The notes under the pieces: generated by a model
What the model saw: only the letters and a program-made list of their open reading frames with translations
Database searches by the model: none
What the model was told of the DNA's origin: nothing
In this document: one piece after another, positions 1-64,000 of the stretch
Numbering within the stretch: the stretch's first letter is position 1
Layout of the letters: each line of letters starts with the position of its first letter
Made by a program: the position numbers and the translations under genes
Source of the DNA: Pedobacter chinensis
Lineage (GTDB): Bacteria; Bacteroidota; Bacteroidia; Sphingobacteriales; Sphingobacteriaceae
Assembly: GCF_003339865.1 (NCBI RefSeq)
Contig: NZ_QPKV01000002.1
Location: 806,001 to 870,000 of the forward strand
Reading direction: 5' to 3'
DNA length: 64,000 nt

Positions 1-1
1 C

Positions 2-874
2 AAAATCAAGGAGAAAACCGGTGGCCGGTTAAAATTCATGATCTCCGGTGGCGCTGCTTTACCCAAAAATGTTGGCGAGTTCTTTGGCGATTTAGGCATT
101 AAAATACTGGAGGGCTTTGGTTTAACGGAAACTTCTCCGGTAATGTCCGTTACAGAATACCACAGACAGGTTTATGGAACGGTTGGCCGTGTTATTCCTG
201 GCATTGAAGTGGGGATTCAGGATGTGGAAACCAAGGAAATGATTAACATTCAAACTCATGACACATTTAATGAAGATTTTGAATGTGAAGAAGGAGAAAT
301 AATTGTTCGGGGACATTGCGTGATGAAGGGCTACTTTAATAAGCCAGCAGAAACGGCTGAAGCCATTGATAAGGATATGTGGTTTCATACCGGAGATATC
401 GGCCGTTTTTACAAAGGTAATCTTCAAATTACTGATCGTCTGAAAAACATGATCGTTAATGCCTATGGTAAAAATGTTTACCCTACACCTGTAGAAAATA
501 TTTATTTAAAAAGCCCTAAAATTGATCAGTTATTTTTAATTGGCGATAAACGTGAATTCATTACGGCCATTATTATTCCAAACAGAGAAACTTTAGAAGA
601 AACATTCAAACTTAAACCATCGTTCTTTGAAGAAGCAGATCCGTTTATTCGCGACAAAGAAATTGTCGATTGGCTAGAACAAGACATCAGGAAAATTTCC
701 AATGAACTGGCTAAGTTCGAAAGAATCAAAAACTTCAAAATTAAGCGAAATCCTTTCAGTATTGATGAAGGAGAAATTACCCCTACACTAAAGGTTAAAC
801 GCCGGATTGTTGAAAAGAAATATATCAATGCAATTAATGAGATGTATGAGGAAGGTGTAGAGGCTGAATCTTAA
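2..874 (+). CDS. Long-chain acyl-CoA ligase (AMP-forming), C-terminal part
   Basis: The reading frame is open from the window edge, so the true start lies upstream and about 290 C-terminal residues are visible. It activates fatty acids with ATP and CoA through an acyl-adenylate. The visible part begins just before the RLKFMISGGAAL strand. It has the adenylate-binding GLTETSP motif, the ribose-binding HTGDIGRF segment and the C-terminal-domain loop YGKNVYPTPVENIY with the hinge region DRLKNMIV. The insertion between the GLTETSP block and HTGDIG is typical of the FadD15/bubblegum-type long-chain ligases common in Bacteroidetes, which are usually near 590 residues. It ends 98 bases before a convergent regulator gene. 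The family is secure; the chain-length preference is not readable. Confidence 0.9.
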   Translation, partial: KIKEKTGGRLKFMISGGAALPKNVGEFFGDLGIKILEGFGLTETSPVMSVTEYHRQVYGTVGRVIPGIEVGIQDVETKEMINIQTHDTFNEDFECEEGEIIVRGHCVMKGYFNKPAETAEAIDKDMWFHTGDIGRFYKGNLQITDRLKNMIVNAYGKNVYPTPVENIYLKSPKIDQLFLIGDKREFITAIIIPNRETLEETFKLKPSFFEEADPFIRDKEIVDWLEQDIRKISNELAKFERIKNFKIKRNPFSIDEGEITPTLKVKRRIVEKKYINAINEMYEEGVEAES

Positions 875-972
875 TAAATCATATATTTTAAGGTCTCTAA
901 CGATACCAGCGTTCATGACAGAGTTTTACAAATGCCAAATTGAAGTCTAATAAGATCAGTTTTTGAGGCATC

Positions 973-1863
973 CTAGGCATTAATTTCAAGCTTATATCCT
1001 TTGCCGCGTATAACAACAATTTTGATATTTGGATCAAATTCCAGTTTTTTTCTAAGTTTTGATATGAACATATCGAGACTGCGACCTACTATAACACCTT
1101 CATCTTCCCATATCTCTTTTTGTAGCCGATGTCGCTCTATAGCCTCGTTAGGAGATAACGCGAAAATGCGCAATACACGTGTTTCAGTTTTGGTCAGGTC
1201 TATTGTCTCTCCATTTATCATGAGCTTACGAGCCTCTGCGTCGAACGACAATGACCCCAAAGTGAACATACCTGTAGGCTGACTGGCAGGTAAGGTTTTC
1301 CGCAGCTTAACAGGTCTCATAAAAATAAATCCAACAAATGTTAAAAATGACAGAGCACCCAAGAAATATTCATTCTTTGCTGTAATTAAAGCCGTTGGTT
1401 TAAATTTAATATTAACCATGTAACATGCTATGGGCTGCCTTCTTCCTATGCAGGCAACAATATCATCTTTCTTATTTTTTGATATGGCATATCCATAAGC
1501 TACACTGGCATTGGCACAGTTCACTACGTTAACAACATAATCACTTGCAAGTGGATCTTTGGCTAACAACCGTTGAGTAGTATTTACCAGGAAGTCTGGT
1601 TGAAAAGTAAAAGCATTATCAAAACTGATCTGGTATTCATTTTCGGCAATTTTTTTTACCGGAAGTACCCGTGATACACTGTCGCCAGACTGTAGTAGTA
1701 TTTCATGTCCGATTTGGCGAAGTAAAACTTCCCTCCTGGCGATATCATAGTTGTCGCTGCCCGCCATACTGAAAGCTACGCAGATTAAAGAGATAAACAT
1801 CAGTAGCAGCAATCCGTATAAATATTTATGTTTCCCAAACAGGAGGTTTCTTCTAATAAACAT
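973..1863 (-). CDS. Membrane-anchored winged-helix transcriptional regulator
   Basis: A 296-residue protein. A membrane segment at about residues 15-34 is followed by an extracytoplasmic stretch of about 130 residues, a second membrane segment at about 167-182, and then a cytoplasmic OmpR/PhoB-type winged-helix domain at about 200-294 (LTKTETRVLRIFALSPNE, then RSLDMFISKLRKKL and VVIRGKGYKL). It has no receiver domain, so it probably senses through its external loop, as ToxR/CadC proteins do but with the opposite domain order. The ATG lies about 200 bases from the divergent remnant at 2062, so the lipoprotein cluster at 2322-3748 is a plausible target, although no operator was identified. The function is inferred from domain layout. 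The DNA-binding domain is clear; the ligand is unknown. Confidence 0.8.
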   Translation of the reverse strand: MFIRRNLLFGKHKYLYGLLLLMFISLICVAFSMAGSDNYDIARREVLLRQIGHEILLQSGDSVSRVLPVKKIAENEYQISFDNAFTFQPDFLVNTTQRLLAKDPLASDYVVNVVNCANASVAYGYAISKNKKDDIVACIGRRQPIACYMVNIKFKPTALITAKNEYFLGALSFLTFVGFIFMRPVKLRKTLPASQPTGMFTLGSLSFDAEARKLMINGETIDLTKTETRVLRIFALSPNEAIERHRLQKEIWEDEGVIVGRSLDMFISKLRKKLEFDPNIKIVVIRGKGYKLEINA

Positions 1864-2061
1864 AATGTCAATATATTATTTACAAAGTTTACATTATTAT
1901 TTACAATCCTGGTTCTTTCGGGCGGAAGATATCAAAGTAATTTCGCTGAATCAGATTGCCAGGATATAAAAAATGCTTAATGTTTGCAAAAAAGTGAAAC
2001 GGGGAGCTACATTAACCGCTGTTGGAATCGTGCAGCTATTATCAAAATTAAATAATAAATT

Positions 2062-2240
2062 ATGAAATACATACACGTATATACTTTGTTCTTAATGTAC
2101 CAAGGAATTCAGGTGTTTATTATTACAATGGGAAATCCTTTCAGCATTTTACAGCAAAGGATGGGCTTGCCAGTAATTCAGCTATTCATATTTATGAAGA
2201 TAAAACCGGTAATATTTGGAAAGACCATAACGGACTTTAA
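2062..2240 (+). pseudogene. Remnant of a propeller-domain lipoprotein
   Basis: The first 12 codons (MKYIHVYTLFLM) are almost the same as the signal peptide of the lipoprotein at 3062 (MKYIHTYALFLM). From base 2112 a different frame reads GVYYYNGKSFQHFTAKDG followed by LASNSAIHIYEDKTGNIW. This is a recognisable blade of the two-component-regulator propeller family (Reg_prop), and it stops at 2238-2240. The leader and the blade are out of frame with each other and everything between is gone, so this is a deletion and frameshift remnant of a larger propeller lipoprotein. The alternative, a real 65-residue protein read in the leader frame, has no family resemblance. Confidence 0.6.
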
Positions 2241-2321
2241 AAGTAAAGAGGGTCGTTAATAATGTATACCGCTTATCTAATACCATTTGTCAATTATTAC
2301 TAATCATATAATTTCTGTAGT

Positions 2322-2963
2322 ATGAACAACAAGCTATCAATCACTTACTTAATTTTAATTATTGCTCCTTTGTTTTTCGGTTGCCGTGGGCCTGTAAAAA
2401 ATAAAAATAATGCATCGGCAAGCCCCGTATCCTTACATATTGGGAATGGAAAATATTTTATAATAGATACAAAGGAGAGTGTTGTAGTATGGACAGGTTC
2501 AAGTGTTCATGGGCCGCATATAGGGTACATCTATATATCAAAAGGAGAATTAATGATTGAAAACAGTCAACTTATGGGCGGTACTGTTGAAGTTGACATG
2601 AGTACAATTGAAGGTGATGACCATAGGAGTGATAATAACCTTATTAAGCACTTAAAGGATTCTGATTTTTTTGATGTTAAGAGATTCCCCCTTTCTACAA
2701 TTTCCATTACCAGGGTTGCATCAATAAATGTTGAGGATAAGGAAATTACAGGGAACCTGACCATTAAAGGTATCACACATCCGGTTACGTTTCCGGCCAA
2801 AATGGAAGTGAAAGACGGAATTGTGAAGGCAAATGGCAAACTGGTGATTGATCGAACAGATTGGGGTATCCATTATAAATCAGGAAAGTTCTTTGATAAT
2901 TTAAAGGATCAGGCTATTTCGGATTCCATTGAATTCCACATAATGATCGTAGCAAAAAAATAA
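2322..2963 (+). CDS. YceI-family lipoprotein
   Basis: A 213-residue protein with an N-terminal hydrophobic segment and a lipobox ending at Cys21 (LFFGC), so it should be exported and lipid-anchored. The rest matches the YceI lipocalin-like fold: a VVWTGSSVHGPHIGYI opening strand, the VEVDMSTIEGDD segment, LKDSDFFDVKRFP, and the GNLTIKGITHPVTFPA block that is the family hallmark. YceI proteins bind isoprenoid or other amphiphilic molecules, and the cargo here is unknown. The ATG follows a 60-base gap after the upstream remnant with no strong ribosome-binding site, which is normal for Bacteroidetes. The next lipoprotein gene starts 98 bases downstream on the same strand. Confidence 0.88.
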   Translation: MNNKLSITYLILIIAPLFFGCRGPVKNKNNASASPVSLHIGNGKYFIIDTKESVVVWTGSSVHGPHIGYIYISKGELMIENSQLMGGTVEVDMSTIEGDDHRSDNNLIKHLKDSDFFDVKRFPLSTISITRVASINVEDKEITGNLTIKGITHPVTFPAKMEVKDGIVKANGKLVIDRTDWGIHYKSGKFFDNLKDQAISDSIEFHIMIVAKK

Positions 2964-3061
2964 ATAGCTGAATCCATTGAAGACTTCAACCAGATCAGAT
3001 CATGTTATTCGGGTACAATAGCTTTTAGGTTTTTGAAATTCTTAAGTAATTAAAAGAAATA

Positions 3062-3748
3062 ATGAAATACATACACACATACGCTTTGTTCCTGATGATT
3101 ATTTTTTGTAGTTCCTGTGGAGGACAAAACAAAACGCCCCCCAAAAAAGAAAATATCAAGTCTGTAACTAAAGATGTATCCACTTCCAGATGGTTAGACA
3201 ACAAATATGAGTATATTGATTCTAACTGTGCGAGCCTAATAATACAAAACAGTTTTCCAAGAGGTGGAACAAAATACACTGACCTTAATGGTAGGGTATA
3301 TAATTATGTTATATTTTTCACTCGACTAATCAATGAAACAGATAATCCCTTGGAATTGAAGATTAATTTTCCTGTAAATTCATATGAGGTTCCGTCTTTA
3401 CCTGATAAATACTTTAAAATATTGATTCCTCCCGACACCATGACACTTGATAAAGAACCCTTGTTCAATTATGGCCTGACTCATTTAGAATCTTTTTTAA
3501 ATAAGGGTATTCATAAATCATCTTCATTGAAAAGAACTATTAATTCAAAAGAATCTAGTGGCTTTTATGTCGTAATGCTCTGCTTGGTTGAAGGAGCGCA
3601 TGGTACTATGCGGACAGGACTTAGCCTAAAAGGGCAAAATCTTTTTTATAGAATAAAAATTGATGGATCAAAAAGTAATACTAAATCAAGTGATAAAGAA
3701 ATTCATTGTGGAAGTATTAATTTAAAAAATTTGATGTTACTGAAATAA
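3062..3748 (+). CDS. Lipoprotein of unknown function
   Basis: A 228-residue protein with a clear lipoprotein signal (hydrophobic LFLMIIF, lipobox SSC at Cys19) followed by a Lys/Pro-rich linker. The mature part (about residues 45-200) is rich in beta-strand-like segments such as NYVIFFTRLINETDNPLELKINF, suggesting a beta-sandwich, but I do not recognise a family. The leader through about residue 12 is almost identical to that of the remnant at 2062, while the mature parts are unrelated. The leader therefore appears to have been shared or exchanged between neighbouring lipoprotein genes. It is probably an outer-membrane or periplasmic lipoprotein. Confidence 0.7.
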   Translation: MKYIHTYALFLMIIFCSSCGGQNKTPPKKENIKSVTKDVSTSRWLDNKYEYIDSNCASLIIQNSFPRGGTKYTDLNGRVYNYVIFFTRLINETDNPLELKINFPVNSYEVPSLPDKYFKILIPPDTMTLDKEPLFNYGLTHLESFLNKGIHKSSSLKRTINSKESSGFYVVMLCLVEGAHGTMRTGLSLKGQNLFYRIKIDGSKSNTKSSDKEIHCGSINLKNLMLLK

Positions 3749-3944
3749 CATAATGCCAGCGCACAATCGATCGATCATCAATGAGTATGGACATCTAAAA
3801 AGTGGGTAAAAAACCATAAGAGTTACATTCTTTTCGAAAAAGTTTGACGCACGTAATATTTTATATGATATTTTTTGTGCATCTGAGGAATTGACAAGAA
3901 CGTCATAGTCAATATCCTTCACTTCTAAGTTCAACGTTCTACTC

Positions 3945-3965
3945 CATGGTCTGTGGCTCACAGGC
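3945..3965. repeat. Conserved hairpin, copy 1
   Basis: The 21 bases have a GTCTGT / ACAGGC stem around a GGCTC loop. A second copy lies at 6511-6531 in the same orientation with three differences. One G-C pair of that copy is a T-A pair here (two changes, pairing kept) and the third change is in the loop. Both copies are followed further on by a CTGGTT(T)CGT stretch. The rest of 3749-4198 holds no gene I can support. The 78-codon minus-strand frame over it (3737-3973) is unrecognised and probably chance. Confidence 0.5.
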
Positions 3966-4198
3966 CATTTCACTGGTTTCGTTCTGTAAAAAACAGTATT
4001 TGTAGCACTGCACTAATAGAAGTCGTATTCTAAAGGTCTCATCTATATTATGTATTGCTCGTTTGCTTCGCCTATCCAATGTTTTTGTTCAATCTATTTC
4101 TTCCATTGTCGTTTTGCTTTGTCAAGCACTATAGCTGTTGCTGAAAAACAATTGGTATAAGCAACATTATTACTAGTTTTGCAGCTCCAAATACCCCA

Positions 4199-5446
4199 AT
4201 GTTCAAACTCATACTCAACACCTACAAAATCTCATTTAGCGGCCTAAGCAGAGAAACATGGCTTTTAAGCATTGTAATGATGTTTAACAGATGTGGAAGC
4301 ATGGCGGTTCCATTTATGGGCTTGTATGTTACGCAAAGTTTACATCGTTCAGAAATTGATGCTGGTTTAATCATCACATTATTTGGCGTGGGCTCAATTC
4401 TTGGATCAGCAATAGGTGGAAAATTGACAGACATGATTGGTTTTCGTCCTGTACAAATCCTATCATCAATTATTGGTGGCATACTCTTTATTTTATTTTC
4501 TACAATTACTCATTTTTCCACCTTATGTGTATTGGCTGTTGTAATCAGCTTTTTTTCTGAAGCATTCCGGCCGGCGAATTTCACTGCAGTTGCGCATTAT
4601 GCCACTGAGGGTACCATAACAAGATCGTACTCCTTAAACAGATTAGCCGTAAATATTGGCTGGTCGGTTGGAATTAGTTTGGCGGGCATAATCGCATCGA
4701 TCAATTACAAGCTTTTATTTATAGTAGAGGGAGGCGTAAGTATTATTGTTGGTTTACTAATCCTATCGTTTCTTCCCCAGGTTAAGGGCTTCATTAAAAA
4801 AGCCAGGGAAAATGCCACCAATATGGTTATTATGAAACCCTGGAGAGATGTTTTTTATGTGAAATTCATTCTGCTCACTACCGTTTTTATCACCTGTGCT
4901 TTTTTAATGTTTAGGGTTGTTCCGGTATTTTTTAAAGAGCAATGGCACATTGATGAATTTGCCATTGGTATAATAATCGGAATTAATGGAGCAGTAATTG
5001 CATTATTTGAGATGATTATGATCAATAAGATCGAAGCCAAAAGACCACCCATGTTTTTCATCATTGTTGGGGCGGTTTTCTTTGCCGTTTCATATATCAT
5101 GCTGAGTGCACCGGTTAATTTTCATCTGGTTACCGCAATAGCAGTGATCATTATTTTTACGGGTGGCGAAATGTTTTCATTGCCGTTTATCAACACAATC
5201 GTGATCAGCAGAAGCAATGAACATAACAGAGGTCTATATGCAGCGGGATACACGCTGAGCTGGTCGTGCGCTCAGGTAATTGGACCTTTATTAGGCTTTT
5301 ATATTGCTAAAAACCTAAGCTACAACTGGCTTTGGCTAGGACTTGCCTGCATGCTTTTATTGTGCGCCTGGGGATTTAGCATACTGAATAAGAAGCAACC
5401 GAAGTCTGCACCGGAACCAATCAAAAATCAGCTGGAAATTGAATAA
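4199..5446 (+). CDS. Major facilitator superfamily transporter
   Basis: A 415-residue polytopic membrane protein with about twelve hydrophobic segments in two halves. The signature GGKLTDMIGFRPV after the second segment (loop 2-3 of MFS carriers) identifies the superfamily, and the sequence resembles the MdtH/DHA1 drug-efflux type. It should exchange a small molecule against protons at the inner membrane; the substrate is not readable. The gene is convergent with the GH43 gene, and the last MFS codons contain the arm of that gene's terminator hairpin. The start at ATG 4199 gives a short cytoplasmic N-terminus (MFKLILNTYKISFSGLSRET) that fits the family. Confidence 0.88.
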   Translation: MFKLILNTYKISFSGLSRETWLLSIVMMFNRCGSMAVPFMGLYVTQSLHRSEIDAGLIITLFGVGSILGSAIGGKLTDMIGFRPVQILSSIIGGILFILFSTITHFSTLCVLAVVISFFSEAFRPANFTAVAHYATEGTITRSYSLNRLAVNIGWSVGISLAGIIASINYKLLFIVEGGVSIIVGLLILSFLPQVKGFIKKARENATNMVIMKPWRDVFYVKFILLTTVFITCAFLMFRVVPVFFKEQWHIDEFAIGIIIGINGAVIALFEMIMINKIEAKRPPMFFIIVGAVFFAVSYIMLSAPVNFHLVTAIAVIIIFTGGEMFSLPFINTIVISRSNEHNRGLYAAGYTLSWSCAQVIGPLLGFYIAKNLSYNWLWLGLACMLLLCAWGFSILNKKQPKSAPEPIKNQLEIE

Positions 5447-5456
5447 GTTCCAGCTG
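5429..5456 (-). terminator. Terminator of the GH43 gene
   Basis: Perfect 9-bp arms CAGCTGGAA / TTCCAGCTG with a 10-base loop. On the minus strand the second arm is followed by ATTTTTG. The hairpin overlaps the final codons and stop of the convergent MFS gene, so it may serve both transcripts. Confidence 0.65.
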
Positions 5457-5463
5457 AAAAACA

Positions 5464-6444
5464 TCATTTTACCTTTTGGGGCTTAACGCCTTCATGAGTG
5501 ATTTTTACAGGCAGGATATTTCCTTCAGCATCAAATTTCATTTCATCAATGCAGGTAACCCTATGGTTGCCATCTGTTTCTGTTAACGGGCGACGGTGAT
5601 AAACAATATAGTAAGCACCTTTTTTTTCATTGATAATTACCGAATGATGCCCTGCTCCTGTTGCAATTTCAGGATCTTGCTTTAATATTTTACCAATCCT
5701 CTTAAAAGGGCCAAATGGCGAATCGCCAACAGCATAAGCCACTGAATAATCAGGCCCAGTCCAGCCGCCTTCACTCCACATAAAATAATATTTGCCATTT
5801 CTGATGAACATGTATGGACCCTCCACGTAGTTGTCTGGAGTGATTTCCTTAAAAATAGTTCCATCATCAAAAGGCAAAAAACCAGTAAAATCCTGATTAA
5901 GCCTGGCAATATTGCAATGTTTCCATCCGCCGTAAATGAGATAATACTGGCCATCTTTATCTTTAAAAACAAATTGATCAATGGGTTGTGCACCGTTATG
6001 AAATTGATCAACCAAAGGTTTACCTAAATGATCTTTATATGGGCCTTCAGGCTTATCGGCAACAGCCACACCAATTCCACCAATTTCATTGTCACTTTGA
6101 ATATCATTCGCTCCAAAAAACAAATAATATTTTTTATCTTTTTGAACAATAGCAGGTGCCCACATCGCTTTGTTAGCCCATTTTACTGCAGCAGTGTCTA
6201 AAATGCGACTGTGTTTTTTCCATTTTATCAAATCGTCAGATGAAAAAGCATCCAGGAAAACCTGTTCCTTATATTTTGCAGAATAAGTTGGATAAACCCA
6301 GTATTTGTTATTGAAAATTGCAGCTTCAGGATCTGCATACCAACCTTGAAATATAGGATTTCCGGACTGGTTAATCGTTTTACCATTTTGAGCAAAGGAA
6401 GTCAACCCTGCAAAAAACAAAAGTGATGAGAATATGTATTTCAT
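5464..6444 (-). CDS. Glycoside hydrolase family 43 enzyme, secreted
   Basis: A 326-residue protein counted from the ATG at 6444; two codons further upstream is a GTG, which is less likely. A signal peptide ends near SFA-Q. The five-bladed GH43 propeller shows its three acidic residues: Asp38 in WYADPE, Asp156 in QPIDQF and Glu208 in YVEGPY. GH43 enzymes release arabinose or xylose from plant polysaccharide side chains by inversion; the exact substrate is unknown. The tail after the propeller is too short for an accessory lectin domain. No SusC/SusD pair is near, so this is an isolated gene, paired only with the convergent MFS transporter. Confidence 0.9.
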   Translation of the reverse strand: MKYIFSSLLFFAGLTSFAQNGKTINQSGNPIFQGWYADPEAAIFNNKYWVYPTYSAKYKEQVFLDAFSSDDLIKWKKHSRILDTAAVKWANKAMWAPAIVQKDKKYYLFFGANDIQSDNEIGGIGVAVADKPEGPYKDHLGKPLVDQFHNGAQPIDQFVFKDKDGQYYLIYGGWKHCNIARLNQDFTGFLPFDDGTIFKEITPDNYVEGPYMFIRNGKYYFMWSEGGWTGPDYSVAYAVGDSPFGPFKRIGKILKQDPEIATGAGHHSVIINEKKGAYYIVYHRRPLTETDGNHRVTCIDEMKFDAEGNILPVKITHEGVKPQKVK

Positions 6445-6510
6445 GCCCACAATTTATGAAAAATTATGAGCTTTAAAAAACTGATCAAGTGTACCATCAA
6501 TTCCTGCTCT

Positions 6511-6531
6511 CATGGTCGGTGGCTTACCGGC
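6511..6531. repeat. Conserved hairpin, copy 2
   Basis: Second copy of the hairpin seen at 3945-3965, with stem GTCGGT / ACCGGC and loop GGCTT. A second hairpin follows (GAGGGA / TCCCTC at about 6550-6573) and contains GGTTCGTG, like a tRNA T-loop. The region does not fold as a tRNA because the T-stem cannot pair. It lies between the dipeptidase terminator and the start of the GH43 gene. Confidence 0.5.
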
Positions 6532-6598
6532 TACAAAAGTCATTACATCGAGGGATCCTGGTTCGTGTCCCTCATGAAACGAAAGTGGTGTATTTATT

Positions 6599-6632
6599 CA
6601 AAAAAAATCCCTGCCCATCATTTGGCAGGGAT
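6599..6632 (-). terminator. Terminator of the M20 dipeptidase gene
   Basis: Perfect arms ATCCCTGCC (6607-6615) and GGCAGGGAT (6624-6632) with an 8-base loop. On the minus strand they are followed by seven T. It lies 45 bases past the stop codon of the dipeptidase gene. Confidence 0.88.
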
Positions 6633-6676
6633 TGATTGGTCTTCAACTGCATTCAGTTTGGCAAATAAGATGAAGG

Positions 6677-8047
6677 CTATTTACTTAACTCAGCAAAATA
6701 TTTGTGAAATAAAGGCAAAGTTTCAATTCCTTTATAATAATTGTAAATATCGTATTTTTCATTAGGCGAATGCAGGGCATCACTATCCAAACCAAAACCG
6801 AAAAGAACCGATTTAATGCCTAAAGCATCTTCAAATAAGGCCACAATCGGAATACTTCCTCCGCCACGCGTTGGAATTGCTTTTTTACCAAAACTATCTT
6901 CAATGGCTTTCTCAGCAGCCTGGTAAGCAATACTATCCGTTGGCGTAACCACAGGCTCCCCGCCATGATGTGGCGTTACCTTAACCTTAACATTTTTAGG
7001 TGCAATACTTTCAAAATGTTTGGTAAAAATTTCTGCGATTTCTTCAGAACTTTGATTTGGAACCAAACGCATTGAAATTTTTGCATTTGCTTTACTTGGC
7101 AGTACTGTTTTAGCACCTTCTCCAATATAGCCACTCCAAATCCCGTTAACCTCTAATGTTGGTCGGGTACCTGTACGCTCTAAAGTAGAATATCCTTTCT
7201 CACCCCAAACTTCTTCAATATCAAGATCTTGTTTGTATTCATTTTCATCATAAGGGGCTGAATTCAACGCTTTCTTCTCTTCATCTGTGAGCTCAACAAC
7301 TTTATCGTAAAAAGCTGGAATGGTAATATGATTGTTTTCATCGTGCAATGATGCGATCATTTTACATAGAATTGTAGCCGGGTTAGCCACTGCGCCACCA
7401 TAAACCCCAGAGTGTAAATCACGATTCGGGCCAACAACCTCCACTTCCATATAAGCCAAACCGCGCAAACCGGTTTCAATGGAAGGGTGCTCCATACTGA
7501 TCATTGAGGTATCGGAAATTAAAACCACATCAGCTTTTAAACGTTCTGCATTTTCTTTTACGAAAATTCCAAGATTAGCAGAACCAACCTCCTCTTCACC
7601 TTCAATCATAAATTTCACATTGCAGGCTAAAGTATTGGTTTGCATCATTAATTCAAATGCTTTTACATGCATGTAGAATTGTCCTTTGTCATCACAGGCA
7701 CCACGGGCATAAATTCTACCGTCACGCACAGTAGGTTCAAAAGGTGGCGTATGCCAGAGTTCCAATGGATCTGCAGGTTGCACATCATAGTGACCATAAA
7801 TTAAAACCGTAGGTAACGAAGAATCTATGATTTTTTCACCGTAAACAATAGGATAACCTGCCGTAGGACATATCTCCACACGATCTGCACCAGCATCTTT
7901 CAACTTTTGTGCAACATAATCTGCAGTTTTTAAAACATCTTCCTTGTATTTCGGGTCGGCACTAACCGATGGGAAACGCAACAGTTCAAACAGCTCATCT
8001 AAAAAGCGTTGTTTGTGGGTTTCTACATAATTTTTAATCTCTTGCAT
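6677..8047 (-). CDS. M20 family dipeptidase
   Basis: A 456-residue zinc peptidase of the ArgE/DapE/CPG2/carnosinase group that probably hydrolyses dipeptides in the cytoplasm (no signal peptide). Metal ligands and catalytic residues are visible: His86 and Asp88 in GHYDVQPAD, Asp119 in ARGACDDKG, the glutamates 151-153 in EGEEEVGS, Asp179 in LISDTSM and His426 in LHSPNEKY. The dimerisation lid domain lies between about residues 200 and 350 (VVGPNRDLHSGVYGG). The length fits the roughly 455-residue Bacteroidetes dipeptidases. The start at ATG 8047 is the only good one. A monocistronic gene followed by a strong terminator. Confidence 0.93.
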   Translation of the reverse strand: MQEIKNYVETHKQRFLDELFELLRFPSVSADPKYKEDVLKTADYVAQKLKDAGADRVEICPTAGYPIVYGEKIIDSSLPTVLIYGHYDVQPADPLELWHTPPFEPTVRDGRIYARGACDDKGQFYMHVKAFELMMQTNTLACNVKFMIEGEEEVGSANLGIFVKENAERLKADVVLISDTSMISMEHPSIETGLRGLAYMEVEVVGPNRDLHSGVYGGAVANPATILCKMIASLHDENNHITIPAFYDKVVELTDEEKKALNSAPYDENEYKQDLDIEEVWGEKGYSTLERTGTRPTLEVNGIWSGYIGEGAKTVLPSKANAKISMRLVPNQSSEEIAEIFTKHFESIAPKNVKVKVTPHHGGEPVVTPTDSIAYQAAEKAIEDSFGKKAIPTRGGGSIPIVALFEDALGIKSVLFGFGLDSDALHSPNEKYDIYNYYKGIETLPLFHKYFAELSK

Positions 8048-8315
8048 AACAAAATGAATTTGGGCAAATATAGGGTTTTAGCACAAAAGGCATAAGATAA
8101 TAAGTGAATTGAGATTAAAGCTGCAATGAATGCAGGATTAATGGTATAGTATTGAACCTGATCCCTTAACCTTAAAAAACGATTTTAAACCATCTTTTAT
8201 TGAAAAATTATTTCTTTAAATAAAATTCAACCTTATGAAATATTTTTTAAACCATTTTTTTGTAAATTGCACCATTTAAAGATATCCTAAATACTAATCT
8301 GAATGATCATTTATA

Positions 8316-9290
8316 ATGAAATTTAGCACGCAGCTTTTTACATTTTTGGTGTTGCTTTTTTCTTTATCTATTTCTGGTTTTGCTCAAACTACCAATCCGC
8401 CAAGAGTAAGTTGTCCGGAGGCTGCTCAGTTTTATGCAAAAGATAGTATCAATATTGTAACTTTTGGTGCGAGTACAGTGGAAGGTGTTGGTGGTGTTGG
8501 TTTTCAGGATGCACTTAAAAATAATTTCTTAAACTGCTATACAAACAAAATTGTTGATATCACCAATCATGGGATAGGTGGGCAAACTACCTATCAGGGT
8601 TTATTAAGAATCGACAATGCCATAAGGGATCGAACGGGCTTTATTGTGATTTCCATGGGAATTAATGATGCAGCGGCAATTGCCAATGGCAGAGGCAGCA
8701 TTGCTGAAACCGAGGCCAATATGCGATCATTGATCACAACGAGTTTAAAGCAAAATTTAGTGCCCATTCTTTGTACTTTACAAAATGTGGATGACCGGAA
8801 CAATCAATCACTTGTTCAGGTAAATGCTAATATCAGGGCCATAAATACGATTTACAGAAGATTAGTTACAGAATATAAAATTTACCTGGCCGACATTAAT
8901 GCTGCCGTAAGAAGAGACTTCAGCCTGTATCAGGATACTTTTCACCCTAATGCACGGGGATATAGATTAATCAGTTACGTTATATTTGATGCTATAAACA
9001 AAGCTATTTTCGATAAATTCCTCCTGTTTGTTGTATCTCAAAATTATCCCAATCCTGCAGGAACCCAAACCTTTATTGATGTGGTTTTACCAGAAACTGA
9101 TAAAATCAATATTCAGGTGTATGACATGTTGGGCCGTATTGTGAAAACAGTTTTAAATGAATATCTGAATACAGGTAAACATACCTTAGAAATAAATACA
9201 ACGACATTTGTACCTGGTATTTATTTTTTCAAAATCACTTCCGATTCCGGTCAGTACAATGCGGTAAAAAAGTTTATTGTAGCGAGGTAA
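8316..9290 (+). CDS. Secreted SGNH hydrolase with type IX sorting domain
   Basis: A 324-residue protein with a signal peptide ending near GFAQ. The SGNH/GDSL catalytic set is complete: Ser53 in TFGASTVEG, Gly in GIGGQT, Asn117 in SMGINDA, and Asp207/His210 in DTFHPN. Such enzymes are esterases or lipases acting on acyl or acetyl esters. Residues from about 243 (SQNYPNPAGTQT) to the C-terminus form a Por-secretion type A sorting domain (INIQVYDMLGRIVK, then YFFKI, ending KKFIVAR). The protein is therefore exported by the type IX system and attached to or released from the cell surface. It is divergent from the dipeptidase gene across 268 bases of AT-rich DNA. Confidence 0.92.
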   Translation: MKFSTQLFTFLVLLFSLSISGFAQTTNPPRVSCPEAAQFYAKDSINIVTFGASTVEGVGGVGFQDALKNNFLNCYTNKIVDITNHGIGGQTTYQGLLRIDNAIRDRTGFIVISMGINDAAAIANGRGSIAETEANMRSLITTSLKQNLVPILCTLQNVDDRNNQSLVQVNANIRAINTIYRRLVTEYKIYLADINAAVRRDFSLYQDTFHPNARGYRLISYVIFDAINKAIFDKFLLFVVSQNYPNPAGTQTFIDVVLPETDKINIQVYDMLGRIVKTVLNEYLNTGKHTLEINTTTFVPGIYFFKITSDSGQYNAVKKFIVAR

Positions 9291-9348
9291 CAAAAGATTT
9301 AACAGATTGTCTCAAGGAGAGATTAATTTAGTTTTATATCTTTAAACC

Positions 9349-9894
9349 ATGTCTGCAGAAATTTTTACAAACGAAGCCATTGATCTGGAATCACTTCCTA
9401 AATATGAAGAGATCCATTTGAACAAACCCCATTCAGATTACTGGAAAATCATTTGCATCAATCTTTTCATCTTATTTTTATTAATTGGAATCGGAGGAGG
9501 TTTGCTAATTGTTTTCAATCAAAAAGTCAGGCCGCATGTTATCTTAATTGCAACTGTTTATGTGGCATTGATGGTAATTTTCTTTCTCCTCTTTTGGGCG
9601 AGTTTTAAAAAACGCGGATATGCAATAAGAACCAAAGATGTGATTTATAAAAGTGGCATCATTGCAGAATCGACTACAATTGTTCCTTTAAACAGAATCC
9701 AGCATATCGAACTGAATGAAGGCATGCTCTCCAGAATCTACAAACTTGGTTCACTACAAATTTTTACTGCCGGTGGGCAAACAGGGCATCTTCGGATAGC
9801 CGGAATCCCGATAGCTGAGGCAAAAAGCATCAGAGATTTGCTTTTGAACAAGCTTGATCTGATCGAAAATCCTGAAACTGAAAACGAAATATAA
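9349..9894 (+). CDS. PH-domain membrane protein, YdbS-like
   Basis: A 181-residue protein with two membrane segments (about residues 40-60 and 68-88) followed by a bacterial PH-like domain (DUF304/bPH2) at about 95-170: RTKDVIYKSGIIAESTT, then VPLNRIQHIELNEG and SRIYKLGSLQIFTAGG. The stop codon overlaps the next start by one base (TAATG), so the two are translationally coupled, as in ydbS-ydbT pairs. The role of this membrane pair is not established. A TATCTTTA element at 9337-9344, just before the ATG, resembles the Bacteroidetes -7 box, which would give a very short leader. Confidence 0.85.
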   Translation: MSAEIFTNEAIDLESLPKYEEIHLNKPHSDYWKIICINLFILFLLIGIGGGLLIVFNQKVRPHVILIATVYVALMVIFFLLFWASFKKRGYAIRTKDVIYKSGIIAESTTIVPLNRIQHIELNEGMLSRIYKLGSLQIFTAGGQTGHLRIAGIPIAEAKSIRDLLLNKLDLIENPETENEI

Positions 9895-11402
9895 TGAACA
9901 ACGATTTCAGCAAACCACAACGGCAATCGGCCTTTGGCATCATTATCATTGCTGCCCATACCGCATACAAAATCGGCAAAGCCACGATTTTTTTCCTGAT
10001 CTATGCGTTTGTTAAAATGGGTGCAGCCTACACCACTTACACCTTACTCGGCATTGGGTTAATTATTTTACTTTGCTTGATCTTTTCTTATTTATGGTAT
10101 TTAAACTTCACTTTCTTTTTAGATAAAGAAAAACAGGAATTTGTGGTTAATAAAGGAATTTTAAACCGTGATCAGGTAATCATTCAACTGGATAAAATTC
10201 AACAGGTTAACATTAACCAGAATATCCTGCAGAAATTAATTGGTGTTTACGGGTTGAAAATCGATACTGCCGGATCAAGCGGAGAGGAAGTGAGCATTAA
10301 AGCCATTGATGAAGTTTCTGCTTATAACTTAAAAGAACATTTGTTGAGCAGAAAAACAGAAACAGTTCCTACGGCATTGGTATCTGACAAAAAAGCAACC
10401 GATGCAGAAAACACACCAATTTTAAGAATAAGCTCATGGACATTGTTTAAAGTTGGCTTAACATCCAACTACGGACAAAGCTTAGCGCTGATGGTGGCCT
10501 TTTTCTTATACACCATTCAAGAGGCACGGCACATTATGGATGTGTTCGAACTCGATAAAGGCTATGTTAAAAGTACTGTGTTAGGGCTTGCTACTTTATT
10601 TTCTGTTGCAGTAATTGTTTTTATCCTCTTAGTGGTTTTGCTGATTATTAACCTGCTAAGAACCTTTTATAAGTATTTTGAATTAGAGATTAGCCAGCAC
10701 AGGCATTCATTGCTCCTATCATCAGGTTTAATTGCTAAAAAAAGCACATTAATTAGTCCGAACAAGGTTCAGATTACCAAATATAGCCAAAACTACTTTC
10801 AGAAGAAACTTAATATGTTGAACATAAGTTTAAAGCAAGCTCATTTTGGAGAAAGTAAAAAAGGGCATGAAATGCAGGGTAACACTTTGGAAATTGTGGG
10901 TTGTAATACTCATGAACGTGATGAGTTATTAAAAATGATATTAACACGAGTTCCGCTTAAAGGCAAAACCTTTATACCCGACTGGCGGTTTTTAAACCTG
11001 CCGATTTTCTTTAAGCTGGTTTTACCTGTGGCCATTTTCTTAATCATCATATTTAATGTGCCTGAATTAAAACCTTATATTGGATTTGCAATTGCTTACC
11101 TGATTACTGGTGTTTTGATGATTTATATCAGCTACCGCAAACACCGGATATCGGTAAATCAGGATTTTATTATCAAAACGAGTGGCATCTGGGATATCTC
11201 CAACGAAATCATCATGCCCAATAAAATTCAGGCCATAACTACCTCACAGTATCCCTGGCATAAGAGTGTAGATGTTGGTCATTTATGCTTACACACTGCT
11301 GCCGGAGAAATTCATTTCAAATATGGTAATTATACTGAAATTAAACAGCTGGTAAATTATTGGTTATATCAGGTGGAAAGCGGAAACGAGAATTGGATGT
11401 AG
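9894..11402 (+). CDS. PH-domain membrane protein, YdbT-like
   Basis: A 502-residue membrane protein with three PH-like repeats of the DUF304 type, each introduced by a membrane hairpin. Repeat 1 is near residues 80-150 (VNKGILNRDQVIIQLDKIQQV), repeat 2 near 275-360 (SSGLIAKKSTLISPNKVQIT) and repeat 3 near 425-495 (TSGIWDISNEIIMPNKIQAI). The three-repeat form is that of YdbT, the partner of YdbS. It overlaps the upstream gene by one base. The function is unknown in detail; a role at the membrane is inferred. The coding region ends 40 bases before a tandem repeat array. Confidence 0.85.
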   Translation: MNNDFSKPQRQSAFGIIIIAAHTAYKIGKATIFFLIYAFVKMGAAYTTYTLLGIGLIILLCLIFSYLWYLNFTFFLDKEKQEFVVNKGILNRDQVIIQLDKIQQVNINQNILQKLIGVYGLKIDTAGSSGEEVSIKAIDEVSAYNLKEHLLSRKTETVPTALVSDKKATDAENTPILRISSWTLFKVGLTSNYGQSLALMVAFFLYTIQEARHIMDVFELDKGYVKSTVLGLATLFSVAVIVFILLVVLLIINLLRTFYKYFELEISQHRHSLLLSSGLIAKKSTLISPNKVQITKYSQNYFQKKLNMLNISLKQAHFGESKKGHEMQGNTLEIVGCNTHERDELLKMILTRVPLKGKTFIPDWRFLNLPIFFKLVLPVAIFLIIIFNVPELKPYIGFAIAYLITGVLMIYISYRKHRISVNQDFIIKTSGIWDISNEIIMPNKIQAITTSQYPWHKSVDVGHLCLHTAAGEIHFKYGNYTEIKQLVNYWLYQVESGNENWM

Positions 11403-11442
11403 ATCTGGTTCAACAAAAGGATTTGTTATACTGACCTTCGGT

Positions 11443-12042
11443 AAGAATCTGCGTAATCCGCCGCATCAGCGGGAAACCTATAGTATCATAACCCCTTTGA
11501 TTGCCAACCCACCATCCCCAATTATGCTTCTTCTTCTTTAGCAAATTATCTCCCACAAATTGAAAATGATTTTCGCAGAGAAAAAATCTGCATGATCTGC
11601 GGCATCAGCGGGAAAACCTATAGTATCATAATCTCTTTAATTGCTAACCCACCATCCCTAATTATGTTTCTTCTTCTTTAACAAATTATTTCCCGCTGAT
11701 TGAAATGATTTTCGCAGAGAAAATCTGCGTGATCCGCCGCATCAGCGGGACACCTATAGTATCATAACCCCGTTAATTGCTAACCCACCATCCCCAATTA
11801 TGCTTCTTCTTCTTTAGCAAATTATCTCCCGCAGATTGAAAATGATTTTCGCAGAGAAAAAACCTGCGTGATCTGCGGCATCAGCGGGAAAACCTACAGT
11901 ATTATAACCCCTTTAATTGCTAACCCACCATCCCCAATTATGCTTCTTCTTTAGCAAATTATTTCCTGCAGAAGATTTTCGCAGAGAAAAAATCTGCGTG
12001 ATCTGCGGCATCAGCGGGAAAACCTATAGTATCATAATCCCT
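11443..12042. repeat. Tandem array, about 138-bp unit, 4 full copies plus one partial
   Basis: The landmark GCATCAGCGGGA recurs near 11463, 11602, 11739, 11878 and 12008, spaced 139, 137, 139 and 130 bases. Each unit contains TCTGCGTGATCTGCGGC followed by ATCAGCGGGA, with an upstream copy of TCCCGCTGAT in at least one unit, giving 10-bp inverted ends. Each unit also contains CCTATAGTATCATAA. The last partial unit runs into the DUF493 gene, and its bases 12024-12042 are the final codons and stop of that gene. The earlier units carry the same codons (IKG-V/I-MIL-stop on the minus strand) without a gene attached. Confidence 0.9.
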
Positions 12043-12347
12043 TTGATGTTTCCAGCTTGTTTGTAAACAGCAATTACTTCATCAGCATTTTGCATTTCTT
12101 TTTTTACTGTAATGGATACGTATTTACCAGTTTTAGAAGGTTGCTCAATAAATTCATCATTAGGCAAAATCTTACGCAATTCTTCTATTTTATCTAACCC
12201 GCCGGTGATAATAAACTTAAAATTATACACACCCGGAAACTTTTCAACAGTTTCTAATTTTTCTTTTAAGTTGGCATAAATATCTGTACTCGTGCCTTCT
12301 GGGATATCAGTAAACTCAATATCTTTATTTATTTTTTTCTCTTCCAT
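12024..12347 (-). CDS. DUF493 family protein
   Basis: A 107-residue cytoplasmic protein. FPGVYNFKFIITGGLDKIEEL, PSKTGKYVSITVKKEM and the final NIKGIMIL strand match the small alpha/beta DUF493 (YbeD-like) fold. That fold resembles the regulatory ACT domain of amino-acid enzymes; the partner is unknown. The last seven codons and the TAG stop are part of the downstream tandem array, so the array was generated from, or inserted at, the end of this gene. The start at ATG 12347 is supported by the acidic N-terminus typical of Bacteroidetes members. The stretch 12348-12647 beyond it holds no gene I can support. Confidence 0.85.
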   Translation of the reverse strand: MEEKKINKDIEFTDIPEGTSTDIYANLKEKLETVEKFPGVYNFKFIITGGLDKIEELRKILPNDEFIEQPSKTGKYVSITVKKEMQNADEVIAVYKQAGNIKGIMIL

Positions 12348-12617
12348 AATTCGAACATATCAAATTCTATTCCCAAATAGTTGGGGTGTAATCTTGGCAG
12401 AAATAAGAAGTCTATTCAAGACTTAAAAACCCCATCATTTCGAGCACGGCCGAAAAATCTTTGCACCTTGAAATTTTGCATAAATTCCTTTCCCAAACCT
12501 TTGGGTTTTGTCCACTGCCTACAAATCCCGCTCTTCAAGGAAAGGTTTCAACTGCAAAGAACAATTACTCCTGGAGAATCACTTTTTGCCATATGGCAAG
12601 TCTAGTTCATTTTCTAA

Positions 12618-13619
<1,002 letters not shown>

Positions 13620-13621
13620 AT

Positions 13622-13757
13622 GAGCAAAACACATCAACATTTGAAAAAAATCAATTTTTGTCTTTGGAATTTAGAACATGGCTAAAAGCCCGTGCAACCA
13701 ATATGGGTTTAATGTAAAGGCTGCCAAGTGTTTCTCACTGAATGAAATTGAAGCTTA
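13622..13757 (+). pseudogene. Frameshifted 3' remnant of an unknown gene
   Basis: After the reductase stop, a frame from 13622 reads EQNTSTFEKNQFLSLEFR then TWLKARATNMG before a stop at 13706-13708. The adjoining frame continues NVKAAKCFSLNEIEA to a stop at 13755-13757. Together they read like one protein C-terminus broken by a frameshift and lacking its 5' part. I do not recognise the family. The rest of the gap to 13942 has a weak GCCCGA / TCGGGC hairpin near 13760-13783 that could be the old terminator. Low confidence. Confidence 0.3.
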
Positions 13758-13942
13758 ATGCCCGATTGGTAAACATTCGGGCCTCCTCAAAATATTGTTT
13801 AGTAGAAATCTGAAAATAGCCTCCTTTCAATCCATTTCCGTTCAGAACTTTTGGATGGCTAAGCGGTAGGTCTAACATTTCTCAACAATAATAGTCTAAT
13901 CAGTATTCAGATCACGAACAAAAATATATCTTTATATCAGCA

Positions 13943-14422
13943 ATGAAAAAAACAACTTTAATCATTCTCATAACTGTGATATCATTTTGCTTTGGTTTCG
14001 CATTTAAGACAATAATAACACCACAAAATAAAAACGCAATAAAAATGAAAAAAGTAACAGGTATAGGCGGCATTTTTTTCAAATGCAAAGATCCAAAAGC
14101 AATTAACGAATGGTATAAAACACACCTTGGGTTTGATACAACTCCCTACGGAACAAGCTTTGAATGGCGCCAAAGTGATGACAGCACAAAAAAGGGACTT
14201 ACCCAATGGAACCCTTTTGCAGAAAACACAAAATATTTTGAGCCTTCAGCAAAAGACTTCATGATAAACTACAGGGTAGAGAATTTAGAAGCATTGGTTG
14301 AAGAATTAAGAAAGGAAAACGTAACCATCGTTGATAAAATTGAAACATACGATTATGGTAAATTTGTTCATATTTTAGATATTGAAGGAAACAAAATTCA
14401 ATTATGGGAACCTCATGATTAA
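13943..14422 (+). CDS. VOC (glyoxalase/bleomycin resistance) superfamily protein
   Basis: A 159-residue protein. Residues 36-156 form a VOC fold: VTGIGGIFFKCKDPKAINEWY opening, GLTQWNPF, the MINYRVENLEALVEELRKENV helix and the closing KFVHILDIEGNKIQLWEPHD with the usual metal-ligand Glu. The first 25 residues form a hydrophobic segment like a signal anchor, which is unusual for this normally cytosolic family. An internal ATG at codon 35 would give a standard VOC protein, so either start is possible. A TATCTTTA element at 13927-13934 fits a -7 box close to the upstream ATG. Function beyond the family is unknown. Confidence 0.8.
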   Translation: MKKTTLIILITVISFCFGFAFKTIITPQNKNAIKMKKVTGIGGIFFKCKDPKAINEWYKTHLGFDTTPYGTSFEWRQSDDSTKKGLTQWNPFAENTKYFEPSAKDFMINYRVENLEALVEELRKENVTIVDKIETYDYGKFVHILDIEGNKIQLWEPHD

Positions 14423-14534
14423 AACATTGATCAAACCTTTGGCAAACGGACAAAAATGAAATAAGCAAAAACACCTGCCATTAACCAGGGGGTTACGGTC
14501 GTTTTAATGCGGTATCCTAAACGGACAGATAGTA

Positions 14535-15293
14535 ATGGACAGTGACTTAATATATCAAAACATCAAGCCTGATAAATCGCTTTCAGACTTTGTAGAAAGT
14601 TTTTGGTTTTTGCACAATCAATCTGATCGCAATAAAGAAACAATAGGATTACCTGACGGGCGTATTGATTTATCTCTTTTTAAATCATCCACGGTGCCTT
14701 TTCGGATCAGACTTTTAGGTGTGGGCACACAACAATACGAGCAGGGCACTATACCAGCCAATAGTTTGATTTTTTCCGTTAGTTTTAAATTACTTGCCGT
14801 AGAATACATTTTTCATGAAACCATTTCCGATATCGTAAACAATGGAAAATTACTGCCAACTGATTTTTGGGATTTCAGTGCTGATGATTTAGAAGATTTT
14901 GATGCATTTTGCGATAAGGCTTCACAAAAAATTCAATCGCTTTTACCGAAAGAAATTGATCAACGCAAGCAAAAATTATTTGAATTGATCTATGCTACAA
15001 ATGGCGCTATTACTATAAAACAACTATCTGATAACGTTGGCTGGAGCAGTCGCCAGATTAACCGGTACTTCAATCAGCAATTCGGCATTTCACTAAAAGT
15101 GTATTGCAATATAATTCGTTTTCGCGCATCATTAGCACACATTGCACAGGGGAAACTTTTCCCCGAAGAAAATTTTTTTGACCAAACCCACTTCATCAAA
15201 GAAATAAAAAAATTTTCTGGCGTAGTACCAAAAGAATTATTTAAAAACAAAAACGACCGATTTATACTATTATCAGCACTGACCTCAACATAA
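14535..15293 (+). CDS. AraC-family transcriptional regulator
   Basis: A 252-residue protein. The N-terminal half (about residues 1-120, SDFVESFWFLHNQS, GLPDGRIDLSLF) matches the ligand-binding region found in Bacteroidetes AraC proteins of the DUF6597 type. The C-terminal half carries two helix-turn-helix motifs: TIKQLSDNVGWSSRQINRYFNQQFG and FDQTHFIKEIKKFSGVVPKEL. The gene sits 21 bases before the flavin monooxygenase gene on the same strand, so it probably forms an operon with it and may control its expression. No operator was identified. Confidence 0.88.
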   Translation: MDSDLIYQNIKPDKSLSDFVESFWFLHNQSDRNKETIGLPDGRIDLSLFKSSTVPFRIRLLGVGTQQYEQGTIPANSLIFSVSFKLLAVEYIFHETISDIVNNGKLLPTDFWDFSADDLEDFDAFCDKASQKIQSLLPKEIDQRKQKLFELIYATNGAITIKQLSDNVGWSSRQINRYFNQQFGISLKVYCNIIRFRASLAHIAQGKLFPEENFFDQTHFIKEIKKFSGVVPKELFKNKNDRFILLSALTST

Positions 15294-15314
15294 CTTTGTT
15301 GCATAAATTAAGTT

Positions 15315-16472
15315 ATGTTGGTACAAAATAAAAAAATCGCCATTGTGGGCGGAGGAATGGGCGGATTGACCTTAGCAAAACTTTTGCAAATGCAAAACGT
15401 TGAGGTAAAAGTTTACGAAAGAGATGTTAATCGTGAGGTGCGTGTGCAGGGCACTCCACTTGATTTGCATGAAGACTCTGGTTTAGAAGCAATAAAACGA
15501 GCTGGTTTACTTGAAGAATTCCATAAACACTATCGTCCGATTGCAAGCAGAATGATGGTTTTGGATAAAACATTCAGTGTCAAATTCAGCGATCATGATA
15601 AAGAAAAATCTCTTTCAGAAATCTGCCCCGAAATTGATCGGGCACCCTTGAGGGATATTTTGCTTGATTCATTGAAGCCTGATACTATTGTATGGAACAG
15701 TCATTTTATTTCAATGGAAAAAGAAAAAAACGGCTGGCTCTTGCATTTCAAAAACGGAACAAACGCTTATGCTGATTTAGTGGTGGCTGCTGATGGTGCA
15801 AACTCCAGGGTACGTTCGTATCTAACTGCTGAAAAGCCTGTTTATGCTGGTGTTACGCTAATTGAGGGAACTATTTACAACGCAGAGAAAAATGCACCAA
15901 AACTTTTTGAATTTGCAAAAGGTGGTAAAGTGATGGCTTTTAGTGATGAACAAATGCTCACTTACGGCACAAAAGGCGATGGCACACTGATGTTTATTGC
16001 AAGCAGCAGAATGCCCGAAAATTGGATTACAGAAAGCAGCATTGATTTCAAAAACAAGGATCAGGTTTTTGAGTGGTTCAAAAAAATATATGCAGGTTGG
16101 AATGATCAATGGGATGAGCTTTTTACAAGTGATGAGGCATATTTTATCCCTCGTCCGCAATACTATTTTCCGTTCAGCCAAACCTGGGAAACACAGGAAA
16201 ACCTGACGATGCTTGGCGATGCTGCTCATCGTATGCCACCATTTGCAGGCAAGGGTGCAAATCTGGCTATGCAGGATGCATTTGAACTGGCAGAATGCTT
16301 AACGAATGAAAGAAATTCTGATATAAAAACTGTGCTTTCTCATTTTGAAAAACAGATGCAGCAAAGAGCCGCAGAAGCCACAAAAGAAACCCTGGAAAAT
16401 ATGGAAAAACTGCACTCAAAAATTGCACTTGAAAGTTTGTTGCAAATGTTTAGTACGGGAAGTGAATCATAA
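15315..16472 (+). CDS. FAD-dependent monooxygenase, TetX-like
   Basis: A 385-residue class A flavoprotein monooxygenase. The features are the GxGxxG motif near the N-terminus (IVGGGMGGLTLAKLL), the acidic ribose-binding residue in VKVYERD, the DG motif (VVAADGANSRVR) and the GD motif GDAAHRMPPFAGKGANLAMQDA. Overall order and spacing resemble TetX as I recall it (KLLQ...VYERD...TLDLH...GLEA). TetX hydroxylates tetracyclines, but many Bacteroidetes relatives have other substrates. It is paired with an AraC regulator 21 bases upstream. No signal peptide, so it should act in the cytoplasm with NADPH and oxygen. Confidence 0.88.
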   Translation: MLVQNKKIAIVGGGMGGLTLAKLLQMQNVEVKVYERDVNREVRVQGTPLDLHEDSGLEAIKRAGLLEEFHKHYRPIASRMMVLDKTFSVKFSDHDKEKSLSEICPEIDRAPLRDILLDSLKPDTIVWNSHFISMEKEKNGWLLHFKNGTNAYADLVVAADGANSRVRSYLTAEKPVYAGVTLIEGTIYNAEKNAPKLFEFAKGGKVMAFSDEQMLTYGTKGDGTLMFIASSRMPENWITESSIDFKNKDQVFEWFKKIYAGWNDQWDELFTSDEAYFIPRPQYYFPFSQTWETQENLTMLGDAAHRMPPFAGKGANLAMQDAFELAECLTNERNSDIKTVLSHFEKQMQQRAAEATKETLENMEKLHSKIALESLLQMFSTGSES

Positions 16473-16583
16473 GTTTAAAAATCAATATAACACTACTCTT
16501 CGGTTTTTTTGACTTTTCTATAATCATTCCACCACTTTACAAAGCTTACATGAGATTATCTGGAGAAGTAAACCATACTTTGA

Positions 16584-16742
16584 TTTGACAGGCAAATAAT
16601 TTTCACACCTAATTTACCAGACAACACGGATATAGCAATGGACCTTTACCGGCCAGACGAGGCTTTAATCTATGGTGGTGATGTTACTACCCGAATCATT
16701 TACCATGACGGGATTAGAATTATTAAACCTCCGCTGCAATAG
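16584..16742 (+). pseudogene. Possible C-terminal gene fragment, unknown family
   Basis: An open frame without a convincing start reads FDRQIIFTPNLPDNTDIAMD then LYRPDEALIYGGDVTTRIIY and ends in a stop at 16740-16742. The composition looks protein-like but I do not recognise it. It lies in the 380-base gap between the monooxygenase gene and the tRNA terminator. It may be a decayed 3' end or chance; low confidence. Confidence 0.22.
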
Positions 16743-16797
16743 AAGGATCAACATCGGTAATTCTTACAATTAAAACAGAAGTAGATTAAAATAAAAA

Positions 16798-16832
16798 AAC
16801 CAGACTTTGAACTTTTCAAAGTCTGGTTTTTT
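16798..16832. terminator. Strong bidirectional terminator
   Basis: Arms AACCAGACTTTGA and TCAAAGTCTGGTT (13 bp, perfect) with a short loop, flanked by A-run and T-run on both sides. On the minus strand it ends the tRNA-Leu transcript 28 bases past the tRNA. It can also end transcription from the left. Confidence 0.9.
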
Positions 16833-16859
16833 TATTTTAAAGCATATATGCCTAAACAG

Positions 16860-16943
16860 TACCCAGAAGCAGATTCGAACTGCCACGCCGTTGCCAGCGC
16901 CACCCCCTCAAGATGGTGCGTCTACCAATTTCGCCACCTGGGT
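16860..16943 (-). tRNA. tRNA-Leu, anticodon GAG
   Basis: Read on the minus strand, the acceptor stem ACCCAGG pairs with the 3' TCTGGGT. The D region is TTGGTAGACGC. The anticodon stem CCATC / GGTGG encloses the loop TTGAGGG, so positions 34-36 are GAG. A long variable arm (class II) and the T-arm GTTCGAATC follow. The 3' CCA is not encoded. It lies downstream of the MBL hydrolase gene on the same strand and may be co-transcribed with it. Confidence 0.92.
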
Positions 16944-16988
16944 TTATGCTGCAAATATAATTTAATTTTGGATTTTTGAAATAGAGAT

Positions 16989-17753
16989 TTACAATTCAAT
17001 TTTCAATCCATCATAAGCCAGCCTGATGTTTAAAGGCAATTCTTTTTCCACTTCCTCATGTAAACCCAAATTATGGCTGATATGTGTTAAATAAGTTATT
17101 TCAGCGCCTACTTTTTGCGCAAATTCGATTGCCTCGGTTAAGGTAAAATGAGAAATATGCGATTCTCTCTGTAAAGCATTGATGACTAATATTTTTGTTC
17201 CTTTAATTTGCTCAAAACTTGCTTCAGAAATGGTTTTTGCATCTGTTATGTAAGTAAAATCTCCTATTCTATAACCTGTAATGGATAATAAATGGTGCAT
17301 CACTTCAAAAGGAATAATTTTATTTCTGCCAATTAAAAAATCTTCTCCATTGGTTACTGTATGAAGATTGATTTGTGGTACACCATGATATTTATGTTCA
17401 GCAAAAATATAGTAAAACTCTCGTTTTAAAGCTGTTTGAACCCGCTCGGTAGCATAAACATCAATAACCTTATGCAATAAATAGTTAAATGGACGTATAT
17501 CATCCAAACCGGCAATATGATCTTTATGTTCATGAGTAAAAAGAACGGCATCCAGATCTTTTACATTTTCACGCAAAAGCTGGTAACGAAAATCAGGACC
17601 GCTATCTACAACAATGGTTTTATCATCGGTTTGAATTAAAATTGAGGTGCGTAAACGTTTATCTCTTTGATCTGTTGATTGGCAAACTTTGCAATTACAT
17701 GCTATTACAGGAACGCCTTGAGATGTACCAGTGCCCAAAAAAGTTACTTTCAT
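16989..17753 (-). CDS. MBL-fold metallo-hydrolase, PhnP-like
   Basis: A 254-residue metallo-beta-lactamase-fold phosphodiesterase. The metal motif THEHKDHIAG gives His74, His76, Asp78 and His79. The N-terminal GTGTSQGVP turn and the structural zinc cysteines ACNCKVC (Cys19, 21, 24) are typical of the PhnP group, which opens cyclic phosphates. C-terminal ligands appear in MHH, TDAK and LTHISHN. No phosphonate genes are nearby, so the physiological substrate is uncertain. The small gene at 17803-18075 lies just upstream on the same strand, followed in order by this gene, the tRNA and a terminator. Confidence 0.88.
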   Translation of the reverse strand: MKVTFLGTGTSQGVPVIACNCKVCQSTDQRDKRLRTSILIQTDDKTIVVDSGPDFRYQLLRENVKDLDAVLFTHEHKDHIAGLDDIRPFNYLLHKVIDVYATERVQTALKREFYYIFAEHKYHGVPQINLHTVTNGEDFLIGRNKIIPFEVMHHLLSITGYRIGDFTYITDAKTISEASFEQIKGTKILVINALQRESHISHFTLTEAIEFAQKVGAEITYLTHISHNLGLHEEVEKELPLNIRLAYDGLKIEL

Positions 17754-17802
17754 CGGCTTAAACTTTCCTTTCCAAATGCATAATTCGAGTACTGTTTATC
17801 CA

Positions 17803-18075
17803 TTAAAATAATTCGGTTTGCTGTAAAGAGTGAAAAAATTGACGTTGCTTTTCATCTAACAGATTTTCATCAGCATTGGTTTGCTTAACCAAAGCAACTA
17901 AAGCTGCAATTTTACCCTCCAGGTTGGAAAATTTATTAACTACAATGATTTTATTATGCTCAAGCAGGCATGAACCTGTTTTAAAGTTCCCCTTTTCATA
18001 ACGAACCTTGTAACCCATCGCTAAAAGCAAGGCTTCCAATTTCTCTAAAGTATGGTTTGTTAGTGGCAATGACAT
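17803..18075 (-). CDS. Conserved small protein, unknown function
   Basis: A 90-residue protein when started at the ATG at 18075; a longer reading from a TTG at 18093 is possible but adds only MFTFVS. No membrane segment. A helical N-terminus (TLEKLEALLLAMGYKVRYEKG), two strands (SCLLEHNKIIVVNKF) and a helical C-terminus are seen. I do not recognise a named family. It lies 49 bases upstream of the MBL hydrolase gene in the same direction and is probably co-transcribed. Confidence 0.65.
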   Translation of the reverse strand: MSLPLTNHTLEKLEALLLAMGYKVRYEKGNFKTGSCLLEHNKIIVVNKFSNLEGKIAALVALVKQTNADENLLDEKQRQFFHSLQQTELF

Positions 18076-18202
18076 TGAAACAAATGTAAACAATAACAGA
18101 TTTAATCAGGTAATTTTTTAAAATTTGCCTGATTAAATCTGCTACTCTACTCAAATCAAACCTAAACATTTTTTTAAAACATTGAGGTTACACCTAACGT
18201 TA

Positions 18203-19384
18203 CTAAAGATTAGATTGTAATGCTTTTTTTATTGCTTGCTCAGTTTCTTCTTTATTAAAGCCTTTAGAAGAATAAATAACTTCTCCTTTCTTATCCAGCA
18301 TAATCGTAGCAGGATATGCGTAGATCCCTAAGTCATTAGCAAATTTTTCGCCATCATAAAGCATTTTGTATCCAGGTTTCTCTCTTTTATAAAAAAAGTC
18401 TACTTCTTCTTTTTTATCATAGGCATTCACACTTAAAATTTCTATTTGGTTACCATATTTTTCCTCCAGTTCCTTAATTTCAGGAAATGCCAACATACAA
18501 TACCCACAGTTCTTAATCCAAAACTCCATCAAAATAATTTTCCCTTTCAAATCATCAGATCTTACTTTTTCTAAATTTGAGGAGCCATATCTGGGTAATG
18601 ACCAATCTGGGAGAATGTCGCCAATGGTAACCATGGGCTTTTGGATTATCTTCTTTTTGGTTTCGTAATCCGTGTAACTAGAATAAAACCATGAATTTTT
18701 TGTTGGTAATTTAGGATTTACATCAATATTTGAGAAAATGGTTTTGGTATAATACTCATCCTTAGAGATACTGTTTCCATCAAAGATCATATAAGGTAAT
18801 GAAGTTTCCTTATCTATAATTAATTTATAATATTTAATAACCTCGCTATCAAAACTTGAAAATCCATTCGGAAAATCAATCGATTTCCTATTCAGTTCAA
18901 ATTTTACTAAATAGTAAATTTTATTTTCGATTAAAGTATCCTTTAAAGATTTTGGAATACCCGGATCCTTTAAAAGCATTGGTAAAGCAAGGCGAATAGT
19001 TGTAATGGAATTATAAAGAAGAGAAAGTCCACTAAGTTGTTTTATGCTTTTCCTTTCCAATTCTATCGTTTTCTCTTTCTGATCCAGAATGAAATATTCA
19101 GTTCCATTATAAACCTGTAAAGTATTATCCGAATGAAGTTGAAACCTGATAACTTTGTTCTCTGCCGTAAAGCCATATTCAAAATAAGATGCCCCACTAT
19201 TCTGAGCAAAGTAATTGTCTTTAAAATTATTTATTTCCCGGTAACTATTGTAAGAGATCGACTTCAGTTCGTTTAAAGTCTTGCTTGTTTTTCTAAGTAC
19301 GTGTTCAGCATCAATTTTTTCTTTCGCAAACACTGTATCCGTAAACAATAAACAGAGGATTAAAAATGACAGATTAATTTTCAT
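18203..19384 (-). CDS. TlpA-like thioredoxin-fold protein, exported
   Basis: A 393-residue protein with a signal peptide (residues 1-20, ending VFAK). The N-terminal about 240 residues form an outer-membrane-protein-like beta domain of unknown role (FEYGFTAENKVIRFQ). The C-terminal about 140 residues form a TlpA/ResA thioredoxin domain with the active site WIKNCGYCM at residues 293-296 and the cis-Pro loop YAYPATIML. It should reduce or relay disulfides in the periplasm. Such two-part proteins are common in Bacteroidetes. It is monocistronic and divergent from the LytS/LytTR pair, which could regulate it. Confidence 0.88.
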   Translation of the reverse strand: MKINLSFLILCLLFTDTVFAKEKIDAEHVLRKTSKTLNELKSISYNSYREINNFKDNYFAQNSGASYFEYGFTAENKVIRFQLHSDNTLQVYNGTEYFILDQKEKTIELERKSIKQLSGLSLLYNSITTIRLALPMLLKDPGIPKSLKDTLIENKIYYLVKFELNRKSIDFPNGFSSFDSEVIKYYKLIIDKETSLPYMIFDGNSISKDEYYTKTIFSNIDVNPKLPTKNSWFYSSYTDYETKKKIIQKPMVTIGDILPDWSLPRYGSSNLEKVRSDDLKGKIILMEFWIKNCGYCMLAFPEIKELEEKYGNQIEILSVNAYDKKEEVDFFYKREKPGYKMLYDGEKFANDLGIYAYPATIMLDKKGEVIYSSKGFNKEETEQAIKKALQSNL

Positions 19385-19567
19385 AATTCCGGGTTTTTAT
19401 TTTCTCCAAATCTATAGATAGCCTTTAAAATATTTGGCCTAATTAGACTGGTCACTCAATAAATTCGACAGGTTGAATAAAATTGGTTTTAGTCGAAAAA
19501 AACCTGCATTTAGTCGAAAAAAAATTCTGTTAAAATTCCAGTAATAAAATAATTTTTACCTTGAAGT

Positions 19568-20623
19568 ATGCAAATTCCCAGGATCTCGAAATATTTAAAA
19601 ATAGAAATCGCTTTTTTCATCACTTACTTTTACATCTTTGGTTTTCTAACAAACCTGGAATATAACTTTTGGGAAAAACACTTAACGGGAATTTCTTTCT
19701 ATGAAGCTGAATACTCCATCTTGTATGGAACTTCAAGCGTCATTGCATTTTTGGTTTTCTATCAAATCGTTAAATCTTATTTAATTAATAAGCAGCTTTT
19801 AAAATTCGTTTCATTTATCATCCTGTTTTTAATTGGTTATTCCATATACCAAAAAGGAATTCATTTTTTATTTTCACATCTTGATTTTTTATCAGATGAA
19901 ATAAGGAAATCCGCCTTGCGAGCCTATAAATTTAAGTCTATTGGTTACAGTTTAGCCTATATGTTCAGAGAGTTTTTATCCATCGGCTGTCTAGCTTATT
20001 TTATCCATTCTGCCAAACAAGATGAACAGATGAAAGCTTTAAAAGAGCAACAATTAATTTCTGAACTTACCTATTTAAAAGCACAGCTACAGCCTCATTT
20101 CTTTTTCAACACCCTTAATAATATTTACGCGCTTGCATTACAGCAAGCCAGAGAAACTGCTCCTTTAGTAGCCAGACTGGCAGAAATGATGCGTTATATG
20201 TTGTATAAAGCAGATGAGGAATTAGTGCCTTTAAAGGATGAAATCTTATTTATTCAAAACTATGTCGAGATAGAAAACATTCGCTATCGCTCTGCAATTG
20301 TGATTAGTTTTGATGTTCAGGGCATTGATCAGGAAAGTAAAATAAGTCCGCTGTTATTGCTGCCTTTTATAGAAAATGCTTTTAAGCATGGCATTGAAAA
20401 TGAAGAAAAACAGGGGTTTGTAAATATTGTGATCTGCAATACGGAAGATGAATTAATACTCGAAGTTGATAATAGCATTGCAAGGGCAAGTGAAAATTTG
20501 GGTGGTATTGGTTTAATAAACGTGAAGAAAAGATTGGATATTCTATACCCAGAAAGATACAAATTAGAAATACAGAACGATGGTAAAATCTATCAAGTAA
20601 GTTTAATGTTAAAAATGAAATGA
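19568..20623 (+). CDS. LytS-type sensor histidine kinase
   Basis: A 351-residue membrane kinase with four hydrophobic segments in residues 12-150 and no extracellular sensor domain of note. The His_kinase (PF06580) domain has the phosphoacceptor His177 in LQPHFFFNTLNNIYAL, and the ATP-binding N-box PFIENAFKHGIE with a G-box GGIGLINVKKRL. It phosphorylates the response regulator encoded immediately downstream, whose start overlaps the stop by four bases (ATGA). The signal is unknown. A near-consensus -7 box (TACCTTGA) stands a few bases before the ATG. Confidence 0.93.
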   Translation: MQIPRISKYLKIEIAFFITYFYIFGFLTNLEYNFWEKHLTGISFYEAEYSILYGTSSVIAFLVFYQIVKSYLINKQLLKFVSFIILFLIGYSIYQKGIHFLFSHLDFLSDEIRKSALRAYKFKSIGYSLAYMFREFLSIGCLAYFIHSAKQDEQMKALKEQQLISELTYLKAQLQPHFFFNTLNNIYALALQQARETAPLVARLAEMMRYMLYKADEELVPLKDEILFIQNYVEIENIRYRSAIVISFDVQGIDQESKISPLLLLPFIENAFKHGIENEEKQGFVNIVICNTEDELILEVDNSIARASENLGGIGLINVKKRLDILYPERYKLEIQNDGKIYQVSLMLKMK

Positions 20624-21297
20624 TCAATTGCTTAATTGTAGATGATGAGCCTTTGGCTCAGGATATTTTAGAAACCTATATAAAGGGGAATAACAATTTA
20701 TGTTTGATCAAAAAATGCAGCACAGCGATAGAGGCATTTGAAGTTTTGCACCAGCAAAAAATTGATTTAATATTTTTAGATATAAAAATGCCCGCTTTAA
20801 GTGGAATCGATTTTTTAAAATCGCTCAAAAACCCACCAGCTGTTATTTTTACAACTGCATTCTCTGAATATGCCGTAACCAGCTATGAACTTGAAGCAGT
20901 AGATTATTTGTTAAAACCCATTACAACTGAGCGTTTCCAAAAAAGCTTGGATAAACTTTTCAGGTCACAATCAATGCTTATTGATACAGAAAAAGAATAT
21001 ACTTATTTCAAGGTATCAGGAAACCTGGTAAAGGTTTCGCATACAGAAATTCTTTATGCACAATCCATAAGGGATTACATCATGCTCTATACCAAAATTG
21101 GTAATTTGATGGTGCACATGACCATGAAATATTTATGCGGATTATTACCAGAAAGCCAATTTAAGCGGATACATCGTTCTTATTTGGTAAATAAAATTCA
21201 TATAACAGCGATAAGCAAAAGTCAGGTTCTGTTAAATGAAATAGAAATTCCTGTAGGAGAGATTTATAGGGGTAACATTTCCCACTTAGCCGAATAG
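20620..21297 (+). CDS. LytTR-family response regulator
   Basis: A 225-residue protein. The receiver domain (1-115) has the acidic pocket DDE at 8-10, phospho-acceptor Asp54 in FLDIKMP, Thr in FTTAFS and Lys in LLKPI. A C-terminal LytTR DNA-binding domain (about 125-222) includes the LPESQFKRIHRSYLVN motif. The start overlaps the kinase gene (ATGA), so the two are coupled and form a cognate pair. The targets of this kind of regulator are usually found nearby; the divergent TlpA-like gene is one candidate. No binding site was identified. Confidence 0.94.
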   Translation: MINCLIVDDEPLAQDILETYIKGNNNLCLIKKCSTAIEAFEVLHQQKIDLIFLDIKMPALSGIDFLKSLKNPPAVIFTTAFSEYAVTSYELEAVDYLLKPITTERFQKSLDKLFRSQSMLIDTEKEYTYFKVSGNLVKVSHTEILYAQSIRDYIMLYTKIGNLMVHMTMKYLCGLLPESQFKRIHRSYLVNKIHITAISKSQVLLNEIEIPVGEIYRGNISHLAE

Positions 21298-21334
21298 CTT
21301 TTTTTAATTGCAGAAGTATCTACACTGGTAGTGG

Positions 21335-22147
21335 TTAGCCAATAATTCTTGACGGAGCCTCTCCAAATTGCTTTTTAAAAACGTAAGAAAAATGTGATAA
21401 GTCTTCAAACCCCAAATCAAGATAAATATCTGATGGCGCCTTCCCTTTTTCGGTGATCAGGTAGTGTGCTTCCTGTAAACGTTTTTGTTGTAACCAACGT
21501 CCCGGCGTAGTATGATATAACTTTTCAAAATCGCGTTTAAATGTGGCCAGGCTTCTGCCTGTTAAGTAAGCAAATCTTTCTAAATGAACATTAAAATGAT
21601 AGTTTTGATTCATAAATGCCTCTAAATCTATTTTATAAGGTTCGTTGAAATTAAATAAGATATTTTTTAACTCCGGATTTGCCTGAAGGATGATTAAAAT
21701 TCCTTCTTTTAGCTTTAAATCAATAAGTTCCTGATTATCAAAGTAGTTCGCCTGATGATATGCCAGTAGAGAATGAATATAGCTATTGATGAGCACATTC
21801 GTTTTTACTTCAAAAACGGGCTGGATGTCAAGAGTTTCTTCTGCCGTTATGCCATATTCCAGACTGATGTTTTTTAAAATTTGCTGATTAAAGTAAATTG
21901 ACAGTGATTTGAATTCTCCGTTTTCTGGAGGCTGTTTTATAAACTTCAATAATTGGTTTCTTCTGATCAACCTGAACGAACCGTCATTAGAGGGGTATTC
22001 CCGATTTCCATCGCTCAGAATTAAGGAACCTGCTATCTGATAACTCAATGTATGTTCAGGTACAAAGTGTTCTCCTTCCCTACTTCTGTTGTGGTAACAG
22101 GAATAGGTTATGCCCGATGCTTTTTTATTTTCTTTTCCTGTTTCCAT
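21335..22147 (-). CDS. AraC-family transcriptional regulator
   Basis: A 270-residue protein with an N-terminal effector domain (about 15-160, EHTLSYQIAGSLILSDG) and a C-terminal double helix-turn-helix domain (HLERFAYLTGRSLATFKRDF and APSDIYLDLGFEDLSHFSYVFKKQFG). It resembles the regulators that lie beside short-chain dehydrogenases in Bacteroidetes. The upstream SDR gene is on the same strand but is separated by 150 bases and two hairpins, so this gene is probably transcribed alone. It may regulate the SDR gene (inference from position). Confidence 0.88.
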   Translation of the reverse strand: METGKENKKASGITYSCYHNRSREGEHFVPEHTLSYQIAGSLILSDGNREYPSNDGSFRLIRRNQLLKFIKQPPENGEFKSLSIYFNQQILKNISLEYGITAEETLDIQPVFEVKTNVLINSYIHSLLAYHQANYFDNQELIDLKLKEGILIILQANPELKNILFNFNEPYKIDLEAFMNQNYHFNVHLERFAYLTGRSLATFKRDFEKLYHTTPGRWLQQKRLQEAHYLITEKGKAPSDIYLDLGFEDLSHFSYVFKKQFGEAPSRIIG

Positions 22148-22184
22148 TCATCACAAAGTTATTAAACTTATAATTGATAATAAG

Positions 22185-22213
22185 AAAAGCCCACCCAAAT
22201 GAGTGGGACTTTT
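22185..22213. terminator. Hairpin between AraC and SDR genes
   Basis: AAGCCCACCC / GAGTGGGACTT form a stem with small mismatches and an A-run or T-run on each side. It lies upstream of the AraC regulator start and downstream of the SDR gene on the minus strand. Its T-rich end on the minus strand fits an SDR terminator. Confidence 0.55.
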
Positions 22214-22258
22214 ATCTCATGATTGAATCTTATTACGCAAATCATTGTTTCATAAATT

Positions 22259-22282
22259 TTACAACCACCAAAGCGGTTGTAA
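22259..22282 (-). terminator. Hairpin after the SDR gene
   Basis: Perfect 8-bp arms TTACAACC / GGTTGTAA with an 8-base loop, 18 bases past the SDR stop codon. The following minus-strand bases are only moderately T-rich, so it may slow rather than end transcription; the hairpin at 22185 may finish the job. Confidence 0.45.
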
Positions 22283-22299
22283 TGTTCACTGACTTTAAT

Positions 22300-23196
22300 T
22301 TAGGTAATTTTTATTCCTTTTTGAGCCATGTATTTTTTGCCTTCTTCTGATTCAAATGGGTTTATGGCATCATCATGGTCGGTAGAAATACTTACAGAAA
22401 GCCATTTCTCAAATTCTGCTTTTCTACTTTCGTCTGCATTTTTTAAAATGCCTGCAGCCTCACTTCCCAGTATCAAATGTACAGGTGGTTCAGGATGTTC
22501 TGCTAAATCTATCATCACTTTAGCAGCTTTGACAGGATCGCCTATTGGAACAAATTTTCCTGACGTCAGGAATTCCTTTATGCCGCCTATGATGTTTTCA
22601 TACCCTTCAACATCCTGAGCAAACGTCATGGATGCACCTGCCCAATCCGTACGAAAACCACCCGGTTCAATTGATGTTACCTTAATTCCCAAAGGAGCAA
22701 CTTCTTTATTTAATGCTTCTGCGAAACCTTGTAATCCGAATTTAGCCGCCTGATACATGGTTAGCCCTGCATTGCCAACTCTGCCACCAATAGAACTGAT
22801 TTGTAAAATCCGGCCAGATCGTTGTTTCCGCATATAAGGCAGGATGGCTCGTGTAACCTCAATAGGCGCATATAAATTCACGTCTAACTGACTCCGTACC
22901 TGCTCATCTGTAAAGGCTTCTGCGGCACCCGTAATGCCAAAACCTGCATTGTTTACCAATACATCAATATGCCCAAAGTGTTTTACCACCTGATTAACTG
23001 TTGAATGAATTTGTGATTGATCGCTTACATCTAATGGTAAAACGAGGATTTGATCAGGATAACGTTCCTTCAAATCTTTTAACTGTTCTGGATTTCGTGC
23101 TGTGGCAGCCACGTTGTCTCCATTGGCCAGAACCAATTCTGTCAGGCTTTTGCCAAGTCCTCTTGAACTGCCTGTGATAAACCAAACTTTTGCCAT
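22300..23196 (-). CDS. Short-chain dehydrogenase/reductase
   Basis: A 298-residue NAD(P)-dependent oxidoreductase. The nucleotide-binding motif TGSSRGLGKSL, the NNAGFG motif, the catalytic Ser in LQISSIGGR and the Tyr/Lys of YQAAKFG are all present. The substrate is not readable; the sequence resembles SDRs often annotated as oxidoreductases of the retinol-dehydrogenase-like class. Its neighbour 150 bases downstream is an AraC regulator. The 588-base region upstream (23197-23784) contains a dispersed repeat at 23517-23660 and the lolA terminator, with no other gene. Confidence 0.93.
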   Translation of the reverse strand: MAKVWFITGSSRGLGKSLTELVLANGDNVAATARNPEQLKDLKERYPDQILVLPLDVSDQSQIHSTVNQVVKHFGHIDVLVNNAGFGITGAAEAFTDEQVRSQLDVNLYAPIEVTRAILPYMRKQRSGRILQISSIGGRVGNAGLTMYQAAKFGLQGFAEALNKEVAPLGIKVTSIEPGGFRTDWAGASMTFAQDVEGYENIIGGIKEFLTSGKFVPIGDPVKAAKVMIDLAEHPEPPVHLILGSEAAGILKNADESRKAEFEKWLSVSISTDHDDAINPFESEEGKKYMAQKGIKIT

Positions 23197-23516
23197 TGTT
23201 TTTGAATTTTTATTTTAACAAAGTTGTGGTTTAATTAAAGAGATTACTTTGTTAAAAAGCTCAATGTTGGTTTGCTAAAAAGATCAATAATGGCGTAAAG
23301 GCCAATTTTTCCTGTTTAAGATTGATTAAATCATTTCTGAATATTTTTTCCCTAAAAGCCTGTCTTTTGGGGAATATAGCTTTAGAACTATACATCATAC
23401 CCAATTAATTGGCGTTCTAATGCGTTTTCATAGCGAAAGCTTTAAGATTATCTTCTATGAGCAATCGTGGTTACCACCCAATATGTCCTTATTTAAGGAG
23501 AAAACAAAAAATAATT

Positions 23517-23660
23517 GTCATTCTGAACGCAGTGAAGACCGCGAAGCAACTACGAACCCCTGACCTACAGGTATTTTACCTGGTTTACCGCTGAATTGTG
23601 ACAACGGTTGTCTTAACTTAATGACATCGGATTCCCGCCTGCGCGGAATGACGACAATAA
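23517..23660. repeat. Dispersed palindromic element (GTCATTCTGAACGCA family)
   Basis: It starts with GTCATTCTGAACGCAGTGAA then GACCGCGAAGCA and ACCTACAGGT, and ends with CGCGGAATGACGAC. The same words recur at 42819-43260. Its open frames on either strand are shadows with no family resemblance. Confidence 0.7.
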
Positions 23661-23721
23661 ACATGGCTGAGAAATATTTTGTGTTCACAGGATAGCTAAG
23701 AGGGAAACAATAATAAAATAA

Positions 23722-23753
23722 AAAAGGTTCAGCTGTTTCAAACTGAACCTTTT
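23722..23753 (-). terminator. Terminator of lolA
   Basis: Perfect arms AAAAGGTTCAG / CTGAACCTTTT with a 10-base loop. On the minus strand it is followed by TTTATTTTATT. It lies 32 bases past the lolA stop codon. Confidence 0.9.
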
Positions 23754-23784
23754 GAAGTTCCATTCCGAAAAAACGGAAAAGAAA

Positions 23785-24441
23785 TTATCTTAAATCTACC
23801 ACTTCAACACCCGGATAATTCTTGGCATCGAAAGCAAAAGTAGTTTCAGGTACGTTTACGTTAGGCGAAAAAGTTTTCACATTGTAAGTGTATTTGTTTC
23901 CGTTTTTATCGAACAAAACAACGTTAGCAATTTGCTTAGCAGCTTTATCAATACTCAAACGCACTTTGAAGATCGATTTTTTAGCATCAACAGGAGTTAA
24001 ATCAATCATTTGATATGTTTTAGCACCAACCTTTTCTTCGCCGGTATAAATGTATTTAAAACCTTTTTCGTAAACCGTGAAAATTTTAGCCGGATTAATC
24101 GCATCTCCGCTATTATCTACATTACTTACCTGAACTTCTTTATCCTTTTTAAGGTAAGTCCACTGGCTTTTACCGTCGCTAAACAATTCCTGATTTGTCA
24201 TAGCCACTTTATATTTATTTGAGTTGGCTTTAACGTATAAAGTACCTTGTTGTGTTTCCTTAACCTTGGCTTTAGGATTATCCAAAGTGAAACTAAAATC
24301 GGTTTTCACAATATTGTACGATTTGTATTTTTTACTTACTTCTGCTAAAATTGCTTTAGCCTTCGCATCAGTTTGAGCATAAGTTGATGTTGTAAATGCA
24401 ACTACAACCATTAATGCTGAAATTAATTTCTTCATCTTCAT
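23785..24441 (-). CDS. lolA: Outer-membrane lipoprotein carrier protein LolA
   Basis: A 218-residue periplasmic protein with a signal peptide (residues 1-22, ending TYAQ). The half-open beta-barrel of LolA is indicated by KSYNIVKTDFSFTLDNPKAK, the QQGTLYVKANSNKYKV strand and SKSQWTYLKK-type strands. Only about 60 bases separate it from ftsK upstream on the same strand, the same gene order known in other Bacteroidetes and in gamma-proteobacteria (ftsK-lolA). It should carry lipoproteins from the LolCDE transporter to the outer membrane. A LolD-like ATPase is encoded separately at 51762-52412. Confidence 0.88.
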   Translation of the reverse strand: MKMKKLISALMVVVAFTTSTYAQTDAKAKAILAEVSKKYKSYNIVKTDFSFTLDNPKAKVKETQQGTLYVKANSNKYKVAMTNQELFSDGKSQWTYLKKDKEVQVSNVDNSGDAINPAKIFTVYEKGFKYIYTGEEKVGAKTYQMIDLTPVDAKKSIFKVRLSIDKAAKQIANVVLFDKNGNKYTYNVKTFSPNVNVPETTFAFDAKNYPGVEVVDLR

Positions 24442-24500
24442 CTTGTGTATATTAAATTTTCTTTGAAACGTTAGAGTAAATTTTTTCGTATTGGTTTAAT

Positions 24501-27095
24501 CTAGTCTTTGTCATCCATGCTATTCAAGAATTGTTCCAAAGAATATTCATCCGGATATAAAACTTCTCTGGCTTTGCTTCCTTCAAACGGACCAACAATT
24601 CCAGCGGCTTCTAATTGATCAATTATTCTACCGGCTCTATTATAACCAAGCTTAAGTTTACGCTGAATTAATGATGTAGAACCTTGCTGATGCATCACGA
24701 TGAGCCTTGCAGCATCTTCAAAGAATTTATCACGTTCATTAGGATCGAAATCTGCTTTACTTCCTTCTCCTGCTTCATCTATATATTCAGGAAGCTGATA
24801 AGCATCTGCATAACCGCGTTGGTTGCCGATATATTCAGAAATCCGATCCACTTCTGGTGTATCAACGAAAGCACACTGTAGCCTGATTAAGTCGCTGCCT
24901 GTAGATAAAAGCATATCGCCACGACCAATCAGCTGATCGGCACCGCCGCTATCCAGAATTGTTCTGGAATCAATTTTTGATAAAACCCTAAATGCTAACC
25001 TCGCAGGGAAATTGGCTTTAATGGTACCTGTGATAATATTAACAGATGGACGCTGAGTAGCTAAAACCAGGTGGATTCCAATCGCTCGGGCCAATTGTGC
25101 CAAACGTGCTATCGGTGCTTCAACTTCTTTGCCGGCAGTCATCATTAAGTCTGCAAACTCATCCACTACCAACACAATGAAAGGTAAAAAACGATGCCCA
25201 TTGTTTGGATTGAGCTTACGTTTAATGAATTTGTCGTTGTATTCTTTCAGGTTCCTAACCTGCGCATCTTTCAATAAATCATAACGCTGATCCATTTCAA
25301 TACATAAAGAATTCAAGGTATTTACAACCTTTTTAGTATCGGTAATAATGGCATCGGCTTCACCTGGAAGTTTTGCTAAAAAGTGACGCTCAATTCTATT
25401 GAACAACGTTAATTCTACCTTTTTTGGATCAACCAACACAAACTTTAATTGCGCCGGATGCTTTTTAAACAACAATGAAACCAAAATGGAGTTAATCCCA
25501 ACCGACTTACCCTGCCCAGTGGCACCTGCAACCAATAAGTGAGGCATTTTAGCTAAATCAGCAATAAAAACTTCATTGCTGATGGTTTTGCCCAGTGCAA
25601 TTGGCAAATCCATGGTATTTTGCGTCCACTTTTCGGTATTTAAGATACTTCGCATCGGTACCATTTCCGGGTGCTGGTTTGGAACCTCAATACCAATTGT
25701 CCCTTTTCCCGGCATTGGCGCTATAATACGAATACCTAACGCTGCTAATGAAAGGGCAATATCATCTTCCAGATTTTTAATTTTAGAAATTCTTACTCCG
25801 GGAGCAGGAATAATCTCGTAAAGGGTAACCGTTGGACCAATTGTAGCTTTAATCTTATCGATTTCAATGTTATAATGATTAAGCGTTTCTACAATTTTAT
25901 TTTTATTGGCTTCTAATTCTTCTGCATTTACCGAAATTTTATTGGTGCCGTAATTCTCTAATAAATCAACAGTTGGATATTTATAGCCCGATAAATCGAG
26001 TTTTTCGTCGTAATTTCCAAATTGTTCAACTAAATCGTCAGATTTTTTTTCTTCTTCCGTTTTTTCAATCGTAAAAGCAGGTTCTTTTTCCTCCTCAATA
26101 GTTGGCTCTACGGTAAGTGGCATTGCTGCTGCTGAGGTTGCCAAAGGTAAATTCGTTGCCAATGGCGATAAAACCACAGGCGCAATTACTTGTTTATCTT
26201 CTTCTTTTTCTTCAAATCTGCTCGGCTGCAATACTACATTTTGTTGCCTGCGCTCGTTATTTACAGGTGGTTTGTCACGCACAGGAAACTCAATTGGTTC
26301 AGACGGCTCTTCAGCTGCTCTGTTTTGTGCAAATTTCTCTCTTACCTCATTTACATAATCTGGCGTTTCATTATCCAGGTAAACTTCTTTTTCCTTTCGT
26401 TCAGGAAGTTTAAAATCGATATTATAGGCAATGATTAAAATAGTTAATCCGGCAAAGGCGATTAAACCAGCAACACCTGCGGCACCAATTTGGGCACTTA
26501 GTAATTTATTGCTCCAATAACCAAATTCACCCTCTAAATAATGTGGCGATTCTCCCCAAAAACCATGGGCAAAACCCAGGGTTAATGATATAAACAATAA
26601 AAAGAAAAAGCTGTAACCTAATGTTTTGGAAATAGAAAGGATTTTAACCTTAAACAATAAACGGTAACCAATGATAAAAAAAGCCAATACAAATAAAAAT
26701 GATGCGATTCCAAACCATTCATAAATAAATTGGTGCGACAACAGTGCTCCAAATTTCCCTAACCAGTTTTGTACTACAGGAATGTCAACACCTGCATCTT
26801 TAAGCTCTTCGGCAGTTTTAAAGAGATTTCCCCAACCCCCGTTTGCATCAATTACATAACTCTGGTCATCTTGCCATGTAAATAAATATGAGGTAAAAGC
26901 AATTAAAAAGTAGAGCGAAAGTATAACAAAAAACAGACCTACAATTTTCACGGCACGCCCATCCTGCAAGTCGAAACTTGGCAAATATTCTTTTTTTTCT
27001 TTCGGCTGGCGACTGGAAGACGACTTGCCTGGTGCATTTTCAGCACCTTTATCTCTGAATGTGTTGGTTTTAAACTGGTTTCCCCTTACCGCCAT
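24501..27095 (-). CDS. ftsK: DNA translocase FtsK/SpoIIIE
   Basis: An 864-residue protein. Four to five membrane segments lie in about residues 50-230, then an acidic linker (about 230-370). The motor domain (about 400-780) has Walker A GATGQGKSV, Walker B VLVVDEFADLMM and ATQRPSVNIITG. The C-terminal winged-helix gamma domain (about 800-860) reads GSTSLIQRKLKLGYNRAGRIIDQLE and recognises polar DNA sequences. It pumps chromosome ends through the division septum. The linker is shorter than in E. coli and lacks a Pro/Gln-rich tract. It is the first gene of the ftsK-lolA unit; the start ATG follows directly on a basic stretch (MAVRGNQFKTNTFRDKG). Confidence 0.96.
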   Translation of the reverse strand: MAVRGNQFKTNTFRDKGAENAPGKSSSSRQPKEKKEYLPSFDLQDGRAVKIVGLFFVILSLYFLIAFTSYLFTWQDDQSYVIDANGGWGNLFKTAEELKDAGVDIPVVQNWLGKFGALLSHQFIYEWFGIASFLFVLAFFIIGYRLLFKVKILSISKTLGYSFFFLLFISLTLGFAHGFWGESPHYLEGEFGYWSNKLLSAQIGAAGVAGLIAFAGLTILIIAYNIDFKLPERKEKEVYLDNETPDYVNEVREKFAQNRAAEEPSEPIEFPVRDKPPVNNERRQQNVVLQPSRFEEKEEDKQVIAPVVLSPLATNLPLATSAAAMPLTVEPTIEEEKEPAFTIEKTEEEKKSDDLVEQFGNYDEKLDLSGYKYPTVDLLENYGTNKISVNAEELEANKNKIVETLNHYNIEIDKIKATIGPTVTLYEIIPAPGVRISKIKNLEDDIALSLAALGIRIIAPMPGKGTIGIEVPNQHPEMVPMRSILNTEKWTQNTMDLPIALGKTISNEVFIADLAKMPHLLVAGATGQGKSVGINSILVSLLFKKHPAQLKFVLVDPKKVELTLFNRIERHFLAKLPGEADAIITDTKKVVNTLNSLCIEMDQRYDLLKDAQVRNLKEYNDKFIKRKLNPNNGHRFLPFIVLVVDEFADLMMTAGKEVEAPIARLAQLARAIGIHLVLATQRPSVNIITGTIKANFPARLAFRVLSKIDSRTILDSGGADQLIGRGDMLLSTGSDLIRLQCAFVDTPEVDRISEYIGNQRGYADAYQLPEYIDEAGEGSKADFDPNERDKFFEDAARLIVMHQQGSTSLIQRKLKLGYNRAGRIIDQLEAAGIVGPFEGSKAREVLYPDEYSLEQFLNSMDDKD

Positions 27096-27365
27096 TTTCT
27101 GTCCTAATAATTATTAAAGAAACAAACTTAGATAAAATTGTTACCATTATAAACAATTTTATCGTTCTCTCCTCTTCCTGTAAAAAATTAAATCACCAAG
27201 AGGAAATCAAATATATGGTTGTATCTTCTTCGTTTTTAAATCTGCCTTAAATTAAATAAAAATATTTATCGTTGGTTAAACCTTAAACAGAAATTATTGT
27301 CTATTATTTTAACAACACACAAGTTGTTACGTTTTGTCAAATGAAACGGATTTTGTTTTAGGTTT

Positions 27366-27404
27366 ATCCCGTTTTGCCTGGAGAGGCTAAACGGGATTTT
27401 TTTT
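27366..27404 (+). terminator. Orphan rho-independent terminator
   Basis: Stem ATCCCGTTT / AAACGGGAT extended by an inner GCC / GGC pair, followed by eight T. No plus-strand gene precedes it: ftsK upstream is on the minus strand. It may end a small RNA transcribed within 27100-27400, or be an attenuator in the leader of the ankyrin gene at 27557. Confidence 0.8.
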
Positions 27405-27556
27405 ATTTAAAGAGTGAGCATTTATTCTCCATAGCGAGGCTTGATACCACACAATTCGCAAATTGCCTTACACTTTCTATATATTTAGGCAAAAATTTCC
27501 TCACTCTATTAATTTTTTGTTAATTTAAATCGATTATTTGAAATAAAATTCATCGT

Positions 27557-28213
27557 ATGAGTATAGCACAGCTCGAAGAACAAATTGAGGCAGGAAATTT
27601 TCAGGCAGTAAAAGAAATTTTACTTCAAAATCCGAAATTGGCAAATATCAGTACTTCACATAACATCTCTCCGTTATTGTTGGCTTGTTATTACAAAAAG
27701 CAGGAAATAGCCGATTTAATAGCGGAGTTTACCGATAGCCTAACTTTGTTTGAGGCTTGTGCAGTGGGTAAATTTGATACGGCAACATTACTTATTTTTC
27801 AAAATCCGGGGAGTATAAACGAATTTTCTGACGATGGTTTTACACCGCTCGGTTTAGCCTGCTACTTTGGTCATGAGGAGTTGGCGAGATTTCTGGTACT
27901 GAAAGGTGCTGATGTAAACCTGGCCTCTAAAAATGGGTTTAATGTTTTCCCTATCCATTCTGCAGTAGCGGCAAACAATTTTAACATTACAAAAATGCTT
28001 TTGGATCACGGAGCTTATCCAAACGTTTGTCAAAAAGCTGGTTTAGCGCCATTACACAGTGCAGCTCAGTTAGGAAATATTGAATTGATTATATTGCTTT
28101 TAGAACATGGCGCAGAAGTAAGTTTGCGCATGGAAGGTGGAAAATTACCAGCAGATTTAGCTGCAGAAAAGGGCTTTCATGAAATTGCAGAAATTTTGAG
28201 GGATGATGATTAA
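27557..28213 (+). CDS. Ankyrin-repeat protein
   Basis: A 218-residue protein without signal peptide or membrane segment. It consists of about six ankyrin repeats, of which the clearest are DGFTPLGLACYFGHEELARF (about residues 94-115), NVFPIHSAVAANNFNITKMLL (about 131-151), LAPLHSAAQLGNIELIILLL (about 163-182) and KLPADLAAEKGFHEIAEIL. It should be a cytoplasmic protein-protein interaction module; its partner is unknown. The start ATG follows a 400-base AT-rich region containing an orphan terminator. Confidence 0.92.
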   Translation: MSIAQLEEQIEAGNFQAVKEILLQNPKLANISTSHNISPLLLACYYKKQEIADLIAEFTDSLTLFEACAVGKFDTATLLIFQNPGSINEFSDDGFTPLGLACYFGHEELARFLVLKGADVNLASKNGFNVFPIHSAVAANNFNITKMLLDHGAYPNVCQKAGLAPLHSAAQLGNIELIILLLEHGAEVSLRMEGGKLPADLAAEKGFHEIAEILRDDD

Positions 28214-28280
28214 TCCTTTGGCAATTTTAAGTTTTTAGATCTTAGATTTCGTAACTGAAAGCCATTAGCTGTAAACTGAA

Positions 28281-28499
28281 TTATTCCCAAATTCTCAACC
28301 TCATTCTTTTCATATACGTTCTGATATCCAAAACCACAGCAGCCAAAAAATAAAATAATATCGGGAAACCCACAGCCAGGAAAGAGGAATAAATAAAAAA
28401 CAGACGAACTTTCGCGGTGCTCATATTTAATTTATTAGCTAAATAGGTTGAAACCCCAAAACTCTGTTGCTCAAAATAGGTTATGATTCTTTGGAACAT
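28281..28499 (-). CDS. PspC-domain membrane protein
   Basis: A 72-residue protein. The PspC-type segment is GVSTYLANKLNMSTAKVRLFFI then YSSFLAVGFPILFYFLAAVV, with two hydrophobic stretches of which the second is a full membrane span, followed by a basic C-terminus. In Bacteroidetes such small PspC proteins are frequent, usually of unknown function. A single gene with no close partner; the nearest neighbour on this strand is 28639-28854. Confidence 0.85.
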   Translation of the reverse strand: MFQRIITYFEQQSFGVSTYLANKLNMSTAKVRLFFIYSSFLAVGFPILFYFLAAVVLDIRTYMKRMRLRIWE

Positions 28500-28638
28500 T
28501 TTAAGCTTGTTTTAAATCTTAATTACAAGGCAAAATTAAAAAGAAAGCGAAAATAATTAGTCGTTTTTGAAGACAAATTTAGCAATAATATTTGGTTAAA
28601 TTCTTTAAAAGGAAATTTGAAACTGGTTTATAAAGTTC

Positions 28639-28854
28639 TTATTCAAGAATCAGTTTTTCAAAATCCTGCTTATCCTCATGTTTTATAAACAAAATTTGTT
28701 GTTCTTCTAAACCCGAATACTTTTTTTTCAATTCGTTTTTAAACTTTTCAATATCAACCTCAGCATTTAAAATTACCGTTAGTGCATCTGCATTGCCCCT
28801 AACCTCAATAATTTTATCGGGATATAGTTCTTTAAGTTCGTGTGGGAATTCCAT
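28639..28854 (-). CDS. Small hypothetical protein
   Basis: A 71-residue acidic and lysine-rich protein read from the ATG at 28854; a TTG three codons upstream is less likely. The predicted order is strand-strand-helix-strand-helix (KIIEVRGNADALTVILNAEV, then FKNELKKKYSGLEEQQILFI). No family recognised. The codon pattern and the absence of repeats make it look real. It lies 57 bases from DUF2851 on the same strand. Confidence 0.6.
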   Translation of the reverse strand: MEFPHELKELYPDKIIEVRGNADALTVILNAEVDIEKFKNELKKKYSGLEEQQILFIKHEDKQDFEKLILE

Positions 28855-28920
28855 AATCTTCAAACCAGTTTTAAGATAAAAAGTTTAGTAAAAATAAAAT
28901 AATGAGAGAAACTAATGTTC

Positions 28921-30204
28921 TTATGTTTGTTTCAAAATTTTAATACCTATACCACAAGATAGGCATTTTTTCTCATCGCAATATTGTTTTTTCAACTGTA
29001 AAATACCTTGAGAGGCAAATGCATGACCCATCCTTACTCCTGCTTCGGTAAATTTATCAGTGATTGCATTTTGCTCTGCAGGTAAGCTTTCCAGTAGTTT
29101 AATTGCTCTGCTTATATAAAACTGCGTTCCCGTATGCTTACCGTAAGCAAACAAGAAGAGCGCAACTGTATTTAATAAAATATTATCAACAGAAGTTTTC
29201 CCGATTTGAATATTTACACCTGTTGTTACTTTTTTAAAGTGATAATGTGTTTTCCAATAATTGTTCACTGGCAGGTTTTCGAATAATCCCCGTAATGCGG
29301 TAACCTCTCTTATTTCCATTACTTTCGAAAACAGATGATTTGCTTTTACGATCAATGCCGCAAATTGTGCTAAGCGAATGGTTGGAAAGTTCTGCGGACG
29401 CATCCTCATAAACTTCCAGATAGAAACATCAATAGGCCGGATATTGTATTTTTTCTGCAGAAACTGAAATTCCTTTTTCAGTTTTTCCGGGTAATCTTCA
29501 TCAAACTTATCGTTCAAAAACCCTGCTGAACCAAAAACCAATGCCTCAATTTGTTGTGCATTGTCTTTATGCTTACCATAAATTTGCTGAGGAATTGTTT
29601 TAGCGAAAAGCTCGAAAGGCAAAGCATTTACCTTGAAACCAAAATTTCTGGCCATAAAACGGTAAAAAGTTTCATCCCAGTTTCCGTTCAATTCATTTAA
29701 AGTTTCAATTACCGATTTTGTTTTTTCTTCGAAACGCTCGATTAGTGTTCGGGAAAGAAAAGAATCAATAATGAACTGATCAACGGTTTGAATCTGTGCA
29801 AAACAAGGGAAATCTGTTAACGTCAAAAATAAATGCTCATATTTTCGAATTAAATCATCTGCAATTCGGTTCTTTAATTCTAAAACTGGTAACAAAGAAC
29901 CGTTAGTTCTTCTAATCTCTGCATCATTTTCATAAACAACGTGAAGAATCACGTTTTCGTAACTCGAATCGCTTTGATGATTATGCTTTAACCAATCTGA
30001 AGATCTAACATGAATTTCTATGTTTCCCGCCCAAACTGTCTGGTCAATCAGAATTTTAGCATTACTAAAATCCGGCCCAGCGTTTTTATTCAGGAAACCC
30101 TGATGAAAGATTTTTAAATTTTCTCCATCAGCGGTTTTCAGGTCATTGTAATCAAACGACCTGAATTGCCAAATGTAATGGAGAAAATCTTCTGGAAAAT
30201 TCAT
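28921..30204 (-). CDS. DUF2851 family protein
   Basis: A 427-residue cytoplasmic protein of the Bacteroidetes-specific DUF2851 family. The family start is visible (FPEDFLHYIWQFRSFDYNDL, then GFLNKNAGPDFSNAKI), and the mid region WAGNIEIHVRSSDWLKHNH is conserved. A short cysteine cluster, CDEKKCLSCGIGIK, at the C-terminus could bind zinc or a metal cluster. No enzymatic function is known. The next gene on this strand is pyrF, more than 250 bases upstream, so it is probably transcribed on its own. Confidence 0.9.
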   Translation of the reverse strand: MNFPEDFLHYIWQFRSFDYNDLKTADGENLKIFHQGFLNKNAGPDFSNAKILIDQTVWAGNIEIHVRSSDWLKHNHQSDSSYENVILHVVYENDAEIRRTNGSLLPVLELKNRIADDLIRKYEHLFLTLTDFPCFAQIQTVDQFIIDSFLSRTLIERFEEKTKSVIETLNELNGNWDETFYRFMARNFGFKVNALPFELFAKTIPQQIYGKHKDNAQQIEALVFGSAGFLNDKFDEDYPEKLKKEFQFLQKKYNIRPIDVSIWKFMRMRPQNFPTIRLAQFAALIVKANHLFSKVMEIREVTALRGLFENLPVNNYWKTHYHFKKVTTGVNIQIGKTSVDNILLNTVALFLFAYGKHTGTQFYISRAIKLLESLPAEQNAITDKFTEAGVRMGHAFASQGILQLKKQYCDEKKCLSCGIGIKILKQT

Positions 30205-30465
30205 TGATGAAGATAATGAAATATTCCTATAAGTTTTATGATATTTATTTTGTTACCTTGAATTTTTCATTTTTTATTGGCATTCAAGAAGACTGCGTCG
30301 TTTATTCAGGGTCTTAATAGCCATTACGGTGCTGACCTGTAGCGGAAAGATACGAAGTAAAATAAATTCAGTATGACGTGATGGTCAGCCTATTCGCATG
30401 TAAAGATGGTTTATTCAACAAATAATTACCAGAAATACAAATTGATAAAATCTGCGAATCTGCGG
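30205..30465. other. Intergenic region holding a single repeat copy
   Basis: No gene is visible. At 30447-30467 there is one copy of AAAATCTGCG-AATCTGCGGCT, the motif of the array at 39712. It overlaps the stop codon of pyrF (30466-30468). Confidence 0.6.
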
Positions 30466-31296
30466 CTAAACCAAATCAGCCTTAACCAAAATCTGCTCCA
30501 TTTCTTGTTGCAGCTTCAAAGCCTCTTCTCTTGCCTTTTCAGCAAAATCTTTCCCTTTGCCAGCGTAAATGATCCCTCGTGAGGAGTTGATTAACAACCC
30601 ACATTGCGAATTCAAGCCGTACTTACAAACTTCTTTCAAATCGCCACCTTGCGCGCCAACACCAGGAACCAGAAGAAAGTGATTTGGAGCCAGTTTACGG
30701 ACATCGCCAAAAGCAGCACCACGGGTTGCACCAACCACGTACATCATTTGTTCATCTGTTGCCCATTCTTGTGAAGTCTTCAATACCCTTTCGAAAAGTT
30801 TATCTGCTCCTGTTTCCAGTAATTGAAAGTCAGCATGGCCGGCGTTGGAGGTTAGTGCCAGAAGAATTACCCATTTATCTTTAAAAGTTAAAAATGGTGT
30901 TACCGAATCACTTCCCATATAAGGTGCAACGGTAACTGAATCGAAACTCATTTCAGAAGATTTCTCATTAAAAAAAGTTTCGGCATACATTGCAGAAGTA
31001 TTGCCAATATCTCCTCGTTTGGCATCAGCGATGGAAAAAATATCCTGTGGAATATATTTCCAGGTTTCGGTTAAAGTTTCCCAACCTTTTTTACCATAAC
31101 ACTCATAAAATGCAGTGTTTGGTTTATAGGCAACACATAAATCTTTCGTGGCATCAATAATCTGTTTATTAAATTCGAGAATCGGATTTTCATACTTCAA
31201 AAGGTGTTCAGGAATCTTATCCAATGAAGAATCCAATCCTACACATAAAAAAGAACGCTTTTTTTGGATCTGCTCGAAAAGTTGCTGCTTGGTCAT
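30466..31296 (-). CDS. pyrF: Orotidine 5'-phosphate decarboxylase (type 2)
   Basis: A 276-residue enzyme of pyrimidine biosynthesis (OMP to UMP). The long (type 2) form is shown by its length and by [17 protein letters not shown]. The catalytic block is [16 protein letters not shown] with the two acidic residues and lysine. Phosphate-binding loops are VGATRG and [12 protein letters not shown], with Arg in INSSRGI. The stop codon lies within a copy of the TAGCCGCAGATT repeat. The start ATG is at 31296; the 417 bases beyond it separate it from rho on the other strand. Confidence 0.95.
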
Positions 31297-31713
31297 AATA
31301 TGGGCTTATTTGCTGCAAATATGAAGATTTTTAAGTTTTTAGAACGACTAAATAATACTCACATTATTTTTTTTTATAAACATTTTAAACTTTTGCTTGC
31401 AGTTTACGTTTCAAATACATACAATTGCAACATAATTTCTCAACCGTTTATCTGAATATCCCAGAAAAATTTATCAAGACTTGTATTTTGTTACCATTTT
31501 TTGAAAACGATTTATCGTTTTTATTCAGCTTGTAAACAATTATGAAACAGGTGAGCATTAACAACTAACTCATTTTGTTTTATAGCCTTAAGAATTTATA
31601 CACAATGAAACCGCTGGGCTTATACCAACACAAAACTTAGGCCTGTGCAGATTTATAACAGGAAACATCCGTTATAAACAAATGAAAAATTTCTTGAAAC
31701 ATATATATTTAGA
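31297..31713. other. Divergent promoter region and rho leader
   Basis: 417 AT-rich bases between pyrF (minus) and rho (plus). No open frame of note. The final 150 bases form a likely long leader of rho, which is autogenously controlled in many bacteria. A CCTGT...ACAGG stem can form at about 31645-31665. No clear promoter box was identified on either strand. Confidence 0.4.
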
Positions 31714-33414
31714 ATGTTTAGCAAAACAGAATTAAATGATAAGCTCACACCAGAATTACGTGAGTTAGCCAAAACCTATGGCATCGAGGGTGCCGACTCT
31801 CTAAGAAAAATCGACCTTGTTGAAGTGCTTTTACACCAGCAAGAAATTATAAATGCTGCTAAATCCGGAGCAGATCCGTATGCAGAAAGTGAACCTGTTG
31901 CCGTTGCGCCAGCACCAAAAACTAAAGCTGTTAAGGCAGAGAAAGCACCAAAGGTTGCGGCCGCATCCACTACAACAGATAAGCCTGTTAAAAAAAGGGC
32001 AAGGTTAAATAAGGATGAGCCTACACCTCCAATTGAAAGAAGAAGAGATTCGGTTACTTTATTTGATGAGCCTCAACATCAGCAAGAAATACAACCAGAC
32101 AGAGTTGTTGAAGCGGAAGAAGGCAATAAGCCCATCTCAGCATTGATTGAGGAAAGCGCAGAAGTTCTTCCTGTAGCTGCAAAACAAAGACCAGAGCAAA
32201 AAGAGAAACAAGAAAAACCTCAACGCGAAGACCGCCAGCAAAAACAACCTGGTGGTGGCAGTCACCACAAGAACGAAAACAGCTACTCTAATCTGGATTT
32301 TGATAATGTGATCACAAATGAGGGCGTTTTAGAAATCATGCCTGATGGTTACGGCTTTTTACGTTCTGCAGATTATAACTACTTAACTTCTCCTGATGAT
32401 ATTTATGTATCCCAGTCGCAAATCAAACTTTTTGGTTTAAAAACCGGCGATACGGTAAAAGGCAGTATTCGTCCGCCAAAAGAGGGCGAAAAATATTTTC
32501 CATTGGTTCGCGTAGAAACCATTAACGGCAGAATTCCTGCTGAAGTTCGCGATCGTGTTCCTTTTGATTATTTAACACCACTTTTCCCAACAGAAAGATT
32601 AAATCTTTTTACGGATACGAACAATTATTCTACCCGTATTATGGATTTATTTACGCCTATTGGGAAAGGACAACGTGGTTTAATTGTAGCTCAACCTAAA
32701 ACAGGTAAAACCAACTTGCTTAAAGAAGTTGCCAATGCAATTGCTAAAAACCATCCTGAGGTTTATTTAATTATCCTTTTAATTGATGAGCGCCCGGAAG
32801 AGGTTACCGATATGGCACGTAGCGTAAGAGCTGAGGTTATTGCCTCTACTTTCGATGAGCCAGCCGAACGACATGTAAAAATCGCCAATATTGTTTTAGA
32901 AAAATCTAAACGTTTGGTAGAAAGCGGCCATGATGTGGTTATCCTTTTAGATTCAATTACACGTTTAGCAAGAGCTTATAATACCACTGCTCCGGCATCA
33001 GGTAAAATTTTATCGGGTGGTGTGGATGCAAATGCTTTACACAAACCAAAACGTTTCTTTGGTGCAGCCCGTAACATTGAAAACGGTGGTTCATTAACGA
33101 TTTTAGCAACTGCATTAACTGATACAGGATCTAAAATGGATGAAGTTATCTTCGAAGAATTTAAAGGTACTGGTAACATGGAATTACAGTTAGATCGTAA
33201 ATTATCGAACAAACGTATTTTCCCTGCCATTGATATCACTGCATCGAGTACACGTCGTGATGATTTATTACACGACAGAGATACCCTGCAACGTGTTTGG
33301 ATTTTACGCAACCACCTTGCCGATATGAACAGCCAGGAAGCTATGGAATTTGTTCAATCACAAATCAAGGGTACAAAAAGCAACGAAGAGTTTTTGATTT
33401 CGATGAACAGCTAA
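31714..33414 (+). CDS. rho: Transcription termination factor Rho
   Basis: A 566-residue hexameric RNA helicase. Rho N-terminal helical domain (1-45, [20 protein letters not shown]), then an unusually long charged linker of about 140 residues (46-190) rich in Lys, Glu, Gln and Pro, then the RNA-binding cold-shock-like domain (about 195-270, [14 protein letters not shown]), and the ATPase domain with Walker [12 protein letters not shown] and Walker [17 protein letters not shown]. Family members are about 420 residues; the extra length is the linker insert, as seen in other Bacteroidetes. The helicase core is complete, so it should terminate transcription normally. Confidence 0.96.
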
Positions 33415-33533
33415 TTTAAGGCTGAAAGGTAAAAGGTGTAAGGCTTAAGGTTTCCTGCCAGGACGCTTTAAGTCTTACACTTTAAAGGTTCTCATTTCAG
33501 AATCTTCACCTAACACCTTATACCTTAAACCTC

Positions 33534-34235
33534 ATGAAAAGGCATATCCCCAACGCGATTACCTGTGCCAACCTTTTTTCTGGTTGTATCGGAATCGTTT
33601 TTGCATTTAAAGGCGACTTACAAGCCGCAGCTTATTTTGTAATCCTTTCCGGGATTTTTGATTTTTTTGATGGAATGATTGCCCGTTTATTAAATGTGAA
33701 ATCGGCCATTGGGAAAGATTTGGATTCTTTGGCTGATATGGTAAGTTTTGGTTTCCTACCCGGAATTATCATGTTCCAGTTATTGAAAGTAAGCGATTAC
33801 AGCTCAGAATATCTTCCTTATTTTGCATTTCTGATTACCGTTTTTTCTGCTCTACGTTTGGCTAAATTTAATAATGATGAAAGGCAAACTGAAGATTTTA
33901 TTGGATTAAATACCCCTATGAACACGCTGTTTATCTGCTCATTGCCATACATTGCAAAGGATTATCCACAAGTTATAGGCTCGAGTATTCTGCTGCTGGC
34001 CATAACAGCAATAACCAGTTTTTTATTGGTAAGCGAGATAAAGATTTTCTCTTTAAAATTTAATGATTTAAGCTGGGCTAAAAATAAAATCAAATTTATA
34101 TTCCTGATTTTATCAGCAATTTTAATTGCTGTTTTACAATTTGCAGCTATACCTTTTGTATTGGTGCTTTATATTGCGTTATCTATTCTATATTTTAGAG
34201 GAGTTGCCGGCAATACTGGTCGGGTTTTGAAATAG
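33534..34235 (+). CDS. pssA: CDP-diacylglycerol-serine O-phosphatidyltransferase
   Basis: A 233-residue membrane enzyme that makes phosphatidylserine, the precursor of phosphatidylethanolamine. The CDP-alcohol phosphotransferase signature (D-G-x2-A-R-x8-G-x3-D-x3-D) is visible as DGMIARLLN...GKDLDSLAD, starting after FFD. Hydrophobic segments flank it and fill the C-terminal half. The 118 bases between rho and this gene contain a purine-rich inverted repeat of AAGGTGTAAGG / ACACCTTATACC type. The start ATG at 33534 gives the expected MKRHIPNAITCANLFSG opening. Confidence 0.93.
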   Translation: MKRHIPNAITCANLFSGCIGIVFAFKGDLQAAAYFVILSGIFDFFDGMIARLLNVKSAIGKDLDSLADMVSFGFLPGIIMFQLLKVSDYSSEYLPYFAFLITVFSALRLAKFNNDERQTEDFIGLNTPMNTLFICSLPYIAKDYPQVIGSSILLLAITAITSFLLVSEIKIFSLKFNDLSWAKNKIKFIFLILSAILIAVLQFAAIPFVLVLYIALSILYFRGVAGNTGRVLK

Positions 34236-34296
34236 TAGCAGAGATCAGTAATTAAACCTGATTGGAATGATATACTTTTTATATTTTTTATATTTT

Positions 34297-34345
34297 AAAG
34301 TTACTAACTCTAATAAGTATAATGCCTGATAGAGTTAGTAACTTT
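34297..34345. terminator. Bidirectional terminator
   Basis: Perfect 16-bp arms AAAGTTACTAACTCTA (34297-34312) and TAGAGTTAGTAACTTT (34330-34345) with a 17-base loop. Both sides are A/T-rich. It lies between the convergent pssA and HPt genes, serving both. Confidence 0.9.
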
Positions 34346-34380
34346 ATAAAAAAGCCGGGCCTTGTTTTCAAAAAATCAAT

Positions 34381-34755
34381 CTACAATTTCGACTGCATAT
34401 CTTTTTTTGCTACATCCAGCTGAACATAAATACACGCCAACAGCTCTTTCAAATGCTCAATATCTGAAGGAATCTGTTCCACAGCGATTTTATTTCGGGC
34501 ATTATGCTCAATTGACTGAACAAAATCTTTCACATCATTACGTCCTACATAAGTAAACGTAGGCTTAATTTTGTGTGCGCAATTGCCAACCTTATCCCAG
34601 TTTTGAACCGATAAAGCATCTTCCAATTCTGCAAGGTAGAAAGGAGTTTGTTCAATAAATGTATCAAAAACTTCGATCATAAACTCAGGATTATGACCAA
34701 CCATTTTTATGAGATATGATAAATCTAAGGGATGATTATCATAGTGATCCTGCAT
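34381..34755 (-). CDS. HPt-domain phosphotransfer protein
   Basis: A 124-residue all-helical protein with the histidine phosphotransfer motif CAHKIKPTFTYVG; His61 is the phosphate acceptor. The helix pattern (LIKMVGHNPEFMIEVFDTFIEQTP before, FVQSIEHNARNK after) matches HPt domains. It is free-standing: no kinase or response regulator is adjacent (the pair at 19568-21297 is 13 kb away and needs no HPt). A partner hybrid kinase must lie elsewhere. The folK gene lies 17 bases upstream on the same strand; a shared transcript is possible. Confidence 0.85.
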   Translation of the reverse strand: MQDHYDNHPLDLSYLIKMVGHNPEFMIEVFDTFIEQTPFYLAELEDALSVQNWDKVGNCAHKIKPTFTYVGRNDVKDFVQSIEHNARNKIAVEQIPSDIEHLKELLACIYVQLDVAKKDMQSKL

Positions 34756-34772
34756 AAAACAAAGCTAATGAT

Positions 34773-35279
34773 TTACAATTTCTTAACGTTTAAATTATCC
34801 GTAATATTTTCTTCAATGCTGGAAATAGTTTTCCCCAAAAGCGGATGAATAACATTTGGCGCAATTTCTGCCAAAGGCATCATTACAAATCTTCTGTTTT
34901 GCATTTGTGGATGTGGTACCTGAAGCTTATTTTCTATATCAATAATCTCATCTCCAAATAATATGATGTCAATATCAATTAACCTCTCCCCCCATTTATC
35001 TTTTCTGATTCTTCCCAACAGCCTTTCAATTTCCAGTGCGTTTTCTAAAACTTCAAGAGCTGTAAGCCTGGTTTTAACTGTCAAAGCCTGGTTTAAAAAG
35101 GCTGGCTGGTCCGTTTTACCCCATGCAGCTGTTTCATAAACAGACGAAACGGTGCAAATTTCGCCGATTTTGTCCTCAATTAAATGAATGGCTTCCTGTA
35201 AATTCCGTTCTCTGTCTCCCAAATTCCCACCCAGTAACAAATAAGCAATTGTGTACTCTAAAGCCATATTAAGCATCAT
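34773..35279 (-). CDS. folK: 2-amino-4-hydroxy-6-hydroxymethyldihydropteridine diphosphokinase
   Basis: A 168-residue folate-pathway enzyme that transfers pyrophosphate from ATP to the pterin. The motifs are AYLLLGGNLGDRERNL at the start, VYETAAWGKTDQPAFLNQ, RLLGRIRKDKWGERLIDIDI with the two metal-binding aspartates, and VPHPQMQNRRFVMMPLAEI. Three candidate starts (M1, M2, M5) precede the first strand; M5 would also suit. It is divergent from sppA, with only 40 bases between the two genes. Confidence 0.94.
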   Translation of the reverse strand: MMLNMALEYTIAYLLLGGNLGDRERNLQEAIHLIEDKIGEICTVSSVYETAAWGKTDQPAFLNQALTVKTRLTALEVLENALEIERLLGRIRKDKWGERLIDIDIILFGDEIIDIENKLQVPHPQMQNRRFVMMPLAEIAPNVIHPLLGKTISSIEENITDNLNVKKL

Positions 35280-35319
35280 GTATTTTTATATCTTTACAGC
35301 ACAAAATTAAAACATTTAA

Positions 35320-37086
35320 ATGAGAGAATTCTTTAAGTATTTATTTGCATCCATGTTAGGTTTTTTCCTATCAACGGCCATCATATTAATCATCTGTTTT
35401 GTGGTTATTGTTGGTGTTATTTCTTCGGTAGATAGTGATAAAACAGTTGCAGTGAATAGAAATTCAGTTCTATTCTTAAATTTAGACCAAGCCATAAAAG
35501 AAAGGACACCAAAAAGAGGGTTTGGTAATCTGCCCATCATCGGATCTAATGAAAATGACGGCATCGGATTAAATGATCTTTTAAAAGCACTTGAAAAAGC
35601 TAAAACTGATGATAACATCAAATGTATTTACCTGAACGTAAGCAGCCCTAATGCAGGCTTTGCAACAATGCGTGAGGTTAGAAATGCTTTGATAGATTTC
35701 AAAAAATCTCACAAAAAAATTATTGCCTACAGTGAGGTTTATACTCAAGGTGCTTACTATTTAGCCTCTGTGGCTGATAAAATTTACCTGAACCCTGAAG
35801 GCGCTTTAGAATTTAAAGGTTTTAGCTCTGAATTAACTTTTTTTAAAGGAACCCTGGAAAAAGTTGGGGTTGAAATGCAGGTTATTCGTGTAGGGAATTA
35901 TAAAAGTGCCGTTGAGCCATTTATTTTAGATAAGATGAGCGATTATAACCGCAAGCAGGTTACCGCTTATGTTGGTGGCTTATACAATACCTTTTTAACT
36001 GATATTGCACAGAGTAGAGATATTGAAAAAGATAGTTTATACAAAATTGCTGATGATTATAGGATACAACAACCTCAGGACGCTGTAAATTTTAAAATGA
36101 TTGATGCTTTGAAATATAAGGATCAGATTTTAGAAGAATTGAAAGGTTTATCGGGCAGAACCAAAGGCGAAAATGTGCGTTCTGTATCCATTAACGATTA
36201 TGCAAAAAATAATAGCGATGCCGGATCTGGTAAAGACAAAGTTGCCGTGATTTATGCAAACGGCGAAATTATTGGCGGAGAGGGCTCAGATAATCAAATC
36301 GGGTCGGAAAGAATTTCAAGAGCAATTAGAAAAGCCCGTTTGGATGACAACATCAAGGCAGTTGTAATCAGGGTAAATTCTCCAGGTGGAAGTGCACTGG
36401 CTTCTGATGTAATCTGGAGAGAAATTGTTTTAACCAAAAAAGAAAAACCGGTTATCGCATCTTTCGGAGATGTTGCCGCATCAGGAGGTTATTACATTGG
36501 CTGTGCTGCAGACAGTATCTTCGTTCAGCCAAACACCATTACAGGGTCAATTGGTGTTTTCGGCATTATTCCAAATTTTCAAAACCTGATGACCAACAAA
36601 TTAGGAATTACATTTGATGGCGTTAAAACTGGTAAATATGCTGATATTATGGCAACAAACCGCCCTATGACCGCTGGTGAAAGATTTATTATTCAAAACG
36701 AATTAAATAGAATTTATAATGGTTTTGTAAGTCGTGTAGCTGATGGAAGAAAGAAAAGCAAAGCCTATATTGACAGCATTGGCGGTGGACATGTTTGGAT
36801 AGGTACAGATGCCGTTCAAATCGGGCTAGCTGATAGATTGGGAAGTTTTAAAGATGCCATTAAAGCAGCAGCCAAAAAAGCAAAATTAAAAGATTACAAA
36901 GTTGTGGAATATCCAGATGTAATCGATCCCTGGAAATCTTTAATGGATGAGAGCACTGATAAAATTAAAACCTATTACACCAAACAAGAACTAGGCGATA
37001 ATTATGCAATTTATCAACAGATGAAAAAAGTAATTACCAGCGCTGGTATCCAGGCAAGAATGCCATTTGAAGCAGTAATAAAGTAA
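35320..37086 (+). CDS. sppA: Signal peptide peptidase SppA (67-kDa type)
   Basis: A 588-residue membrane-anchored serine protease that clears signal peptides. One membrane segment near residues 10-34, followed by tandem SppA folds. The catalytic dyad of the long form is split: Lys195 in VGNYKSAVEPF in the first half and Ser388 in GDVAASGGYYIGC in the second. This is the tetrameric E. coli-like long type. The start follows a TATCTTTA element at 35289-35296. It is followed by a palindromic repeat at 37085-37161. Confidence 0.95.
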   Translation: MREFFKYLFASMLGFFLSTAIILIICFVVIVGVISSVDSDKTVAVNRNSVLFLNLDQAIKERTPKRGFGNLPIIGSNENDGIGLNDLLKALEKAKTDDNIKCIYLNVSSPNAGFATMREVRNALIDFKKSHKKIIAYSEVYTQGAYYLASVADKIYLNPEGALEFKGFSSELTFFKGTLEKVGVEMQVIRVGNYKSAVEPFILDKMSDYNRKQVTAYVGGLYNTFLTDIAQSRDIEKDSLYKIADDYRIQQPQDAVNFKMIDALKYKDQILEELKGLSGRTKGENVRSVSINDYAKNNSDAGSGKDKVAVIYANGEIIGGEGSDNQIGSERISRAIRKARLDDNIKAVVIRVNSPGGSALASDVIWREIVLTKKEKPVIASFGDVAASGGYYIGCAADSIFVQPNTITGSIGVFGIIPNFQNLMTNKLGITFDGVKTGKYADIMATNRPMTAGERFIIQNELNRIYNGFVSRVADGRKKSKAYIDSIGGGHVWIGTDAVQIGLADRLGSFKDAIKAAAKKAKLKDYKVVEYPDVIDPWKSLMDESTDKIKTYYTKQELGDNYAIYQQMKKVITSAGIQARMPFEAVIK

Positions 37087-37161
37087 TTGTCATATTGAGC
37101 TTGTCGAAATTTAATCAAAAACAATTGATTGGGTTTTGATAAGCTCAGCCTTGACAATATC
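37085..37161. repeat. Palindromic intergenic element
   Basis: An imperfect palindrome with ATTGTCATATTGAGCTTGTC at one end and AAGCTCAGCCTTGACAAT at the other, around an A/T-rich centre. It begins at the sppA stop codon and lies between convergent genes. It resembles the REP-like elements elsewhere in the window but has its own sequence. Confidence 0.7.
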
Positions 37162-37183
37162 CAAATTTCTTTCGGAGCTCTTT

Positions 37184-37810
37184 TTATTCGACCTGCTTCC
37201 ATTCCGGATGCAACGTTAAATAAGTATCATTAAGTGATTGATTAATTGGATGAACAGTTAACGCAATGCTTTTTCCATTCAAAAATTCAAAACCAATTCC
37301 ATCATGCTTAGCATCATAAATAAGCACAGTATCTTTAAGCTCATTTAAATAAGCTGAATGTTTTTCCAGCGCCGGAAATTTTAATTTTGTGTCTGATAAA
37401 GACCTTCCTAAGGTAAATCCGTCCTGTGTTTTAAACTGCATAGCCGTAATGCGAATTTGCTTTACATCTTTTATCCGCATACTGGTATCGCGGTAAGATG
37501 AATACACAGCAATTTCATTTTGTCTGCTGTTAGCCGAATCATTGCTATACCAAATTCCCCAGGCCTTGCCCATGGCCGCATCTCCGGCATTTGGTCTGCC
37601 TAATTTATTACTCACGCTTTGTACATCTTCACCCAAAGAAATTTCTCCAACAGATCTTCCCGGAACAATTAAAAAACGTTCATCAACAATTTTCCCCGGC
37701 CCCACTTCTTTTACCACCACCGAATCACCTTTAATATCAGATTTTCGGTTCGATTTACAGGCGAACAAACTTAAGCTCAATCCTAAAAGGATGATATTTA
37801 TAGATTTCAT
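37184..37810 (-). CDS. Lipoprotein of unknown function
   Basis: A 208-residue protein read from the ATG at 37810 (MKSINIILLGLSLSLFAC), which directly gives a signal peptide with lipobox LFAC; a TTG upstream would add eight residues without a signal. The mature part has a repeated strand pattern and the GISLGEDVQSVSNKLGRPNAG-like opening (here VGEISLGEDVQSVSNKLGRP), reminiscent of outer-membrane assembly lipoproteins of the SmpA type but not clearly one. Function unknown. Single gene, convergent with sppA. Confidence 0.7.
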   Translation of the reverse strand: MKSINIILLGLSLSLFACKSNRKSDIKGDSVVVKEVGPGKIVDERFLIVPGRSVGEISLGEDVQSVSNKLGRPNAGDAAMGKAWGIWYSNDSANSRQNEIAVYSSYRDTSMRIKDVKQIRITAMQFKTQDGFTLGRSLSDTKLKFPALEKHSAYLNELKDTVLIYDAKHDGIGFEFLNGKSIALTVHPINQSLNDTYLTLHPEWKQVE

Positions 37811-38034
37811 ATCTGTAGAACAACATTTTAACAAAATTGTGTTTGGAAATGATAAGTATGAGTTGTATTATTTTACTTGTATTTATTTTTTTGAATAGAG
37901 TTCAAGAGGACGCTTCGCTTAGTTAATGAGCTCGTAAACCGGTTTGTTTTTATTGTGATGTAAGCTACCATGATTTATAATAATTATCCTGTGGGCTTTG
38001 GCAGAATCATGATGGTTTCATAATTTTACCCCTT

Positions 38035-39711
38035 ATGGAAAATAAAACCATCGCCCGTACTTTACGCCTTTTATCGCAGTTAATGGAACTGCATGAAGAA
38101 AATCCTTTTAAAATTAAATCGATAGCTAATGCGTATTTTAAAGTTGATAAACTACCTTTTGCTTTAAAAGACAAACCTTTTGATGAACTTGATAAAATTG
38201 ATGGGATTGGCAAAAGTCTGGCAGCTAAAATCATTGAGTTACTCCAAACCGGAGAACTTAAAGAATTGAATGATATCATCCAGAAAACCCCTGAAGGGAT
38301 TGTTGAAATGCTTGGCATAAAGGGAATCGGTCCGAAGAAAATTGCTATTATCTGGAACACACTTGGTATCGAAAGCATAGGGGAACTGTATTATGCCTGC
38401 AATGAAAACCGCTTAATTGAAGCGAAGGGTTTTGGTTTAAAAACCCAGGAAGAAATTAAAAATGCCATAGAGTTCAGGCTCGCCGCCAACGGAAGGTTCC
38501 TCTATGCACAAGTAGAGGGATTTGCTAATACTTTATATGCCCAAATTTCAGAATGGTTAATTAAAGTTGATAATCATTCTTCATTAGGTTTTGCAGGGCA
38601 ATATCGCCGTTGTTGCGAAATTATTGATGAACTGGAATTCGTAATTGGAGCTGAAAACCCACAAGCCGTTCAGGAGCACTTAATCACTTTCGAACCACTT
38701 TCTTTAATTGCTGGCGAAGACGCTTTCATTACCACCACCGAAGCGGGACTCAGGATTAAAATTTTCGTTGTCGATAAATCTGATTTCTACCTGGAATGGT
38801 TTAAACTTACCGGAAATCCGCAGCATGTAGAAAAAGTAATAGAACTAGCTGGAGATGGGCCATTTAATAGTGAAAATGAAATTTACAACAAAGCCGGATT
38901 AACTTTTATTGAGCCTGAACTACGTGAAGATTTTAATGAAGTTGAACTGGCAAAAGAAGATAAACTCCCAACATTAATAAAATACGCTGATTTAAAAGGC
39001 ACATTGCATAATCACTCTACCTGGAGTGATGGAGTACACACGCTTGAACAAATGGCTGTTTACTGTAAAGAAACTTTAAATCTACAATATCTGGGCATCT
39101 GCGATCACTCTAAAACGGCTGTTTATGCCAAAGGTTTAAATGAGCAACGTGTTTTTGGTCAGCATCAGGAAATTGATGAACTGAACAAAAAACTGTTTCC
39201 GTTTAAAATTTTCAAAGGCATTGAAAGCGATATTTTAAGCGATGGCTCTTTAGATTACACCGATGATATTTTAAAAACTTTCGATTTTGTTGTGGCATCT
39301 GTTCATAGTAATTTGAGGATGGATGAGGCTAAAGCAACCACCAGATTATTAAAGGCAATTGAAAATCCTTATACCACAATCTTAGGTCATCCAACCGGAC
39401 GTTTATTATTAAGCAGAGCAGGGTATCCTATTGATTACAAAAAAATCATAGATGCCTGCGCAGCGAATCAGGTGGTTATCGAAATCAATTCAAATCCGCT
39501 GCGCCTGGATTTAGATTGGCGGTGGCATCGTTATGCCTTAGAGAGAGGTGTTTTACTTTCTATAAATCCTGATGCACACCGAACAGAGGGTTTTCATGAT
39601 ATGCGTTATGGTATTTTGGTTGCCCGCAAAGGTGGTCTAAGCGCAAATAAATGTTTAAATGCTTTTTCGCTTGAGGAGATAACGGAGTATTTTAATACTA
39701 AAAAAGAGTAG
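38035..39711 (+). CDS. polX: PolX-like DNA polymerase/PHP protein with altered polymerase centre
   Basis: A 558-residue protein. The N-terminal helix-hairpin-helix region is in residues 50-146 (DKIDGIGKSLAAKI and GIKGIGPKKIAIIWN). The polymerase-X palm has GFAGQYRRCCEIIDELEFV at 186-203, where bacterial PolX normally shows G-S...R-R...D-x-D. Here the pair of catalytic Asp is Glu199 and Glu201, and the Gly-Ser is Gly188-Gln189. The C-terminal PHP domain (320-540) keeps its metal ligands: HNHSTWSDG (His325, His327), ICDHS (Asp357, His358), ASVHSN, GHPTG and NPDAHR. So the phosphoesterase/exonuclease part looks functional while nucleotide transfer may be lost. Directly followed by a tandem array from its stop codon. 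Confidence 0.85.
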   Translation: MENKTIARTLRLLSQLMELHEENPFKIKSIANAYFKVDKLPFALKDKPFDELDKIDGIGKSLAAKIIELLQTGELKELNDIIQKTPEGIVEMLGIKGIGPKKIAIIWNTLGIESIGELYYACNENRLIEAKGFGLKTQEEIKNAIEFRLAANGRFLYAQVEGFANTLYAQISEWLIKVDNHSSLGFAGQYRRCCEIIDELEFVIGAENPQAVQEHLITFEPLSLIAGEDAFITTTEAGLRIKIFVVDKSDFYLEWFKLTGNPQHVEKVIELAGDGPFNSENEIYNKAGLTFIEPELREDFNEVELAKEDKLPTLIKYADLKGTLHNHSTWSDGVHTLEQMAVYCKETLNLQYLGICDHSKTAVYAKGLNEQRVFGQHQEIDELNKKLFPFKIFKGIESDILSDGSLDYTDDILKTFDFVVASVHSNLRMDEAKATTRLLKAIENPYTTILGHPTGRLLLSRAGYPIDYKKIIDACAANQVVIEINSNPLRLDLDWRWHRYALERGVLLSINPDAHRTEGFHDMRYGILVARKGGLSANKCLNAFSLEEITEYFNTKKE

Positions 39712-40550
39712 CCGCAGATTAGCAGATTAATTTTAGTAGAATTTTAAAATTGAAATAATTTTAAGCTGATAATGAAAATCTGCAAATCTGCGGCTACAAA
39801 GCAAATTAGATGCTAAAAGTGCAACCGCAGATTAATTTTAGTAGAATTTTAAAATTGAAATAATCTTAAGCTGAAAATGAAAATCTGCGAATCTGCGGCG
39901 ACAAAACAAACTAGATGCTAAAGGGCAACAGCAGATTAATTTTAGTAGAATTTTAAAATTGAAATGATCTTAAGCTGATAATGAAAATCTGCGAATCTGC
40001 GGCGACAAAACAAATTATATATGCTAAAAGGGCAACAGCAGATTAATTTTAGTAGAATTTTAAAATTGAAATGATCTTAAATTGATCAATGAAAATCTGC
40101 GAATCTGCGGCGACAAAACAAATTATATATGCTAAAAGGGCAACAGCAGATTAATTTAGTAGAATTTTAAAATTGAAATAATCTTAAGCTGATAATGAAA
40201 ATCTGCGAATCTACGGCTACAAAACAAATTATATATGCTAAAAGGGCAAAAGCAGATTAATTTTAGTAGAATTTTAAAATTGAAATAATCTTAAATTGAT
40301 CAATGAAAATCTGCAAATCTGCGGCTACAAAACAAATTAGATGCTAAAAGGGCAACCGCAGATTAATTCTAGTAGAATTTTAAAATTGAAATGATCTTAA
40401 GCTAATAATGAAAATCTGCGAATCTGCGGCTACAAAACAAATTAGATGCTAAAAGGGCAACCGCAGATTAATTTAGTAGAATTTTAAAATTGAAATAATT
40501 TTAAGCTGATAATGAAAATCTGCGAATCTGCGGCTACAAAACAAATTATA
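39712..40550. repeat. Tandem array, about eight units of about 105 bp
   Basis: Units start with (C)CGCAGATTAATTTTAGTAG and end with AATCTGCGGC-TACAAAACAA, so each is a palindrome-ended block. The landmark AATGAAAATCTGC lies at about 39771, 39876, 39980, 40089, 40193, 40301, 40407 and 40511, giving steps of 104-109 bases. Units differ by a few substitutions. The array begins directly at the stop codon of polX. The last unit runs into the promoter of the DUF4254 gene. No open frame of note inside. Confidence 0.95.
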
Positions 40551-40552
40551 TA

Positions 40553-40560
40553 TAACTTTG
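40553..40560 (+). promoter_or_regulatory. -7 box of the DUF4254 gene
   Basis: TAACTTTG matches the Bacteroidetes -7 consensus TAnnTTTG, four bases before the ATG. The initiation point would fall at or just after the start codon, giving a leaderless or nearly leaderless transcript. The -33 position lies in the last repeat unit and is not a good TTTG. Confidence 0.55.
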
Positions 40561-40564
40561 CCTC

Positions 40565-41167
40565 ATGATAAGTGAAATTGCCAACCGCATATTTAATCAA
40601 GCAATTACCGATTACCACCGATTTGATGAGATAGATCATCCGGTTGAAAACCCATACGATGCTGAAAGTTTAGAGCATCTTTTTTACCTGAAAAACTGGA
40701 TTGATACGGCACAATGGCACATGGAAGACGTGGTTCGTAATCCACAAATTGACCCTGTTGACGGATTGAGCTGGAAAAGGCGAATTGATGCACAAAACCA
40801 GGTTCGTACGGATATGGTAGAGTTTATTGATGGATATTTCTTGAATCTTTATCAGGGAATTTCGGCTTCGCCTGATGCTAAAATTAATACGGAAAGCCCG
40901 GCATGGGCAATTGACAGACTATCTATTCTGGCATTAAAAATTTACCACATGCGTGAAGAAGCTGAACGCGAAACGGCATCAGCAGAACACCGTGAACAAT
41001 GCCAAATCAAACTAAATGTGTTGTTATCGCAACGTGATGATTTATCAACCAGCATTGATGAATTATTGGCAGATATTGAGGCCGGTAAAAAATACATGAA
41101 AGTATACAAGCAAATGAAAATGTATAACGACCCGAGTTTGAACCCGGTGTTGTATAATAAGGCTTAA
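40565..41167 (+). CDS. DUF4254 family protein
   Basis: A 200-residue cytoplasmic, mostly helical protein of the Bacteroidetes DUF4254 family. Recognised by LKNWIDTAQWHMEDVVRNP, the DPVDGLSWKRRIDAQNQVRT block and the C-terminal MYNDPSLNPVLY. It lies in the same direction as the glycosyltransferase gene 36 bases downstream. This gene order is common in Bacteroidetes and suggests a role in cell-envelope sugar transfer. Function unknown. Confidence 0.88.
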   Translation: MISEIANRIFNQAITDYHRFDEIDHPVENPYDAESLEHLFYLKNWIDTAQWHMEDVVRNPQIDPVDGLSWKRRIDAQNQVRTDMVEFIDGYFLNLYQGISASPDAKINTESPAWAIDRLSILALKIYHMREEAERETASAEHREQCQIKLNVLLSQRDDLSTSIDELLADIEAGKKYMKVYKQMKMYNDPSLNPVLYNKA

Positions 41168-41202
41168 AAAGCAGAAAGGCCAAAGCTGAAAGCAAAAGAT
41201 CT

Positions 41203-42234
41203 ATGTCATCAACAAAAAAAATCATCGTTTTACGTTTTTCGGCCATGGGCGATGTTGCAATGGTGGCGTCTGTTTTAAAAGAATTTTCGGAGCAAAATCC
41301 AAGCATTGATATTATAATGGTAAGTCGTGAGGCTTTTAAACCATTTTTTGATGGAATTGAAAACCTGACTTTTCATGCCATTCAGCCTAAAACCGTTCAT
41401 AAAGGAATTGATGGCCTGTATAGGCTTTATCAGGAGCTTCGAACATATAAACCAGATGCTATAGCCGATTTGCATGATAATTTACGGAGCAGGGCAATAT
41501 CAACTTTCTTTCGCTTAACAGGGATTAAAATAAGACGCATTGATAAAGGAAGAGCAGAGAAAAAAGCATTAACAAGATCGAATAACAAAATTTTAAAGCG
41601 ACTGCGCCAGACTGTTGAACGATATGCAGATGTATTTAGAGAGTTGGGGGTTGATGTTAACCTAAGTCATAAGCTGCAAAAATCTCCTCAGGAAATCCCT
41701 GCTAAAGCAAGGATTTTATTTCAGGATCGTTCCGTAAAAAAAATAGGCATCTCTCCTTTTGCGCAACATATTTATAAAGTTTATCCATTAGAAAAAATGG
41801 AGAAAGTAATTTCTGAATTAAGTAAGATTGGATATGAGCTTTTAATTTTTGGTGGAGGGAAAACTGAACAAAACATCGCGGAAAACTGGGCTAAGAATTA
41901 TGTTAATACACATCATTTAATCGGAAACTTTAACCTGGCGGAAGAACTCGCTATTATTTCCAATCTGGATTTAATGTTAAGCATGGATTCTGCCGGAATG
42001 CACATGGCTTCATTAATGGGCATCCCTGTGATTTCTGTTTGGGGGCCGACACATCCTTATGCTGGTTTCTTAGGTTATGGACAAGATGAAAATGATTGCA
42101 TCCAAATTGACCATCCAGCACGGCCAAATTCTATTTATGGAAACAAACCTTGCTTGTGCGGTGTTGAAAGTTGTATGGATTTAATTAAGCCTGAAACGAT
42201 TATAAATAAAATTAAAGAAAAATTAAATGGCTAA
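41203..42234 (+). CDS. Glycosyltransferase family 9 (heptosyltransferase-like)
   Basis: A 343-residue GT-B enzyme. The N-terminal Rossmann start IIVLRFSAMGDVAMVASVL is that of ADP-heptose:LPS transferases, and the C-terminal domain has ISNLDLMLSMDSAGMHMASLMGIPV followed by WGPTHPYAG. It should transfer a heptose or related sugar to lipopolysaccharide in the cytoplasm. Coupled to the downstream phosphatase gene by an 8-base overlap, and preceded by DUF4254 at short distance. The three genes probably form one operon. Confidence 0.93.
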   Translation: MSSTKKIIVLRFSAMGDVAMVASVLKEFSEQNPSIDIIMVSREAFKPFFDGIENLTFHAIQPKTVHKGIDGLYRLYQELRTYKPDAIADLHDNLRSRAISTFFRLTGIKIRRIDKGRAEKKALTRSNNKILKRLRQTVERYADVFRELGVDVNLSHKLQKSPQEIPAKARILFQDRSVKKIGISPFAQHIYKVYPLEKMEKVISELSKIGYELLIFGGGKTEQNIAENWAKNYVNTHHLIGNFNLAEELAIISNLDLMLSMDSAGMHMASLMGIPVISVWGPTHPYAGFLGYGQDENDCIQIDHPARPNSIYGNKPCLCGVESCMDLIKPETIINKIKEKLNG

Positions 42235-42724
42235 ACAGTTATTATTGGTTCGTCACGGAAAATCAGACTGGGGAAATGTAGATTTAAAAGATTTCGACCG
42301 CCCACTCAACAAACGCGGCAAAGAAAATGCACCTGAAATGGCAGAACGTTTAGTAAACAGAGGTTTCAAATTCGATTTAATAGTAAGTAGTCCTGCAATG
42401 CGAGCCAAATCTACAGCTAAGTATTTTGCGGAGGCTTATGGTGTTAATGAAATTCAATATGAAGAGTCGATTTACGAGGCCAATACAAATGCACTTTTAA
42501 AGGTTGTAAATGGCTTGGATGATTCAGCAGATACTGTAATGATGTTTGGACATAATCCTGGCTTTACGGATTTAGCAAATGAATTAAGCGATGCTGATTT
42601 ATACAACATTCCAACTGCGGGAATGGTATTGATTTCTTTCCCTTTTGATTCATGGAAAATGGTAAGCAGAGGAACTGGGGAATTGGTTTTCTTTGATTAT
42701 CCGAAGAATAGTGATGAGGTGTAA
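42227..42724 (+). CDS. Histidine phosphatase family protein, SixA-like
   Basis: A 165-residue member of the histidine phosphatase superfamily. The phosphate-binding motif is LVRHGKSDWG (catalytic His), with a second His in MMFGHNPGFTDLA and Arg in SSPAMRAKST. The short form fits SixA, which dephosphorylates HPt domains; an HPt protein is encoded at 34381, but 8 kb away, so a functional link is only speculation. It overlaps the glycosyltransferase gene by 8 bases. Confidence 0.9.
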   Translation: MAKQLLLVRHGKSDWGNVDLKDFDRPLNKRGKENAPEMAERLVNRGFKFDLIVSSPAMRAKSTAKYFAEAYGVNEIQYEESIYEANTNALLKVVNGLDDSADTVMMFGHNPGFTDLANELSDADLYNIPTAGMVLISFPFDSWKMVSRGTGELVFFDYPKNSDEV

Positions 42725-42818
42725 TTTTGCCACGGAAGCACTGAACACACGGAAGATTATTTGAAAATCAAATTTAAGCGTTTGGCTATCTTTACATAGA
42801 TTAAACCTTGAATAAAAT

Positions 42819-43260
42819 TGTCATTCTGAACGCATTGAAGACCGCGAAGCAGCTACGAAGTAAATCTCAGCCCACAGGTATTGCACTTGGTTTATTACCG
42901 ACTTTGTTTTTGCGAGAAAACAGTGCTGTTATTAAAGCGTTGTGTTTCATCGCCTGCGGATTCTTCACTGCGTTCAGAATGACAGCTGAATTTTGTCATT
43001 CTGAGCATCGTGAAGACCGCGAAGCAGCTACAAAGTAAATCCTTAACCTACAGGTGCTGCACTTGGTTTATTACCGATTTTGTTTTTTGTAAAACTGCAG
43101 TATTAAAGTTTTGCGTTTCATCGTCTAAAAATTATTCATTAATAACGTTATTTTCAACTGTACACATGCTTGCTTCTCAGGTCTTCACTGCGTTCAGAAG
43201 AAAAGCGCTGGGTTTTGTCATTCTGAGCATCGCGAAGAATCTCTGGCCTACAGGTGCTGT
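42819..43260. repeat. Cluster of dispersed repeats (GTCATTCTGA family)
   Basis: Three copies: a palindrome-ended block from about 42819 to 42983 (GTCATTCTGAACGCA... at the left and TGCGTTCAGAATGAC at the right), a second beginning near 42992 (GTCATTCTGAGCATCGTGAA), and a third near 43216 (GTCATTCTGAGCATCGCGAA). All share ACCTACAGGTGCTG-like words. Two open frames that cross them (42808-43038 and 43010-43351) are shadows of the repeats. The rest of 42725-43330 holds no gene. Confidence 0.8.
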
Positions 43261-43342
43261 ATTTGATTTACTTGAATTTATTTTATTCAAAAAACAAATG
43301 AACACCCATTTTCAAAAAAATATAACAAATCAAATATTTTAT

Positions 43343-43439
43343 TATCTTTGAGCATATAAAAACGAAAGTCCGGCAATTGACATTTCGGTGAATTCATAAC
43401 CTAAACTCTTCTGGTTATTTCATAATTCGTATCGCCGGA
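43343..43439 (+). promoter_or_regulatory. Promoter and structured leader of the DUF4290-murA region
   Basis: TATCTTTG at 43343-43350 is a perfect -7 box. From 43369 to 43439 the sequence can fold into a long imperfect hairpin: TCCGGC...TCATAACC on one side and GGTTATTTCATAATTCG...GCCGGA on the other, around a short loop. It ends 25 bases before the DUF4290 start. This suggests a leader RNA with a regulatory or stabilising role. Confidence 0.5.
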
Positions 43440-43464
43440 AGATTTATCCATTAATTATCTGTAT

Positions 43465-44142
43465 ATGAGTTTTGATTATAATACTACGCGCAGCCATTTG
43501 ATTTTATCAGAATATGGCCGAAACGTTCAAAATATGGTAAAGTATATTTGCGAATTACCAACGATAGAAGAACGTAATAAATATGCCCAGGCGGTTATCG
43601 ATCTGATGGGTTTTTTGCAGCCACATTTACGCGATGTTGCTGATTTTAAGCATAAGCTTTGGGATCATTTACACATTATTTCCGGCTATCAGATTGATGT
43701 TGATAGTCCATATCCTAAACCTTTAATTGAAAATGCTTATATCAAGCCAGCGCCTTTGGCTTATCCTCAACAAAGGATTACTTATAAGCATTACGGCAAA
43801 ACAGTCGAGAATTTGATTGAAAAAGCCATGCGTGAGGAAAATCCAGAGAATAAAAAAGCAATGGTTCAAGGCATTGCAAACTTTATGAAGATGGCTTATG
43901 TTACCTGGAATAAGGATAACGTGAGTGATGATACAATTATTAAGGATTTGAAATATCTTTCTGGTGGATTACTATCGCTTGATGAAGGTGTTAATTTAGC
44001 AAAAGTGGAATTCAGAGCACAAAATCCACGTCAAAACAATAATAATAATAACCGCGGCAGAAGCAACAATAATAATAACGGTAAAAACCGTCAGAATAAC
44101 AACAATAACAATCGACAGCGTAATAACAAACCTAAATATTAA
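43465..44142 (+). CDS. DUF4290 family protein
   Basis: A 225-residue protein. Residues 1-175 match the helical DUF4290 family found next to murA in Bacteroidetes: LSEYGRNVQNMVKYICELP, KLWDHLHIISGYQIDVDSPYP and MKMAYVTWNKDNVSDDTI. The C-terminal about 45 residues are an Asn/Arg-rich low-complexity tail with runs of NNNN (codons AAT/AAC), likely disordered and possibly RNA-binding. It is transcribed with murA, which begins 97 bases downstream. Function unknown; a link with peptidoglycan synthesis follows only from gene order. Confidence 0.88.
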   Translation: MSFDYNTTRSHLILSEYGRNVQNMVKYICELPTIEERNKYAQAVIDLMGFLQPHLRDVADFKHKLWDHLHIISGYQIDVDSPYPKPLIENAYIKPAPLAYPQQRITYKHYGKTVENLIEKAMREENPENKKAMVQGIANFMKMAYVTWNKDNVSDDTIIKDLKYLSGGLLSLDEGVNLAKVEFRAQNPRQNNNNNNRGRSNNNNNGKNRQNNNNNNRQRNNKPKY

Positions 44143-44238
44143 TAACCACAACGTCATTCTAAACTTGATTCAGAATCTCACTAAAATAGATACTGAAATA
44201 AATTCAGGATGACGAATGAGTTAACAAAAGAAAATTAC

Positions 44239-45564
44239 ATGAACGCATTTGAAATAACAGGCGGAATTAAATTAAAAGGCGAAATTACTCCTCAAGGCGC
44301 TAAAAATGAAGCACTGCAGATTTTATCGGCTGTATTGCTTACTGAGGAAAAGATTACCATTAGCAACATTCCTGATATTAAGGATGTGAATAAGCTAATT
44401 GAATTATTAGGTGATTTAGGTGTAATTGTAGAACGAATTAATAAAGACACTTATTCTTTTGAAGCTAAAAACATCGATTTAAACTTCTTCGAATCTGATA
44501 CTTTTAAAGCTAAAGGAGGTGGCTTACGCGGTTCGATCATGATTGTTGGTCCACTTTTGGCCCGTTTCGGTAAAGCAGCAATTCCAAAACCAGGTGGCGA
44601 TAAAATTGGCCGCAGGCGATTGGACACTCATTTTATTGGCTTCGAAAAATTAGGTGCAAAATTCGTTTATGATCATAAAAAAGCCTTCTTTAATGTTGAT
44701 GCAACTAATTTAAAAGGTGCTTATATTTTGTTGGATGAGGCATCAGTTACCGGAACGGCAAATATTGTGATGGCCGCCGTCTTGGCAAAAGGAACAACTA
44801 CTATTTATAACGCTGCCTGTGAACCATATTTACAACAACTTTGCAAAATGCTTAACCGCATGGGTGCAAAAATCTCCGGTATAGGTTCAAATTTGTTGAC
44901 CATTGAAGGTGTTAAAGTTTTAGGCGGAACCGAACATAGAATGTTACCTGATATGATTGAGATTGGCTCTTTCATTGGCATGGCAGCAATGACTGAATCT
45001 GAAATCACGATTAAAAATGTTTGTTATGATGAACTCGGTGTGATTCCTGAGGTTTTCAAAAAATTAGGCATTAAGTTAGAACGAAGAGGCGATGACATTT
45101 ACGTGCCATCACAAAAGCACTATGAAATAGATACTTTCATTGATGGTTCAATTTTAACAATTGCCGATTCTCCATGGCCAGGATTTACTCCAGATTTATT
45201 GAGTATTGTTTTGGTTGTGGCAACCCAGGCAAAAGGGAATGTTCTAATCCATCAAAAAATGTTTGAAAGCCGTTTATTCTTCGTAGATAAACTCATTGAT
45301 ATGGGTGCTCAAATCATCCTTTGCGATCCACATCGCGCAACTGTGAATGGTATTGACAAAAAATATAAACTTCGCGGAATTAGTATGACTTCGCCTGATA
45401 TCAGAGCAGGTGTTTCATTGTTAATCGCAGCTTTATCTGCAGAGGGTAAATCAACTATTTACAACATCGAACAAATTGAACGTGGCTACCAGGATATTGA
45501 TACACGTTTACGGGCCTTAGGTGCGCAGATTAAGCGGGTAAATGCAGATGCACCAAGCCATTAA
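44239..45564 (+). CDS. murA: UDP-N-acetylglucosamine 1-carboxyvinyltransferase (MurA)
   Basis: A 441-residue enzyme that starts peptidoglycan synthesis by adding enolpyruvate to UDP-GlcNAc. The conserved KxE/AKNEAL region (Lys22, Asn23) and the catalytic loop PGGDKIGRRRLDTH are visible. In E. coli the loop carries Cys115, the target of fosfomycin; here that position is Asp121, as in mycobacteria, so the enzyme is predicted to be fosfomycin-insensitive. The start is chosen at ATG 44239 (MNAFEITGGIKLKGEI). A further upstream ATG at 44209 lies within a repeat-like stretch (AATTCAGGATGACG) and would add ten unrelated residues. Followed by a terminator at 45604. Confidence 0.95.
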   Translation: MNAFEITGGIKLKGEITPQGAKNEALQILSAVLLTEEKITISNIPDIKDVNKLIELLGDLGVIVERINKDTYSFEAKNIDLNFFESDTFKAKGGGLRGSIMIVGPLLARFGKAAIPKPGGDKIGRRRLDTHFIGFEKLGAKFVYDHKKAFFNVDATNLKGAYILLDEASVTGTANIVMAAVLAKGTTTIYNAACEPYLQQLCKMLNRMGAKISGIGSNLLTIEGVKVLGGTEHRMLPDMIEIGSFIGMAAMTESEITIKNVCYDELGVIPEVFKKLGIKLERRGDDIYVPSQKHYEIDTFIDGSILTIADSPWPGFTPDLLSIVLVVATQAKGNVLIHQKMFESRLFFVDKLIDMGAQIILCDPHRATVNGIDKKYKLRGISMTSPDIRAGVSLLIAALSAEGKSTIYNIEQIERGYQDIDTRLRALGAQIKRVNADAPSH

Positions 45565-45603
45565 AGGTTGAGAAAGCTTAAAGCGAAAAGCATAATGTAA
45601 AAA

Positions 45604-45637
45604 CGCCCACGTAAATTCTTACGCGGGCATTTTTTAT
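45604..45637 (+). terminator. Terminator of murA
   Basis: Stem GCCCACGTAA / TTACGCGGGC (one mismatch) with a 4-base loop, followed by TTTTTTAT. It lies 40 bases after the murA stop codon. Confidence 0.9.
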
Positions 45638-45644
45638 AGCTCCC

Positions 45645-45728
45645 CGTCATTGCGAGGTACGAAGCAATCTTAATGCTTTGGTTTTCAAATCTATATTTAA
45701 TCAGATTGCTTCGGACCTCGCAATGACG
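45645..45728. repeat. 84-bp palindromic element (CGTCATTGCGAGG)
   Basis: CGTCATTGCGAGGTACGAAG at the left and CTTCGGACCTCGCAATGACG at the right form a nearly perfect palindrome around an AT-rich loop. This is a typical REP-like or miniature element, lying between murA and the convergent cysteine-pathway gene. Confidence 0.85.
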
Positions 45729-45746
45729 ATCGTTTTAGTCTTTTAC

Positions 45747-47108
45747 CTATCCTGATATCGCATTTATAATATCGTACTGTGTAATGATCTCAATCTTTCC
45801 AGATTCTTCTTCAACCAATACAGCAGAATTCTCTTTATTGATCAGTGATGAAATTTTATCGATTGAAGTATTCAAATCAACGAAGGGAAAAGTGGAAGTC
45901 ATGATTTCTGAGATTGGTGCAGATTTCAATCCCGGGTTTTCTAATAATGCAGACAGAATATCGCTTTCTGCAATTTTACCAACAATCATTCCATGTTGAG
46001 TTACAGGTATTTGAGAAATATTCATCGACTTAATGGTATTAATGGCTTCCAAAACAGTTTTCTGCTCATCAAGAGTTACAATTTCTGCACTTTCTTTTTT
46101 AGCCAAAATCGATTTTGCAGTTAATTTTTCATCTTGTAAAAATCCACGTTCACGTAACCAATCTTCATTGTACATTTTCCCCATGTAACGGCTTCCATGA
46201 TCGTGAAAAATCACTACCACCACATCCTCAGGCTTTAATTTATCTTTTAGCTGAATTAAGCCGCCAATGGCTGCGCCAGCTGAATTACCAACAAAAATGC
46301 CTTCCTTACGGGCAATATCACGGGTCATTAACGCAGCATCCTTATCGGTTACCTTTTCAAATAAATCAATCACATCAAAATTCACGTTGGCTGGTAAAAA
46401 ATCTTCTCCGATTCCTTCTGTGATATAAGGATAAATCTCATCCTTATCAAAAATTCCTGTTTCCTTATATTTTTTGAAAACAGAACCATAAGTATCAATT
46501 CCCCAAACCTGAATGTTTGGATTTTTCTCTTTCAAATATTTACCTGCTCCGGAAATCGTTCCGCCTGTACCAACACCTACAACCAGGTGCGTGATTTTGC
46601 CCTCGGTTTGTTCCCAAATTTCAGGACCGGTTTGTTCATAATGCGCTTGTGAATTGGCCAAATTATCATATTGATTAGGCTTCCATGAGTTGGGAACTTC
46701 ACGCTCCAAACGAGATGAAACTGAATAATAAGAGCGTGGGTCTTCAGGTTCAACATTGGTAGGGCAAACAATTACTTCTGCTCCAAAAGCACGTAAAGCA
46801 TCAACCTTTTCTTTTGATTGTTTATCAGTTGTGGTAAAAATACATTTGTAACCTTTAATAATGGCGGCCATGGCCAAACCCATTCCTGTGTTTCCTGATG
46901 TCCCTTCAATAATGGTTCCACCTGGTTTCAGCTTACCACTTTTTTCTGCATCTTCAATCATTTTTACCGCCATGCGGTCTTTAATTGAATTGCCAGGGTT
47001 GGTAGTTTCAATTTTCGCGAGAATTGTGCCCGGAACGCCTTTTGTTATCGTGTTTAATTTAACCAATGGTGTATTACCAATGGTTTCTAAAATATTATTG
47101 TACCACAT
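45747..47108 (-). CDS. Cystathionine beta-synthase (pyridoxal-phosphate enzyme with CBS domains)
   Basis: A 453-residue enzyme. The fold-type II catalytic core (1-325) has the PLP lysine in NPGNSIKDRM, the substrate loop EGTSGNTGMGLA and the phosphate-binding GTGGTISG. A C-terminal pair of CBS domains (about 340-453, ISQIPVTQHGMIVGKIAESD and SAVLVEEESGKIEIITQYD) gives the layout of cystathionine beta-synthase rather than plain cysteine synthase. It should condense serine with homocysteine. The CBS domains may bind an adenosyl nucleotide as a regulator. The adjacent 382 bases (47109-47490) hold no gene I can support, only AT-rich DNA. Confidence 0.9.
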   Translation of the reverse strand: MWYNNILETIGNTPLVKLNTITKGVPGTILAKIETTNPGNSIKDRMAVKMIEDAEKSGKLKPGGTIIEGTSGNTGMGLAMAAIIKGYKCIFTTTDKQSKEKVDALRAFGAEVIVCPTNVEPEDPRSYYSVSSRLEREVPNSWKPNQYDNLANSQAHYEQTGPEIWEQTEGKITHLVVGVGTGGTISGAGKYLKEKNPNIQVWGIDTYGSVFKKYKETGIFDKDEIYPYITEGIGEDFLPANVNFDVIDLFEKVTDKDAALMTRDIARKEGIFVGNSAGAAIGGLIQLKDKLKPEDVVVVIFHDHGSRYMGKMYNEDWLRERGFLQDEKLTAKSILAKKESAEIVTLDEQKTVLEAINTIKSMNISQIPVTQHGMIVGKIAESDILSALLENPGLKSAPISEIMTSTFPFVDLNTSIDKISSLINKENSAVLVEEESGKIEIITQYDIINAISG

Positions 47109-47490
47109 GCAACAAAATTAAGCAAAGGCATTAACTATTTTATAAACTATATTTTATTTGAAACATAATTTCGAAAATTGAAATATAATAGAATTTTATT
47201 GCATAATCTATAATTATGATAGGCATTATAGATTGATTATTGGGCGAAATGCAATATTGATTTTTGGTTATGTCATGATCATGGTTTAAAAATATGCTTT
47301 ACCTTTTAGCTACAGATAAACGGATTGTATTAAAACAGATATTTAATTCATTTTTCAAAACTGGGTTGCTTTTCAATCATTTACAATTATGTTTTAACTT
47401 GAGGCGGTCGTTACCCTGAATTGGGTTACAAACAACTTTATCATTTAAGGTCTTGTAAATTTAGTTTACGGTTACCTTATCTTATTACCT

Positions 47491-48585
47491 TTAAGCCAGC
47501 TTATAAACTTTGCCAGGCAAGGAAACAATAATACCCTGCATTTCCAAAGTAAGAATAACGATAGCCAGTTTACTTTGCTGAATATTCAATTGAATGCAAA
47601 GTTCATCTATAGAAAGCTGACCATTTCGAAGTGCATCAACTACTTTTTGCTCATTTGTGGTTAAGCTAAGGTGTAAAGTAGTTTGTGTTTGTTTCTTTTT
47701 CTCTTTCACTTCATCATCCCAACCTAAATAATAAATTAAATCATTGGCATTGTTGATTAATCCAGCTCTGTTTGTTTTGATTAAGAAGTTACAGCCTTCA
47801 GAAAATATGTCGTTTGTTCGACCGGGGAAAGCGTAAACATCTTTATTGTATGAATTGGCAATTTCAGCAGTAATTAATGCACCACCTTTTATGGATGCTT
47901 CCACAACAATAGTCGCATCAGCAATGCCTGCAATGATTCGGTTCCGCTGAGGGAAGTTTTGCCTATCAGGGTTAGTTAAAGTTGGAAACTCTGAAAGCAA
48001 TCCTCCGTTGAGCACCATTTTCTGAGCCACTGGTTTATGTATTTGAGGATAGAGCCGATCTAATCCATGCCCTAAAACACCAACTGTGCCCATTTGATTT
48101 GTTATACATTCTTTATGTGCCGTAACATCAATTCCGTAAGCTAAGCCACTTACAATTAAAACATCATAGGGGGCCAAAACCTCACAAAGCTGCTTGCAAA
48201 GGTTTTTACCATATTCGGTGGCATTTCTTGTTCCAACAATGCTGATGATTCTGGGATGATTCAAATCTGCCGTTCCTTTAAAATATAGTAGAACAGGCGA
48301 ATCAAAGCAGTTTTTTAAGCGCTTGGGATAATCATCGTCAGAAAAGAAAAGCACCTCAATATCATGTTTATCTACAAATTTAAGTTCCTCTTCAGCTCTT
48401 TTTAACGCGTTGGTATTTAAAATAGCTTCAACCGTTTTTTCTCCAATACCAGGAATTTGTAGCAATTGTTTTCGGGTAGCTGAAAAAACATTTTCTGCAC
48501 TCCCACAATAAGCTAACAGGCTTTTGGCTGTAATCGGACCAATTGATTTGATAAAAGTTAAAGCGATTTTATGAAGCTTACTCAT
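47491..48585 (-). CDS. dprA: DNA-processing protein DprA
   Basis: A 364-residue protein that loads RecA on incoming single-stranded DNA. An N-terminal SAM/HhH-like region (1-75, LLQIPGIGEKTVEAI). The Rossmann-like core has SGLAYGIDVTAHKECI, GVLGHGLDRLYP and FPQRNRIIAGIADATIVVEA. A C-terminal winged-helix (about 300-360, QLSIDELCIQLNIQQSKLAIV) is present. Complete length. It indicates competence or recombination functions. Single gene, same strand as the S41 peptidase unit. Confidence 0.95.
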   Translation of the reverse strand: MSKLHKIALTFIKSIGPITAKSLLAYCGSAENVFSATRKQLLQIPGIGEKTVEAILNTNALKRAEEELKFVDKHDIEVLFFSDDDYPKRLKNCFDSPVLLYFKGTADLNHPRIISIVGTRNATEYGKNLCKQLCEVLAPYDVLIVSGLAYGIDVTAHKECITNQMGTVGVLGHGLDRLYPQIHKPVAQKMVLNGGLLSEFPTLTNPDRQNFPQRNRIIAGIADATIVVEASIKGGALITAEIANSYNKDVYAFPGRTNDIFSEGCNFLIKTNRAGLINNANDLIYYLGWDDEVKEKKKQTQTTLHLSLTTNEQKVVDALRNGQLSIDELCIQLNIQQSKLAIVILTLEMQGIIVSLPGKVYKLA

Positions 48586-48642
48586 TAATTTTCAGGCTAA
48601 AAGGTAAATAAACGCGGGATGATTTATTTACTAGAAGGCAAC

Positions 48643-48909
48643 CTAAAAATCGATATCAATTAAACTTTTAAGTGGGATATGAATATTGTTTTTGAGTTGG
48701 ATGTACTTTTCTGTTACTGACCAAACCGTAGTATCTACACGTTTTGGGCCGATTGTTGTATTAAAAGTGATCAGGGCCTTAGATTTAAACTCATTGCCAA
48801 GCCTTTGCGCTTCATCAAGTTTAGTTTTCAATTCTTCTGTATGATCTTCCTTTGCATTGATGATGTTTAAATAGCCTATATGTTCCTTTTCTACAATTTC
48901 TACTGGCAT
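48643..48909 (-). CDS. Conserved small protein, unknown function
   Basis: An 88-residue protein with an alternating strand/helix pattern: HIGYLNIINA, KLDEAQRLGNEFKSKALITF, then TTIGPKRVDTTVWSVTEKYIQLKNNIHIPLKSLIDIDF. The closing strands (VWSVTEKYIQLKNNIHIPLKSL) look like an SH3/PH-like beta region that reads a threshold. No family name recalled. The start ATG at 48909 and the clean codon pattern make it likely real. No partner gene is close. Confidence 0.65.
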   Translation of the reverse strand: MPVEIVEKEHIGYLNIINAKEDHTEELKTKLDEAQRLGNEFKSKALITFNTTIGPKRVDTTVWSVTEKYIQLKNNIHIPLKSLIDIDF

Positions 48910-49008
48910 AATATCTCTTTAACGATTAATGTTAAACAAGCTTATCAAATTTTTACAAAAAAAACAACCATTAAACGCCATTTTACGTAAAAATTAAGAT
49001 AAAAAAAA

Positions 49009-49028
49009 CCGCTGATGGTTATCAGCGG
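49009..49028 (-). terminator. Terminator of the S41 protease gene
   Basis: Perfect arms CCGCTGAT / ATCAGCGG with a GGTT loop. On the minus strand they are followed by eight T. It lies 20 bases past the S41 stop codon. Confidence 0.92.
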
Positions 49029-49048
49029 CTATCATAATTAATATATAA

Positions 49049-50560
49049 TTATTTAAACTTCATTTTTCTGGTTTCGATCATTCCTTTAAATTCATGATCT
49101 AACTTTTCATTTGCATAATCAATTAATTCTCTTGACACTCCTGATGTGCTGCTTAACGCATTATCTTTCAGGTAAGATGTAAAGGAACCAGTGGCTGAAT
49201 AGTTTAAGGCCTGAGCCAATAATTTTTCTGAAGTATCGCCAAAATCTTTAGTCAAATCATCCACCACATCTTTATCAACTGGCATACCGTCAAAGTAATC
49301 TCCAAAATCTGCCTGGTTTTTGGTTTGGAATTGAGGGATATATAAATCGTTTTTATCAATACGAATAGAGAAGAAACCTACCGGTTTACCGTAAGTCCTT
49401 CTTCCAATTAATTTAACATCCATTACGGGTTTTAAGTTATTGATCAGCAATTCACTTGCCGATGCAGTTCCACCTGACACCAGGAAATAGACCCTTGTCA
49501 AACTATTTAAGCTTCCTCTCTTGGCAAAAACTTCCTGATTACCTGCTGCCGCCGTTGGCTTGTAAGAATAATCAAAAAACGAATATAACCTGGTTACACC
49601 ATCAGTACCTTTCGCATAGAACTTCTGGTTTTGCAATATTGTTGCCTGATTATCTTGCATGGTTTTAGTCCAGTACGTAGTATACATTATTTTACCATTT
49701 TGAGATGCTGGAGCAATCAGATTTGTAAAAGCTTCTGATGTGGCTACCGATCCTCCCCCATTATAACGTAAATCAACTACAAGTTCTGTAATTCCATCAG
49801 TATTGAATTTCTTAAAAGCAGCATCAAGCAGTGGAACAGAATTGGTGGTAAAGCTGTTAAAAACAATATAGCCCACTTTTTTAGCTCCAACTGTATAGGT
49901 ATTTGAATACAATATCGGATTGATGTTATAACTTCCTCTGGCAATAACCAAATCCTGAGTGGTATGATCCGGTTTTTCAATAGTTAAAGATATAGTTGGA
50001 TTGTTACCAAAAATACCGTCATTTAAATTATCAATATCTGCCTGACTTGTTCTTGAAGTACCTCTTCCATTAACCCGTATAATCTGATAGCCTCTTACCA
50101 AACCTGCCGCTGCAGCCGGAGAGGTAGCATACACATATTTCACACGTAGTAAATTCGAGGCATCATAATCTGCAGAAAAGCCGTAATTTCCGCTCACGCC
50201 ACCCAGCTGTTCTGCAACTGTTCCGTCATCAATAAATGAATATTTATCTTTTCCTCCTGTACTGGGCAATGCTTTTAACGCAGCTAACACCTGATTATTA
50301 TTGGCATACTTTCTTGGATTGAATGTATCATAAGATGGCATTCCGACATTCCAAAAATAAGTTTGTTTAGCATACAGAAAGATAGAATCTCTTGTTAAAT
50401 AATCACGGTTTGTGGTAGGGGTTTGCAGTGTATTTGATTCAACCACCGGCGAAGAATCGGCATCAGGTTCTACGTTGTTTTTTTTACAAGAAGCTAAAAA
50501 CCCGGCTACTCCAATCAAAAAGCACAAAAAGCTTTTTGGCACATTAACTTTTCTCAACAT
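49049..50560 (-). CDS. S41 family C-terminal processing protease, lipoprotein
   Basis: A 503-residue protein. Lipoprotein signal with lipobox FLASC (Cys25). PDZ region at about 118-200 (YGFSADYDASNLLRVKYV, GYQIIRVNG). The protease core at 225-440 has catalytic Ser367 in SGGTASASE and the general-base Lys392 in GRRTYGKPVG. Tail-specific proteases of this kind process or degrade proteins at the envelope. The N-terminal 25-115 region is not a known domain. It is transcribed before a strong terminator. The upstream HAD-like gene begins only 2 bases away and may be in the same operon. Confidence 0.9.
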   Translation of the reverse strand: MLRKVNVPKSFLCFLIGVAGFLASCKKNNVEPDADSSPVVESNTLQTPTTNRDYLTRDSIFLYAKQTYFWNVGMPSYDTFNPRKYANNNQVLAALKALPSTGGKDKYSFIDDGTVAEQLGGVSGNYGFSADYDASNLLRVKYVYATSPAAAAGLVRGYQIIRVNGRGTSRTSQADIDNLNDGIFGNNPTISLTIEKPDHTTQDLVIARGSYNINPILYSNTYTVGAKKVGYIVFNSFTTNSVPLLDAAFKKFNTDGITELVVDLRYNGGGSVATSEAFTNLIAPASQNGKIMYTTYWTKTMQDNQATILQNQKFYAKGTDGVTRLYSFFDYSYKPTAAAGNQEVFAKRGSLNSLTRVYFLVSGGTASASELLINNLKPVMDVKLIGRRTYGKPVGFFSIRIDKNDLYIPQFQTKNQADFGDYFDGMPVDKDVVDDLTKDFGDTSEKLLAQALNYSATGSFTSYLKDNALSSTSGVSRELIDYANEKLDHEFKGMIETRKMKFK

Positions 50561-50562
50561 AT

Positions 50563-51171
50563 TTATTTGTAAATTTCTAGTGACACAATATACGGCAAAT
50601 TAATTAATCTGGATTGTTGTTCATCAAAATTATTTGCACCAACAACTAACGCATCACTTGAAGATAAATTGTTGTCGTTTAATATGTTCTGAAAAATTTC
50701 TGACTTTTGCTGATTAAGTTCATCTGCAAAGTAAACAGTTAAGTATTGCTCCAGCCCATTCCATTCTGTTTGCTTAATCTTGTTCAGCTGTTGCTCCGGA
50801 TTTCCAGCTGTAACAATAAATATCTTTTTCCGGTCAACAACCAGCGTTTGCATAAATTCCAGCATGTTTTTGAACAATAAAAGCTTTAAAGGCAATCGGG
50901 CATTTTGATGCAAAAGCTCAAAGTTATATTTGTACTTATTATCAATTTCAAATGCTGTGGCCGTTTTCTCAAATAAATGATCTGTTCCATTATTTTTAAA
51001 CTCATTGCGCATAAACTCAAGAATAACCTGAGCATTTTTTTGCTCCGTATATTCTATAAATTGAGCAAACAGATAGTAAACCTGGAGCAGGTAATCTTTT
51101 TCCGGATAAAGTACATCATCCAGTTCAAAAATCACGATCTGTTTATCTTTGATTAATTGATGGGCATCCAT
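50563..51171 (-). CDS. HAD-superfamily protein with altered nucleophile
   Basis: A 202-residue protein of the HAD-IA fold (cap of helices between motif I and motif II). Motif I reads VIFELDDVLYPE. Family members have FDxDDTLY; here the first Asp, which is the phosphorylated nucleophile, is Glu16, and only Asp18 remains. Motif II FIVTAGNP is intact; the motif IV acidic pair is weak (VVGANNFDEQQ). It is probably not an active phosphatase and may bind a ligand. It lies 2 bases after the preceding gene (51174), so the two are co-transcribed, followed by the S41 protease gene. Confidence 0.78.
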   Translation of the reverse strand: MDAHQLIKDKQIVIFELDDVLYPEKDYLLQVYYLFAQFIEYTEQKNAQVILEFMRNEFKNNGTDHLFEKTATAFEIDNKYKYNFELLHQNARLPLKLLLFKNMLEFMQTLVVDRKKIFIVTAGNPEQQLNKIKQTEWNGLEQYLTVYFADELNQQKSEIFQNILNDNNLSSSDALVVGANNFDEQQSRLINLPYIVSLEIYK

Positions 51172-51173
51172 AT

Positions 51174-51653
51174 TTATATTGTGAATAATTTTAAATCATC
51201 GCTTGGAGAATTATAGCCAAATACACCGTTCAGCTCCTCTCCTTGTTTTACAAAAATCTCTGCTCCACTAGAAAAAACACATTCTCCGCGAACAAATACT
51301 GCAAAATTCTGAAAAGTATTTTTTTCTTCTAAAATGTATTCAGCAAGAGAATCTGCTGGTGGTGTTAAAACCTGAATACCATACTCATCAAACAAAACGG
51401 CTGATTTCGCCAATGGTTCTACCTCAAAAAAGTGTAAGGGTATAATGCAATCAATTGCTTCGGTAATGCAAAAGTTCAGCAAAATATGTGCAATGCTATC
51501 TTCGTTTAAAATTCCTAAAGAACTGAAAGCATAATTTTCGGCAACGATTCCGGGCACTTCGCCATAATCTGCCAACAAAACAAAATGAGAGGGAAACGCC
51601 TTCATTAATTTTAATGCTTTTGCATTATTCCCACCTGTAATTAATATTTTCAA
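51174..51653 (-). CDS. Pre-ATP-grasp-like protein without ATP-grasp domain
   Basis: A 159-residue protein. MKILITGGNNAKALKLMKAF at the start, LLADYGEVPGIVAENYAFSS, and IDCIIPLHFFEVEPLAKSAVLFDEYGIQVLTPP form the Rossmann-like N-terminal domain that usually precedes an ATP-grasp ligase in PylC or carbamoyl-phosphate synthase-like enzymes. The catalytic ATP-grasp domain is absent, as the gene ends after the linker. The start is a TTG at 51653; no better ATG is present. It is followed directly by the HAD-like gene, forming an unusual pair of a ligase-like and a phosphatase-like protein, both lacking key catalytic parts. Confidence 0.7.
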   Translation of the reverse strand: MKILITGGNNAKALKLMKAFPSHFVLLADYGEVPGIVAENYAFSSLGILNEDSIAHILLNFCITEAIDCIIPLHFFEVEPLAKSAVLFDEYGIQVLTPPADSLAEYILEEKNTFQNFAVFVRGECVFSSGAEIFVKQGEELNGVFGYNSPSDDLKLFTI

Positions 51654-51761
51654 GCTTTAAATTGTTGTATGGTGAAATTGTTATGTTGTTTAACAATGAA
51701 TTAAAAATACTCTGATCAAACACGACTATCTTAAAATCTATTAATCTTAAAAATCCTGATC

Positions 51762-52412
51762 TTATACGATTAATCCATCTTTCATGGTCACTATGCGATC
51801 ACTCGTTTTTGCTAAATGTTCATTATGTGTTACAATTATAAATGTTTGATGAAAATTATCACGCAGCGTCACAAAAAGTTGATGTAGCGCCGCAGCATTT
51901 TCTGAATCCAGATTTCCGGATGGTTCATCGGCCAGAATAATTGATGGACTATTAATTAAAGCCCTTGCAATTGCAACCCTTTGCTGTTCACCTCCTGATA
52001 ATTGATTTGGCTTATGATTTGCCCGATCTTTTAACCCAAATAAATCCAATAATTCCAAAGCCCTTGTTTCAGCCTGTTTTTTATTGGTTTTAGCGATGAA
52101 TGCCGGAATACAAATATTTTCCTGAGCACTAAACTCTGGCAATAAATGATGAAATTGAAAAACAAAGCCGATGTTTTGATTACGAAATGCGCTTAACAGT
52201 TCTCCACTCAGCTTGCTCACTACCGTTCCCTTCAATTCAACGGAGCCATCATCTGGTTTATCCAATGTACCAAGAATATGCAACAAGGTACTTTTCCCTG
52301 CTCCTGAAGGACCAATTATACTCACAATTTCTCCTTTTTGCACTTCAAAATTTACACCTTTTAATATTTGTAGATTTCCGTATGATTTTCTTATTCCAGT
52401 GGCTTTTAGCAT
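51762..52412 (-). CDS. lolD: ABC transporter ATPase, LolD-like
   Basis: A 216-residue ATPase of the MacB/LolD family. Walker [10 protein letters not shown] (residues 34-42), signature [15 protein letters not shown], Walker [14 protein letters not shown] and the H-loop VTHNEHL. The compact size fits LolD, which drives release of lipoproteins from the inner membrane to LolA (encoded at 23785). The transmembrane partner LolCE is not in this stretch. Family assignment is sure; the lipoprotein role is an inference from length and similarity. Confidence 0.85.
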
Positions 52413-52647
52413 GGTTCAAATTTAATAAAAAAGCTTAAAGACTAAAGGTAAAAGCCGAAAGGCTAAGAAACTGTTTTAAATTTTAATAAGTGAAATTATT
52501 GGTACGCGTTCTCAAGTGCCACTGAGTTGTAAAATCAAAAGTCATTTTTTAAACAGTTTCTAAAGCCAAATATCAGAGCAATCAACAAGCCCGTATAATA
52601 TTCTAGAGAAAAATTAAAAATAATCTTGGATATTTCATTTTCTTATT

Positions 52648-52675
52648 TAACTTTGAAAAACAAAGCACTTTTAAA
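52648..52675 (+). promoter_or_regulatory. Promoter and operator of the regulator/exosortase region, copy 1
   Basis: TAACTTTG at 52648-52655 fits the -7 box, with CTTG at 52625-52628 in the -33 position (spacing 19). The box overlaps the palindrome CTTTG-AAAAA-CAAAG (52651-52665), followed by CACTTTTAAAA directly before the ATG. A nearly identical stretch stands at 53631. Confidence 0.65.
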
Positions 52676-53311
52676 ATGAGCAATTCAGAAGAACAACTAA
52701 ATGCATTAAAAGATATCAGACAGATGATGGATCGTTCATCCAGATTTATATCATTAAGTGGTTTATCAGGCGTTTTTGCGGGTGTTATTGCGCTTATGGG
52801 TGCTTATATAGCAAATGATGAAATAGATAAATTCATTAATAAGAGGGGTTACAGTTATGGTGTTGAGGGCGAAATGGATTTAGAATTTAATTTGTTAAAG
52901 CTTGGTTTTTTTGTGTTAATCATTGCGTTGGCAGGAGGAATTTTATTTACTTATCGAAAAAGTCAGCGGAACAACCTCCCGATTTGGGATAAAACTTCAA
53001 AATCTTTGTTGCTTAATTTATTAATTCCATTGGCTGCAGGCGGTTTATTTATTATTGCTTTACTTTTCAACCATCCTCATACCTATGCTATTATAGCACC
53101 TTCCTGCTTAATTTTTTACGGCTTATCTCTAATCAACGCCAGTAAATATACTTATAGTGATATTCGCTATTTAGGCTATTGTGAGATTGTACTTGGGTTA
53201 ATTTGCATGTTTTATGTTGGATACGGATTAATATTTTGGGCTTTTGGTTTCGGTGTACTTCATATTATTTATGGATTGGTAATGTATTTTAAATACGAGA
53301 AAGGCCAGTAA
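52676..53311 (+). CDS. Conserved membrane protein linked to a winged-helix regulator
   Basis: A 211-residue protein. A polar N-terminus (about 1-22) with a helical DIRQMMDRSSRF is followed by about six membrane segments (GVFAGVIALMGAYIA, LGFFVLIIALAGGILF, and four in the C-terminal half). In Bacteroidetes this protein type is typically encoded just before a small winged-helix protein, as here (one base between the stop and the next ATG). It may sense something at the membrane and control that regulator. Function unknown. The leader carries the operator described for 52648-52675. Confidence 0.8.
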   Translation: MSNSEEQLNALKDIRQMMDRSSRFISLSGLSGVFAGVIALMGAYIANDEIDKFINKRGYSYGVEGEMDLEFNLLKLGFFVLIIALAGGILFTYRKSQRNNLPIWDKTSKSLLLNLLIPLAAGGLFIIALLFNHPHTYAIIAPSCLIFYGLSLINASKYTYSDIRYLGYCEIVLGLICMFYVGYGLIFWAFGFGVLHIIYGLVMYFKYEKGQ

Positions 53312-53312
53312 G

Positions 53313-53609
53313 ATGAAGAACCCAATAGCAGATCTGAACAAAATTTTCGACAGCCGTATCCGGCTCGGCGTGATGTCGATCCTCGTGGTTAACGATGAAA
53401 TCAGTTTCAATGATTTAAAACAGATGCTCGAGTTAACTGATGGTAATTTGGCATCACATTTAAACACGCTGGAGCAAGCCGAATTTATTAAGGTACATAA
53501 AGGCTTTATTGGCCGCAAAACCAGTACCACCTACTCGATCACCAATTTGGGCAAACAGGCTTTCAAAGCCCATTTAGATGCGCTCGAAAAAATGATTAAA
53601 AAGTTATAA
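53313..53609 (+). CDS. Winged-helix transcriptional regulator
   Basis: A 98-residue DNA-binding protein with the order helix, helix-turn-helix, wing: IFDSRIRLGVMSILVVNDEI, SFNDLKQMLELTDGNLASHL, NTLEQAEFIKVHKGFIGRKT then STTYSITNLGKQAF. This is the MarR/ArsR-like single-domain group often paired with the upstream membrane protein. It is expected to act as a dimer on a palindrome; the best candidate is the CTTTG...CAAAG element present before its own operon and before the exosortase unit. No ligand-binding domain is visible. Confidence 0.88.
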   Translation: MKNPIADLNKIFDSRIRLGVMSILVVNDEISFNDLKQMLELTDGNLASHLNTLEQAEFIKVHKGFIGRKTSTTYSITNLGKQAFKAHLDALEKMIKKL

Positions 53610-53630
53610 AATATTTTTTTTAACCACATA

Positions 53631-53660
53631 CTTTGAATTTCAAAGCACTTTTAAAAACAT
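53631..53660 (+). promoter_or_regulatory. Candidate operator of the exosortase unit, copy 2
   Basis: CTTTGAA-T-TTCAAAG (53631-53645) is a palindrome with 7-bp arms. It is followed by GCACTTTTAAAA, exactly as in the stretch before 52676. It lies between the regulator gene and the membrane protein gene at 53664, so a second transcription unit probably begins here and is controlled by the same regulator. A -7 box would be imperfect (ATACTTTG). Confidence 0.65.
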
Positions 53661-53663
53661 AAA

Positions 53664-53963
53664 ATGAACAATTCAACTGAACCACAAATTATCGATACCT
53701 GTAAGCGGCTAGCTTCGAGATCCGCTATTCTTGGAACACTCATTTTCGTTTGTTTCGCCATTATAAGGATACCAGAAATGATGTTTTTTGGTTTGATGTA
53801 CATTTTATTTGCCGGCTTGATTAATGGGATTTTTTTTATTGCGCTTGCAGTTTCATGTTTTACAAACAAGGCATATTGGCAAAAAATCGTTGCCACGATG
53901 ATTTTTATGCTCGCTAATATTCCACTCAGTATTTTCTATAGTTTCCTCGCATTTATGTTATAA
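53664..53963 (+). CDS. Small membrane protein of the exosortase K locus
   Basis: A 99-residue protein with three to four membrane segments (ILGTLIFVCFAI, MMFFGLMYILFAGLINGIFF, IVATMIFMLANIPLSIFYSF). No family recognised. It lies directly upstream of the DUF4173-like gene with a gap of ten bases and is the first gene of the second transcription unit of the locus. Its hydrophobicity and position suggest a role in assembly of the sorting complex (inference only). Confidence 0.75.
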   Translation: MNNSTEPQIIDTCKRLASRSAILGTLIFVCFAIIRIPEMMFFGLMYILFAGLINGIFFIALAVSCFTNKAYWQKIVATMIFMLANIPLSIFYSFLAFML

Positions 53964-53973
53964 AAATCAAAAA

Positions 53974-55548
53974 ATGAAAACAAAATCCAATTATCTCCTA
54001 CTCTCAACCTTAATTGGGGGTATTCTTTTTAACCTATTGTTTTGGTCTGAAAGGCTGGCACTTAACCTGTTAATTTATAGCTTATTTGTTGTGGCGGTTA
54101 CTTTCTTCAACAGTGAGGTTCTCAAAAGTAAAAAGTTCGGCATATATGCCTTTGCGCATCTATTCGCTGCTGTTCTTGCGGTTATCAATAACTCCGATTT
54201 ATCTCTAGCCACTTACTATATCAGTTTTATTTTGTTTGTTGGTTTTACGCACTATCAGCATATCAGAACAGTGTGGGTTGCTTTCCTTGCTACGGCATTG
54301 CAAATTGTGGCCATACCTGCAAGCTTAATAAAACGCATGTCTGAACTTCAAATTGGCAATTTTAATTTGAAACCCATATTCAGACCAATCAAGTACATCA
54401 TTTTCCCATTAATTATTGTTTTCATTTTCACTGGAATTTACAGCGGGGCGAATCAGATTTTTGGAAACTACCTGAGTTCAGCATTGGATAATATCCAGGC
54501 AACATTGACTAAGGTTTTCAGTTTTATCTTTCAGGATTTAAGTTTCGAACGTTTTGTTCATCTCTGCTTTGGCATCGCTTTAACCGGTGGCTTGATCATT
54601 ACTTTTTACAATCGCTTTTTCGAAAGAAATGAGGCAAAACTGGAGGAAGTGCTTGTGCGAAAAAGAAGTAATAACAAAATCAGAACGCTTTGGAATGAAA
54701 TCGCTCATATATTCATGGGACAAATCATTTCAAAGAAACTTGCCCTAAAAACAGAATATATCGTTGCTTTGATTTCTTTCGCTGCCTTGAACTTTCTACT
54801 ATTAATTTTAAATGGCATTGATATTTGGTGGTTATGGCTCGGAAAAGGAAAAGATCTGGCTGAAACCAATTATTCAGCAGAATTACATGATGGAACCAAT
54901 GCTCTCATATTCAGCATTGTTCTGGCGATGGTTGTGATTGTTTATTTTTTCAGAGGAAATCTTAACTTTTACACTAAAAGCAAAACACTTAAATCCCTGG
55001 CTTTTGCCTGGATGATACAAAATTTCATCTTGATTATTTCTGTTTTCATTCGTGATGGACACTACATTGAAGTTTATGGTTTAACTTATAAAAGAATTGG
55101 TGTTTTAGTGTTCGCAATACTTTGTATTATTGGCTTGATTACGGTTTACATAAAGGTGGCGCACCAGAAAACCTTGTTTTACCTGTTCAAGATAAATGGA
55201 AATATCTGGTATACCTTGCTATTGGTGTTTACCGTCATTAACTGGGATATGGTTATCGTGAAACACAATTTAGCGCACTCAAATACCATCGCTTTAGATG
55301 TTGATTATATTCTTTCATTATCGGATAAAACATTGCCGATTCTCGATCAAAACAGAGTTAAACTAAACTATGCTCCAAATAAAAATTTATATGGTTCGGA
55401 GATCGCTAAACCAGAAAACCCAGAATATTACAAAAGACAACTGGATGAGCGCATTGGCCATTTTAAAGAACGATATGAAAAAGTAAGCTGGCTCTCATGG
55501 AATTTGCCGGATTGGAATACGTCCGAATATTTCAGAATAGAAAAATAG
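53974..55548 (+). CDS. DUF4173/DUF4153-type membrane protein
   Basis: A 524-residue polytopic membrane protein with about eleven hydrophobic segments and a soluble C-terminal tail of about 80 residues (LDQNRVKLNYAPNKNLYG onwards). ELHDGTNALIFSIVLAMVVI and YGLTYKRIGVLVFAILC are family landmarks of DUF4173/DUF4153. It is not known to have catalytic residues. The exosortase gene follows after three bases and probably belongs to the same transcript. It may form part of the export or processing apparatus for the MSEP-CTERM protein. Confidence 0.8.
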   Translation: MKTKSNYLLLSTLIGGILFNLLFWSERLALNLLIYSLFVVAVTFFNSEVLKSKKFGIYAFAHLFAAVLAVINNSDLSLATYYISFILFVGFTHYQHIRTVWVAFLATALQIVAIPASLIKRMSELQIGNFNLKPIFRPIKYIIFPLIIVFIFTGIYSGANQIFGNYLSSALDNIQATLTKVFSFIFQDLSFERFVHLCFGIALTGGLIITFYNRFFERNEAKLEEVLVRKRSNNKIRTLWNEIAHIFMGQIISKKLALKTEYIVALISFAALNFLLLILNGIDIWWLWLGKGKDLAETNYSAELHDGTNALIFSIVLAMVVIVYFFRGNLNFYTKSKTLKSLAFAWMIQNFILIISVFIRDGHYIEVYGLTYKRIGVLVFAILCIIGLITVYIKVAHQKTLFYLFKINGNIWYTLLLVFTVINWDMVIVKHNLAHSNTIALDVDYILSLSDKTLPILDQNRVKLNYAPNKNLYGSEIAKPENPEYYKRQLDERIGHFKERYEKVSWLSWNLPDWNTSEYFRIEK

Positions 55549-55551
55549 AAT

Positions 55552-56082
55552 ATGAAAATCACCAACAATATTATCCTTTTAGGAATTGGAATTCTAATAT
55601 TCATGATGCTGAAAATGGCTTATACTTTTTTAAGCACAGAACAACTTCTGTTTGTACTTGCGCCTACTAATTTCTTGGTTTCCTTAATGCTTGGAACTAA
55701 AAGCGCTTATGTTCATGGATATGGTTACTTCTACCATGATTTAAATATCACGATCGAAAAGGCTTGCTCAGGATACAATTTCATGCTTTTAAGTTTTACG
55801 ATGATGTATTACCTAGGCGCTAAATATTTCAAAAACAGGTGGTCAATCTGGTTTATATTGTCCGTTTCAACAATCTTTAGTTGGGCACTAACTCTATTTG
55901 TAAATACCTCCAGAATAGTTTCATCTGTAATCATTAATAAATCGCTCTTCTCTGCAAAATCTTACAATTCTGTATTTCATCAAGTTGAGGGCACATTTAT
56001 TTATTTATTTTTTCTGGTTCTGATGTACAAAATCCTCGATCAATTACTAAAAAAACACGCAAAAAATGAAAAATTTGCTTAA
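55552..56082 (+). CDS. xrtK: Exosortase K
   Basis: A 176-residue membrane transpeptidase. The catalytic triad expected for exosortases is present: Cys72 in EKACSGYNFM, Arg121 in NTSRIVSSV and His143 in FHQVEGTFIY. The short length and Bacteroidetes context fit the XrtK type rather than XrtA, which is more than 250 residues. Exosortases cleave a short C-terminal signal of the form motif-TM-basic tail and may attach the substrate elsewhere. The start of the next gene overlaps this one by 17 bases, and that gene encodes the presumed dedicated substrate. Confidence 0.88.
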   Translation: MKITNNIILLGIGILIFMMLKMAYTFLSTEQLLFVLAPTNFLVSLMLGTKSAYVHGYGYFYHDLNITIEKACSGYNFMLLSFTMMYYLGAKYFKNRWSIWFILSVSTIFSWALTLFVNTSRIVSSVIINKSLFSAKSYNSVFHQVEGTFIYLFFLVLMYKILDQLLKKHAKNEKFA

Positions 56083-58879
56083 CCCTAAATGGATTATAGC
56101 TATTAATATTATTCCCTCAATCATATTAATTGCATTGCTCTACGGCCAATTGAACGTCATTGAAAGTTTATTGGACAAAAATGCTTTAACGATGTGGAAG
56201 GATTTTTCCATTTGTTTAATTGTGGCAACTATTCTACAAATTATTTATACCGTATTTTGTATTATAAAAGACCTAAATATTTCTGGCTATTACGCTGTAT
56301 TTACATTAATTATTTACAGCGTAATAATTTATTTTTTTGGGCAGAACAGTGAATATTTAATTCCATTTTCTGTTCCACGCTGGATGATTAACATTGATCC
56401 TTTTTATTATTCAGGAACATTTTTAATGTCTTCCCTAATCCATTCACTATTTATTTTAGTTGTTTTATCTAGCAGAAAAAGTAATACTACATCGGCAGGA
56501 CTTAGTTTTTTATATGGCATTTGCATTCCATTACTAGGATATATATTTATTCAAGTCGTTTTACCACTTTGGCAAAACACAGAAAGCAATTTTAGCACAC
56601 ATGTTTTAATCGTTTTATTTCTATCGGCATCAATACTTTTTCTATTCTTTATTTGCCGTGGGTTTTATATTTTAACAACTAAAACTTCTTCAACACTTTT
56701 AAAGTTCAAAATTTACCTCAAAATAGTGATCTGTATTGTGTTTCCGATTTTAGGTTTACTAATTAACAATAGCGTTTTTAAAATAAAATACGGAGTTGGA
56801 AACGAACCTTTTGGGAATTTCAGCAATGCGTGGTTTTACATTGTTACTGTTTTTAATGGCATTCTGATCTGTTTATATAAAATCAAAAATGAAAATTTTC
56901 GTCTTTTCAGGTTTTATGCCCTCCTTGCCTGTTATCCTAATACGTTATACTTTTTCTTTGTATTTGCACCATTTTTACCACTGGCCATAGTTGCTGTAAT
57001 TGCCATGGGAATTGGTTTTTTAATGCTTACACCATTGGCATTATTTACGCTCCAAACCAATGATTTGCATAAAGAGTATCATAATTTAAAGCAAAGCAAT
57101 TCGGCATTTAAGCTTAAAACGATCGGAACCGTTGCGTTTTTAGTTTTACCAATATTTATAACCGTTTCCTACTGGAAGGATAAGCTTGTTCTTAACAATG
57201 CGTTAGAATATATTTACAGTCCGGATTACTCAAAAGATTACAGAATTGATGTTAAATCGTTATTTAAAACGCTTGAGGTCATTAAACAAAACAAGACTAA
57301 AAGACGCATTTCTGACAATCAAAATACGCCCTTTTTAACACCATACTATAATTGGTTAGTTTTAGATAACATGGTTTTATCTGACCAAAAGATAACCAAA
57401 CTAGAAGAAGTTTTTGGAGGCTATAAAAATGAGCTCGAACCGCAATCCCGCTCTTTTTCAAATCGTGCTAAAATTTCAAAAATAAAGGCGACAAGTAAAT
57501 TTGATTCCCATGAAAAAGTGTGGAGAAGTATAATCGATTTAGAACTTACAAACCCTAGTGATGAAGATCTGGATAGTTACGAAACCGTTTTTAATTTGCC
57601 CAATGGATGTTGGGTTAGCAATTATTATTTAAACATTGGCAATAGAAAAGAATACGGAATTCTGGCAGAAAAAAAATCGGCACTTTGGGTGTTCTCTCAA
57701 ATTAGAAATGAAAATCGCGATCCGGGTATTTTATATTATTTAAGTGGAAATGATGTCGCTTTTAAAATATTTCCATTTGGCTCAAAAGAAATCAGAAAAA
57801 GTGGAATAGAGCTGATCCATAAAGAGCCAATTACCTTCAAAATTGATGATAAATCAATTGATCTTGGTAACAAGCTTCAAATTGCGGCTGGTAAAATCGA
57901 ATCGATAAATGGCACCACTTATATTCCTGCTCGTGAAAAAGCCAAATTAAAACTTGTTAAAAGAATTCCTCAATACCATTTTTTAATAGATGTATCGCAA
58001 GGGCAAGAGCGTCATAAAGAAAATTATTACAATCGGATAACGCAGTTTATTAAAACAAAGGGAATAAAATCTGATCAAATTAAAATAGATTTTGTCAATG
58101 CCTTGTTAAATGAAATACCATACCATTCGAAATGGAAAAATGAACTGGTTGAACAAGATTTCAATGGAGGTTTTTATGTAGAAGGTGCTATAAAAAAGAT
58201 TTTAGCGCAGCATTATAATACTAATAATAATACTTTTCCGGTAATGATCATTGTTTCTGATGATTCAAAAATTGGAATTTTAACACAAAACTTTGCTGAT
58301 TTTAAATTGGCTTTTCCTGAATCGAACTTCTTTTATGAACTTGACAGAGAAAATAATTTGTGGAGTCATTCTTTAGAAAACAATCCAAAAAATCGGATTG
58401 AAAAAGTATCTAAAATTACCAATCATGGTACCAGGGTATGGAAAAATAAAACAAATTATCATTGCTATCTCTCTAATGATGATCAGGCATCAATTGCAAT
58501 TAATTCGAAATTAATTGAAAATGATTTTGCAGTAGAAAAGCAAAAAACATGGGCTGCCGGACTTAATTTACAAGGCATGTGGTTTAATGGTTTTATAAAT
58601 AAGTCTTTTTCTAATGAAAATCATTTAAATATGATTAAGCAAAGTATAATAAGTGGCATTCTATCTCCAACAACATCTTATTTAGTTGTTGAAAATGAGG
58701 CACAAAAAATGGCCTTAAAACAAAAACAAGCCCAAATTTTATCGGGGAACAAAAATCTCGACCCTGATGAAGAAACGCAAAGAATGGATGAGCCAAATCT
58801 TTATCTACTGCTTTTATTGATATTACTCGTTTTTAAATTTAAAAAGAACCTAACATTTCTATCCCTTGCAACAAAATAA
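56066..58879 (+). CDS. MSEP-CTERM-like sorting substrate, membrane protein with VIT-like domain
   Basis: A 937-residue protein. Residues 1-370 hold about ten membrane segments. A VIT-like domain (about 470-590) follows, with ETVFNLPNGCWVSNYYLNIG and NENRDPGILYYLSGNDVAFKIFPF. A vWA-like region starts near YHFLIDVSQGQERHKENYYN, but the MIDAS motif is degenerate (D-V-S-Q-G). The C-terminal tail is RMDEPN (residues 906-911), then a leucine-rich membrane helix (LYLLLLLILLVF) and a basic KFKKN end. This is the tripartite MSEP-CTERM-type signal, with D in place of the usual S. It should be sorted by the exosortase encoded just upstream. The gene overlaps xrtK by 17 bases. Confidence 0.85.
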   Translation: MKNLLNPKWIIAINIIPSIILIALLYGQLNVIESLLDKNALTMWKDFSICLIVATILQIIYTVFCIIKDLNISGYYAVFTLIIYSVIIYFFGQNSEYLIPFSVPRWMINIDPFYYSGTFLMSSLIHSLFILVVLSSRKSNTTSAGLSFLYGICIPLLGYIFIQVVLPLWQNTESNFSTHVLIVLFLSASILFLFFICRGFYILTTKTSSTLLKFKIYLKIVICIVFPILGLLINNSVFKIKYGVGNEPFGNFSNAWFYIVTVFNGILICLYKIKNENFRLFRFYALLACYPNTLYFFFVFAPFLPLAIVAVIAMGIGFLMLTPLALFTLQTNDLHKEYHNLKQSNSAFKLKTIGTVAFLVLPIFITVSYWKDKLVLNNALEYIYSPDYSKDYRIDVKSLFKTLEVIKQNKTKRRISDNQNTPFLTPYYNWLVLDNMVLSDQKITKLEEVFGGYKNELEPQSRSFSNRAKISKIKATSKFDSHEKVWRSIIDLELTNPSDEDLDSYETVFNLPNGCWVSNYYLNIGNRKEYGILAEKKSALWVFSQIRNENRDPGILYYLSGNDVAFKIFPFGSKEIRKSGIELIHKEPITFKIDDKSIDLGNKLQIAAGKIESINGTTYIPAREKAKLKLVKRIPQYHFLIDVSQGQERHKENYYNRITQFIKTKGIKSDQIKIDFVNALLNEIPYHSKWKNELVEQDFNGGFYVEGAIKKILAQHYNTNNNTFPVMIIVSDDSKIGILTQNFADFKLAFPESNFFYELDRENNLWSHSLENNPKNRIEKVSKITNHGTRVWKNKTNYHCYLSNDDQASIAINSKLIENDFAVEKQKTWAAGLNLQGMWFNGFINKSFSNENHLNMIKQSIISGILSPTTSYLVVENEAQKMALKQKQAQILSGNKNLDPDEETQRMDEPNLYLLLLLILLVFKFKKNLTFLSLATK

Positions 58880-58899
58880 AACAACAATAAATAAAATAA

Positions 58900-59211
58900 A
58901 TGATGAAAAATAAAGAAACAAATAACCATGCTAAATTAAGAATTAGCATAATTTTAGTTACCATCGCTGTTATTTTAAGCATTCCACTAATTGCCATGCA
59001 GTTTATAAATCAAGTAAAATGGACACTGATCGATTTTGTAGCTGCAGGAATTTTATTGTTAACAACAGGTTTAGCAATAGAACTTGTAATTAGAAATGTA
59101 AAAACGAACATTTCAAGAACTGTTTTACTTGTGATCATCTTAATTGTAACTTTTCTGGTCTGGGCAGAATTGGCTGTAGGTATTTTTGGAACCCCGTTTG
59201 CTGGAAGCTAG
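58900..59211 (+). CDS. Small membrane protein at the end of the exosortase locus
   Basis: A 103-residue protein with three membrane segments (ISIILVTIAVILSIPLIAMQ, LIDFVAAGILLLTTGLAIEL, RTVLLVIILIVTFLVWAELA). No family recalled. It begins 20 bases after the MSEP-CTERM gene, so it is likely co-transcribed and may be an accessory part of the sorting system. An alternative start codon is one position downstream (ATG at 58903). Confidence 0.75.
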   Translation: MMKNKETNNHAKLRISIILVTIAVILSIPLIAMQFINQVKWTLIDFVAAGILLLTTGLAIELVIRNVKTNISRTVLLVIILIVTFLVWAELAVGIFGTPFAGS

Positions 59212-59323
59212 TTATTATTTAAGGTTAAAATTTGCCGGGGACCAATTTGCCAAGAACAATAGGCTTTGTTAATTAAACCCGATTGAACGGAAATACTTTT
59301 TTAAATTACTACCGCTAATTTTC

Positions 59324-59386
59324 TGCAATCCTGAGGCACGAAGGATCTGAAACCGATGAAACAGAAGCTTCGTACCTCAGCATTAC
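59324..59386. repeat. Palindromic dispersed element
   Basis: TGCAATCCTGAGGCACGAAG on the left and CTTCGTACCTCAGCATTACA on the right form an imperfect palindrome. It is a relative of the elements at 45645 and 61451, which share AGGTACGAAG/CTTCGTACCT. Otherwise the 315 bases before sucC hold only its promoter. Confidence 0.75.
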
Positions 59387-59478
59387 AGAGCCTGTTTAAA
59401 AAAGATTGCAGTGAAAGCGGGGCTGCTTTTCCCGATTAACATAAAACGTTCATTTTCTGAAAAAATCGGCAATTACTA

Positions 59479-59509
59479 TTTGTTTAAAGGCTTTAGAATT
59501 GTAGCTTTG
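59479..59509 (+). promoter_or_regulatory. Promoter of sucC
   Basis: TTTG at 59479-59482 and TAGCTTTG at 59502-59509 with 19 bases between them match the Bacteroidetes primary sigma consensus exactly. The expected start point is about 8 bases after the -7 box, giving a leader of about 10 bases. Confidence 0.8.
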
Positions 59510-59526
59510 GGCAAATTTTGTAGCAA

Positions 59527-60720
59527 ATGAATATTCACGAATACCAGGGTAAACAAATATTAAAAAGTTTCGGTGTTAACGTTCAAGAAGGAATTGTTGC
59601 CGATACGCCAGAGCAAGCTGTTGAGGCTGCAAAGCAATTGAAAACTGATTATAATTCTGATTGGGTTGTAATTAAAGCGCAAATCCACGCTGGTGGTCGC
59701 GGTAAAGGCGGTGGCGTTAAATTAGCCAAAAACCTTGATGAAGTTAAACAACGTGCAACCGATATTATTGGAATGCAATTGGTTACTCCTCAAACCGGAC
59801 CAGAAGGTAAATTGGTGAACAAGGTTTTAGTTGCGCAGGATGTTTACTATCCGGGTGCCTCTGAAACTAAAGAATTCTACATTTCTGTATTGTTAGATCG
59901 TGCAAAAGGTCGCAACATTATTATGTACAGTACTGAAGGCGGTATGGACATTGAAGAAGTTGCTGAACATACTCCACACTTAATTTTTAAAGAAGAAATC
60001 GATCCTAAAGTTGGTTTGCAAGGTTTCCAGGCTCGTAAAATTGCTTTTAACTTAGGTGTTAGCGGCAATGCTTTTAAAGAGATGGTTAAATTTGTAACGG
60101 CTTTATACAAAGCTTATGAAGCTACCGACTCTTCTATGTTCGAAATCAATCCGGTGTTAAAAACATCTGACGATAAAGTGATCGCTGTTGATGCTAAAGT
60201 TAATTTAGATGAAAATGGCTTATTCCGCCACCCGGATTATGCAGCAATGCGTGATGTTACGGAGGAAGATCCAATGGAAGTTGAGGCAAGTGCGAGTAAC
60301 TTAAACTTCGTTAACCTTGATGGTAATGTAGGTTGTATGGTTAACGGTGCTGGTTTAGCGATGGCTACCATGGATATCATTAAATTAGCTGGTGGTGAGC
60401 CTGCTAACTTCTTAGATGTTGGTGGAACTGCAAATGCTCAAACGGTTAAGGCTGCTTTCAACATCATTTTGAAAGACCCTAATGTTAAAGCGATCTTAAT
60501 CAATATTTTCGGTGGGATTGTTCGTTGTGATCGTGTGGCTCAAGGAGTTATCGATGCTTACAAAGAAATTGGAAACATCCCTGTACCAATTATCTGCCGC
60601 TTACAAGGTACAAACGCTGAAGAAGCTAAGAAATTAATTGATGAATCGGGACTTAAAGTTTACTCTGCGATTGCCTTAAAAGAAGCTGCTGATTTAGTGA
60701 CTAAGGTTTTGGCTAACTAA
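59527..60720 (+). CDS. sucC: Succinyl-CoA ligase, beta subunit
   Basis: A 397-residue TCA-cycle enzyme subunit that couples succinyl-CoA cleavage to nucleoside triphosphate formation. The N-terminal MNIHEYQGKQILKSFGV and the ATP-grasp domain VVIKAQIHAGGRGKGGGVKL are diagnostic; the CoA-ligase domain contains FEINPVLKT, GCMVNGAGLAMATMDI and LINIFGGIVRCDRVA. The alpha subunit gene (sucD) is not adjacent: downstream is a repeat region and then the sigma factor. So sucC and sucD are separated in this organism. A strong promoter and terminator flank the gene. Confidence 0.97.
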   Translation: MNIHEYQGKQILKSFGVNVQEGIVADTPEQAVEAAKQLKTDYNSDWVVIKAQIHAGGRGKGGGVKLAKNLDEVKQRATDIIGMQLVTPQTGPEGKLVNKVLVAQDVYYPGASETKEFYISVLLDRAKGRNIIMYSTEGGMDIEEVAEHTPHLIFKEEIDPKVGLQGFQARKIAFNLGVSGNAFKEMVKFVTALYKAYEATDSSMFEINPVLKTSDDKVIAVDAKVNLDENGLFRHPDYAAMRDVTEEDPMEVEASASNLNFVNLDGNVGCMVNGAGLAMATMDIIKLAGGEPANFLDVGGTANAQTVKAAFNIILKDPNVKAILINIFGGIVRCDRVAQGVIDAYKEIGNIPVPIICRLQGTNAEEAKKLIDESGLKVYSAIALKEAADLVTKVLAN

Positions 60721-60777
60721 AAAAAGGTAGAAGGCGGAAGGTTTAAGGTTAAAAACCCAACGTATTATACAATATAT

Positions 60778-60811
60778 AAAACCTTTCGGTGCAAGCTGAA
60801 AGGTTTTTTTC
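60778..60811 (+). terminator. Terminator of sucC
   Basis: Perfect arms AAAACCTTTC / GAAAGGTTTT with a 10-base loop (GGTGCAAGCT) and a T-run. The terminator is also the left end of repeat block A, whose other copy is near 61290. Confidence 0.88.
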
Positions 60812-61460
60812 TTTTAGCCTCTCCCTATCAATGGCAGTAGTGAAACTCGTTGTAGTACTGTCCCTCTCCTTGAAGAGAGGGAATTATCCGGTTGTGGTTT
60901 TAACCTTAGGGGAAAATGCAGGAGGTTTTGAAACCTGCTGTCATACTGTTAAACCACCAGGATAAAACGTTTATTGGTTAAAAACTTTATTTAGCATAAA
61001 TCGTTTTTTTTTATTTTTTACCACCTAAGATACCCGAGATAATGTTGTAAAAAACTTAGGTGTTCTCAGGTGTCTTAGGTGGTAAATATTTAAATTTATA
61101 TCAGGTTTAGATTACCAGGGTAAAATGTTTATTGGTTAAAAACTTTATTTAGTAATAAATCTTTTTTTGTTTTTTACCACCTAAGACATCTTAGAAAACT
61201 TCAGCCAAATATGGCAAGACTTAGGTGCTTTTCAGATGTCTTAGGTGGTAAATCTTTAATTTGAAAAGCGACTTAGGGTTAAAATACAGTATTAAACCTT
61301 TCGGTGCAAGCTGAAGTTTTTTTGTTTTAGCCTCTCCCTATCAATGGCAGTAGTGAAACTCGTTTTAGTACTGTCCCTCTCCTTGAAGAGAGGGAGTTAT
61401 TCGGTTGTGGTTTTAACCTTAGGGTAAAATGCGGGAGGTTTTGAAACTTGCTGTCATGCT
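60778..61460. repeat. Mosaic repeat region A-B-B'-A'
   Basis: Block A (about 60783-60945) contains CCTCTCCCTATCAATGGCAG, GTCCCTCTCCTTGAAGAGAG and TTTTGAAACCTGCTGTCAT. It recurs as A' (about 61290-61456) with a few changes. Block B (about 60955-61090) contains GTTTATTGGTTAAAAACTTT and TTACCACCTAAGA...TCTTAGGTGGTAA (an inverted repeat). It recurs as B' (about 61110-61250). The order is A, B, B', A'. No open frame of interest. It reflects an ancestral duplication within an intergenic stretch. Confidence 0.85.
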
Positions 61461-61516
61461 GAGGTACGAAGCATCTGTTTCATAGGTACTGAATACTTCG
61501 TGCCTTAGCATGACAG
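61451..61516. repeat. Palindromic dispersed element
   Basis: CTGTCATGCTGAGGTACGAA on the left and TTCGTGCCTTAGCATGACAG on the right, an almost perfect palindrome. Same family as 59324 and 45645. Confidence 0.8.
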
Positions 61517-61592
61517 ATTATTCAGGGTTGCTGCAACATAAAGGTATTTTTTTATTCAGGTTTAGATCACTCATGCAAAGCATTTATCGGTC

Positions 61593-61653
61593 TTGCCAAA
61601 CTGACGAAGTTATCCCTTACTTACCCTTTAAAACTTCGTAAGTCAGTTAGCAA
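61593..61653. repeat. Imperfect palindrome upstream of rpoD
   Basis: TTGCCAAACTGACGAAGTT on the left and AACTTCGTAAGTCAGTTAGC on the right are complementary apart from small gaps. No gene is seen around it. Confidence 0.6.
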
Positions 61654-61805
61654 AACACCTATTTAGCACAAATATGTTAGACCTGACAAAAATTCGCAGG
61701 TTCAGATCGTGGAATAATTTAAACTTTTGTTTCTCTGCTTGAATAATGAAAATTTAAGAAACGTCATAATTTTTCAATAATTTACTGAACAACATAGAAA
61801 ATTAA

Positions 61806-61843
61806 TTATTGTAAAACACAATATATTTACTGATTTACAATAA
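61806..61843. promoter_or_regulatory. Inverted repeat upstream of rpoD
   Basis: TTATTGTAAA (61806-61815) and TTTACAATAA (61834-61843) are perfect 10-bp inverted arms with an 18-base spacer, about 150 bases before the rpoD promoter. Could be a regulator-binding site or a small hairpin; the function is unknown. Confidence 0.4.
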
Positions 61844-61973
61844 AAAAATACGGAAATCAGCAGTAATGGTCAACAACTAAAAAATAATGACAAAAACTTT
61901 ATTGGAATGATTTTTGTTGTAAGTAAAACTGTAAAAAACTTGTGCAAACAGCAACATTTTCAGTATTTTATCC

Positions 61974-62004
61974 TTTCGGATTGCTATACAATTTCGTAAC
62001 TTTG
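61974..62004 (+). promoter_or_regulatory. Promoter of rpoD
   Basis: TTTC at 61974-61977 and a perfect TAACTTTG -7 box at 61997-62004 with 19 bases between them. The leader would be about 28 bases. Confidence 0.75.
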
Positions 62005-62040
62005 CACACTCAATAATTAAAGAGCACACAAAACGTATAA

Positions 62041-62901
62041 ATGAGACAACTCAAGATAACGCAATCCATTACCAACCGCGAAAGCCAATCATTAGATAAG
62101 TACTTACACGAAATTGGTAAAGTAGATTTAATAACAGCAGAGGAAGAAGTAATTTTAGCAAGAAAGATTCGTGAAGGTGATCAGGCTGCATTAGAGCGAC
62201 TTACAAAAACCAACTTACGTTTCGTAGTATCTGTTGCAAAACAATATCAAAATCAGGGTTTAACTTTAGGTGATTTAATTAATGAAGGTAACTTAGGTTT
62301 GATCAAAGCTGCAAAACGTTTTGATGAAACAAAAGGTTTTAAATTCATTTCTTATGCCGTTTGGTGGATTCGTCAATCTATTTTGCAAGCTATTGCTGAG
62401 CAAAGCCGTATTGTACGTTTACCGTTAAACCAGGTAGGTTCATTAAGTAAAATCAGTAAGGCTTTCTCTAAATTAGAGCAAGAGTATGAACGTGAACCTT
62501 CACCAGAAGAATTGGCAGATATTTTAGAAACCACTGTTGATAAGATTTCTGACACTCTAAGTAACTCTGGCCGTCACGTATCAATGGATGCACCTTTTGT
62601 TCAAGGGGAAGAAAATACATTGTTGGATGTATTGGAAAACCATGAACCTAACACAGACAGTTCACTGATCAACGAATCATTATCTGAAGAGATTAAACGT
62701 TCTTTATCTACATTAACAGAAAGAGAAAGAGAAATCATCGTTTTATTCTTCGGTTTAGGATCAAACCACCCATTATCATTGGAAGAAATTGGTGAGAAAT
62801 TCAACCTGACTCGTGAACGTGTAAGGCAAATTAAAGATAAAGCGCTTCAGCGTTTACGTCATACTTCAAGAAGTAAAATTTTAAAATCTTATTTAGGATA
62901 A
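62041..62901 (+). CDS. rpoD: RNA polymerase primary sigma factor (SigA/RpoD)
   Basis: A 286-residue sigma-70 protein. It begins at region 1.2 ([20 protein letters not shown]), with no region 1.1. Regions 2.1-2.4 read [38 protein letters not shown] and [20 protein letters not shown]. Region 4 ([36 protein letters not shown]) is complete. The short form without region 1.1 is typical of the Bacteroidetes housekeeping sigma factor, which reads TTTG and TAnnTTTG promoters. It fits the promoters seen in this window. Followed by a terminator at 62921. Confidence 0.96.
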
Positions 62902-62920
62902 TTAAAATTTACCAGTATAG

Positions 62921-62951
62921 AAAAAGGATTGACCAATGTCGATCCTTTTTT
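62921..62951 (+). terminator. Terminator of rpoD
   Basis: Arms AAAAAGGAT (62921-62929) and ATCCTTTTT (62942-62950) with a 12-base loop and a T-run. It lies about 20 bases after the rpoD stop codon. Confidence 0.85.
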
Positions 62952-62995
62952 CGTTAATAAAGATTTTTTAAGTTTTGATTTTCTATATTTAACTA

Positions 62996-63319
62996 ATGTC
63001 AATTGGTCTTTTAAAGAAGTCTTTTCTTATCTATAAGCCTATATTTTTCTGGAATATATTGGTTAGCATTCTAACGTCTTATCTTTTTGTTTTGAAAGGA
63101 TTTGCAATGACAGATCTTTATTCCTTATCGTTATTTATCAAATTTACCGGTTGGGTATCTTCTATCGGTATTTATTTCATGTTTTATCGCTCAACAGCTT
63201 ATTTCTTTAAAAATCAAGGAATGGGTTTTAGATCAATACTTCGAAATATCATTTTATATGACTGGATTATTTTCAGCATGATCTTATTCTTCATATTTCT
63301 ATGCCAGAACTTTTTATAG
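62996..63319 (+). CDS. Small membrane protein, likely ABC transporter permease component
   Basis: A 107-residue protein with about three membrane segments (FFWNILVSILTSYLFVL, LFIKFTGWVSSIGIYFMFY, IILYDWIIFSMILFFIFL). No family recognised. Its 3' end overlaps the ATPase gene by 19 bases, so the pair is translationally coupled. It could be a small partner of the ATPase, with the true permease encoded outside the window. Confidence 0.75.
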   Translation: MSIGLLKKSFLIYKPIFFWNILVSILTSYLFVLKGFAMTDLYSLSLFIKFTGWVSSIGIYFMFYRSTAYFFKNQGMGFRSILRNIILYDWIIFSMILFFIFLCQNFL

Positions 63320-63960
63320 ATAGCGTAAACCATTGGTTTGGCGAAAGAGAGATTCTCAGCAGCGTTTACATTAATTGCAAAATCGGAGAAGTTACTGGAC
63401 TATTAGGTAGAAATGGCTGTGGAAAATCTACTTTATTAAAAATTATCTTCGGGAGTATTAAACCGAATTTCAAATATTTAAACATCAATGACAAGGTATA
63501 CAAGAAGGGTTACCAATCTAAAAATCTATCTTATTTACCACAAGAAGATTTAGTGCCAGATCAAATTAAGGTTTCTATTGCCATTGATTTACTCTGCCCA
63601 AAAAATCGGGCGGCGCTTCTTAAAATAGATCTCATTTCCAAATATTTAAACACCAAATTTCATGAATTATCTGGAGGAGAGCGTAGATTTATAGAATGCT
63701 TGTTAATGATTTATAGCGACAACCAGTATGTACTTTTGGATGAGCCTTTTTCACAATTATCTCCTTTGTTTGTTGAAGAATTGAAAAGCCATATTAATCA
63801 GGTAAAAATTTCCAAAGGCTTTATTATTACCGATCATTATTATAAGTCAATCTTAGGTATTTCTGATAGAATAGTTTTGTTACATAATCGATGTAACTAT
63901 GCTATAAAAAATGAAGGTGAGCTGGTATTACATGGATATTTACCTGGCTTTACTGCATAG
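63301..63960 (+). CDS. ABC transporter ATP-binding protein
   Basis: A 219-residue ATPase. Walker A GRNGCGKSTLLKI (residues about 36-48), Q-loop YLPQEDLVP, signature HELSGGERRFIECLLM, Walker B NQYVLLDEPFSQL and H-loop ITDHYY. It overlaps the preceding small membrane gene by 19 bases. The substrate and transport direction are not readable, as the gene lies at the window edge. The remaining 40 bases contain GGTCGTTACGCTGAATTT, a word similar to the stretch at 47405. Confidence 0.9.
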   Translation: MPELFIDSVNHWFGEREILSSVYINCKIGEVTGLLGRNGCGKSTLLKIIFGSIKPNFKYLNINDKVYKKGYQSKNLSYLPQEDLVPDQIKVSIAIDLLCPKNRAALLKIDLISKYLNTKFHELSGGERRFIECLLMIYSDNQYVLLDEPFSQLSPLFVEELKSHINQVKISKGFIITDHYYKSILGISDRIVLLHNRCNYAIKNEGELVLHGYLPGFTA

Positions 63961-64000
63961 TTTTCCTGGTGGTCGTTACGCTGAATTTTCATCGAATATT

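Follow-up and report, generated by a model that had tools for sequence, protein, structure and literature searches.

To our knowledge, the pairings of exosortases with their substrates rest mainly on co-occurrence. The system closest to the locus studied here is exosortase K (XrtK) with its MSEP-CTERM protein (NCBIfam families TIGR04287 and TIGR04286). Two other systems are related. XrtN, an exosortase of ~440 aa, adjoins a polytopic VIT-domain protein of ~840 aa whose sorting-type tail has A/V-PEP before the helix (TIGR04476 and TIGR04477). XrtX is linked to PID-CTERM proteins (NF046081 and NF046080), with several clients per genome that mostly lie away from XrtX or are short open reading frames (ORFs) adjoining it. 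Flavobacterium johnsoniae has another Bacteroidota exosortase, XrtF, of a separate family (TIGR04128); the available text of one study describes xrtF mutants with reduced sand colonisation, strongly reduced biofilm and zero zorbs (PMC10936215). For the wider exosortase group, transpeptidation to an acceptor is proposed in the accessible part of PMC11980579, and archaeosortase A is described in the portion available of PMC7157517 as coupling cleavage to lipid attachment. In the open-licence literature, of which coverage was partial, we found no study of exosortase K, of MSEP-CTERM or of PID-CTERM, and none on an exosortase with a VIT domain or on a swap of exosortase sorting signals.

Here we analyze an XrtK locus within a 64,000-nucleotide stretch of the Pedobacter chinensis genome (contig NZ_QPKV01000002.1; hereafter the window). 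By family assignment, the locus is a further example of the existing NCBIfam families, with MDEP replacing MSEP. Comparison with relatives indicates that, where XrtK was lost, the sorting signal of its partner did not decay but gave way to that of another exosortase.

xrtK overlaps the gene for a full-length MSEP-CTERM client

Seven same-strand genes occupy positions 52676–59211 of the window, between a divergent ABC-transporter gene, which we take to be LolD-like, and sucC (Table 1). XrtK scored 132.7 bits against TIGR04287 (cut-off 55), and the triad Cys72, Arg121 and His143 was unchanged in 73/73 aligned proteins, comprising the window's XrtK and 72 of the 73 listed XrtK proteins after a length filter (L045, a copy of L080, was excluded). 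The exosortase with a complete catalytic triad that had been read from the window is thereby confirmed. When XrtK was compared by sequence with solved structures, the top match was ferritin at E 0.091, which is not credible. A pattern search of viral contigs gave three matches, with no relative of XrtK among them.

Table 1 Features of the XrtK locus (positions in the window).
Feature	Position	Strand	Basis
Gene A (TM211), 211-aa membrane protein, no family over cut-off	52676..53311	+	Pfam/NCBIfam
Gene B, winged-helix regulator HTH_34 (PF13601, 99.4 bits)	53313..53609	+	Pfam
Gene C, 99-aa membrane protein, no family match	53664..53963	+	Pfam/NCBIfam
Gene D, DUF4153 membrane protein (PF13687, 152.6 bits)	53974..55548	+	Pfam
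Exosortase K (XrtK), 176 aa	55552..56082	+	TIGR04287 match; Cys72, Arg121, His143
MSEP-CTERM family client, 937 aa, overlapping xrtK	56066..58879	+	TIGR04286
Client VIT region, ~residues 469–631	57470..57958	+	Pfam sub-threshold match, AlphaFold, Foldseek
Client degenerate vWA-like region, ~residues 630–798	57953..58459	+	fold match, alignment
M907-D-E-P910, predicted recognition motif (MSEP in most relatives)	58784..58795	+	tail alignments
C-terminal hydrophobic helix, ~residues 912–932 (model 912–936)	58799..58861	+	model, hydropathy
Gene G, 103-aa membrane protein, no family over cut-off	58900..59211	+	Pfam/NCBIfam

The client gene shares 17 bases with xrtK (56066–56082). Its product scored 811.4 bits against TIGR04286 (cut-off 150) across model positions 1–916 of 920, indicating full-length membership, and the tail has the expected build: TQRMDEPN, a hydrophobic helix, and lysines both inside and behind this helix. 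The client thus agrees with the MSEP-CTERM type assigned to it from sequence. It reads M-D-E-P in place of the literal M-S-E-P, and stays a member by virtue of its family score, since M, E and P are retained and the second residue is variable in the family. Across 30 aligned tails, M, E and P were constant and the helix was variable.

An AlphaFold model of the client (62-row alignment; pLDDT 86, pTM 0.84) shows helices up to residue 384, followed by a VIT region rich in beta strands, a part with a vWA fold, a linker and the C-terminal helix. The N-terminal half is polytopic, as had been proposed, with 10 helices predicted by hydropathy and 11 in the model; 11 helices would place the VIT–vWA part outside, as exosortase action requires. 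The VIT-like domain is upheld in part: the model contains the beta-rich region and resembles the VIT fold in a Foldseek search, but the Pfam score of 22.8 bits (PF08487) lies below the gathering cut-off of 26.5. The vWA part superimposes on the vWA domain of ANTXR2 (PDB 1sht; Z 10.2, rmsd 3.4, 139 residues). As the sequence-only reading had suggested, this region is degenerate: in 62 aligned rows the metal site keeps Asp 642 in 61 and Ser 644 in 57, and Ser 646 in 6, and the window's client has Gly at this third DxSxS position, leaving the site incomplete. The fold-search list consisted mostly of vWA-domain matches, so that the remaining parts of the client were barely probed by it. A VIT–vWA cargo is less unusual for a sorting system than had been claimed, as XrtN also has a VIT client (TIGR04477).

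XrtK and its client form a one-to-one pair

Of 395 genomes of the class, 9 encode an XrtK over cut-off and 10 a client. The client gene was adjacent to XrtK in 9/9 XrtK genomes, and the tenth client genome (G188) was without an XrtK match. A scan of named genomes used patterns lying mid-protein, so that tails were not selected for; the best 80 of its 156 loci were kept and joined by eight class loci to give 88 after exclusion of the copy L045. XrtK lies next to the client in 82 of these 88 (best 80 of 156 plus eight class loci). It is absent beside the client in four (L129, L133, L136 and L053), and in two (L076 and L082) the contig starts ~90 bases upstream of the client, so that adjacency is not judgeable there. 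All 80 readable tails beside XrtK, that is, those of the 82 linked loci minus the incomplete tails of L101 and L126, read M-x-E-P (again from the best 80 of 156 plus eight class loci), the second residue being S in 69, T in 5, D in 4, A in 1 and P in 1. The four other loci that share MDEP with the window are all Pedobacter records (L061, L068, L124 and L128), and a further genome of the window's genus (G406) has a MAEP tail. In the P. chinensis genome, a tail-profile search picked out the client at E 1e-15 and had no second match below E 0.4. XrtK therefore has a single adjacent MSEP-CTERM client, and both the one-to-one pairing and the reading of the tail as an XrtK target with an MDEP variant hold. 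The pair matches described XrtK/MSEP-CTERM systems in scores far over both cut-offs, adjacency and gene order.

Two observations concern individual pairs. In G173, the client gene is divided between overlapping ORFs of 628 and 370 aa (L047:6994-9749, minus strand) beside an intact-looking XrtK; either the gene is split or the assembly is in error. XrtK–client pairs are also present in assemblies labelled Elusimicrobia (L069), Spirochaetia (L098), Leptospiraceae (L108), Fibrimonadaceae (L111) and Treponema (L135); if the labels of these MAGs are correct, the pair extends past Bacteroidota.

The upstream block is a favoured neighbour of the pair

The flanking genes include three unrecognised membrane proteins (A, C and G) and a winged-helix regulator, as read from sequence. 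Gene D, previously called DUF4173-like, matched only DUF4153 in a listing to E 0.1. An initial comparison with the eight other class loci found conservation limited to the XrtK–client pair. The larger locus set revised this picture: in 22/69 loci, gene A and HTH_34 recur as same-strand neighbours at most ~7 kb from the client gene, the 69 being the loci with at least 4 kb upstream among the 88 (best 80 of 156 plus eight class loci). By a rough estimate for a 20-kb stretch in a 4–5 Mb genome, chance would account for well under one locus. The HTH_34 and DUF4153 genes upstream of xrtK set the window apart as one of a minority of loci.

Such recurrence raises the alternative that the entire block from 52676 to 59211 works as a single XrtK machine under a regulator of its own. 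In its favour, besides the 22 loci, one arrangement (L104, L117 and L132) even places gene A and HTH_34 on either side of the XrtK pair, and XrtN pairs also adjoin the block. Against it, 47 of the 69 loci (best 80 of 156 plus eight class loci) lack same-strand A and HTH_34, the eight other class loci conserve the pair alone, and, among 99 genomes of the window's genus, gene A is present in 93 and XrtK over cut-off in 6. The mapping of loci with gene A covered 81 of these 93 (80 relatives and the window). HTH_34 comes after A with or without XrtK, and DUF4153 is found farther along in 57 and CreD in 19. In 50/81, the block with DUF4153 precedes sucC, and the ten genes that follow include neither XrtK nor XrtN. 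These genus counts led us to reject a single whole-block machine, which we consider unlikely. The pair has the TM211–HTH_34 block as a favoured neighbour rather than as a dedicated component. What remains of the earlier interpretation is an XrtK with its own client, paired one to one and with an MDEP tail; the dedicated regulator is not sustained.

The XrtK pair occurs in 6/81 mapped A loci, 6/6 with DUF4153. An XrtN-type pair occurs in 9/81, with CreD or with neither gene and never with DUF4153 (0/9), and no locus has both pairs; the names CreD, XrtN and VIT client come from one representative per cluster. XrtN is thus similar to XrtK in adjoining a polytopic VIT protein and in its placement beside the TM211–HTH_34 block, and differs in its companion gene. 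Outside the genus this split is looser, with XrtK beside CreD in, for example, L067, L071 and L100. Gene G also adjoins sucC in relatives without XrtK. An Rfam scan of 50000–61500 gave no match at the gathering score; promoter-like sites (31 versus 32.4 expected) and terminator-like sites (7 versus 4.2 expected, sd 2.2) support no claim.

In genus members without XrtK (L164–L222), the site between DUF4153 and sucC is empty or carries a small protein cluster (c15, c53, c62, c63, c76 or c25); representatives of these six clusters gave no match over Pfam or NCBIfam cut-offs. In G432, one of the six mapped loci with the XrtK pair, both XrtK (146 aa) and a client piece with an MDEP tail (313 aa) are shortened (L222:4242-5571, plus strand), which looks like joint decay.

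The sorting signal is exchanged where XrtK is missing

Of the four loci without XrtK, three belong to named Hymenobacter records, and the fourth, G188, is probably of Hymenobacter type. Among 101 genomes of the Hymenobacter-type genus, the client was over cut-off in 38 and XrtK in 14, all 14 within the 38. The tail was M[ST]EP in 14/14 genomes with XrtK and in 0/24 without it; the latter had a PID-CTERM-like tail in 24/24, in which a V/T/I-P-[ILV]-[DN] motif precedes a helix whose end is rich in arginine. Eighteen of these 24 scored over the PID-CTERM cut-off, two below it (G497 and G584) and four were unlisted. In these four (G502, G531, G539 and G543) the motif was judged by eye only, and G502 is a broken gene with a shortened tail. 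The linker that precedes the motif is conserved, reading LDAGEDTQRMSEP in rows with XrtK versus LDAGEDTPPTAVPLD in another genus.

The exosortases of two Hymenobacter-type genomes belong to XrtX (NF046081), one of them beside the associated membrane protein NF046082. XrtX was over cut-off in 23/24 XrtK-less genomes versus 4/14 with XrtK; the sole XrtK-less genome in which it was not detected (G571) is an assembly of ~600 contigs with 6% contamination. Consistently, at least one further PID-CTERM gene was present in 24/24 XrtK-less genomes and in 4/14 with XrtK (G491, G513, G538 and G555). These four are the ones with XrtX, and their client tails stay M[ST]EP. A PID gene lies within ~1 kb of XrtX in 14/27 XrtX genomes. 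XrtX thus appears to process the same client family in XrtK-less Hymenobacter-type bacteria, differing from XrtK in enzyme family, motif and number of clients. Six further loci from a family search agree with the swap: one with XrtK has an MSEP tail, and five without it (G609, G617, G621, G650 and G688; ~6 kb examined in each, three from another genus) have PID-type tails, the client gene of G688 being spread over two frames.

In a tree built with the tail columns removed (G502 excluded, outgroups XrtK-linked), 23 PID-type clients formed one clade (100/100) and the 14 XrtK-linked clients lay on the other side. Since the outgroups are XrtK-linked, the direction of the swap is MSEP to PID, and one event is enough; a single ancestral swap explains the exchange. 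The 24 XrtK-less genomes are for this reason not independent tests. On this careful tree no independent loss of XrtK was found, and a quick tree without bootstrap placed the later XrtK-less rows in the same PID-type group. Neighbours compared across six Hymenobacter-type loci (L122, L125 and L127 with XrtK; L129, L133 and L053 without) share cluster c12 in 6/6 and c16, c23 and c13 in 5/6 each, and, as these clusters are common to loci with and without XrtK, XrtK was probably lost in place.

As an evolutionary test, the swap indicates that the tail is a genuine signal, that M-x-E-P belongs with XrtK and that processing is required for the client. A helix with a basic end could by itself anchor the client, and M-x-E-P or MDEP would then have no enzyme-related role. 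The constancy of M, E and P beside a variable helix argues against a plain anchor, as does the presence of another exosortase's motif where XrtK and its own motif are gone; we regard this reading as highly improbable.

A proposed mechanism for XrtK

Family membership, a constant triad, strict pairing, a single tail in the P. chinensis genome and tail exchange without XrtK together point to XrtK as a one-client enzyme of C-terminal processing, which would cut at M-x-E-P and probably ligate; we assign this reading a probability of roughly 0.72. Counting against it, the swap is a single event, and anchoring alone does not account for the system, because the N-terminal helices already hold the client. 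The client would be held in the inner membrane by ~11 N-terminal helices, with its VIT and degenerate vWA module exposed outside the cytoplasm and its C-terminal helix re-entering the membrane. XrtK would recognise M-x-E-P just outside this helix, and the best reading is that Cys72 cuts the client there, at MDEP in the window. The new C-terminus would then most likely be transferred to a small acceptor in the manner of a sortase-like transpeptidase, as proposed for exosortases and archaeosortases. We infer the cut, the ligation, the acceptor and the client topology from these comparisons. As XrtK apparently has exactly one client, the action of an exosortase on a C-terminus becomes traceable on a single protein. 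XrtK and XrtN pairs recur beside TM211–HTH_34 with either CreD or DUF4153, which points to a role in the envelope; we infer that this role is linked to this type of gene block.

Alternatively, XrtK might remove the C-terminal helix as an activation step or conformational switch, without ligation, the N-terminal helices holding the protein. The client does have ~11 other membrane helices, and its tolerance of XrtK or XrtX is most simply explained if the cut itself counts. Cleavage joined to lipid attachment in archaeosortase A (available portion of PMC7157517) and the transpeptidation proposed for the wider group (accessible part of PMC11980579) weigh against cleavage alone, which is possible but in our view doubtful. 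The tolerance of either enzyme suggests that the cut alone matters or that both enzymes leave a similar product. Processing with ligation remains our preferred reading.

The top Foldseek match of the client model was inter-alpha-inhibitor heavy chain 1 (PDB 6fpy, E 1.4e-9), at a low whole-chain TM-score of 0.30 on the target. The available text of PMC7170535 describes inter-alpha-inhibitor heavy chains with C-termini ester-bound to a glycosaminoglycan, chondroitin sulfate. Heavy chain 1 differs from the client: it is a secreted human protein that has a functional metal site, lacks a membrane half and is served by unrelated enzymes. We treat the parallel as a lead, not a result. By extension of this analogy, polytopic VIT–vWA proteins might form a general client class, whose C-termini would be ligated by exchangeable XrtK, XrtN or XrtX to an envelope glycan or lipid, fixing both ends of the protein; this is speculative, and we would not expect it to hold.

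Elsewhere in the P. chinensis genome, contig C15 encodes a further VIT-domain protein of 1037 aa (L059:7173-10286, minus strand), with stretches like SusC-type plug and repeat proteins and weak scores, all below cut-off, on TIGR03788, TIGR04477 and TIGR04286. Additionally, contig C16 encodes a second exosortase, XrtY (L323:5341-5922, minus strand; NF046083, 246 bits, cut-off 160), adjacent to an acyltransferase-like ORF and a glycosyltransferase-like gene, the 5' part of which is duplicated alongside.
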